DNA from: Candidatus Sulfotelmatobacter sp.
GTDB taxonomy: Bacteria > Acidobacteriota > Terriglobia > Terriglobales > SbA1
Assembly (NCBI GenBank): GCA_030151135.1
Contig: JASLEQ010000198.1
Location: forward strand, 1-33,153
Direction: 5' to 3'
Length of the DNA stretch: 33,153 nucleotides
Below, one piece after another: positions 1 through 33,153 of this stretch. The notes below the pieces were generated by a model, which was given only the letters and a program-made list of their open reading frames with translations, was not told the DNA's origin and ran no database searches. Each line of letters begins with the position of its first letter. Position 1 is the first letter of the stretch. Both the position numbers and the translations under genes were made by a program.

Positions 1-1
1 G

Positions 2-736
2 AAGACATTTACGGCCAATGGAACCGCCGGAGACTACGCGGTTGAGGCATCTACGCCGGGTGCTGGAAACACCGCTCAATTCGGTTTGACAAACGCTACC
101 GGACCGTCCGTCGTGATCAATGCGGCAAACGGATCTCCTCAGACCGCTCTGGCGAATGCAGCCTTTACTACCCCACTTTCGGCGGTTGTGACCCAGAATG
201 GTGGCGGGGTGAGCGGCGTGAGCGTCGTCTTTACCGTGCCCGCTTCCGGGGCCAGTGGGACCTTCCCTGGCGGAAATTCCACCGACACCGAGACTACCGA
301 CCCGAGTGGGGTCGCAACGTCAGCCGTCCTCACCGCCAAAGGGATTGCCGGAAATTACATTGTGACGGCAAGTACTTCAGGAGCGGCGTCAGGCGCTGGT
401 TTTAACCTGACGAATGTCTACGGTGTCCGCGCCACTGGCGGGACGCCACAGAGCACAACCGGCGGTCAACAATTTGCCAATCCACTGGTCGCTACTGTTG
501 AAGATGGATTAGGCAATCCCATCAGCGGCATCACTGTCACATTTACGGCGCCAAGCTCTGGTGCCAGCGGGACCTTCGGCAAGACCAGCACCAGGACCGA
601 GACCGAGATCACGGGAGCCAATGGCCAAGCGACCTCGTCAACCTTCACCGCGAATACCACGACAGGAACCTATCAAGTACAAGCGACGATTGTGAACGGC
701 TACGCTCCGGCCGCATTCAATCTCACAAACAACTGA
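2..736 (+). CDS. C-terminal part of a large Ig-like repeat (Big_1/invasin-type) surface protein, 5' truncated by window edge
   Basis: The reading frame is open from the left edge to a TGA at 734-736, so only the C-terminus is visible. It holds the tail of one repeat (about residues 1-31) and two full repeats of roughly 105 residues. Each repeat has the pattern PLxAxVxxxxG...SGVxVxFTxPxSGASGTF..., then TxTxxxGxATSxxxTA, then Y.V.A, ending FNLTN. This is the beta-sandwich pattern of bacterial Ig-like domain 1 proteins (invasin/intimin-like adhesins and large cell-surface proteins). The composition is rich in Thr, Ser, Gly and Ala, with no Cys. The protein stops directly after the last FNLTN motif, with no visible anchor, autotransporter barrel or sorting domain, so export and attachment must depend on parts outside the window. 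Binding partner unknown. Confidence 0.85.
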   Translation, partial: KTFTANGTAGDYAVEASTPGAGNTAQFGLTNATGPSVVINAANGSPQTALANAAFTTPLSAVVTQNGGGVSGVSVVFTVPASGASGTFPGGNSTDTETTDPSGVATSAVLTAKGIAGNYIVTASTSGAASGAGFNLTNVYGVRATGGTPQSTTGGQQFANPLVATVEDGLGNPISGITVTFTAPSSGASGTFGKTSTRTETEITGANGQATSSTFTANTTTGTYQVQATIVNGYAPAAFNLTNN

Positions 737-1061
737 TGGGTGGTAGAGGAAACGTGGCGAAAGGAGCCGACGATCCCTGCATAGTGATTTGGAGCGAGGA
801 CCTAGCGAGTCTTACCCAGAGAATGACCCCGAAAACCACAAAGCCGGGCTGGTTGACCCGGCTTTCCTATTGTGGAACTGGTTCGTCGGTCTTGTTTCGA
901 TCGGCAACCCAGAATGTCTTGAACCTTGCCTGTTCCGCGTCTTAATCCTCAGCCTGCTGCGATCACTCACCCAAGTTCACTATCTCAAGGACCGTCACTT
1001 GCAGGTTTGCTACTGTGAAACTTTGTCACCTCGAAAACCAAATTCAGTTTCCAGTCGGTTT
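737..1061. other. Intergenic region, 325 nt, with one terminator
   Basis: Apart from the terminator hairpin at 840-865 I see no convincing gene here. Open frames crossing it lack a start with a ribosome-binding site and show no recognisable protein features. Confidence 0.5.
840..865 (+). terminator. Rho-independent terminator-like hairpin after the Ig-like gene
   Basis: A perfect 9-bp stem (AAAGCCGGG / CCCGGCTTT) encloses an 8-nt loop, about 105 nt after the Ig-like stop codon. The stem begins AAA and ends TTT, so it could act on either strand. The following T-tract is short (CTTTCCTATTGT). Confidence 0.7.
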
Positions 1062-1316
1062 TTACATCACCATTGCCAGGTTCTCCAGCTCGTGCTGGAG
1101 GACTGGGATAGCGCATCCGGCCATCTCGACGCGGCCAGCCGCATCGAGCGCCGCTGTGGGCGAAACCCCGTAACCGCGGCCCATCAGGAACACGCGGAGC
1201 AACTCCGCAGCCTCATAGGAATCGACCATTCCACCTTGCAGCAGGTCATTCCGCAGGGCTGCCAGCTCCGTCATCGTGAATCTGTCTTTATCGTTATTTG
1301 CCTTCTCGTATGTCAT
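1062..1316 (-). CDS. Small hypothetical protein, 84 aa, behind a sigma-54-like promoter
   Basis: I do not recognise the family. The predicted 84-residue protein is mostly helical, with an acidic/basic N-terminus (MTYEKANNDKDRF) and a middle rich in Leu and Ala (TMTELAALRNDLLQGGMVD). It has no signal peptide, membrane segment or zinc motif. I chose the ATG at 1316 because a strong Shine-Dalgarno sequence (GGAGGT, 1332-1327) lies 10-11 nt upstream. The frame also has GTG at 1328 and ATG at 1325, but both are too close to that site. A sigma-54-type promoter match at 1401-1386 would give a leader of about 60 nt. The strong start signals support a real, probably regulated gene; function unknown. 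Confidence 0.6.
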   Translation of the reverse strand: MTYEKANNDKDRFTMTELAALRNDLLQGGMVDSYEAAELLRVFLMGRGYGVSPTAALDAAGRVEMAGCAIPVLQHELENLAMVM

Positions 1317-1627
1317 GGCCGTCATCACCTCCGACTCCGACCTCTACTTACCCCATTAGACTCTTGGTGCGCTGTTCAAGTTGCATGCAATTGGCATGCC
1401 GTTGTTGCCGTAGACACTCAGTGCAAAACTGGGGATTCCGGTATTCCTTAAACCTTGGAAACATCGGTATTTGCGGGAAGTGCTGTAGGAACCAAGGGGC
1501 GGGGTGGTGTCCAAAGTACCCGCAGGTAATGTCTTGGTTGACACAAAGTGTCGGTGGATTGGTGATTCTCGGCCACAGGCGGTGCTACGCGGCCACGGTC
1601 CAGAGCCAAGCAAATTCACCGGGCGGG
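1317..1627. other. Intergenic region, 311 nt, between the Trm112-like gene and the small sigma-54-linked gene
   Basis: It contains the sigma-54 promoter match (1386-1401) and a short perfect dyad GACAC-AAA-GTGTC at 1540-1552, which could be an operator or chance. No coding region is supported. Confidence 0.45.
1386..1401 (-). promoter_or_regulatory. Candidate sigma-54 (RpoN) -24/-12 promoter
   Basis: Read on the minus strand the sequence is CGGCATGCCAATTGCA. Against the consensus TGGCACG-N4-TTGCW it keeps GGCA, the G before the spacer, a 4-nt spacer and TTGCA. The invariant GG and GC are separated by exactly 10 nt. The start site would fall near 1375, about 60 nt before the ATG at 1316. No enhancer-binding-protein site was identified. 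Confidence 0.5.
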
Positions 1628-1795
1628 TTAGGACTCGACCGAGGCCTCGTCGATCAGCATGATTGGAATTCCATCGCGCACCGGATAAACGCGATGGCAC
1701 TCCTTGCACTTCAGACTTTCCGGAGCTTGGCGGTATTCCAGGTCTGTCTTGCAGGCCGGGCATACCAGCATTTCGAGCAGGTCTTTGGAGAGCAT
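1628..1795 (-). CDS. Trm112-like / UPF0434 small zinc-binding protein
   Basis: This 55-residue protein has the typical opening MLSKDLLEMLVCPACK, then a second cysteine pair CKEC, then YPVRDGIPIML. Cys12, Cys15, Cys30 and Cys33 form the expected four-Cys zinc site. Homologues include YcaR/UPF0434 proteins and Trm112, an activating partner of several methyltransferases; the bacterial role is poorly defined. I start at the ATG at 1795, which matches family length. An in-frame ATG at 1819 would add eight non-conserved residues. A TATAAT hexamer lies about 12 nt before 1795 on the minus strand, hinting at a very short leader. It is divergent from folD. Confidence 0.9.
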   Translation of the reverse strand: MLSKDLLEMLVCPACKTDLEYRQAPESLKCKECHRVYPVRDGIPIMLIDEASVES

Positions 1796-1960
1796 TGCTC
1801 CGAAATTATACAAAAGCATCGGTCACAGGTCAGAAAATGGGACTTACGATCCTCTGATTCGGTCGTGACGAACCGCAGATGAATTTCTTCGCCCTGTTTC
1901 AGCCGCATTCCTAGCTCAGGACGCCTCGCCCCCTGTAAGATTTACTGAGAAAGCTCAATC

Positions 1961-2902
1961 ATGTCAGCACTCATATTGGACGGAACCAGGATCGCGCAGC
2001 AGATCCGCAGCGAAGTGGCTGCGGAGGTAAAGACGATGTCGGAGGCCGGGATGCGTCCCGGGCTGGCGGTCGTCTTGGTGGGGCACAATCCCGCTTCGGA
2101 GATTTATGTTCGCGGCAAGGTCAAGGCCTGCGAGGAGGTCGGCATCTATAGCGAGAAGATCACGCCGCCAGAGACGGCGTCGACCGCCCAACTGCTCGCC
2201 TTGATCGAAGACCTGAACCGCCGCGACGAGATCGACGGGATTCTGGTACAGCTGCCGCTCCCTCGGCAAGTGGATTCGAAAAAAATTCTGCTCGCGGTCG
2301 ATCCTGCCAAGGATGTGGATGGGTTCCATCCCATGAACGTTGGCTTCCTTTCTACGCAACGCCCTGGCTTGGTTCCGTGCACCCCGGCGGGCGTGATGGA
2401 GATTCTGAAGCGCAGCAATATTCCCATCGCAGGACAAGAAGCGGTCGTCGTGGGACGTAGCGACATTGTCGGCAAGCCCGCCGCCATGCTGCTGATCAAC
2501 GCCAATGCCACCGTGACGGTCTGCCATTCGAAGACCCACGACCTGCCCGCTGTCTGCCGGCGAGCGGACATCCTGGTTGCGGCGATCGGACGCGCTGGCA
2601 TGATCACGCGGGATTTCGTAAAACCAGGCGCCGTGGTGGTCGACGTTGGCATGAACAGCGTCGCCAATGCGTCAGAGTTTCAACGCTTCTTTGCCGGAAA
2701 TGCCAAGCGGGAGGAGACGTTTCGTAAGAAAGGCTCGACACTGATCGGCGACGTTCATCCGGAAGTCGCCGAAGTTGCCGGAGCCCTGACGCCGGTACCG
2801 GGCGGCGTCGGGCCGCTGACCATTGCCATGCTGATGTACAACACAGTGAAGGCAGGCAAGATGCGTCGCGGAAGTGGAGTTCCGGAACTGTCACGCACAT
2901 AG
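1961..2902 (+). CDS. folD: Bifunctional methylenetetrahydrofolate dehydrogenase / methenyltetrahydrofolate cyclohydrolase FolD
   Basis: Cytosolic one-carbon enzyme that interconverts 5,10-methylene-, methenyl- and 10-formyl-tetrahydrofolate using NADP. The 313-residue protein is slightly longer than the usual 280-300. Visible motifs are the substrate-site YVRGK with Lys53 (equivalent to E. coli Lys54), VQLPLP, DVDGFHPMNVG, PCTPAGV, the nucleotide-binding VVVGRSDIVGKPAAMLL and the C-terminal TPVPGGVGPLTIAML. Between GDV and HPEVAEVAG the order is normal. An insertion of about 15 charged residues (FAGNAKREETFRKKG) precedes the C-terminal motif, as in some other bacterial FolDs. It lies 122 nt upstream of coaE and may be co-transcribed with it. 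Confidence 0.97.
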   Translation: MSALILDGTRIAQQIRSEVAAEVKTMSEAGMRPGLAVVLVGHNPASEIYVRGKVKACEEVGIYSEKITPPETASTAQLLALIEDLNRRDEIDGILVQLPLPRQVDSKKILLAVDPAKDVDGFHPMNVGFLSTQRPGLVPCTPAGVMEILKRSNIPIAGQEAVVVGRSDIVGKPAAMLLINANATVTVCHSKTHDLPAVCRRADILVAAIGRAGMITRDFVKPGAVVVDVGMNSVANASEFQRFFAGNAKREETFRKKGSTLIGDVHPEVAEVAGALTPVPGGVGPLTIAMLMYNTVKAGKMRRGSGVPELSRT

Positions 2903-3024
2903 ATCCCACCACAGTGGCACAGTGAGATGGAGCAACAACGATTTGCGGGCAAGCCTGCGTGACTTTTTGAATAATTTCGCAATTGTCTGTGCCCGGTTGG
3001 GGAAGGGCTTTTAACGAGGATGGA

Positions 3025-3663
3025 ATGCTGAAGGTCGGCCTCACGGGAGGCATCGCATCGGGAAAGTCCGTTGTCGGCGAAATGTTTGTGGGCCTGGGAG
3101 CCCACCTGGTGCAGGCCGACCGGATCGCGCATTCCTTAATGAAGCCGGGTGAACCCGTCTATAACGAGGTGGTGCGCCACTTCGGGCGTGAGATTCTTAA
3201 CCCAGATGGCAGCGTCAATCGCGGCAAGCTGGCCGAGGTAGCCTTTGGTCCCTCGGGGGCAGCAGAGCGGGCCTCGAGGATCCAGGAACTAAACCGCATC
3301 GTGCATCCTGCGGTGATCCGCAGCCAGGAAGAATGGATGCAGGCGGTAGGCGCACAGAACCCGCACGCCGTGGCCATGGTGGAAGCCGCCCTGCTGATCG
3401 AAGCCGGAACCGCGAAGAGGTTCGACGTTTTGATCGTGGTCACCTGCAATACAGAACAACGTGTCGAGCGCTTTGCTAAGCGTCAGAAACTGGACTTGGC
3501 GGCAGCGCGCGACGAAGTCTCGCGGCGCATGGCTGTGCAGCTAACGGACGAGGAAAAGATCAAGCTGGCAGATTACGTGATCGACAACTGCGAATCTCTC
3601 GCGAAGACGCGGGAACAGGTCGAAGTGATCTGGAACGACCTGAAGCTCAAAGCTGCACGCTAG
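3025..3663 (+). CDS. coaE: Dephospho-CoA kinase
   Basis: CoaE phosphorylates the 3'-hydroxyl of dephospho-CoA, the last step of coenzyme A synthesis, in the cytosol. The 212-residue protein opens MLKVGLTGGIASGKS, with a Walker A P-loop at residues 8-15 (Lys14). This is followed by QADRIAH near the substrate site, the VEAALLIEAG segment and the lid region with RRMAVQLTDEEK. I chose the ATG at 3025 because GAGG sits 5 nt upstream and the P-loop then falls at the family's normal position. The frame is open further upstream (to 2983), but that would add 14 residues not typical of the family. HtrA follows on the same strand after 137 nt. Confidence 0.96.
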   Translation: MLKVGLTGGIASGKSVVGEMFVGLGAHLVQADRIAHSLMKPGEPVYNEVVRHFGREILNPDGSVNRGKLAEVAFGPSGAAERASRIQELNRIVHPAVIRSQEEWMQAVGAQNPHAVAMVEAALLIEAGTAKRFDVLIVVTCNTEQRVERFAKRQKLDLAAARDEVSRRMAVQLTDEEKIKLADYVIDNCESLAKTREQVEVIWNDLKLKAAR

Positions 3664-3800
3664 GAGAATCTTTGGCCGATTGTACGGAGGCACGTGGACG
3701 GGTGTATCGGTGTGAACAGCTTTGTATAAAATTAACTAGGACCTTTCTTCGTCGTAAAAACGTATCAGATCGTGATTAGGATCGGAGCTGGAATTCGAAT

Positions 3801-4949
3801 ATGAAACTGGTGCGGCCACTCATCTTCGCGGTAGCTCTTGCTGGGGCGTTTTTTTACTTCACAACCTGGCGTTCCAATCCGGTCGGCGAGTCGCATCCGG
3901 CGAGTTGGTTTTCGCATCCGGCGCAGGTGGAGATTACCGAGGCCGCGCCCGGTGAATCCCTCGATGGCGAAGAGCAAAACAACATCTCGGTGTACAAGAA
4001 AAATATCCCCTCGGTCGTGAACGTTACGTCGCGCGCCATGACCTTTGATTTCTTCTACGGCCTTGTGCCGCAGGAAGGCCAGGGTTCGGGATTCGTCATC
4101 GACAAAGACGGCCATATTCTGACGAACTATCACGTCATCGCCGACGCCCGGCAGGTGAAGGTGACCTTGCATAATCGCAAGAGTTATACGGCCACCGTTG
4201 TGGGCACCGATCCAGCGCACGACCTGGCGGTCATTCAGATCAAGGCTCCCGACCTCGTTCCGGCGATTCTAGGAGAGTCGCGCAATCTGCAGGTTGGACA
4301 AAAGGTGTACGCGATCGGCAATCCGTTTGGACTTTCTGGAACCATGACTCGCGGCATCGTGAGTTCGATTCGTCCCGTGCGCGAACCGAATGGAGCCTAC
4401 ATTGATGAAGCGATCCAGACCGATGCTGCCATCAATCCCGGAAATTCGGGCGGCCCGCTGATGAACTGGCACGGCGACGTCATCGGCATCAACACCATGA
4501 TTCTCTCTAATGTCGGCCAGAACGCCGGAATCGGCTTCGCCATTCCCATTAACACAGCCAAAGCTGTGCTGAACGATCTGCTGACGCTCGGTCGCGTGCG
4601 GCGTCCAGCGCTGGGTGTGCGCACGATTCCCATCAGTCCCGAATTAGCCGACGAGATCGGACTCTCAGTCGACCACGGATTGTTGATCATCGGGATCGTT
4701 CCCGGAAGCGCGGCCGATCGGGCCGGCTTGCACGCCGGAAATGAGCGCGCTTATCTCGGCAACATGGCGATCACCCTCGGAGGCGATTTGATCGTAGCCA
4801 TCGACGACCAGAAGATCGACGATCAGGACGATCTCTCGCAGATGATGAACAATCACCGCGCCGGAGACTCGGTGAAGGTCACGATTTATCGCGGCAAGCG
4901 CAAGATGGATGTCACCGTCGAACTCGGCGAAGCTCGCGAGCAGGTGTAA
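3801..4949 (+). CDS. HtrA/DegP-like membrane-anchored serine protease with one PDZ domain
   Basis: Envelope-stress protease of the S1C family. Residues about 4-22 form an uncleaved signal anchor or signal peptide (RPLIFAVALAGAFFYF), placing the protease in the periplasm. The trypsin-like domain shows a complete triad: His111 (LTNYHVIADA), Asp141 (DPAHDLAVI) and Ser216 (INPGNSGGPLMN). One PDZ domain follows (about 265-375), with the HAGNERAYLGNMAITLGGD insertion common in HtrA proteins of this type. The length of 382 aa fits a one-PDZ DegS/HhoA-like protein. The start at 3801 has GGA 8 nt upstream. A GNAT acetyltransferase follows 217 nt downstream. Substrate and regulation cannot be read from sequence. 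Confidence 0.93.
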   Translation: MKLVRPLIFAVALAGAFFYFTTWRSNPVGESHPASWFSHPAQVEITEAAPGESLDGEEQNNISVYKKNIPSVVNVTSRAMTFDFFYGLVPQEGQGSGFVIDKDGHILTNYHVIADARQVKVTLHNRKSYTATVVGTDPAHDLAVIQIKAPDLVPAILGESRNLQVGQKVYAIGNPFGLSGTMTRGIVSSIRPVREPNGAYIDEAIQTDAAINPGNSGGPLMNWHGDVIGINTMILSNVGQNAGIGFAIPINTAKAVLNDLLTLGRVRRPALGVRTIPISPELADEIGLSVDHGLLIIGIVPGSAADRAGLHAGNERAYLGNMAITLGGDLIVAIDDQKIDDQDDLSQMMNNHRAGDSVKVTIYRGKRKMDVTVELGEAREQV

Positions 4950-5166
4950 GAATCGCTGTTGGCCTAGCCAGAGATAAGCATCGATGTTCACTGCGCACTT
5001 TCCTTTAGATAAAATCTTGCGCAGCAACCCACGATGCACTACTGTTCTCACCTGCCTATGACCGCCGTCCTTTAATTCGGCCCCCGATTCCTGAGCGACC
5101 GGCGCCTTCGTGTGCTGCGTGTCGCTAAAACTTGATTTCTGTCTCAACTTCAGAGAGGACATTCCA

Positions 5167-5982
5167 ATGGAATTTGTGGATAAGGCACTGGCTCGCCGTC
5201 TGGAATCGTGCGAGGAGATGCCGCAGGTGTATTACGCCCGTGAGTTCAAGAAGTCCCGGCCAGAGGTAGGCGCCGCCGAAGAGGAAATCTGCGGAGGGCA
5301 CATGGTGTTTGCCGGTCTGGGATCGCCGATCGGCCGAGCAACGGCGGTCGGGCTCGATCGTTCGCTCACCGCCGACGATCTCGATCGTGTCGAGCATTTT
5401 TACCGACAGCACAAAGCTCCCTCACAAATAGACCTGACCCCGCTGCATGGCCCCGAAGTGTTCGAACTGTTCAAAGAGCGAGGCTATGCGATTGCAGAAT
5501 TGAATAATGTGCTGTACCGAAGGTTGGATAAGGGCGAAGAGTTCCCTGATCCTCCGGAAGGTTGCGAGATTCGGCGTTCTCCGCCGCAAGAGGCAGAGAT
5601 CACGGGTGCCATCGTGGAGAGCGCATTCTTCCCCGATGGCGCACCCGAGGCTTTTCGAGGTCTCATTCATCCGCTGTATCAAATGGAAAACGCCCTCGCC
5701 TTTGTGGCGACGGTGGATGGCAAGCCGGTCGCCTGCGGGACTGGGCTGATCATCCTCGAGCACAAAGTCTTCGCCCTCTGTGGGGCGGGCACGCTCGCTG
5801 GATTTCGCGGGCGCGGCCTGCAAACAGCTTTGCTGCAGACGCGGATAAAAGCCGCTCGCGATGCCGGCTGCGAATACGCCGTGGTCATCACCCAGGGCGG
5901 TACGGTCTCGCAGCGCAATGCCGAACGTTTGGGATTGCGGGTCGCTTACAGCAAGGTGACGGTCATCAAGCAGATGGTGTAA
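5167..5982 (+). CDS. GNAT-family N-acetyltransferase
   Basis: Predicted acetyl-CoA-dependent acyltransferase of 271 residues, acceptor unknown. The C-terminal half carries the GNAT core: a strand ending FALCGAGTLAGFRGRGLQ, where RGRG is the pyrophosphate-binding loop, then a helix LQTRIKAARDAGC and AERLGL near the end. The N-terminal half (about 1-130) is less conserved and may be a second, degenerate GNAT-like lobe, as in tandem GNAT proteins. The ATG at 5167 is preceded by AGAGG at good spacing, so I prefer it to the in-frame codon at 5110. It is separated from the next GNAT gene by a large inverted repeat. Confidence 0.85.
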   Translation: MEFVDKALARRLESCEEMPQVYYAREFKKSRPEVGAAEEEICGGHMVFAGLGSPIGRATAVGLDRSLTADDLDRVEHFYRQHKAPSQIDLTPLHGPEVFELFKERGYAIAELNNVLYRRLDKGEEFPDPPEGCEIRRSPPQEAEITGAIVESAFFPDGAPEAFRGLIHPLYQMENALAFVATVDGKPVACGTGLIILEHKVFALCGAGTLAGFRGRGLQTALLQTRIKAARDAGCEYAVVITQGGTVSQRNAERLGLRVAYSKVTVIKQMV

Positions 5983-6000
5983 ACCGACCCAAAGCAGAAT

Positions 6001-6086
6001 CAGGAAGTCAGAGTGCAGCGTGAAATGCCGGAAGCCTGAATGCAGAAGCGAGGCTTCGACTTTCACTTCTGAATTTTGACTTCTTG
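6001..6086. repeat. Extended imperfect inverted repeat (long hairpin) between two GNAT genes
   Basis: The left arm 6001-6027 and right arm 6060-6086 are imperfect reverse complements (about 20 of 27 positions; shared pattern CA.GAAGTCA...CAG..TGAAA). Inside them lie GAAGCCT at 6031-6037 and AGGCTTC at 6051-6057, a perfect 7-bp stem with a 13-nt loop. The folded element spans almost 90 nt. It may be a terminator or a mobile palindromic unit. Confidence 0.55.
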
Positions 6087-6160
6087 CTTTTGTCTTCAGG
6101 GACTTGGCTGATGTCTTTCTGGCAATTGCGATTCGCAGCCGCTGATTGCATAGTAGAGCC

Positions 6161-6793
6161 ATGTCCCAGGAAGTTTTCACGTTGCCGGGTCAGCGAGTTC
6201 GCCTGGAACCGCTGGAACTGCGGCACGTGGCCGGATTAGCCGCCGCATCGGCCGCGAACCGCGAACTCTATCGTTGGAGTCCGGTCCCGTCGGGGGCGGA
6301 CCACACAATGCAGTACATTCAAACCGCTCTGGAATGGCAGAACGTGGGAACTGCTGTCCCGTTCGCGATCGTTCGCGCTACTGACGACACGGTGATTGGA
6401 TCGACTCGCTTCTGGAACATGGAACGATGGGCGTGGCCCCAGGGACATCCGCGGCACGGTCGCGGCTCCCCCGACGCCTGTGAGATCGGCTACACCTGGC
6501 TTGCCAGTTCCGACATTCGCACGGGCGCGAATACCGAGGCCAAGCTCCTGATGCTCAGGCACGCCTTCGAGGTCTGGCAGGTCCTGCGGGTTTGCTTTCA
6601 TACCGACGCGCGGAACCATCGCTCGCGCACGGCGTTGGAGCGAATTGGCGGGAAATTGGAAGGAGTTCTTCGCGCGCACCGCATGGCTGCGGATTTCATC
6701 CCCCGCGATTCGGTGCGCTATTCGATCATCGCCTCCGAGTGGCCGGGAGTGAAGCATCGCCTGACGAGCCTGCTCGAAGGCCGCCGACGATAG
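6161..6793 (+). CDS. GNAT-family N-acetyltransferase, RimJ/RimL type
   Basis: The 210-residue protein begins with the RimJ/RimL-like pattern LPGQRVRLEPLELRHVAGLA. It continues with the FAIVRATDDTVIGSTRF strand pair, EIGYTWLASS, and the family's C-terminal TDARNHRSRTALERIGGKLEG, where Asn and the Ser-xxx-Leu-Glu helix contact acetyl-CoA. Such enzymes acetylate N-terminal alpha-amines or other small amines; the acceptor is not predictable. I use the ATG at 6161; a TTG at 6146 in frame is less likely. A weak AGAG precedes the start. It is convergent with the glyoxalase-fold gene, with only 12 nt between stop codons. Confidence 0.88.
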   Translation: MSQEVFTLPGQRVRLEPLELRHVAGLAAASAANRELYRWSPVPSGADHTMQYIQTALEWQNVGTAVPFAIVRATDDTVIGSTRFWNMERWAWPQGHPRHGRGSPDACEIGYTWLASSDIRTGANTEAKLLMLRHAFEVWQVLRVCFHTDARNHRSRTALERIGGKLEGVLRAHRMAADFIPRDSVRYSIIASEWPGVKHRLTSLLEGRRR

Positions 6794-6805
6794 CGATCAA
6801 TGACA

Positions 6806-7258
6806 TCACGCTAACGTCTCGGGCGCAATTCCGTAATTCTTAATCCACTGCTCTTGCCATTCCTTTGCGACCGGCCACTGCAGGCAGATTCCGTATCCAT
6901 CCGGATCTTTAAACGATAGCTGTCGCATGCCGTACGGCGCAACCTTCGGTTCCCTCAGGTTCACCCCGTGCGCGCGTAAATGCTGGTAAGCCGCGTCAAG
7001 ATCCTTGCAACCAAAGAACAGGCACGTATCGTCATGAGTCGCAATCCGCGCTGGATCAGGAGCGCTCGGACGATGCTCTTTTTCATACGCCGTGTTGAGC
7101 ATCACCTCGGCACCATTCAGCCTGAGTCCTGCCCAGTCACAGGCGTCTCCCGGCGTCGACGTTGCCCACACCGTAAAGCCGAGTACGTCTCGATAGAAGC
7201 GGATCGATGTCGGCATGTCGTAGACCTGGAGTAGCGGAGCCACGCCGTGAATGTCCAT
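6806..7258 (-). CDS. VOC-superfamily (glyoxalase/bleomycin-resistance/dioxygenase fold) protein
   Basis: The 150-residue protein has two beta-alpha-beta-beta-beta units of the vicinal oxygen chelate fold: APLLQVYDMPTSIRFYRDVLGF in the first and the C-terminal FKDPDGYGICLQW in the second. The second ends with the acidic/aromatic pattern where a metal ligand or its substitute sits. These proteins include glyoxalase I, ring-cleaving dioxygenases and antibiotic-binding proteins; the specific role is unknown. AGGAGG lies about 11 nt before the ATG at 7258. It follows the aldo/keto reductase by 67 nt on the same strand, so the two may form a small carbonyl-detoxification operon (inference). Confidence 0.88.
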   Translation of the reverse strand: MDIHGVAPLLQVYDMPTSIRFYRDVLGFTVWATSTPGDACDWAGLRLNGAEVMLNTAYEKEHRPSAPDPARIATHDDTCLFFGCKDLDAAYQHLRAHGVNLREPKVAPYGMRQLSFKDPDGYGICLQWPVAKEWQEQWIKNYGIAPETLA

Positions 7259-7325
7259 GGGAATGCGGCCCTCCTTTGTCTCCGATCGTAGGACGGGACT
7301 AAGGCAATTTACGTTAGCAAAGTTA

Positions 7326-8291
7326 TCAGGCCGTGGTTGCGGCGAAGAATTCGGAAATCTGCAGAATCTCGTCCCCGCTCAAATGAAGATCCCCTGCGCG
7401 CATGACCCCGTCCGCCTGCTTCGCGCTGCGCGCGCCCACAATGGCTCCGGTGACCGCGGGATTTTGCAGCGTCCATGCGATCGCGACCTCTCCCGGAGTT
7501 CGGCCATGGTTCCTGGCGATCTGCTCCAGCAATTCCACCAATGCGAGGTTGCGAGACAGGTTCGGTTCGATGAAATCGGCATGCCGCTTCCGCCAGTCAT
7601 CTTCCGGAAGGCGGGCAACGCGCTCACGGGTCATCGTACCCGTGAGTAGTCCCGATCCCATCGGCGAGTAGGCGATAACTCCGATGCCGTGCCGCTCACA
7701 ATAGGGAAGAATCTCGGCCTCTACTTCGCGATGAATCAGAGAATACTTCGGCTGTAGCGACGTAATCGGAGCGATGGCGCTCGCCCGCCGCATTTGATCC
7801 ACGTTGAAGTTTGAGACGCCAATCCAGCGGACTTTGCCTTCTCGTTGGAGCGTTGACAGCGCCTGCCAACCCTCTTCCAGTTCTGCCGCGTCTTGAGCCG
7901 GCCAGTGAATCTGGTAGAGGTCAATGACGTCGATCTGGAGCCGTCGAAGGCTGCTCTCCAATTCCTCGCGGATCGAACTCGCCTTCAAAATCGTTCGCAA
8001 CTGCCCGCTCTCGTCCTGCCGTCGCGCGCACTTCGTGAACACATAGGGCTTCGGTCCAGACCAGCTCTTCAAGGCGCGCCCTACCACTTCTTCGGAGTGT
8101 CCTAGCCCGTAGACCGCAGCTGTATCGATCCAATTGATTCCAAGCTCCAGCGAACGATGGATGGCGGCAATGGAATCGTTATCATCCTGCGGCCCCCAGG
8201 CGAACTGCCAGCCTGAGCCGCCGATCGCCCATGCACCATATCCAACCGGAGTGATCTTCAAATCAGAATTACCCAGAGTGCGAGACTGCAT
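7326..8291 (-). CDS. Aldo/keto reductase
   Basis: NAD(P)H-dependent oxidoreductase with a TIM-barrel fold, 321 residues. The catalytic tetrad is visible: Asp56 and Tyr61 (NWIDTAAVYG), Lys87 (VFTKCAR) and His129 (YQIHWP). The cofactor loop follows (IGVSNFNVDQM, PKYSLIHREVE, AYSPMGSGLLTG), and the C-terminal VAIAWTLQNPAVTGAIVGARS matches AKR subgroups related to YajO/Tas or AKR13. Substrate cannot be assigned. The ATG at 8291 has a GGAGGGAG ribosome-binding site just upstream. The gene is divergent from ggt, with about 215 nt between starts. Confidence 0.94.
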   Translation of the reverse strand: MQSRTLGNSDLKITPVGYGAWAIGGSGWQFAWGPQDDNDSIAAIHRSLELGINWIDTAAVYGLGHSEEVVGRALKSWSGPKPYVFTKCARRQDESGQLRTILKASSIREELESSLRRLQIDVIDLYQIHWPAQDAAELEEGWQALSTLQREGKVRWIGVSNFNVDQMRRASAIAPITSLQPKYSLIHREVEAEILPYCERHGIGVIAYSPMGSGLLTGTMTRERVARLPEDDWRKRHADFIEPNLSRNLALVELLEQIARNHGRTPGEVAIAWTLQNPAVTGAIVGARSAKQADGVMRAGDLHLSGDEILQISEFFAATTA

Positions 8292-8396
8292 AGAACTCTC
8301 CCTCCAGCTTTCGATTCAAATGAGGCAAACGAGATTCATTCAAAATCGCCCGCTTCCATAAAAATTCACCGGAACGCTCCTACTGTTTGCTGGATA

Positions 8397-8424
8397 TTGA
8401 AACTTGAAACTCGAAACTTTTAAC
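8397..8424. repeat. Degenerate heptanucleotide tandem repeat (4 x TTGAAAC-like)
   Basis: Four consecutive 7-bp units read TTGAAAC, TTGAAAC, TCGAAAC and TTTTAAC, between the divergent aldo/keto reductase and ggt genes. A short phased AT-rich element; role unknown. Confidence 0.6.
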
Positions 8425-8507
8425 CCGGGCTCTATCTATTTGACTCTCGCTGCACGGCTCGGCTAGCCTCAATGTTCCGTCCACTTACGGATTTCCACTG
8501 TCCTGGC

Positions 8508-10259
8508 ATGCGAATTCCATACAAACGTTTAAGCCTCTGGGGACTCGCGGTCTGCGCGTTGTCGGTCGCGGTATGGAGCTCGACAGAGCCTGTGCATGCC
8601 GAACACGCGATGGTGGTCACCGTTCACCAGCTCGCCACACGCGTGGGCATCGATATCCTGCGGGCAGGGGGCAATGCGGTCGACTCCGCCGTTGCTACCG
8701 GATTTGCGCTCGCCGTAGTGCATTCCCCAGCGGGAAACATCGGGGGCGGAGGATTCATGCTGATCCGCATGGCCGATGGCACGACGCACTTCCTCGACTA
8801 TCGCGAAAAAGCTCCCGCCGCCGCGACAAAGACGCTGTACCTCGATGCGCAGGGGAATGTCATCCCAGGTGCCAGTGAGATTGGCTACAAGTCGATCGCG
8901 GTTCCAGGATCGGTCGCGGGGTTGGTGTATGCCGAAAAGAAGTATGGCAAGTTGACGCTGAAGCAGGTCATGGCCCCGGCAATTAAGCTGGCGCGGGAGG
9001 GGTTCGCGCTGACCTGGAACGAAGCCGCCGATATGCACGATTCCTATCTGGCGAAATTCCCGGAGTCGCGCCGCGTCTTCCAGCGTAATGGCGACTACTA
9101 CAAGCCTGGAGAGATCTTCCGGCAGCCCGACCTCGCTCATACCCTCGAGCGCATTGCCGCAAAACCCGATGATTTTTACCATGGCCCGCTCGCCCGCGAA
9201 ATCGCCGCTGCCATGCAAAAAGGTGGGGGCCTGATCACCGCCGACGATCTGGCGCATTACGAAGTCAAAGAGCGCGAGCCGGTCCGCGGCACTTATCGCG
9301 ATTACGAGGTTATCAGCGCTCCCCCTCCGTCTTCCGGAGGCATCGTTCTCATTGAATCTCTGAACATACTGGAAGGATACGATCTCGCCAAGCTTGAGAA
9401 TCGCTCTGCCGAGTCCATTCACTTCACGGTGGAAGCATTTCGACGGGCGTTCTTCGATCGTGCCGAGTTTATGGGCGATCCCGACTTTTCCAGGATTCCC
9501 GTCGCGCAATTGATCGATAAGAAATACGCCGCCGCCTGGCGCGAAAGCATCGATCCAGAACATGCGTCGCCCAGCAAAGAGCTGAGAAGGCCAACGGTGT
9601 TCAGCGAACTGGAGCAGGATGCTGCCCTGATTTCTCCTGCGCCGTCCCACGAGGGAAATCACACCACCCACTACTCGGTGATCGACGCCCAGGGCGAGGC
9701 GGTTGCCGTAACTACGACCATCAATGACTGGTTCGGATCGCGAGTCACCGCCGACGGCCTTGGATTTCTGCTGAATGATGAAATGGACGACTTCTCGGCA
9801 AAGCCCGGAGTGCCAAACTCCGACGGATTGATCCAGGGTGAGGCTAATGCGATCGGGCCGGGTAAACGTCCCCTCTCGTCGATGACCCCAACGATCGTTG
9901 TTCACCATGGCAAAACTGTGATGGTGCTAGGCTCGCCGGGAAGTTCGAAGATCATCACGACCGTGGCCAATGTGCTGATGGGCGTGGTCGATTACAAGCT
10001 GAACCTGCAGGAGGCTGTCAACGCCCCCAGATTTCACAATCAGTGGCTGCCCGACATCGTGAATGTTGAGAAAAGCTTCTTTCCCGACACGGTCCACCTT
10101 CTCGAGAATATGGGATACAAAGTGCAGGTCGGCCTGGGCGAAGGAGAAACCTCGCCCTACTGGAGTGACGCCGAGTGCATTGCGGTGGACGAAAAGACCG
10201 GGAACCGCCTGGGTGCGACCGACAACCGTAACAGCAATGGGAAGGCCATGGGATACTAG
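8508..10259 (+). CDS. ggt: Gamma-glutamyltranspeptidase (glutathione hydrolase), exported
   Basis: Periplasmic N-terminal-nucleophile hydrolase that cleaves the gamma-glutamyl bond of glutathione and related peptides. The signal peptide is MRIPYKRLSLWGLAVCALSV... ending VHA. Family motifs follow in order: DILRAGGNAVDSAVA, GNIGGGGFML, the processing site EGNHTTHYSV, and near the C-terminus LGSPGSSKIITTV. Autocleavage before Thr386 (numbered from this start) would give large and small subunits. I prefer the ATG at 8508, which gives a normal signal peptide. A frame start at 8472 adds 12 atypical residues, and a weak TTGACT promoter-like box at 8440 would put the RNA start near or after it. Neither start has a clear ribosome-binding site. 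The length (583 aa) is normal. Confidence 0.95.
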   Translation: MRIPYKRLSLWGLAVCALSVAVWSSTEPVHAEHAMVVTVHQLATRVGIDILRAGGNAVDSAVATGFALAVVHSPAGNIGGGGFMLIRMADGTTHFLDYREKAPAAATKTLYLDAQGNVIPGASEIGYKSIAVPGSVAGLVYAEKKYGKLTLKQVMAPAIKLAREGFALTWNEAADMHDSYLAKFPESRRVFQRNGDYYKPGEIFRQPDLAHTLERIAAKPDDFYHGPLAREIAAAMQKGGGLITADDLAHYEVKEREPVRGTYRDYEVISAPPPSSGGIVLIESLNILEGYDLAKLENRSAESIHFTVEAFRRAFFDRAEFMGDPDFSRIPVAQLIDKKYAAAWRESIDPEHASPSKELRRPTVFSELEQDAALISPAPSHEGNHTTHYSVIDAQGEAVAVTTTINDWFGSRVTADGLGFLLNDEMDDFSAKPGVPNSDGLIQGEANAIGPGKRPLSSMTPTIVVHHGKTVMVLGSPGSSKIITTVANVLMGVVDYKLNLQEAVNAPRFHNQWLPDIVNVEKSFFPDTVHLLENMGYKVQVGLGEGETSPYWSDAECIAVDEKTGNRLGATDNRNSNGKAMGY

Positions 10260-10361
10260 AAGTCAGCAGAGGGAAAGATTTTAGATCGCGAATTGTGTAG
10301 GATTTGGAGTTGCTCTCGGTCTGCCATCTGAACCAGGCAATTTGCAATACTAATAGGGACT

Positions 10362-11183
10362 ATGCAGAAAGCAGTCTCAACATATCTTTTTGTAAAAGAG
10401 CGGCTTCACCCCGGTATCCTCGATAGCCTGTCGCGCAGCGGCGTGGAGGCGATTGAGATTTTCGCCGCGCGCCAGCATCTCGACTACGCCAACCGCAAAC
10501 AGCACGTCAAAGAGATTGCCGAATGGTTCCGCGGTAGCGGCATCCCGCTGAACTCGGTGCATTCCCCTCTTTATGCGGATTACGAATGGGGACGCGCCGG
10601 CGCTCCTCCCGTGAACGTCGCTTCTACGGACCGTGCCGGCCGCATCGAAGCCATGGACGAAATCAAGCGCGCCCTCGAAATCGCCGAGCAGATCCCTTTC
10701 CGGTTCCTTGTGCAGCATCTGGGCACGCCCAACGAATCTTTCAGCGACAAGAAGTTCGAAGCGGCGATGACTTCGATCGAGCATTTGCGAGCTTTCGCCA
10801 AGCCTCTCGGCGTCAGCATTCTGCTCGAGAACATCCCCAACGAGCTTTCCACGCCTGATCACTTGGTCGAGATGATCCAGTTGGCGCACTTCGACGATGT
10901 CGGAGTCTGTTTTGACTTTGGCCATGCCCACATGATGAGTTCCGTTAGCGAATCATTCGAGATCGTGAAAAATCATATCCGCTCGACGCATGTCCACGAC
11001 AACGACCGGTTGAAGGACTCGCATCTGTGGCCAGGGCAGGGAACCATCGATTGGAAACAAGCCATGGAGCTATTTCGCTCCGCGCCGCAGAAACCGCCGC
11101 TCCTGCTCGAACTCGGAGAAGACGAGAAAGTGAATGCGCTGGAAAAGCTGGGCGAGACATTCGACAAGCTGGAAAGCGCATGA
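10362..11183 (+). CDS. Sugar phosphate isomerase/epimerase-like TIM-barrel protein
   Basis: The 273-residue protein belongs to the xylose isomerase-like TIM-barrel / AP endonuclease 2 superfamily. Likely metal ligands are in ILLENIPNE (Glu), VCFDFGHAHM (Asp, His), STHVHDND (His) and LLLELGEDE (Glu). Relatives are sugar isomerases, inosose dehydratases and hydroxypyruvate isomerases, as well as endonuclease IV. The short length and lack of the Nfo signature favour a sugar or inositol enzyme, but the substrate is unknown. AGGG precedes the ATG by 3 nt. It lies between ggt and asnS on the same strand with gaps of 102 and 81 nt. Confidence 0.85.
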   Translation: MQKAVSTYLFVKERLHPGILDSLSRSGVEAIEIFAARQHLDYANRKQHVKEIAEWFRGSGIPLNSVHSPLYADYEWGRAGAPPVNVASTDRAGRIEAMDEIKRALEIAEQIPFRFLVQHLGTPNESFSDKKFEAAMTSIEHLRAFAKPLGVSILLENIPNELSTPDHLVEMIQLAHFDDVGVCFDFGHAHMMSSVSESFEIVKNHIRSTHVHDNDRLKDSHLWPGQGTIDWKQAMELFRSAPQKPPLLLELGEDEKVNALEKLGETFDKLESA

Positions 11184-11230
11184 GATTGCGCGATCGATCC
11201 ACTGTGTGATTGCGCCAAGTTTTCAATCCC

Positions 11231-11259
11231 CAATCACCAAATCGCCCGATCACTCAATG
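11231..11259 (+). repeat. Leader repeat copy 1, upstream of asnS
   Basis: This 29-nt segment matches 12696-12724 upstream of rocF at 23 of 29 positions without gaps. The shared cores are AAATCGCC and ACTCAATG. It ends 6 nt before the asnS start. Confidence 0.55.
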
Positions 11260-11264
11260 GACTT

Positions 11265-12611
11265 ATGACTCAATCGATAGAGACTATGGCACCTCCCATC
11301 ACGACTATTTCCGAAATTGGCAAGCACGACGGCCAGGCGGTCACGATCCGCGGCTGGCTCTATAACCTTCGCGAGAGTGGGAAGCTCTTGTTCCCTCAAT
11401 TTCGAGACGGATCCGGAATCATCCAGGGCGTGGTTCCGAAGAATGCAGTACCGCCTGAGGTTTTTGAGGCTGTAAAGACGCTGACGCAGGAGTCGAGCGT
11501 GATCGTGGAAGGCAAGGTCCGTGCCGATAAGCGGGCGCCGGGCGGATACGAACTCAATGTACAGAACGTGCATGTGGTGCAGCGCGTTCCCGAGACCGAT
11601 CCGTACCCCATCACTCCGAAAGAGCATGGTACTGATTTCCTGATGGAGCACCGCCATCTGTGGGTGCGCTCGCAGCGTCAGGCCGCGATCCTGCGGGTTC
11701 GCGCCGAGATCATCAAGGCGGCTCGCGACTTTTTTGATGAGCACGGATTCACGCTTACCGATCCTCCCATCATTACGCCGGCGGCCTGTGAAGGCACGAC
11801 AACATTATTCCCGGTCGATTACTTTGAAGAGCAGGCATTCCTCACGCAATCTGGACAGCTCTACGTTGAAGCCATGGCGATGGCGCTCGGCAAGGTGTAT
11901 TCGTTCGGCCCGACGTTTCGCGCCGAGAAGTCCAAGACGCGCCGTCATCTCACCGAATTCTGGATGGTCGAGCCGGAAGTCGCCTACGCCACACTCGATG
12001 ACGTCATGGACCTCGCCGAGGGATTGATCAGCTTCATTGTGAAGCGTTGTCTCGAACATCGCCGCACCGATTTGCAGACGATCGGCCGTGACCTATCGAA
12101 GCTCGAGAAAATCGCTCCGCCATTCCCCCGCATCAGCTACGACGATGCGGTGAAGAATCTGCAGGAAGGCCACGCCAAAGGGGCGCTGGAAACAAAGTTT
12201 GAGTGGGGCGGCGATCTCGGTTCGCCGGACGAGACTTATTTGTCCTCGCAGTTCGACAAACCGGTGATGGTGCATCGCTATCCCGCCAAGGTAAAGGCGT
12301 TCTACATGGAGCCCGACCCGCAGCGGCCCGACCTCGCGCTGTGCGTCGATGTACTAGCGCCCGAAGGCTACGGCGAGATCATCGGCGGTTCGCAGCGCAT
12401 GGCTTCGCACGAACTGCTGCTGCAGCGCATTCACGAGCACGGCCTGCCCGAAGAAGCCTTCAAGTGGTATCTGGATCTGCGAAAATTCGGCAGCGTGCCG
12501 CACGGAGGCTTCGGCATGGGCATCGAGCGGGCCGTAGCCTGGATCTGCGGTCTCGAGCACGTTCGCGAAACCATTCCGTTCCCAAGAATGCTCTACCGGC
12601 TTTACCCATGA
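11265..12611 (+). CDS. asnS: Asparaginyl-tRNA synthetase
   Basis: Class IIb aminoacyl-tRNA synthetase that charges tRNA-Asn. The N-terminal OB-fold anticodon-binding domain is at about residues 14-115 ([20 protein letters not shown]). The catalytic domain shows motif 2 ([21 protein letters not shown]) and motif 3 ([15 protein letters not shown]), ending in [14 protein letters not shown] as usual. The stretch [20 protein letters not shown] is typical of AsnRS rather than AspRS. At 448 aa it is normal length. Starts at 11265 and 11286 are both possible; the first is used by convention. A gene for a dedicated AsnRS suggests that at least some Asn-tRNA is made directly. Confidence 0.95.
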
Positions 12612-12695
12612 ACTAGTCGGGAGATTCAGTCATCTGGCCATCGTGCGATTTTTGTGCGGCATCGAAATAGAATGGCTGGGGCAGTTCGAATGGCT

Positions 12696-12724
12696 CGATG
12701 ACTAAATCGCCTAATGACTCAATG
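12696..12724 (+). repeat. Leader repeat copy 2, upstream of rocF
   Basis: Matches the asnS leader copy at 11231-11259 in 23 of 29 positions. It ends just before the rocF ATG at 12727, so both copies sit in the same place relative to the gene start. Confidence 0.55.
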
Positions 12725-12726
12725 CT

Positions 12727-13668
12727 ATGACGAACACTCAGCCCGCTAGCACCGTCTCCGGCCGCAAAATCCGCGTCATCGGCGTTCCTCTTGATCTCGG
12801 TCAATCTCGTCGCGGAGTGGACATGGGCCCGTCCGCCGTTCGCGTTGCCGGACTCGAAGCTCGTCTCGAAGCCCTCGGCCATCAGGTCGAGGATGGCGGG
12901 AACGTCCCAGTCGCTATCCCCGAGCAGAAGCCCGAAGGCGCGGCCAACGCAAAATATTTGAAAGAGATTACTGCCACCTGCACCAAGCACGCCGAATTAG
13001 TTTTAAAGACGCTTGAGGCGGGGAAGGTTCCGCTCGCCCTTGGTGGCGATCACTCCATGGCCGCAGGAACCGTCTCCGGCGTTGCTGAGTTCTATCGCCG
13101 GCAGAATCAGAACGTCGGTCTGATCTGGATCGACGCCCACACCGACATCAACACCCCGGAAAGTTCTCCGAGTGGAAACGTGCACGGCATGCCCCTTGCT
13201 GCTTTGATGGGGCTGTGGCCCGGGGAACTCGCCAATATCTTCGATTTCTCTCCGAAGGTGCGCCCTGAAAACTGTGTTCTGGTCGGCGTTCGAGATATTG
13301 ATGCGGTGGAAAAAGAGAACGTGCGCAAAGCTGGAATCGGCGTCTTCACCATGCGCGACATCGACGAGCGCGGCATGCGCACCGTGATGGAAGAGGCCCT
13401 CCGGATGGCTGGACGCGGCACCGCCGGTTATCACATCTCGCTCGATATGGACTGGGTCGATCCCGAGGATGCCCCAGGCGTCGGCACTCCCGTTCGCGGG
13501 GGCGCAACCTATCGCGAAGCCCATCTAGCCATGGAAATTATCGCCGACCACGGCCGCATGCTCAGCTTCGAGATCGTCGAAGTGAATCCAGTCATCGACG
13601 AACATAATCAGACGGCAGATCTGGCGGTGGAACTAGCGCTGTCAGCCTTCGGCAAAAAAATCCTCTAA
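12727..13668 (+). CDS. rocF: Arginase
   Basis: Dimanganese ureohydrolase converting L-arginine to ornithine and urea. All metal ligands of the family are present: His109 (GGDHSMAAG), Asp136, His138 and Asp140 (WIDAHTDIN), and Asp240 and Asp242 (SLDMDWVDP). The substrate loop is NTPESSPSGNVHG, matching arginases rather than agmatinases. At 313 aa the length is normal. The ornithine product could feed proline or polyamine metabolism. proB/proA lie about 17 kb away and are not linked to it. No strong ribosome-binding site is seen before the ATG. Confidence 0.95.
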   Translation: MTNTQPASTVSGRKIRVIGVPLDLGQSRRGVDMGPSAVRVAGLEARLEALGHQVEDGGNVPVAIPEQKPEGAANAKYLKEITATCTKHAELVLKTLEAGKVPLALGGDHSMAAGTVSGVAEFYRRQNQNVGLIWIDAHTDINTPESSPSGNVHGMPLAALMGLWPGELANIFDFSPKVRPENCVLVGVRDIDAVEKENVRKAGIGVFTMRDIDERGMRTVMEEALRMAGRGTAGYHISLDMDWVDPEDAPGVGTPVRGGATYREAHLAMEIIADHGRMLSFEIVEVNPVIDEHNQTADLAVELALSAFGKKIL

Positions 13669-13702
13669 TCGTTGCGAGATGGTGCGCCCTGCGCCGTAGA
13701 AG

Positions 13703-13807
13703 AGCGAGATCGTTCACCCCGTGAAACGAGCGCCCCCGGAAGAATGCCGTGAACGCGCACCCTGCAAGACTGCCGTCAACGACCGCCCTGCAAGAGCGCC
13801 GTGGAAG
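13703..13807. repeat. Degenerate 26-bp tandem repeat, four units
   Basis: Units at 13703-13728, 13729-13755 (27 nt), 13756-13781 and 13782-13807 share the core CCCTGCAAGA..GCCGT.AACG. A fifth, internally deleted unit may lie at 13684-13702. Copies differ by several bases. The array abuts a REP-like palindromic element and lies between rocF and ddl. There are no unique spacers, so it is not CRISPR. Confidence 0.6.
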
Positions 13808-13870
13808 AGCGGCCCCTTTAAGGGCCGCGTCAGGCACACAAAATTTCAACCCTTAAGGGCCTGAGATCTC
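13806..13870 (+). repeat. REP-like bipartite palindromic element, copy A
   Basis: The first hairpin is GCGGCCC-CTTTAA-GGGCCGC, followed by GTCAGGC and a linker. The second palindrome is CCCTTAAGGG, followed by CCTGAGATC. The same layout (hairpin, GTAAGGC-like linker, second palindrome, CTGAGATC) is found at 19838-19905, with related copies at 18054-18195. Confidence 0.6.
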
Positions 13871-13960
13871 TTCTTTGCCGCGAACAATCTTTCTGGCGCT
13901 TCAGCCCGTACCCTCCCTGCGATTGACGCACCCTACCCTCCCCGTCCACACTAAAATGTC

Positions 13961-15148
13961 ATGGAAAAGCTTCGAGTCGGCATCTTATTCGGTGGACGCA
14001 GTGGCGAGCATGAAGTCTCTCTTCTCTCCGCAGCTTCGGTCCTCAACGCAATCGACAAAGAGAAATATGAAGTGGTGCCCATCGGCATCACCAAAGACGG
14101 ACGCTGGCTGACCGCCGAGCACGCGGAAAATCTCCTGACCGGAAAGTTAGTCCTCGAACCGCGCCAGCTCCGCGCCGGAGATCCCGACCTGACTCAACCC
14201 GCCGCGGTCCTCGCACGCGGCGAAGCGGTCGTCGTTCCTCCCGAGCCGGTGCACCGCCAGACTGGGCTGATTCCATTTCAAACCGACGCCGTGCCAATGC
14301 GTCGCGCCTCCGACCGTGCCATCAATGTCGACGTGATCTTCCCCGTGCTTCACGGCACCTTCGGCGAAGACGGCACCATCCAGGGCCTGCTCGAACTTGC
14401 CGACATCCCCTACGTTGGCGCGGGAGTGCTCGGCTCCGCCGCCGGCATGGACAAAGACATTATGAAGTCGTTGTTCATCGCGGCCGGGCTGCCTATCGTG
14501 AAGCACCTCACGATCCTGCGCCGAGATTGGAAGAAGGACCGGAAAAGAGTCGAGAAGCTCGTCGCAAAGTTGAAGTACCCCGTTTTCGTTAAACCTGCGA
14601 ACCTCGGATCTTCCGTCGGCATCAGCAAGGCGCACGATAAGAAAGAGCTCGGCCCCGCGATCGAAGAAGCCGCCAGATTTGATCGCAAGATTGTGATTGA
14701 GCAAGGCGTCGGTGGCGACAAAGAAAAGGCCCGCGAGATCGAATGCTCGGTGCTTGGCAACGACGAGCCGGCGGCCTCGGTTCCCGGAGAAATTGTCCCC
14801 GTAAAAGAGTTCTACGATTACAACGCGAAATATCTCGACGAGGGTTCGCAGCTGATCATTCCGGCCAAACTGAGTAAAGCCGAAACGAAAAAAGTCCAGG
14901 AACTCGCGGTCAAGGCCTTCAAAGCGGTCGACGGCTCAGGACTGGCGCGTGTCGACTTCTTGATGGATCCGAAGACACGCAAGATTTATCTCAACGAGAT
15001 CAATACCATGCCAGGCTTCACTGCGATCAGCATGTACCCGAAGCTTTGGGCAGCGTCAGGGCTGGAATATTCGGATCTTATCGATCGCCTGATTCAACTC
15101 GCTATCGAGCGCCACGAAGACAAAAAGAAAAACCAGTACAGCCGATAG
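13961..15148 (+). CDS. ddl: D-alanine--D-alanine ligase
   Basis: Cytosolic ATP-grasp enzyme that makes D-Ala-D-Ala for peptidoglycan. The N-terminus has the signature [17 protein letters not shown] substrate segment [16 protein letters not shown] and the ATP-grasp strands [16 protein letters not shown] follow. The C-terminal metal and substrate site is [10 protein letters not shown]...[21 protein letters not shown]. The length of 395 aa is at the long end, because of an insertion around residues 60-105. The ATG at 13961 lacks a clear ribosome-binding site. The peptidoglycan glycosyltransferase gene mtgA is nearby but separated by the tannase gene. Confidence 0.96.
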
Positions 15149-15214
15149 GAAACAAAGTCGAAGGACCAATCGTAAGCGCCAAACAGCAGAATTGCCCTGG
15201 GTGCTCCGTGGTTT

Positions 15215-16816
15215 TCATTTCGCGGCTTCGCAGGAGTAGCTGCCCGCGTCATTCGTATCGCCCGACCCTTTATACTTCGCTGCCTCCGGATACGCGCACA
15301 ATGGACGCGTCATCATTGCATGGGAATGGTCCTGTCCTTCAAATTTTGACGCAATAATCGTCCCGGGTGTCTTGCCCTTCTCCACCCATTGTTCGATCGA
15401 TGCCTGCACGCTGTGGCCGGGATCGTCAAACGTAAGGTCGCCGACTGCGCCGAAAACGTCTGCACCGGGACCGTCGCCGCAGTGCTGCATGCCCGGAACC
15501 ATGTACAACCGCAGAAACGAATCCACATCTTCGCTGCCCATGGCTTTTGTCACCGCGTCATAGTAGTTGACGGTGTTCAGCGCGCTGATGGCTGGATCAT
15601 TCCATCCGTGATACAAGATCAGCTTCCCGCCGCGTGTTTTGAAGGCTTTCAGATTAGGCTCCGTCGCGTTCAGGGTCTCAGCAGTCTTCTCATTTGCCGC
15701 CTTAAGCCCGGCGTCTACGTTGAACGTTTTGAAATCCCAGTCGGGTTTCTCATACACAAAATCCGAGAAAAATCCTTTCCCAAAAAATGCCATCAGGCTC
15801 TTTTCAGGAGCAGGCCCCGTGATCCACAATCCCCATCCGTTCTGTCCGGCCTCCGCGCCCGGCAAATATCCCGGATAGACCATGTGCCCCGAAGAGTCCG
15901 GAGTTCCCGCATAGAGCTTCTTAAGTGCCGATACCTGCGCGACGGTCAGGCACTTATCTGAATTTTCCGCCTTGCATTGAATCGTCGCCGGATCGAATTG
16001 GCACCGCCGCGGATCGTTCAGGATCCCATCGCGTACTCCATCGATACCATCGCACGCCGCATTCACCGCCGCGGCGATCGTCGGAATTTTCGATGGCGGA
16101 ATAAAACTCGCCGGATCTGCTGTCAGCGCCTGCGTATCGTAAGCCGCCGTCGTGAGCAGAGGCGTCCAGTTATTCGCCGGAGCCCCCGCGAGAATTCCAT
16201 CGTAATCCTCTGGATATCGCTGCGCTTCCATCAGCGCTTCTCGGCCTCCATCGGAGCATCCCGCAAAATATGATCTCTGGGCCGGCTTCGAGTAATAAGC
16301 CTGCGCAATGGCCTTCGCGGCTCGCGTCATCTCATGAATTCCGCGGTGCCCAAAGTCGATGACTTTTTCCGGATGCCCCATCGCCCAAGCCGCGTCAACG
16401 GGAGAGCCAGCGTGCCCCGTATCGGTCGCCGTCGCAGCGTAACGGTGCTTCACGGCGTTCGCCATCTGCATCTCGTCAATTAATCCGGCGAATCCTCCAT
16501 TGCCAATGCCGAGCAGCTTCCCGTTCCATCCCGATGCGGGCAGCCACACCTGGATCTTGATATCGGAATCGGAGGTCGGCTTCGCTTCAACGGTCACGCG
16601 GCAAAACGCTGGCATGCTCTTGTATAGCGCCGACACATCGACCCCGCCGAACGGAGCTGGCGCCCCAGTGTAGGTCCCGGTCTCATAGGTTTGGGCAGAC
16701 GTCACCGTCGCGTCGGCAATCTTGACCGCCGACAGCTTTTCGCAGGTGCCTTGAGCGGACGCGAACGTCGCCATGAGCGTGAGACAAGCCATGATGCACG
16801 GATGAACGCGGTTCAT
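15215..16816 (-). CDS. Exported tannase/feruloyl esterase family hydrolase
   Basis: Predicted secreted alpha/beta hydrolase that cleaves ester bonds of plant phenolics such as gallate or ferulate esters. The signal peptide is MNRVHPCIMACLTLMATFASA. The family's CS-D-HC arrangement is complete: Cys187-Ser188 in AGCSDGGREAL, Asp407 in HGWNDPAIS and His445-Cys446 in GMQHCGDG. A disulfide would link the two Cys. The 533-residue length is normal. I place the start at 16816, where GGAA lies upstream and the signal peptide begins; the open frame reaches 17104 but overlaps mtgA. It converges on ddl (66 nt apart) and diverges from mtgA. Exact substrate not known. Confidence 0.92.
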   Translation of the reverse strand: MNRVHPCIMACLTLMATFASAQGTCEKLSAVKIADATVTSAQTYETGTYTGAPAPFGGVDVSALYKSMPAFCRVTVEAKPTSDSDIKIQVWLPASGWNGKLLGIGNGGFAGLIDEMQMANAVKHRYAATATDTGHAGSPVDAAWAMGHPEKVIDFGHRGIHEMTRAAKAIAQAYYSKPAQRSYFAGCSDGGREALMEAQRYPEDYDGILAGAPANNWTPLLTTAAYDTQALTADPASFIPPSKIPTIAAAVNAACDGIDGVRDGILNDPRRCQFDPATIQCKAENSDKCLTVAQVSALKKLYAGTPDSSGHMVYPGYLPGAEAGQNGWGLWITGPAPEKSLMAFFGKGFFSDFVYEKPDWDFKTFNVDAGLKAANEKTAETLNATEPNLKAFKTRGGKLILYHGWNDPAISALNTVNYYDAVTKAMGSEDVDSFLRLYMVPGMQHCGDGPGADVFGAVGDLTFDDPGHSVQASIEQWVEKGKTPGTIIASKFEGQDHSHAMMTRPLCAYPEAAKYKGSGDTNDAGSYSCEAAK

Positions 16817-16940
16817 AGGTATTCCAATCATTTTCGATTCCGACTGCGAAAAATTGTACACCGCGCAATGTCCGAGAAAATTTTGATTCCAAATCGTACA
16901 GCGCACGAACCTGTGGGCAATCCGGCTAGTATTCTGAAAC

Positions 16941-17660
16941 GTGCCCCGCACAGCCAATTTATCCGCCAAGTCCCTGACTAAAAGGCGATTCTTTCGCTCC
17001 CGTCTCGCAAGGCTCGCAGCCGCCGCACTCCTTGTTGTGGTCTGTCTTTGGTCGTTCGCCGTGCTGATCCTGATTGCGTCGAAATGGATCGATCCGCCGA
17101 CCACCGCCGTTCACATGCAGCGCCACTTCCAAGCCTGGATTCACAGCACCCCTTATCGGGAACACTACAAGTTCATTCCGCTCTCCCAAATCTCGCCGGA
17201 GCTTCAGCATGCTGTGATCGCTGCCGAGGATACCCGCTTCTACCAGCACGATGGATTCGATTGGGAGCAAATCGAAATTGCCGCGAAGGAAGATCTGGAA
17301 GGCGAACGCACTCGCGGTGCTTCCACCATTACGCAGCAACTGGTAAAGAATTTGTTTTTCGGTACGGGCCGCTCTATTCTCCGCAAAGGTGCAGAAGCCA
17401 CGCTGGTGCCCGTCGCCGAATTTGTCCTTGGCAAGCGCCGGATCCTGGAAATCTACCTCAACGTCGTCGAATGGGGCCCGGCCGTGTACGGCGCGGAAGC
17501 AGCTTGTGAGCACTACGACAAAGTCCCGGCTAGAAATATCAGGCGTGAACAAGCCGCTCGGCTCGCGGCAATTCTTCCGGCTCCTCTGAAGCGCCGTCCT
17601 GAGCGCATGAACAGCTACAGCCTGATTATCCTGAAACGCATGGACCAGATGGGCTGGTAG
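16941..17660 (+). CDS. mtgA: Monofunctional biosynthetic peptidoglycan glycosyltransferase
   Basis: Inner-membrane GT51 enzyme that polymerises lipid II into glycan strands. A short basic N-terminus is followed by one membrane segment (about 26-47, AAAALLVVVCLWSFAVLILIA). The catalytic domain shows AVIAAEDTRFYQHDGFDW with catalytic Glu96, then RGASTITQQLVKNLFF and KRRILEIYLNVVEWG. There is no transpeptidase domain; the 239-residue length is typical of MtgA. The start is a GTG at 16941; the codon choice is inferred because no ATG occurs before the membrane segment. The SAM-I leader promoter begins 60 nt after its stop. Confidence 0.94.
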   Translation: MPRTANLSAKSLTKRRFFRSRLARLAAAALLVVVCLWSFAVLILIASKWIDPPTTAVHMQRHFQAWIHSTPYREHYKFIPLSQISPELQHAVIAAEDTRFYQHDGFDWEQIEIAAKEDLEGERTRGASTITQQLVKNLFFGTGRSILRKGAEATLVPVAEFVLGKRRILEIYLNVVEWGPAVYGAEAACEHYDKVPARNIRREQAARLAAILPAPLKRRPERMNSYSLIILKRMDQMGW

Positions 17661-17720
17661 CCTTAGCCCTTCGTGGTTAGTAGCTTTCGTGGCTATGTGG
17701 CCGTTTGCCCCAGCTTCCCC

Positions 17721-17750
17721 TTGACTCAGCATGCGCCGCTTCTGTACCAT
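17721..17750 (+). promoter_or_regulatory. Sigma-70-type promoter of the SAM-I leader
   Basis: TTGACT (-35) and TACCAT (-10) are separated by 18 nt. The start site would be near 17757, about 40 nt before the riboswitch P1 stem. Confidence 0.55.
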
Positions 17751-17795
17751 GCAAAGAACAAGTTCGCTCTTTGGCGGTAGCCGATGGGCGGACCT

Positions 17796-17913
17796 GAATT
17801 TCATGCAGAGTGGCTGAGGGACGAGCCCTGAGACGCCACGGCAACCGATTCAGGATCATATATCCCGAATGTCTGGTGCCAACTCTCTCCTGGAAGCAGG
17901 GAACATGGGATTC
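17796..17913 (+). promoter_or_regulatory. SAM-I riboswitch (S-box)
   Basis: S-adenosylmethionine-binding RNA that normally shuts off methionine or SAM supply genes when SAM is high. P1 pairs GAATTTCATG (17796-17805) with CATGGGATTC (17904-17913), 10 pairs with two G-U. The P2 region GGCTGAGGGACGAGCCCTGA carries the kink-turn. The conserved CGGCAACC and GGTGCCAACTC match the S-box core, with P3 between them (GATTCAGG... / CCCGAATGTC). A P4-like CCTG-GAAG-CAGG precedes the 3' P1 arm. The downstream gene is thrC-like, with a ThiS-like partner. Confidence 0.92.
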
Positions 17914-17942
17914 GGCAAGCGCGCTGTATTTGCTTTCCGACA

Positions 17943-17998
17943 GCCTCTTTTCCTTTTCCTGGAAAAAGAGGCCATTTGTTTTTATGGCCACTTTTTCC
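17943..17998 (+). terminator. Expression platform: terminator and overlapping alternative hairpin
   Basis: Hairpin 1 pairs GCCTCTTTTCC (17943-17953) with GGAAAAAGAGGC (17961-17972), followed by CATTTGTTTTTA, a U-rich tail. Hairpin 2 pairs GGAAAAAGAGGCCAT (17961-17975) with ATGGCCACTTTTTCC (17984-17998), 14 of 15 pairs. Both use the 17961-17972 arm, so they exclude each other. This is the layout expected of a transcription-controlling switch. Confidence 0.7.
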
Positions 17999-18053
17999 GG
18001 CTCGTCCTCAGCTATTCGCATAGTTCGGCGCGATTTGTGGAATCTTTGCGCGA

Positions 18054-18195
18054 TTTGAAAGGGCACGGCTTTAAGCCGTGCCGTAAAAGCGACCGGAGGA
18101 ATGCGGCTTCAGCCGCTGAGGGAACGTTACCTCGCGGCCTGAAGGCCGATTGATCTCGGTCTGGACGGCGCGGCTGGAAGCCGCGCCCTTTCAAA
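18054..18195. repeat. Inverted pair of REP-like elements (REPIN-like), copies C and C2
   Basis: Copy C (18054-18125) reads TTTGAAAGGGCACGG... through a TTTAA-centred hairpin, a linker and a GCGGCTTCAGCCGC hairpin, ending GAGGGAAC. Copy C2 (18126-18195) is the same layout on the opposite strand, ending CCGCGCCCTTTCAAAA. The two meet at AACGTT (18123-18128), making a 142-nt imperfect palindrome inside the riboswitch leader. Confidence 0.75.
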
Positions 18196-18237
18196 ACAAA
18201 CAACGGCTTCCGATCACCAAAAGAAAGCGAGTAGCTC

Positions 18238-19536
18238 ATGTCTCACTACGAATTGCGATGCCGCGAATGCGGACGGACTTGGGGAAACCAGCCCCGCTCC
18301 ATCTGCGACGATTGTTTCTCCCCCCTGGAAGTCGCTTACGATTACGACGCGCTGAAAGCGTCGATTAGCCGTGAGCGCATCTCGGCGCGGCCTCCAAACA
18401 TGTGGCGCTACTCCGATCTGTTGCCCCTCCCCCAGGGCTATGAACCGCGGTTGCCGGTCGGCTTCACCCCCCTGTTCCAGGCTCCACGGCTGGCACAGAA
18501 GCTGACCGGTACGGCGGCTCGGAATCTCTACATCAAGAACGACGCCGTCTGCCTGCCGACGCTGAGTTTCAAGGATCGTGTCGTCGCCGTTGCGCTGGCG
18601 AATGCCCGCGAGTTCGGATTCGACACGGTGTCGTGCTCTTCGACCGGCAATCTGGCGAACGCCGTTGCGGCGCACGCTGCTCGTGAAGGCCTGAAGGCGT
18701 GGATCTTCATTCCGTCTGATCTAGAGCCCGCGAAGATTCTCGGCACGAATGTGTTCGGCGCGAAGGTCGTCCGCATCGCCGGCAATTACGACCAGGTGAA
18801 CCGCCTCTGCTCGCAGATCGCCGACGAACATCGCTGGGGATTCGTCAACGTCAACCTGCGGCCCTACTATGCGGAAGGATCGAAAACGGTGGGATTCGAA
18901 ATCGCCGAACAACTCGGTTGGCGCCTCCCTGATAACATCGTCTGCCCGATGGCCGGCGGATCGCTGATCACCAAAATCAAGAAAGCGTTCGACGAGCTGA
19001 TCAAGCTCGGGCTGGTCGAACCGAAAGATGTGAAGTTCTTCGGGGCGCAGGCGACTGGATGCTCGCCAATTTCGACCGCAGTGAAAACCGGAAGCTCTGA
19101 AATCGAGCCACAGAAGCCGAACACAATTGCGCGCTCGCTCGCCATCGGAAATCCCGCCGACGGTCACTACGCCATCAAGACCATCAAGAACAGCGGCGGA
19201 TGGAGCGAAGACGTGAGCGATCCCGAGGTTGTCGATTCGATCCGACTCCTCGCCGAGAGCGAAGGAATCTTCACCGAAACCGCTGGCGGTGTCACCGTCG
19301 GCTGCGCTGGCAAGCTGTATCGCCAAGATCGCATTCTTCCCGAGGAAACCACCGTTCTTTGCGTCACCGGCAACGGTTTGAAGACGACCGATGTTCTCGC
19401 GGGCGTCTACAAAACGGAGCGTCCGATCGCGCCGAAGCTTACGGAGTTTGAAGCGTACCTGCAGCAGACGCTCGATGTAGATAAGGTTCCCGAGGTCATC
19501 GCCGCAGCAGAGCACATCGAAGCGATAGGAGCGTAA
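18238..19536 (+). CDS. Threonine-synthase-family PLP enzyme under SAM-I riboswitch control; possible homocysteine-forming sulfhydrylase
   Basis: Fold-type II PLP enzyme, 432 residues, most like threonine synthase, which converts O-phosphohomoserine to threonine. An N-terminal zinc-ribbon-like segment has Cys8, Cys11, Cys23 and Cys26. The PLP lysine is Lys112 in CLPTLSFKDR, and the loop differs from the NPTGSFKDR common in bacterial and archaeal ThrC. SSTGNLANAVAAHA and the phosphate loop MAGGSLITKI follow. A SAM-I riboswitch upstream and a ThiS/MoaD-like gene 1 nt downstream suggest that it adds sulfur from a protein thiocarboxylate to an activated homoserine, like CysM with CysO. Plain threonine synthase remains possible. 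The ribosome-binding site is weak. Confidence 0.85.
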   Translation: MSHYELRCRECGRTWGNQPRSICDDCFSPLEVAYDYDALKASISRERISARPPNMWRYSDLLPLPQGYEPRLPVGFTPLFQAPRLAQKLTGTAARNLYIKNDAVCLPTLSFKDRVVAVALANAREFGFDTVSCSSTGNLANAVAAHAAREGLKAWIFIPSDLEPAKILGTNVFGAKVVRIAGNYDQVNRLCSQIADEHRWGFVNVNLRPYYAEGSKTVGFEIAEQLGWRLPDNIVCPMAGGSLITKIKKAFDELIKLGLVEPKDVKFFGAQATGCSPISTAVKTGSSEIEPQKPNTIARSLAIGNPADGHYAIKTIKNSGGWSEDVSDPEVVDSIRLLAESEGIFTETAGGVTVGCAGKLYRQDRILPEETTVLCVTGNGLKTTDVLAGVYKTERPIAPKLTEFEAYLQQTLDVDKVPEVIAAAEHIEAIGA

Positions 19537-19537
19537 G

Positions 19538-19819
19538 ATGCCGATCACTGTACAAATTCCAACTGCGCTACGCCGTCATACGGACGGCGTAGCCTCCGTC
19601 AGTTTCAGCGCCACGAACCTGAATGAACTGTTTTCGGCTCTCGACGAAAAGTTCCCCGAACTCAAGCCGCACCTGCGCGATGACAAAGGCCAGATCCGCC
19701 GCTTCCTCAACATCTACGTCAACGAGGAAGACATCCGTTTTCTCGGCGGCCCGTCGTACGCGTTTCAGGAAGGCGATGAAATCCTGCTCGTACCCTCTAT
19801 CGCCGGCGGAAAAAAATAG
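19538..19819 (+). CDS. ThiS/MoaD-like ubiquitin-fold sulfur carrier protein with GGKK tail
   Basis: The 93-residue protein has a beta-grasp pattern: VTVQIPTALRRHTDG at the start, then LNELFSALDEKFPELKPHLRD, LNIYVNEEDIRFLGG and EGDEILLVPSIAGGKK. Sulfur carriers end in Gly-Gly, which an E1-like enzyme adenylates and thiocarboxylates. Here two Lys follow, so a protease (JAMM/Mec+-type or other) would have to trim them first. No E1-like or protease gene is visible nearby. It begins 1 nt after the PLP enzyme's stop with AGGAG inside that gene's end, indicating translational coupling. It could instead serve molybdopterin or thiamine synthesis, but those genes are absent here. Confidence 0.88.
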   Translation: MPITVQIPTALRRHTDGVASVSFSATNLNELFSALDEKFPELKPHLRDDKGQIRRFLNIYVNEEDIRFLGGPSYAFQEGDEILLVPSIAGGKK

Positions 19820-19837
19820 GTTCGAAACAGCGCTGAC

Positions 19838-19905
19838 TTGAAAGGGCTCGGCTTCAGCCGAGCCGTAAGGCATCGCGAACGGCAGGGCTTCAGCCCCTGA
19901 GATCA
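19838..19905 (+). repeat. REP-like bipartite palindromic element, copy B
   Basis: Hairpin GGCTCGGCTTCAGCCGAGCC, then GTAAGGC, a linker, and a second hairpin GGGCTTCAGCCC followed by CTGAGATCA. It has the same layout and flanks as copies A and C. Its last bases overlap the stop codon of the convergent deacetylase gene (TCA at 19903-19905). Confidence 0.7.
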
Positions 19906-20886
19906 CTGCGTCGGTTCAGCGCTGACCTGGCCTGTCGACTGATGTAACTCCCTGGCCCTCTGAATCACCCACTCCGGAAACTTCGGCGCGCCCTGCGGAA
20001 TCTTCCCCTGCGTAATCGCCCAATGATCCAGCCACCCCGTGCCCTCTTCGCCGACATACGTGTCGGGCAAGCTGTAAGCCGGATCCTCCAGCGCGTCCCC
20101 CAGCGTGATGAACCGGTACCCACGCTTCCTCAGCACATCCATCAATTCGCCAATATGATCCGCTTCGAGATTGCTGGCATGCAGTAGCAGAATCTGCTTC
20201 GGTTCATATCCCACAACCTTCACCGAAAGTTGCTCGTCGTACGCAAACACTGCATCGTGATACGACAAATATTCCTTCACGATCTTCTGCTGCAAATCGG
20301 TATCGTTCCGCGCCTTCGCATCTTCATACAGCCCGGCAAACATCCAGTCCCAGCCATCCAGCGTGATCGGAGCGATCCTGTATCCTCGCTGCGTCAGAAA
20401 CGCTTCGGCCTCGCGCCGCGTCTGCAAATCGCGCCCCGTATCCAGATACGGATGCCGCAAATACCGCATCTTCATCTTGTGCGTTGCCATCAGCATGTTC
20501 GTGACAGTCTCGCCGCGAATCACATCTTCTTCCCACGCTTTCAGTCCAACCTGATTCAACGAAGAATGCGCGTAGGTGTGATTCCCCAGCTCAAAGCCAT
20601 AATCCAACCACATCTGCAACGCTTTGATCCGTTCGTCCACTTGGCCCGGTTTATACAGCTTCTTCTCATTCACGAATCCGACCACCGGGATTTTCTGATC
20701 CCGCAACGTGCCCAGCAACTTCGCCGTAAGCGCGGTGATGTCAGCGGCCGGAAGTTTGTCGGCCATACCCGACGGCAGATCGTCAATCGTCACCGCAACT
20801 TGGCGGTCTACCTTCGGCGCCTGCGCCATCAAACCCAGGCACATCATTTCGAACACGCAAATCAGTAAGAATCCTGCCCGTTTCAT
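19903..20886 (-). CDS. Exported polysaccharide deacetylase-family protein
   Basis: The 327-residue protein has a signal peptide (MKRAGFLLICVFEMMCLGLMAQA) and a NodB-like deacetylase domain. Asp35-Asp36 (VTIDDLPSG), His103 and His107 (GNHTYAHSSL) and RHPYLDTG are the metal and catalytic motifs of carbohydrate esterase family 4. These enzymes remove N- or O-acetyl groups from chitin, peptidoglycan or exopolysaccharide. The substrate here is unknown. I start at the ATG at 20886, where GAGGT lies 5 nt upstream and the signal peptide begins. Its stop codon lies within a REP-like element. It is divergent from the DUF72 gene. Confidence 0.9.
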   Translation of the reverse strand: MKRAGFLLICVFEMMCLGLMAQAPKVDRQVAVTIDDLPSGMADKLPAADITALTAKLLGTLRDQKIPVVGFVNEKKLYKPGQVDERIKALQMWLDYGFELGNHTYAHSSLNQVGLKAWEEDVIRGETVTNMLMATHKMKMRYLRHPYLDTGRDLQTRREAEAFLTQRGYRIAPITLDGWDWMFAGLYEDAKARNDTDLQQKIVKEYLSYHDAVFAYDEQLSVKVVGYEPKQILLLHASNLEADHIGELMDVLRKRGYRFITLGDALEDPAYSLPDTYVGEEGTGWLDHWAITQGKIPQGAPKFPEWVIQRARELHQSTGQVSAEPTQ

Positions 20887-20979
20887 GGCCACCTCAGAAT
20901 CGCAATGTGAATTGGAACCCGCCATTTAATCACGAGAACTCCAACCTGCCGCCATCTTCTGAGCGATTTTTTCCATCCA

Positions 20980-21768
20980 ATGAAACCGATGCCTACTCGT
21001 TCAACCCACTCCGGCGCCGTTCACATCGGCACGTCAGGCTGGCATTACAAGCATTGGGTCGGTCCGTTTTATCCTGCCAAAACGCCACCGGCAAAGATGC
21101 TGCGCTTCTACCTCGACCGGTTCGACACGGTCGAAATCAATAACAGCTTCTACCGTTTGCCCGCCGCCAGCGCCATCGAAGGCTGGTGCCGCGAAACGCC
21201 TCCCGACTTCTGCTTCGCCGTCAAAGCGAGCCGCTACATTACGCACAACCGGAAGCTCAACGATCCGGTCAACGCGGTGGAGAAGTTCCTTTCCGTGATC
21301 GAGAAATTCGGCCGCCGCCTCGGCCCCATCCTCTTTCAACTCCCGCCACTCTGGAAACTCAATCTCGAGCGACTCAACAGTTTCCTCTCCGGCCTTCCGG
21401 AACATCACCGCTATGTTTTCGAATTCCGCAATCCCACGTGGAATGTTCCGCAAGTCTACGAAATTCTCAACCGCCACAACGCCGCCTACTGCATCTACGA
21501 ACTTGCCGGATACCAGAGTCCCATTCAGATCACGGCCGACTTCACCTACATCCGCCTGCACGGTCCCGGAGCTAACAAGTATCAGGGAGACTATAGCGAG
21601 CCAACATTGCGCACATGGGCTGCTCGCATCGAAGCCTGGCGCAAGGAACTTAAACATGTGTTCGTATATTTCGACAACGACCAGGCAGGATACGCCCCGA
21701 AAAACGCGCTGGAACTGAAGGCAATGCTGCGGGCGGCCCCAGGCGTTCGACAGACCCATGCCGCCTAA
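20980..21768 (+). CDS. DUF72 (YecE-like) TIM-barrel protein
   Basis: The 262-residue protein matches DUF72 in its start HIGTSGWHYKHWVGPFYP, then VEINNSFYRLP, FCFAVKASRYITH, GPILFQLPP, YVFEFRNPTW, YIRLHGPG and VYFDNDQAGYAPKNALEL. The barrel is of the phosphate-binding TIM type. Biochemical function is not established for the family. The ATG at 20980 has no clear ribosome-binding site; a second ATG 3 codons later is equally possible. Convergent with the 52-residue basic protein gene (49 nt between stops). Confidence 0.92.
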   Translation: MKPMPTRSTHSGAVHIGTSGWHYKHWVGPFYPAKTPPAKMLRFYLDRFDTVEINNSFYRLPAASAIEGWCRETPPDFCFAVKASRYITHNRKLNDPVNAVEKFLSVIEKFGRRLGPILFQLPPLWKLNLERLNSFLSGLPEHHRYVFEFRNPTWNVPQVYEILNRHNAAYCIYELAGYQSPIQITADFTYIRLHGPGANKYQGDYSEPTLRTWAARIEAWRKELKHVFVYFDNDQAGYAPKNALELKAMLRAAPGVRQTHAA

Positions 21769-21817
21769 TCTACTCAACCAAACTGATCGCCCCGCTACCT
21801 AGCACGGGCTGCTCTGT

Positions 21818-21976
21818 TCACCCGTTTCGTTTCTGCCGCGCCACTTTCGCGCCCTGTTTTCCCAGCGCCGTCCTCACGGACTTCGGCAGATGGGCGATCG
21901 TTCGTTTCTTCTTCGCGGCCGCTGCGGCTTTCTTGATGTTCCGTTTCGCTGCCTTCTTCTGTTTCATGCTCGCCAT
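21818..21976 (-). CDS. Small basic lysine-rich protein, 52 aa
   Basis: Short gene with a strong ribosome-binding site, GGAGG at 21985-21981, 4 nt before the ATG at 21976. The product is very basic: MASMKQKKAAKRNIKKA, an Ala/Lys-rich middle, then KRTIAHLPKSVRTALGKQ and ARQKRNG at the end. About a third of the residues are Lys or Arg, and there is a single Asn-terminated KR tract. The composition resembles histone H1-like or nucleoid-associated peptides and some ribosome-associated proteins. I do not recognise a family. It lies 137 nt downstream of the patatin gene on the same strand. Confidence 0.75.
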   Translation of the reverse strand: MASMKQKKAAKRNIKKAAAAAKKKRTIAHLPKSVRTALGKQGAKVARQKRNG

Positions 21977-22113
21977 CGGACCTCCAGAGAATGTTCAATA
22001 GATGCCGCACGCAATTCTCCGGTTGGCACCTTCTGATGGCGGAAGTTACCCACTCCCCCAGGCGCGCGACTCTGCGTGGCATGGCCGCGCCGCACTTGCT
22101 CCCTTTCTTTCCG

Positions 22114-25029
22114 CTAGACTTCCGCCCGCCACGGCAGCCGTGGAAACTCCAGGGCCTCGCGAATCCCGTTGCTGATATACCTCGATGCCTCGCACCCGAC
22201 GTATTCTCCCAGCGCCCGGTAGCTTTCGAACTGGCACTCGTTGAACCATTGGTCCGCGGTTGTCTGATGCGGGAAGGTACGGTTCTGATCGTAATAGCGC
22301 CACACATCGTCCGGCAGCTTTCGATCGCACGGATCCTTCGGCGCGGCGCCTCTCATCGGCATACTCGACTTGATCAGAATCAATGTTCCTACATCTTCCC
22401 GGTTCGACGGATCGTAATAGATTTTTCCAACTGCAAAATTCTTCGGACATTCCCTAGATCCGTTTGCCGGACGGATCGAAGCAAAATCAATTTCAATCCT
22501 GGCCCCGAAGTCCGTGCGCGCCTTTTCGATCAGGCTCAACAGATCGCTGAACTCGTACGCCCCATCCGCGTCACCATCGCCGGCTACAATCAGCCGGCAG
22601 CGCCTCCGAATCAGTTCATACACCGCGAGGTTCTCGAAGTGACCGCCATCCGACAAATAGACGTAATTTTTCTTCTGATCGCTTTGCGCGAAGAGCTCGG
22701 AAAACAAATACCCAAATCCCAGTGCCGGACCGGTGGTCGCCCACTTCTTTTCGTTGCGTGGATTGCCCATCCACCATCCCAGCCGCACATCGAATAGCGC
22801 CATGAAGAATGCCGTTGCCGGGCTGGTGTGATATCCCATGTTCGGGCTCGCCGCCGCGCCTGAGATCGCCATTGCCGTCCCCAACGTGATGCCACAATCG
22901 CAAGCCAGCTTTCCAAATCCTGCTTTGCTCCGTCCCTGTTCCGTCCGGCAATAGCTCGGCTCAAATCCATCGCAGCGGCTGAATCGCAGCTCGTGCTCTC
23001 CTGGACCCGCAAGTTCGTATCCGCAATACAGCGGAGTGAACGCGAACGATTTCGCGCGGCGCGTCGCGTACCCGAGTTCTTCTCCTCCTGTGATGTTTAA
23101 CGCGGCATTCAGAATTGGATATGGGCCCGGATACTCAGCGTCGAGCGAGCACAAAGCCATATCGTCGTTCGGATCGAATCCGGTGAATGGCTCGGGTTCG
23201 CGTTCCGGGTTCGAAGCTCCCAGGTAACACCGCACCAGCCGGTTTCGGTAGAAGTGATGCAGCGAGAAATCGTTTACGTCCACTCGCCATGACAGCAGGA
23301 AACCTGCCGCGAAAAATATGATCGCGATCAGCAGTAACTCCCGCGAGGGCTGCGCCGCCAATACGCTCCAATACGTGTTTTGCAATGTTGGCCAACTCTG
23401 GCCATTCTTGAAGAGCCACACCGTCGCCGCGTCGCCAAAATCGAAGAACAATCCGGTCGCGATCTGGACGACAGTGCTCACAATCAGAATCAGCCCGAGC
23501 ATAAATACGTAAGGCGCAACTTTCGCCAGTGCATTCAATACCTGAGGCGTGGCTACCGCGTTCTTTATTTTCGCTCCCAGTCCGCTCTCGTCCGTGGTTT
23601 CCTGTTCCACTGCCTTCTTCACATTCGGATCGTTCAGTTTCCCGCTGGTCTTCGGACTGTCTGCCGCTCTCAAGCCGAGAAAGTTGTGGAGCATCCACAG
23701 AACCACCACGATGATTGATTTCTTCTGCAGCCAGAACAAAACCCAGCGCACCCCAAGCGGCGCGAAAACCGTAGTCGTAGCCAGCAGCAGCCACCCGATC
23801 GTCAGCAGGCCCAGGTAACCACCCAGCCGCGCCCACCACTCGCGCACCACATCCATCGATCCGCGTCCCACCAAACCAATGTGCAGCGTTCCCACCAGCA
23901 GCATGATGCACATCAGTACGCCGCTCCCGAATACCAGTACGACCCAGTCCGTACTCGTCCATCTTCCCGGCAGGTTCCGCAACAGAAGCATGTATGCCTT
24001 AAACAGGCTTCCTCCGGCCGCTCCCGCCACCGGAGAGAAAATCACCAGCGCCTTCAATGAAATCTTCTGCGGCACCGGCTTGCCTTTGCGCAGGTGCCGT
24101 TTTCGTCGGAGCTGTCCCAGAATTGCCACAAATCCCCACACGATCAGGTAAAACAGCAGCCCTCCCGCTGCCCAGTACGCCAGGGATACTTCTCCGTAAT
24201 CCGTCCTTTCCCATAGTCCCGCATTCAACAGCACGCACGCCACCACGAACGGCAGCATCACGGTGATCGTTACCTTGGTTCTCTGGAACCACGTCTGCAG
24301 GATTTCTCGCTCTGACGATTCGGCCACTACATTGATCGCCATCGATATGGAGCCCAGGCCCAGTACAATCGCTCCCGCCCAAAGCATCCTGTTGCCGTTC
24401 CCGTAAGTATTCCGGATCAGCTTCAGCAGGATGCTCTGACATAGAACCAGCAGCGATACGAAGATCGCTCCGAAGATGGTCTGGTTCAGGATCGAATTCC
24501 GCAGCCACGTGCCCAGCATGGCCCACGTATCCCCGGAGATAAGGCCGGTGCGCGGCGTCAGATAATTGCTGTAAAGACGCAGCCAGTGCAGCACCGTTGG
24601 TTCGCTCCGATGCTCCGGTTCGAAGCGCGCTGGCCTCAAGACTTTCTCAACGTCAGAAAATCGCTTGTTCGCCCAAAGATCTTTTGAGGCATCGGTGTAA
24701 CGCTTCGTGAAGGCTGTGAGCCACGACCCGACGTAGCCTCCGCCCGAAACGGTCGAGAGATAGTCGAACTTGCTGAGCAATCCCTTCTGCGCCAGTGCCT
24801 GCAGCAAACCAAGATTGAACGTCGCGCTCCGTATCCCTCCGCCCGAAAACGCCAGCCCAATCAGATTGTCCTCCTGCGCCGGCTGCTTCACATCGCGCTT
24901 TACCCGCGACTTATTCAACCGCTCGCGTTCGCGTTTCAGGACCTCCTCAAACTTGACAGGAGAATCAATCGCGGAATGTCTCGATTTCTTGTGCGCAGCC
25001 TTGTTGTTCGCTTCCTGGGAAGAAGCCAT
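22114..25029 (-). CDS. Patatin-like phospholipase with a large membrane domain inserted in the catalytic fold
   Basis: Predicted lipid acyl hydrolase of 971 residues. The oxyanion loop SGGGIR is at 62-67. The nucleophile Ser95 is in STVSGGGYVG. The dyad Asp794 is in YLSDGGHFENLAVYEL. Between them, roughly residues 180-585 hold nine or ten hydrophobic segments, so the patatin fold is split by a polytopic membrane domain. The motif DVNDFSLHHFYRNRLVRCYL closes that region and looks conserved in this kind of protein. The charged N-terminus (1-55) has many Lys and Arg. GAGGT precedes the ATG at 25029; the open frame continues to 25206 without support. Role unknown: lipid remodelling or defence are possible. 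Confidence 0.88.
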   Translation of the reverse strand: MASSQEANNKAAHKKSRHSAIDSPVKFEEVLKRERERLNKSRVKRDVKQPAQEDNLIGLAFSGGGIRSATFNLGLLQALAQKGLLSKFDYLSTVSGGGYVGSWLTAFTKRYTDASKDLWANKRFSDVEKVLRPARFEPEHRSEPTVLHWLRLYSNYLTPRTGLISGDTWAMLGTWLRNSILNQTIFGAIFVSLLVLCQSILLKLIRNTYGNGNRMLWAGAIVLGLGSISMAINVVAESSEREILQTWFQRTKVTITVMLPFVVACVLLNAGLWERTDYGEVSLAYWAAGGLLFYLIVWGFVAILGQLRRKRHLRKGKPVPQKISLKALVIFSPVAGAAGGSLFKAYMLLLRNLPGRWTSTDWVVLVFGSGVLMCIMLLVGTLHIGLVGRGSMDVVREWWARLGGYLGLLTIGWLLLATTTVFAPLGVRWVLFWLQKKSIIVVVLWMLHNFLGLRAADSPKTSGKLNDPNVKKAVEQETTDESGLGAKIKNAVATPQVLNALAKVAPYVFMLGLILIVSTVVQIATGLFFDFGDAATVWLFKNGQSWPTLQNTYWSVLAAQPSRELLLIAIIFFAAGFLLSWRVDVNDFSLHHFYRNRLVRCYLGASNPEREPEPFTGFDPNDDMALCSLDAEYPGPYPILNAALNITGGEELGYATRRAKSFAFTPLYCGYELAGPGEHELRFSRCDGFEPSYCRTEQGRSKAGFGKLACDCGITLGTAMAISGAAASPNMGYHTSPATAFFMALFDVRLGWWMGNPRNEKKWATTGPALGFGYLFSELFAQSDQKKNYVYLSDGGHFENLAVYELIRRRCRLIVAGDGDADGAYEFSDLLSLIEKARTDFGARIEIDFASIRPANGSRECPKNFAVGKIYYDPSNREDVGTLILIKSSMPMRGAAPKDPCDRKLPDDVWRYYDQNRTFPHQTTADQWFNECQFESYRALGEYVGCEASRYISNGIREALEFPRLPWRAEV

Positions 25030-25539
25030 GACGACCTCGACACGAAAGAAATGCAAATCCCCTTGGCCGTCACACGGTAGCAAAGCCGTAGTGCTTACGC
25101 CAGAGGGACTTTGTTTTGTTCGGAAAGCGGAACGAACGGGGAGGTCAACGACGCAAACGACCGCGCAGCAAAACCTCGGTGGAACCGTCCGCGCGACGGG
25201 ATACATAACCCTCGGCCGATCCTGAGCGCGCCTCCGAGAGCTCGATAGGCTAGGTGTTTAGCTGTTAGCTGCGCTCAAGTTTTCCACAGCCAGACGTGTG
25301 ACATCTGCCCTTGCGCGCTGTTTCAAAAAGGTGGATCATCACGCAGCGCGAGTAGTAGAAATTCGAGAGGCAGGACAATGTGGGATAAGCTAAGTCTTTG
25401 CGGCTCAAGATTTTGCCCGTAAGTGATTGAGCGCCATAGATTACTTCGCAATTTCACCGCAAAGTGATGATTCCAATAGACCGAGGGGGAGGGGGGATAC
25501 CTCGGAAACCTTGGCATTCCCAAAACGGAACTGCAAAAA
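25030..25539. other. Intergenic region, 510 nt, upstream of the patatin gene
   Basis: I see no gene. A polypurine tract GAGGGGGAGGGGGGAT (25484-25498 region) sits inside a weak dyad CCGAGG (25481-25486) / CCTCGG (25500-25505). A 66-codon minus-strand frame here lacks a ribosome-binding site and shows no domain. The patatin promoter probably lies in this stretch, but I cannot place it. Confidence 0.4.
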
Positions 25540-26166
25540 TTATCTTCCGTCTAAATGAATATCTCCTACTCCCACATGCGCTCGTAGTTCGTACTTTCCC
25601 TCGCCGCGATACTTGAGCGTCTTGCCCAGCCAACCGCTGGTCTCGCCGTAATCGCCTCCATGCACATCGCCGATTCCCGTGTCGGCGCGCAGCAGATGAT
25701 ATCCCGAGCGCTCCGTTGCCACCCGAAGATCGCCCACTCCCAGATTCAGGTCCTTATCTCCTTCGACATTGTCTACAGTCATATCGCCGACTTTCTGGCG
25801 CACGTCAAGGTTCGTATTCTGCGGTACTTCCAGTTCCACGTCGAAGTTTGTATTTCCGCTGAATGGAGCGTGGAAATCGATGGTCGCATCGTTGCCTTTG
25901 ATCTCGAAGTCCACGCGCGCCTCTTTGACATTCTTCTCCCGGTGCGATTTCACCGTGTATTCGAGCTTGATCTTATTCGAATCTCCCTTTCGTATATGGA
26001 CATCTCCGACCGGGCAGTGAACGTGCAATTGCCCGCCAGAAACGAAGTCCCTCGAATCGGAGTGAGTTTCCTCGTAAGCCCAGTCATCGGCTGAGCAAAA
26101 GGGGACAACAAGGAGACACAACAGCAGAAGAGTGTAGGTGAAACGGACCGTTGTCCGCTGAGACAT
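25540..26166 (-). CDS. Exported DUF4097-like beta-repeat protein
   Basis: The 208-residue protein has a signal peptide (FTYTLLLLCLLVVPFCSA) and then repeated short strands of the type GDVHIRKGDSNKI, GDMTVDNVEGD, GDLRV and GDVHGGDYG, a right-handed beta-repeat pattern like the putative adhesin family DUF4097. There are no catalytic motifs. A role in the cell envelope is likely; the partner is unknown. GAGG lies 6 nt before the ATG at 26166. It follows marC by 64 nt on the same strand, so it may belong to the M28-marC operon. Confidence 0.82.
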   Translation of the reverse strand: MSQRTTVRFTYTLLLLCLLVVPFCSADDWAYEETHSDSRDFVSGGQLHVHCPVGDVHIRKGDSNKIKLEYTVKSHREKNVKEARVDFEIKGNDATIDFHAPFSGNTNFDVELEVPQNTNLDVRQKVGDMTVDNVEGDKDLNLGVGDLRVATERSGYHLLRADTGIGDVHGGDYGETSGWLGKTLKYRGEGKYELRAHVGVGDIHLDGR

Positions 26167-26230
26167 GGACCACCTCGCAGGCGCACCAGCGCCACAGGAT
26201 GATACGCAAGGAACGGCTCAGCAGTTCCGT

Positions 26231-26878
26231 TTAGCTTTTGAAGTCAGCCACGCCGTTCCATACCAGTTGGACGGCGATGGCGAGAATCAGGAAGCCGAAG
26301 ATGCGGTTGATTGCGCCCACGGCGCTTGGACCAAGCCGCCGAACCAGCGGACCTCCCATGCAGAAGAACAGCACCACGCTCAACGCTACGGCAGCAATGC
26401 CGATGACCATTCCGATATAGGCCGCGCCATTGTCCACATGAGCGGCCAGAGCCATCACGACTCCGATCGCCCCTGGACCCGACATCAACGGCATCGCCAG
26501 CGGAGTGAGCGAGATGTCCTCTTTGTCTTCCGCCTCGTGGCTTTCGGCGGGAGTGATTCGCGAGGTAGAAGTCACCATTCCCCAAGCCGTATTGGCAACG
26601 ATCAGGCCGCCGGCAATCTTCAGCACGGGAAGCGAGATGCCAAAGAAGTAGAGCACGAAGCGGCCAAAGAACAGGAACGTCACCAGAATGACGAACACCC
26701 ACAGTCCGGTCTTATACGCCGTGCGATGACGATCGCGCGCGGCCCAGTTCGAGGTCATCGCGAAGAAGATAGGAACGCCGCCAAAAGGGTCGACGATCGG
26801 GAACAGCGCAAGAAACGTCGCAGCCGCCGATGATGGCAGCGTTCGCAGGATTTGTCCCAGCACATGAGCGGAGTGCAT
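26231..26878 (-). CDS. MarC-family integral membrane protein
   Basis: The 215-residue protein contains six predicted membrane segments of the MarC/UPF0056 family, including ALFPIVDPFGGVPIF near the start, LKIAGGLIVANTAWGM and the central PLAMPLMSGPGAIGVVMAL. A cytosolic loop, acidic and Ser/Glu rich (SRITPAESHEAEDKED), lies between segments 3 and 4. The function of MarC proteins is unresolved; the early link with multiple antibiotic resistance in E. coli did not hold up. It begins 3 nt after the M28 peptidase stop, indicating one transcript. Confidence 0.93.
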   Translation of the reverse strand: MHSAHVLGQILRTLPSSAAATFLALFPIVDPFGGVPIFFAMTSNWAARDRHRTAYKTGLWVFVILVTFLFFGRFVLYFFGISLPVLKIAGGLIVANTAWGMVTSTSRITPAESHEAEDKEDISLTPLAMPLMSGPGAIGVVMALAAHVDNGAAYIGMVIGIAAVALSVVLFFCMGGPLVRRLGPSAVGAINRIFGFLILAIAVQLVWNGVADFKS

Positions 26879-26881
26879 AGG

Positions 26882-29056
26882 CTATTTGTAGCTCTCGAGG
26901 GTCTTCGCCGCTCGCTCTAGCGCAGCGGTCAGTATCGCGAGTTGCTGTCGGGCGCGGTCGCTGTCGCCTTTGTCGAGCGCTTCGTTCACACCTGGAATCA
27001 CCACTGCTGCGTAGCCCGTGTATTCGCCCGGAGCGTAGATCGCATGCCGAAAAAAAGGTCGATGCGGAAGGCCCTGTGGCACGAGCAGAGCGCGTTCGGC
27101 ATTCAACAGTGCCTGGTTCAGGCGAGCGGGATCTGACGAAAGGTTTTTCTGCTTCCCCAGAATTTTTGCGCCGGCAGATTCAAAACGATGCGCCGCTGAG
27201 TTAACGGCCGCGAAGTCCAGCGCATGTACCCCGAACTTCTCTTCGGCCCGTTTCTGCGCTGCCTCAAGATAAGCAACGACTTCCTTTCCATATTCTTCGT
27301 AATCGTAGGGCAGAACGTCCACATCGGCCATACGCAGGGTTTCGAGACCAAGCACACGCGCCATTTCCTGTTCGTACAGGAAATCCGGATCGCCAAACTT
27401 CTTGAACCAATTGAAATTGTCGAACACGGAGTGATACACACCGTACGGCCCGCTCGAACTCACGTCAGTAGATGGAACTCCAAGATGCTGCAGGAACGCA
27501 GTATAGTCCGATCCGCTGCCTAAATCGCCGACAGGAACGTCGCTCTTCACCTGCGCCGCTGGAGCCCGACGGCTGTCTCCAATTTCCGTGGGCGATTGCG
27601 TCGACAGAGCGTTCTCAGGTTGGGCAGCTTTCTGCCACTGTTCGTAAACCGTGCCGCCTTTCGGACTTGGCACAGCCTTGGTGACGTCCCGTAGATATTG
27701 CTTCAGCGAAGGAACCGACGAGCCGCCAAACTTGGGTCCGGAGACGGCAACGTCGACGTTGAAGTATGCGGGAGAATTACGCAGCTCGGTCTCGTGCTGC
27801 TCGACCCATTCCGTGGATCCCATCAGGCCTTCCTCTTCGCCGTCCCAACTGGCGAAGATCAGCGAGCGCTTCGGCTTCCATCCCGACTTAAGAAGGTCGC
27901 CGACGCCATGCACTGCCTCAAGCATCGCGGCGGTTCCGCTGTTCGGATCCACGGCCCCATAGACCCATGCATCGCGATGGTTTCCTGTTACAACCCACTC
28001 ATCTGGCAGTTCGCTGCCTCTTACACGCCCGACTACATCCCACAGGGTACGGAATTGATAGTCCTGCTTCAGATGCATCTTCACCTTCGAGGGACCGGGA
28101 CCGACGTGGTAAGTGAAGGGAAGAGAACCTTGCCACTCGCGCGGTGAATCCGGACCGCCGAGATGCTGCAGAATCGGCCATGCATCCTGGTACGAGAGCG
28201 GCGTGACCGGAATTTTCGGCATTTGCGCCGATTGCTCCGGAGAGATCCGCTGCGAGTCAGGCAGCGATGGAGTGGATGCCACTCCCGGAGTCGTTGGATC
28301 GCCTGGGAATTCAAACATGAATCCCGTCGACCCGCGCTGCACACCTGTATCCGGATGCCATGGCCCCTCCGGATATTTATCGCCGCGCCGCCAGCCATCA
28401 TCCGCAGGGTCGGAGTAGATGATCACCGCAGCTGCGCCGTGTTCCTGCGCGTCGAAAACTTTTACACCGCGAAAGTTTTGTCCGTAGCGGACGAGAACGA
28501 TCTTGCCTTTCACGTCGATGCCAAGCTTCGCCAGCTTCTCGAAATCTTCCGGAGTTCCGTAATTCGCGTAAACGACCTCGGCCTCGACATCGCCCGATGG
28601 AGACATCCCGTTGAACGGCATCACTACGCGGGGATCGTCCTGATAAGGATCGTTGCTCACATGTTCGCGCGTTGGGCCGTGCATGGTGACACCAGCGGGC
28701 GCGATCAGATCCACGCTGATTTCCGCTGGATAGTTGATCCAGACTTTGTATTCGACGATCTCGGTGTCGAGGCCGGCATCGCGGAACTTGCCGGCCACGT
28801 AGTCGGCGGTGGCCTTATCTTCCGCCGTCCCGGCCATGTGCGGAGCTTGCGTGAGGATGCGCATGTGCTCTTCCGCGAGCTTGGCATCAGGAACGGCGAG
28901 GAACTGCTTTTCGATGTTGGATTCAACCGTGGAGTTACGGAAACCAAAAATCGTGTTTACGTCAGGAGAAGCCTTGTCCGTGGGTGATGATGGAAATACC
29001 GAAGGCGAGATCGCGAGAACAAGGAGCAGGGATGATACGAATCGCATTGGGATCAT
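26882..29056 (-). CDS. Exported M28-family peptidase, glutamate carboxypeptidase II (NAALADase)-like
   Basis: Zn-dependent exopeptidase of 724 residues. The signal peptide is RFVSSLLLVLAISPSVF. The layout is that of human glutamate carboxypeptidase II: a protease-associated domain (about 110-330), a M28 peptidase domain and a C-terminal TFR-type dimerisation domain. The zinc ligands are conserved: His360 and Asp370 (GNHRDAWVYGAVDPNSG), the Glu pair in WDGEEEGLMGSTEW, Asp in AYFNVDVAV, and His in GVYHSVFDNF. Expected to remove C-terminal Glu or similar residues from peptides in the periplasm or outside. ATG codons at 29056 and 29047 are both possible; neither has a good ribosome-binding site. 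marC follows after 3 nt. Confidence 0.93.
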   Translation of the reverse strand: MIPMRFVSSLLLVLAISPSVFPSSPTDKASPDVNTIFGFRNSTVESNIEKQFLAVPDAKLAEEHMRILTQAPHMAGTAEDKATADYVAGKFRDAGLDTEIVEYKVWINYPAEISVDLIAPAGVTMHGPTREHVSNDPYQDDPRVVMPFNGMSPSGDVEAEVVYANYGTPEDFEKLAKLGIDVKGKIVLVRYGQNFRGVKVFDAQEHGAAAVIIYSDPADDGWRRGDKYPEGPWHPDTGVQRGSTGFMFEFPGDPTTPGVASTPSLPDSQRISPEQSAQMPKIPVTPLSYQDAWPILQHLGGPDSPREWQGSLPFTYHVGPGPSKVKMHLKQDYQFRTLWDVVGRVRGSELPDEWVVTGNHRDAWVYGAVDPNSGTAAMLEAVHGVGDLLKSGWKPKRSLIFASWDGEEEGLMGSTEWVEQHETELRNSPAYFNVDVAVSGPKFGGSSVPSLKQYLRDVTKAVPSPKGGTVYEQWQKAAQPENALSTQSPTEIGDSRRAPAAQVKSDVPVGDLGSGSDYTAFLQHLGVPSTDVSSSGPYGVYHSVFDNFNWFKKFGDPDFLYEQEMARVLGLETLRMADVDVLPYDYEEYGKEVVAYLEAAQKRAEEKFGVHALDFAAVNSAAHRFESAGAKILGKQKNLSSDPARLNQALLNAERALLVPQGLPHRPFFRHAIYAPGEYTGYAAVVIPGVNEALDKGDSDRARQQLAILTAALERAAKTLESYK

Positions 29057-29133
29057 GGAAAGTTAGTAAGGTAGCACAAGCATCCTCAAGTGAGTTTCAG
29101 CTTCGGAAGAAATCTTCGCTCTGTGTTCGCCTT

Positions 29134-29171
29134 TCACCGATTTCACCTATGTCACCAATTGGTGATATACT
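29134..29171 (+). promoter_or_regulatory. Promoter and operator of the VapBC-type module
   Basis: A perfect 14-bp palindrome TCACCAATTGGTGA (29152-29165) is preceded by two more TCACC copies at 29134 and 29143, spaced 9 bp apart. Immediately downstream is TATACT (29166-29171), a -10-like box 7 nt before the ATG at 29179. Binding of the antitoxin here would block transcription. The start site would be almost at the start codon, so the mRNA may be leaderless. Confidence 0.65.
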
Positions 29172-29178
29172 GGGTTTT

Positions 29179-29421
29179 ATGAAGCGTGCAACTGTGACAA
29201 TTCCGGATGACCTGGCTGAGGCGGTCGAGCAATACACTCGCGCACAGGAGGCTGCGCCGGCGCTGACTGCCATCGTGCAAGCGGCGTTGCGCGACTATTT
29301 GCGCGAGCGGGGCTTCCTTCGAGAGTATCGTTCCCTGAAAATCACTCCCGCGCCACGAGGCACTGGTCGTAGCGACGTCAGCGTGAATCACGACCGTTAC
29401 TTTGCCGAAGGGGAAAAATGA
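29179..29421 (+). CDS. Ribbon-helix-helix antitoxin (VapB-like)
   Basis: The 80-residue protein has an N-terminal ribbon-helix-helix DNA-binding domain (MKRATVTIPDDLAEAVEQYT) and a second helix ALTAIVQAALRDYLRERG. The C-terminus (about 55-80), basic then acidic, is the likely toxin-binding tail. These proteins neutralise a PIN-domain toxin and repress their own operon. A TCACC-repeat palindrome lies just upstream. I chose the ATG at 29179 because it gives a normal RHH start; the frame is open far upstream without a plausible start. It overlaps the toxin gene by 4 nt (ATGA). Confidence 0.85.
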   Translation: MKRATVTIPDDLAEAVEQYTRAQEAAPALTAIVQAALRDYLRERGFLREYRSLKITPAPRGTGRSDVSVNHDRYFAEGEK

Positions 29422-29816
29422 GAGAAGCGGTGCTGGCGGATACCGGCCCGTTATACGCTGCGACTGATCCTTCCGATGTACACCACCGCCGTGCCTTAAG
29501 CGAGTTGCAACGCCTGACGCGTAATCGGCACGAGGTGTTGGTTTCGTCTCCGACATTGCTTGAGGCATATTCTCTGGTGCGTCGGCGGTTCGACCCGAAG
29601 ATCGCGTTCGGATGGCTTGCTGAGATCGGCGAAGCGACGCTTGTCATTCCCAAACCGGAAGATTATCGACAGGCAATGGCCAAGGTCCAAACCTATGTCG
29701 ATCAACCGATCACGTTGTTTGACGCTACTCTGGCGGTTCTGGCGCTTCGCATGGGACTTGAGGTGTGGACCTATGATCATCACTTCGACGTGATGAGGGT
29801 TCCGGTCTGGCGGTGA
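29418..29816 (+). CDS. PIN-domain ribonuclease toxin (VapC-like)
   Basis: The 132-residue protein is the toxin of the pair. The acidic residues of the PIN active site are present: Asp8 (VLADTGPL), Glu49 (TLLEAY), Asp102 (LFDATLAVLA) and Asp120 or Asp124 (TYDHHFD). VapC toxins cleave tRNA or rRNA and stop translation until the antitoxin binds. Start at 29418 overlaps the antitoxin stop, so translation is coupled. Length is normal. Target not predictable. It lies between the M28 peptidase and proA and faces proA convergently (127 nt between stops). Confidence 0.9.
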   Translation: MREAVLADTGPLYAATDPSDVHHRRALSELQRLTRNRHEVLVSSPTLLEAYSLVRRRFDPKIAFGWLAEIGEATLVIPKPEDYRQAMAKVQTYVDQPITLFDATLAVLALRMGLEVWTYDHHFDVMRVPVWR

Positions 29817-29943
29817 ATTCGTCTGAGGATTTGGATTAGCGACAACCTTCGCCTCACCCTGGTCAGTTACAAAACCGAGGCCGTCAATGAACCCGAAGAA
29901 AATCGAAAAAAGTAAACCTGGCCGGGACGCCTCCAGTAGCTGA

Positions 29944-31197
29944 CTACCGAACTTGCCCGCTTCCGATAATCTCGTATTTCGTCGAGGTCAGTTCCGGCAA
30001 TGCAAATGGCCCGCGGCAGTGGAGTTTCTGGGTGCTGATGCCCATCTCGGCACCGAATCCGAACTCGCCTCCATCGCTGAAGCGGGTGGAAGCGTTCCAA
30101 TAAACCGCTGCCGAATCTACGCCGCGAAGAAATTTGCGGGCGTTCGCTTCGTCCCTAGTCACGATGGAATCGGAATGTTTCGTCGAGTATTTGTTGATGT
30201 GAGCGATGGCCTCATCAACGTTCCCCACCACTGCAATCGCCATACACAGTCGAAGATATTCTTCATGCCACTCCTGCTCGGAAGCGAGTGAGACCGGAAG
30301 TGCTCCCGCCAGAGTGCGGGACTTGGCGTCGCCGCGCAACTCGACTCCGGTGTTGATCAGCTTCTTTGCGATGCGTGGAATATATTCCGCCGCAATGCTC
30401 TCGTGCACCAACAACTTCTCAGCCGCATTACAGACCGATGGACGCTGTGTTTTGGCGTTGATCACGATGCGATCAGACATGTCGAGATCGGCGGAAGCAT
30501 CGACGAAGATGTGGCAGTTACCCGCGCCGGTCTCGATCACTGGGACCGTCGAGTTCTCCGTGACGAAGTTGATCAATCCTGCGCCTCCACGCGGGATGAT
30601 GACATCGACCAATCCTCGCGCCTTAATCAGTTCGTGAACCGCGTCGCGGGTGGACGAGTCGAGCAGTTCGATGGCTCCTTCAGGAACTCCGGCAAGTGAC
30701 GACATGATCTCGACCAGACATGCGTTACTACGGGCTGCCTCTTTTCCGCCGCGCAGGACGATCGCATTTCCGGTTTTCAGCGCGAGCACGGCGGTATCGA
30801 CAGTCACATTCGGACGCGATTCGTAGATGATGCCGATAACTCCGAGCGGCACACGCACCTTGCGGATCTTCAGGCCATTGGCTTTGGTCCATTCTGCCAA
30901 GGTCTCGCCGATCGGATCAGGCAGCGCAGCGACTTCCCGCACGCCCTGAGTCATTTCCTGGATGCGCTCCGGAGTGAGCAAAAGGCGTTCTCGCATCGCT
31001 CCCTCCATGCCGGAGTTGGCGATATCGTCAGCGTTAGCGTTGAGGATCTGTCGTTCGCGCTTTTCCAAGGCGTCCGCCATCCCCAGCAGCAGCGCATTCT
31101 TCTGTTCTGTCGAGAGAAGCGCGAGCTTGGCCGCAGCCGCCCGAGCTCGTCGCAACTTCTCGCGGGTTGAGGATGAGAGGCTAGCGGCGGAATTCAT
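29944..31197 (-). CDS. proA: Gamma-glutamyl phosphate reductase
   Basis: Reduces gamma-glutamyl phosphate with NADPH to glutamate semialdehyde, the second step of proline synthesis. The 417-residue protein shows the Rossmann domain (VPLGVIGIIYESRPNVT, LRGGKEA), the catalytic Cys256 in QRPSVCNAAEKL, and the family C-terminus YWNASTRFSDGGEFGFGAEMGIST. Length is normal. It overlaps proB by 4 nt, a typical proBA operon in which the kinase and reductase form a channelling complex. Confidence 0.96.
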   Translation of the reverse strand: MNSAASLSSSTREKLRRARAAAAKLALLSTEQKNALLLGMADALEKRERQILNANADDIANSGMEGAMRERLLLTPERIQEMTQGVREVAALPDPIGETLAEWTKANGLKIRKVRVPLGVIGIIYESRPNVTVDTAVLALKTGNAIVLRGGKEAARSNACLVEIMSSLAGVPEGAIELLDSSTRDAVHELIKARGLVDVIIPRGGAGLINFVTENSTVPVIETGAGNCHIFVDASADLDMSDRIVINAKTQRPSVCNAAEKLLVHESIAAEYIPRIAKKLINTGVELRGDAKSRTLAGALPVSLASEQEWHEEYLRLCMAIAVVGNVDEAIAHINKYSTKHSDSIVTRDEANARKFLRGVDSAAVYWNASTRFSDGGEFGFGAEMGISTQKLHCRGPFALPELTSTKYEIIGSGQVR

Positions 31198-31949
31198 CGG
31201 CGCGCCTTCCGCGGAGGGAAATAGGTCCCGATCTTACGGGCCATTCCCATCGTGATTGCCTGGGGATGCCGCCCATTCACGATGGCAACGTGCACGCCGC
31301 CTTCACTGGCGAGCTTCGCAGCCCGTAGTTTGGAGATCATGCCGCCGCGGCCCAGAGAGCTTTTGCCCTCGCACATCGACTCAAGCTCCGGGGTGAGCTT
31401 GCGGATTACACGCTGTATGCGAGGTTTCTGACCGTCGTTGGCGACCATGAATCCGTCTACATTCGTCAGCAACAGAAGCCAGTTGGCTTTCACCGCTGTG
31501 GCCAGCAGTGAACTGAGTTCGTCGTTATCGCCGAATGCGCCCTCGAGCTCGCGGACCGAAACGCTATCGTTTTCATTGATGATGGGGACGACTCCCAAAT
31601 CGAGCAACTGCTGCAACGCATTCTGCAGGTTTCGATAGCGAAGCGGCGAAGTGAAATCATCACTCGAAAGCAGGAGTTGCGCGACCACTTTCTTGCCGAA
31701 GAACAGGCGCTCGTAGGTGTGCATGAGCTTACTCTGCCCAACGGCGGCGCAGGCCTGCATGCGGGGGATATCGCTGGGACGCTTTCCTAATTCCAGTCCC
31801 GACATCCCTGCCGCAATCGCGCCTGAGGTAACAATCAGATATTCGTTTTTCGAAAGATCAAACTGATCCACGAGCGCGCGAAGCAGGTGGACGTCGATTT
31901 GTCCGCCGGGAGCGATGAGACTGGTGCCGACTTTGATGACGATACGCAT
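31194..31949 (-). CDS. proB: Glutamate 5-kinase, short form without PUA domain
   Basis: Phosphorylates L-glutamate at the gamma-carboxyl, the first committed step of proline synthesis. Amino-acid-kinase fold motifs are clear: VIKVGTSLIAPGG at the start, VTSGAIAAGM, IINENDSVSV, FGDNDELSSLLA and LLLTNVDGF. At 251 aa it lacks the C-terminal PUA domain of the E. coli enzyme, as in many bacterial short forms; in those enzymes proline still inhibits. The ATG at 31949 has no obvious ribosome-binding site. It is divergent from the methyltransferase gene with 146 nt between. Confidence 0.95.
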   Translation of the reverse strand: MRIVIKVGTSLIAPGGQIDVHLLRALVDQFDLSKNEYLIVTSGAIAAGMSGLELGKRPSDIPRMQACAAVGQSKLMHTYERLFFGKKVVAQLLLSSDDFTSPLRYRNLQNALQQLLDLGVVPIINENDSVSVRELEGAFGDNDELSSLLATAVKANWLLLLTNVDGFMVANDGQKPRIQRVIRKLTPELESMCEGKSSLGRGGMISKLRAAKLASEGGVHVAIVNGRHPQAITMGMARKIGTYFPPRKARR

Positions 31950-32095
31950 CGTTTGTGCTGGCTGCGGGGTGCGAGTACGTTTGCGCGAGCTATGTCAGCT
32001 GAACTGTGGCGCACGCCGGCAGGAAGGACAACACCTCTATCCTGCCGTTAGAATGACTTTCTTGGCAAGGCGAAAACGCCTGCCCATCGACTTCT

Positions 32096-32860
32096 ATGCC
32101 TGCTTCGAATGCTACCAGCCGTTTTTCCGATCGAGTCGAAAACTATATCCGGTATCGACCGAGCTATCCGCCGGAAGTAGTGAAATCCCTGAGCAGCGAC
32201 TGCGGGCTCACGCCAAGCCACGCGGTTGCGGACATTGCCTCCGGCACGGGCATCTGGACGCGGATCCTGCTGGAGCATGGCAATCGCGTGTTTGCGGTTG
32301 AGCCAAATGTCGATATGCGTCTGGCCGCTGAGAAGCTGCTAGGCGATTTTCCGCGTCTTGTCAGCGTGAGTGGCTCTGCCGAGGCAACTATGTTGCAGAA
32401 CGAAAGCGTCGAGTTCGTAACCGCGGCCCAGGCGGCACACTGGTTCGATCGCCAGCGAGCGCGAGCAGAGTTTGTGAGAATCCTTAAACCAGGCGGATGG
32501 CTGGTCCTCTTGTGGAATGAACGCCTGGTGGATACCACTCCTTTTCTGCGCGATTACGAGCAGTTGCTGCTTACGTACGGTACGGACTACGAAGCGGTGC
32601 GGCACGAGCGTACGACCGATGCTGTCAATGAATTCTTTGATCCCGTACGGTTCCAGCAAAGAACATTCGAGATGCGGCAGGAGTTTGACTACGCCGGCCT
32701 CGAAGGCCGGTTGCTGTCATCGTCTTATGCTCCTGGGCCGGGACAGCCCAAGCATGCGCCCATGCTAGAGGAATTGCGCAGGATCTTCAGCCTGCACACT
32801 GCGAAGGGGCGAGTTCAGGTCGACTATCTGACGCGAATTTATTTTGGAAAACTGAAATGA
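32096..32860 (+). CDS. Class I SAM-dependent methyltransferase
   Basis: The 254-residue protein carries the methyltransferase SAM site: VADIASGTGIWTRILLEHG (motif I), VFAVEPNVDM (acidic loop), AAQAAHWFDRQRARAEF and ILKPGGWLVLLWNE. The start SNATSRFSDRVENYIRYRPSYP is shared by a widespread group of such proteins, so the start at 32096 is reasonable. Substrate unknown. It overlaps the next gene by 4 nt (ATGA), indicating a transcript shared with a PLP-dependent amino acid decarboxylase. Confidence 0.92.
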   Translation: MPASNATSRFSDRVENYIRYRPSYPPEVVKSLSSDCGLTPSHAVADIASGTGIWTRILLEHGNRVFAVEPNVDMRLAAEKLLGDFPRLVSVSGSAEATMLQNESVEFVTAAQAAHWFDRQRARAEFVRILKPGGWLVLLWNERLVDTTPFLRDYEQLLLTYGTDYEAVRHERTTDAVNEFFDPVRFQQRTFEMRQEFDYAGLEGRLLSSSYAPGPGQPKHAPMLEELRRIFSLHTAKGRVQVDYLTRIYFGKLK

Positions 32861-33153
32861 AACTGAATACGGAGATATCGGAAGAGAAATCTTTCCACAT
32901 GACCCCTGACGAATTCCGCCGCTATGGTCACGCCGTGGTGGACTGGATTGCCGATTATCAATCGCGCGTGGAATCGTTGCCAGTATTGTCACAGGTGAAG
33001 CCGGGAGAAGTGCGGGCATTGTTGCCGGCCAACCCTCCGGCCCAAGGTGAGTCGTTCGACGATGTTCTGAAAGATGTCGAGAGGGTTATTCTGCCTGGCG
33101 TGACGCACTGGCAATCGCCGAATTTTTTCGCGTACTTTCCGTGCAATGCGTCG
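32857..33153 (+). CDS. Start of a PLP-dependent group II (aromatic-L-amino-acid-type) decarboxylase, 3' truncated by window edge
   Basis: The frame stays open to the last base, giving 99 residues with no stop. The N-terminus matches group II decarboxylases: MTPDEFRRYGHAVVDWIADYQ (residues about 15-35), LPANPPAQGESFDDVLKDVE, then VTHWQSPNFFAYFP, which is the HWxxPxFFAYFP signature. The PLP lysine lies beyond the edge. Such enzymes decarboxylate tyrosine, tryptophan, DOPA or related amino acids, so a role in amine synthesis is likely. The ATG overlaps the stop of the methyltransferase gene. Confidence 0.9.
   Translation, partial: MKLNTEISEEKSFHMTPDEFRRYGHAVVDWIADYQSRVESLPVLSQVKPGEVRALLPANPPAQGESFDDVLKDVERVILPGVTHWQSPNFFAYFPCNAS

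What the first reader, a model, noticed from the sequence alone, without database searches (positions are those of the whole stretch)
17721..19819. SAM-I riboswitch controls a threonine-synthase-like enzyme and a ThiS/MoaD-like protein: possible thiocarboxylate-based homocysteine synthesis
A S-box with paired P1 and conserved core precedes the thrC-like gene. SAM-I switches normally turn off methionine or SAM supply, which makes no obvious sense for threonine synthesis. The PLP enzyme shares its fold type with CysM and uses a phosphorylated substrate. Its lysine loop (CLPTLSFKDR) differs from the common NPTGSFKDR. A ubiquitin-like sulfur carrier gene follows at 1 nt. CysO/CysM/Mec+ (Mycobacterium) and HcyS/HcyD (Wolinella) are precedents for protein thiocarboxylates as sulfur donors. 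The idea that the enzyme makes homocysteine from O-phosphohomoserine is inference.
Basis: partly seen in the sequence, partly recalled or inferred. Interest (0 to 1): 0.78.

Follow-up and report, generated by a model that had tools for sequence, protein, structure and literature searches.

The report
SAM-switched thiocarboxylate homocysteine synthase pair (MetM/MetO)
A soil Acidobacteriota genome fragment carries an RNA switch for S-adenosylmethionine in front of a threonine-synthase look-alike and a ubiquitin-like sulfur carrier, which very probably make the methionine precursor homocysteine, as the MetM/MetO pair reported from Streptomyces in 2024 does.

Summary
A SAM-I riboswitch (17798-17911, 66 bits) and a terminator-like hairpin precede a threonine-synthase-like gene (18238-19536); a ThiS/MoaD-family sulfur carrier follows after 1 nt (19538-19819). 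The order recurs in Acidobacteriota: SAM-I in 75 and carrier in 75 of 80 related loci. In 24 relatives the usual threonine synthase is a separate gene, beside thrB in 20 of 21 copies fetched. MetX, MetA and the DUF39 enzyme are all undetected in 21 of 24. In the tree the window protein falls in a clade tied to SAM-I and/or the carrier, with an actinomycete that has the same three parts. Two relatives have one operon: SAM-I, E1-like enzyme, cysteine desulfurase, synthase, carrier. It is also known in kind: MetM/MetO of Streptomyces (Hasebe et al. 2024), whose metM has an upstream SAM riboswitch according to a citing paper whose passages I read. New here: the acidobacterial anatomy, the five-part operon, and carriers that mostly do not end in the reactive Gly-Gly (window: GGKK), which implies trimming. 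No activity was measured; the window's genome is not held.

The parts
17721..17750 (+). promoter-like site (TTGACT, 18 nt, TACCAT), weak
   Evidence: consensus scan, 9 of 12 matches; 2 sites found on both strands of 17600-20000 against a mean of 0.6 in shuffles; not evidence of function by itself
17798..17911 (+). SAM-I (S-box) riboswitch aptamer
   Evidence: RF00162 66.4 bits, E 1.5e-13; covarying helices in 66 distinct sequences
17942..17983 (+). intrinsic-terminator-like hairpin (-15.0 kcal/mol) with T-rich tail: the likely expression platform
   Evidence: own scan: such a hairpin in 65 of 76 leaders against 120 of 380 shuffles; the stricter tool scan did not list it, only an overlapping hairpin at 17970-17989, with no excess over shuffles; unliganded MFE fold pairs its 5' side with the aptamer's 3' part
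18054..18195 (.). REPIN-like palindromic insertion inside the leader, not part of the switch
   Evidence: 31-nt arms 87% complementary; core motif found 3 times in the window against 0.01 expected
18238..19536 (+). MetM-like PLP enzyme: probable O-phosphohomoserine-dependent homocysteine synthase
   Evidence: TIGR00260 268 bits; tree clade tied to SAM-I/carrier; clade-specific residues
19538..19819 (+). MetO-like ubiquitin-fold sulfur carrier, ends ...PSIAGGKK
   Evidence: PF02597 43.7 bits; CysO 3dwg_C 73.6 bits; downstream of MetM in 75 of 80 relatives

Best explanation
This is an acidobacterial MetM/MetO locus: a SAM-repressed, protein-thiocarboxylate route to homocysteine. Homoserine kinase (ThrB, elsewhere) makes O-phosphohomoserine. 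The carrier's C-terminal cap (KK here) is removed to expose Gly-Gly. An E1-like enzyme adenylates the glycine and a cysteine desulfurase supplies sulfur, giving MetO-COSH. MetM, a PLP enzyme derived from a threonine synthase, eliminates phosphate from O-phosphohomoserine and lets the thiocarboxylate add at the gamma carbon; hydrolysis releases homocysteine, then methionine and SAM are made. SAM binding to the S-box stabilises the aptamer, frees the terminator and shuts the operon off. Shown here by sequence: the parts, their order, their conservation, the separate thrB-linked ThrC of relatives, and the missing acyl-homoserine route in most of them. Inferred: the chemistry, the trimming, the partners in this genome and the sign of the switch.
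For: Riboswitch; terminator-like platform; order conserved; separate thrC beside thrB in 20 of 21 fetched, thrB confirmed at 216.6 bits over 168 in the one typed; MetX 1 of 24, MetA 2 of 24, DUF39 0 of 24; anticorrelation with MetX in 119 genomes; clade of 40 rows with the actinomycete Nonomuraea, support 97/88, whose gene also has SAM-I upstream (68.7 bits) and a carrier ending in GG downstream; two operons SAM-I, E1, cysteine desulfurase, MetM, MetO; a second SAM-I upstream of a cysteine desulfurase in 3 of 24 genomes; E1 of the same type (at least 53% identity) in 21 of 24; published MetM with SAM riboswitch (PMC12172450, passages).
Against: No activity data. NCBIfam's thrC equivalog model calls the protein threonine synthase above its cut-off. 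Microcystis ThrC, 51.6% identical to S. albulus MetM, makes threonine (PMC12172450), and a sister clade of 10 rows has 4 beside thrB and 3 with SAM-I, so family resemblance or SAM-I alone does not prove the function. G018 has metM-metO without SAM-I. In the phylum sample 6 of 21 MetM-clade genomes lack SAM-I, and 28 of 46 SAM-I genomes have no MetM-family hit. G024 also has MetX, G004 and G009 MetA. PF01053 enzymes are in 24 of 24. G001 lacks a detected M67 protease; G005, G011 and G015 lack this E1. 59 of 119 genomes have neither a MetM-family gene nor MetX, so other routes or gaps exist. Nonomuraea sits on a long branch, so its exact place in the clade is unsure.
Confidence: 0.87

Rival explanations
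1. A second, SAM-regulated threonine synthase; the carrier beside it serves something else.
For: Passes the thrC equivalog cut-off; close family members are thrB-linked (sister clade); a cyanobacterial relative has ThrC activity (PMC12172450, passages); G011 and G015 have no other thrC above the cut-off.
Against: A separate thrB-linked ThrC in most relatives; a SAM-off switch on a threonine gene would drain O-phosphohomoserine when SAM is low (reasoning); the carrier is conserved beside it; clade-specific residues in the lysine loop and at S215, K246, G269.
Confidence: 0.06
2. Homocysteine is made by a cystathionine gamma-synthase-type PF01053 enzyme using O-phosphohomoserine, as plants do (recalled), and metM/metO is auxiliary.
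For: PF01053 genes in 24 of 24 genomes; MetX and MetA mostly absent, so such an enzyme would need another activated homoserine.
Against: The typed copy beside cysK fits cystathionine gamma-lyase/homocysteine desulfhydrase best (507 bits, below its cut-off of 594), which suggests the reverse direction; of the 26 over-cut-off SAM-I sites in the 24 genomes, 23 precede the MetM-like gene and 3 a desulfurase, none a PF01053 gene.
Confidence: 0.04
3. The pair makes another sulfur compound (for example cysteine) rather than homocysteine.
For: The carrier's best solved relative is CysO, which feeds cysteine synthesis.
Against: Relatives have a further ThiS-family gene beside cysK/cysM-like and M67 genes; the enzyme is closest to ThrC, not to CysM; SAM-I control fits methionine.
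Confidence: 0.03

Closest known systems
MetM/MetO of Streptomyces (Hasebe, Adachi, Maruyama, Hamano 2024, AEM 90:e01247-24; paper not held, content recalled; passages of the citing paper PMC12172450 read)
   Same: threonine-synthase-like enzyme plus downstream sulfur carrier (recalled), SAM riboswitch upstream (PMC12172450), canonical homocysteine genes missing in many strains (recalled)
   Different: another phylum; carrier ends in GGKK rather than GG (the actinomycete Nonomuraea ends in GG); in two acidobacterial relatives the operon also holds an E1 and a cysteine desulfurase; activity not tested here
CysM/CysO/Mec+ of Mycobacterium (PMC3227635, passages)
   Same: phosphorylated amino-acid substrate, protein thiocarboxylate as sulfur donor; the carrier is CysO-like
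   Different: makes cysteine from O-phosphoserine with a CysM-type enzyme; this locus has a ThrC-type enzyme, no protease gene found in the window, and SAM-I control
HcyS/HcyD route of Wolinella (Krishnamoorthy and Begley 2011; not held; named in the passages of PMC5764234 only as the protein thiocarboxylate pathway; details recalled)
   Same: thiocarboxylate-dependent homocysteine synthesis; a carrier with a residue after Gly-Gly that needs removal (recalled)
   Different: recalled to use an acetylhomoserine-type sulfhydrylase, not a ThrC-type enzyme
Threonine synthase ThrC (1uim, 2d1f)
   Same: same PLP family, O-phosphohomoserine as likely substrate, 162.7 bits to 1uim
   Different: lysine loop NPTGSFKDR against LPTLSFKDR; the acidobacterial ThrC copies are thrB-linked, without SAM-I or carrier label

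Membership tests
MetM/MetO | ThrC-family PLP enzyme | tested here: met
   TIGR00260 268 bits
MetM/MetO | sulfur carrier gene directly downstream | tested here: met
   1 nt downstream; 75 of 80 relatives
MetM/MetO | SAM riboswitch upstream, as for S. albulus metM | tested here: met
MetM/MetO | groups with an actinomycete MetM rather than with thrB-linked ThrC | tested here: inconclusive
   groups with Nonomuraea, which has SAM-I and carrier but is itself unassayed and on a long branch; the Streptomyces MetM sequence was not at hand
MetM/MetO | carrier with reactive C-terminal Gly-Gly | tested here: inconclusive
   GG present but followed by KK in the window; 6 of 74 relatives end in GG
MetM/MetO | canonical homocysteine route missing in the genome | tested here: inconclusive
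   own genome not held; MetX, MetA and DUF39 enzyme undetected in 21 of 24 relatives
MetM/MetO | homocysteine from O-phosphohomoserine and MetO-COSH | not testable with these tools
   needs an assay
SAM-I riboswitch RF00162 | score above gathering, conserved core and pairing | tested here: met
   66.4 against 44.4 bits; covariation
SAM-I riboswitch RF00162 | SAM binding and off-switching | not testable with these tools
   needs probing and transcription assays
Threonine synthase ThrC (function) | linked to thrB or sole thrC of the genome | tested here: not met
   no thrB in the window by tblastn; separate thrB-linked ThrC in 20 relatives; own genome not held
CysM/CysO/Mec+ | CysM-type enzyme and M67 protease beside the carrier | tested here: not met
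   best solved matches are ThrC; no CysK- or M67-like gene in the window by tblastn with relatives' proteins
HcyS/HcyD | HcyD-like M67 protease gene in the locus | tested here: not met
   none in the window; one elsewhere in 23 of 24 relatives

The most novel reading that the evidence does not exclude
In Acidobacteriota the MetO carrier is made as a capped precursor (GG plus 1-3 variable residues, or a longer, in some genera Cys-rich, tail) that cannot be charged until an M67/JAB protease shared with the CysO system trims it, and SAM switches off the sulfur relay itself (E1 and cysteine desulfurase) along with MetM/MetO. Methionine and cysteine synthesis would then compete for one protease, and the Cys-rich tails could sense metal or redox state.
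Probability: 0.3. Interest if true: 0.62.

Novelty: new member of a known kind. Interest (0 to 1): 0.42.

Why it matters
Many of the Acidobacteriota examined look unable to make homocysteine by textbook genes, and their gene is annotated as a threonine synthase. Calling it MetM fills that gap and corrects a mis-annotation. It gives the anatomy, in another phylum, of a pathway reported in 2024, and suggests which E1 and desulfurase charge the carrier. The capped carriers raise a testable question on how the thiocarboxylate is made.

Tried and rejected
Whole-genome test in the window's own genome: not possible, none is held; relatives were used. A further plasmid search with the acidobacterial ThrC did not list Nonomuraea among its ten rows. 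The Streptomyces MetM sequence could not be obtained. Hasebe 2024 and Krishnamoorthy and Begley 2011 are not held. My first MetM-MetX test counted all 31 P0001 hits (3 observed against 8.3 expected, p=0.017); the tree then showed that 10 belong to a thrB-like sister clade, so the count was redone on 21, after seeing the data. My riboswitch regex missed sites that Rfam finds (G035, G060, G119, G047, G069), so tree labels understate linkage. In one search two rows nearest ThrC at 31-39% identity (L199, and a second ORF of L232) have no thrB label; both were left out of the ThrC set. The shuffles are a simple home-made kind that falls back to the original sequence when it fails, which can only raise the control. 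Promoter scan: weak, not used. That the PF01053 genes are conventional sulfhydrylases was not borne out: of 6 typed, only the Granulicella aggregans one passes a cut-off among the 25 families shown.

Papers: PMC12172450, PMC5764234, PMC3227635 and PMC12452182 were read in passages only; the other papers were seen as listings only. PMC12452182 reports T-box, not SAM-I, control of Bacillota thrC in its passages. No paper of the held library has 'SAM riboswitch', 'Acidobacteri' and 'threonine' together (0 papers); others (1 paper; 10 papers) list none whose title or abstract start describes this locus; most subscription papers are not in that library.
Full report
What is there. Rfam's SAM-I model matches 17798-17911 over its full length at 66.4 bits. 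A 432-aa threonine-synthase-like ORF starts at 18238 and a 93-aa ThiS/MoaD-family ORF follows after one base. Upstream lies a peptidoglycan transglycosylase gene and downstream, on the other strand, a polysaccharide deacetylase gene, so the unit is two genes and a leader. No relative's E1, desulfurase, thrB, CysK, MetX, cystathionine-lyase-type or M67 protein matches anywhere in the window at E 1e-3. The genome contigs relatives by title are all Acidobacteriota (Terriglobia types; L001, a Candidatus Sulfotelmatobacter MAG, 93%). In the protein search closer proteins exist (97-100%), one of them named by its source as Candidatus Eisenbacteria, probably a misplaced MAG.

Conservation. One scan of genome contigs gave 80 loci (the best 80 of 157 confirmed). 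The carrier lies downstream in 75 of 80, within 0.3 kb in 74 and at 1.5 kb in L074; in L012 it is frameshifted. Of the five without, L046 ends 5 bases after the gene and L073 has 545 bases left; L054 has a remnant; L031 (5 kb) and L032 (1.2 kb) show none. SAM-I lies upstream in 75 of 80 (the model was built from 28 sequences, many from these genomes; L042 is a partial and L025 a weaker match). Of the five without, L020, L053, L070 and L074 have 0-191 bases upstream, and only L071 has the room and lacks it. With Rfam's own model 23 of 24 whole genomes (those of 24 of the 80 loci) have SAM-I, in all 23 one just upstream of the MetM-like gene. Helix pairs covary: 12 pairs with changes on both sides, 128 such cells against 31.8 in shuffles (the alignment is fitted to the structure and leans towards it).

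Control logic. A GCCTCTTTTCC...GGAAAAAGAGGC hairpin with a T-rich tail follows the aptamer at 17942-17983 (-15.0 kcal/mol). A hairpin of at most -8 kcal/mol before a U-rich stretch occurs in 65 of 76 leaders and in 120 of 380 shuffles. The simpler tool scan, with its 3-8 nt loop limit, listed only an overlapping hairpin at 17970-17989 and no excess over shuffles. The MFE fold of 17798-17990 without ligand pairs the aptamer's 3' part with the terminator's 5' side (z -1.9, 6 of 200 shuffles fold as well). This is the usual S-box off arrangement; the sign is inferred. The window's leader (326 nt from aptamer to gene, the longest of 76) is stretched by a 142-nt palindromic insertion.

Not the housekeeping threonine synthase. 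In 24 relatives TIGR00260 passes its cut-off two or more times in 22; G011 and G015 show only the MetM-like copy. I fetched the other copy of 21 genomes: 20 have thrB within 700 bases; that of G018 is a distant ThrC form (28% identity) with no thrB seen; G001's fragment was not fetched. A further PRK08197-type copy (535 bits, cut-off 303, in the one typed) was fetched from 14 genomes. In an 87-row tree (20 of the 80 loci, the phylum sample and the other copies) the thrB-linked ThrC, the PRK08197 type and the MetM family separate (the tool warns of long branches, Nonomuraea's among them). The MetM family splits into a clade of 40 rows (97/88), 36 of them labelled with SAM-I or the carrier and holding the window and Nonomuraea, and a sister of 10 rows, 4 beside thrB and 1 labelled SAM-I. 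Rfam shows SAM-I before two more of the sister clade (G047, G069) and before three of the four unlabelled rows of the main clade (G035, G060, G119). So the family as such does not prove the function; clade and context do the work. Clade-wide residues are S215, K246 and G269 (100 of 100 rows), which are Q, A and mostly V in ThrC; Nonomuraea shares 8 of 13 listed positions, these three included.

No other route in most relatives. MetX: 1 of 24 (G024, 366.9 bits, beside a MetY; the next best is 157 bits; none of the 14 control genomes reaches that model's cut-off of 500 either). MetA: 2 of 24 (G004, G009), each beside a PF01053 gene. DUF39: 0 of 24, with 3 of 14 control genomes ringing. So 21 of 24 lack all three. 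PF01053 enzymes are in all 24; of six typed, one passes a curated cut-off. In 119 Acidobacteriota (at least 90% completeness was asked for, none was reported back), MetM-clade genomes have MetX in 1 of 21 against 31 of 98 others (p=0.013) and a SAM-I somewhere in 15 of 21 against 31 of 98 (p=0.001) (one of the 46 SAM-I genomes, G136, is below the Rfam cut-off). Of those 15, 13 have it within 0.5 kb upstream of the gene and 2 at about 2.3 kb, at the head of the operon. Relatedness is not corrected for.

The sulfur relay. In G042 and G135, two related genomes, the SAM-I (84.6 and 85.3 bits) heads one tight run of genes: ThiF/MoeB-like E1 (378 and 365 bits to PRK12475, below its cut-off of 510), a cysteine desulfurase-family protein (TIGR01977, 413.8 and 425.8 bits, cut-off 377), MetM, MetO. 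In G119 the same type of E1 lies just upstream of SAM-I and MetM. In 3 of 24 Terriglobia a second SAM-I precedes a NifS/IscS-like desulfurase (442-453 bits to NifS, cut-off 531). E1 proteins of the same type (at least 53% identity) are in 21 of 24, at places other than the metM locus. In the literature E1 adenylation followed by sulfur from a cysteine desulfurase or rhodanese is how MoaD becomes a thiocarboxylate, and CysM uses O-phosphoserine and CysO-COSH, with Mec+ releasing cysteine (PMC3227635, passages).

The carrier's end. Of 74 carrier ORFs 6 end in Gly-Gly; 47 have two further residues, 6 one, 4 three, 10 nine to 29, and one has ambiguous bases. Four have Cys-rich tails, three of them in named isolates (Acidobacterium sp. 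S8, Paracidobacterium, Silvibacterium). CysO-like proteins of five of the relatives also carry extra residues, Aliarcobacter's ends in GGI with an M67 peptidase gene nearby, and Nonomuraea's two end in GG. M67/JAB genes are in 23 of 24, within 2 kb of a ThiS-family gene in 13 of these (positions). Trimming is therefore likely but inferred.

Verdict. I file the locus as a member of the MetM/MetO kind on anatomy, with its chemistry untested.

Noticed in passing
18054-18195 and 19840-19901: REPIN-like palindromic repeats (GAAAGGGCNCGGCTT cores), two facing each other inside the metM leader after the terminator and one downstream of metO; 3 cores in the window, exact cores in 5 of 285 loci.
   Followed up: partly
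L068, L069, L075, L077 (end of the metO ORF): Carrier proteins with a cysteine-rich C-terminal tail after Gly-Gly (e.g. ...GGCCTKGECRCCSYCGAEECRCDL), similar across genera; meaning unknown.
   Followed up: partly
L174 4822-6242, L175 4928-6354, L176 2530-3943: SAM-I riboswitch directly before a NifS/IscS-like cysteine desulfurase gene.
   Followed up: partly
L235 1078-5205, L236 1060-5111: One SAM-I operon with E1, cysteine desulfurase, MetM and MetO.
   Followed up: yes
L223, L228, L232, L253: Sister clade of MetM beside thrB: probably the true threonine synthase of other Acidobacteriota.
   Followed up: partly
L167 4065-5351 and 13 other rows: A further threonine-synthase-like paralog (PRK08197 type) in Terriglobia genomes, without thrB or carrier nearby; function unknown.
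   Followed up: no
L284 1032-8261: Aliarcobacter plasmid with cysteine synthase, M67 peptidase, MoaD/ThiS protein, rhodanese and a family 2A encapsulin with cysteine desulfurase cargo.
   Followed up: no
window 10362-11183: TIM-barrel protein with weak similarity to the cobamide-remodelling enzyme CbiR (49 bits, cut-off 105).
   Followed up: no
P0006 and P0029 (protein search): A 98% identical protein is named as Candidatus Eisenbacteria and another at 93% (P0029) as Candidatus Udaeobacter, probably misassigned MAG contigs.
   Followed up: no
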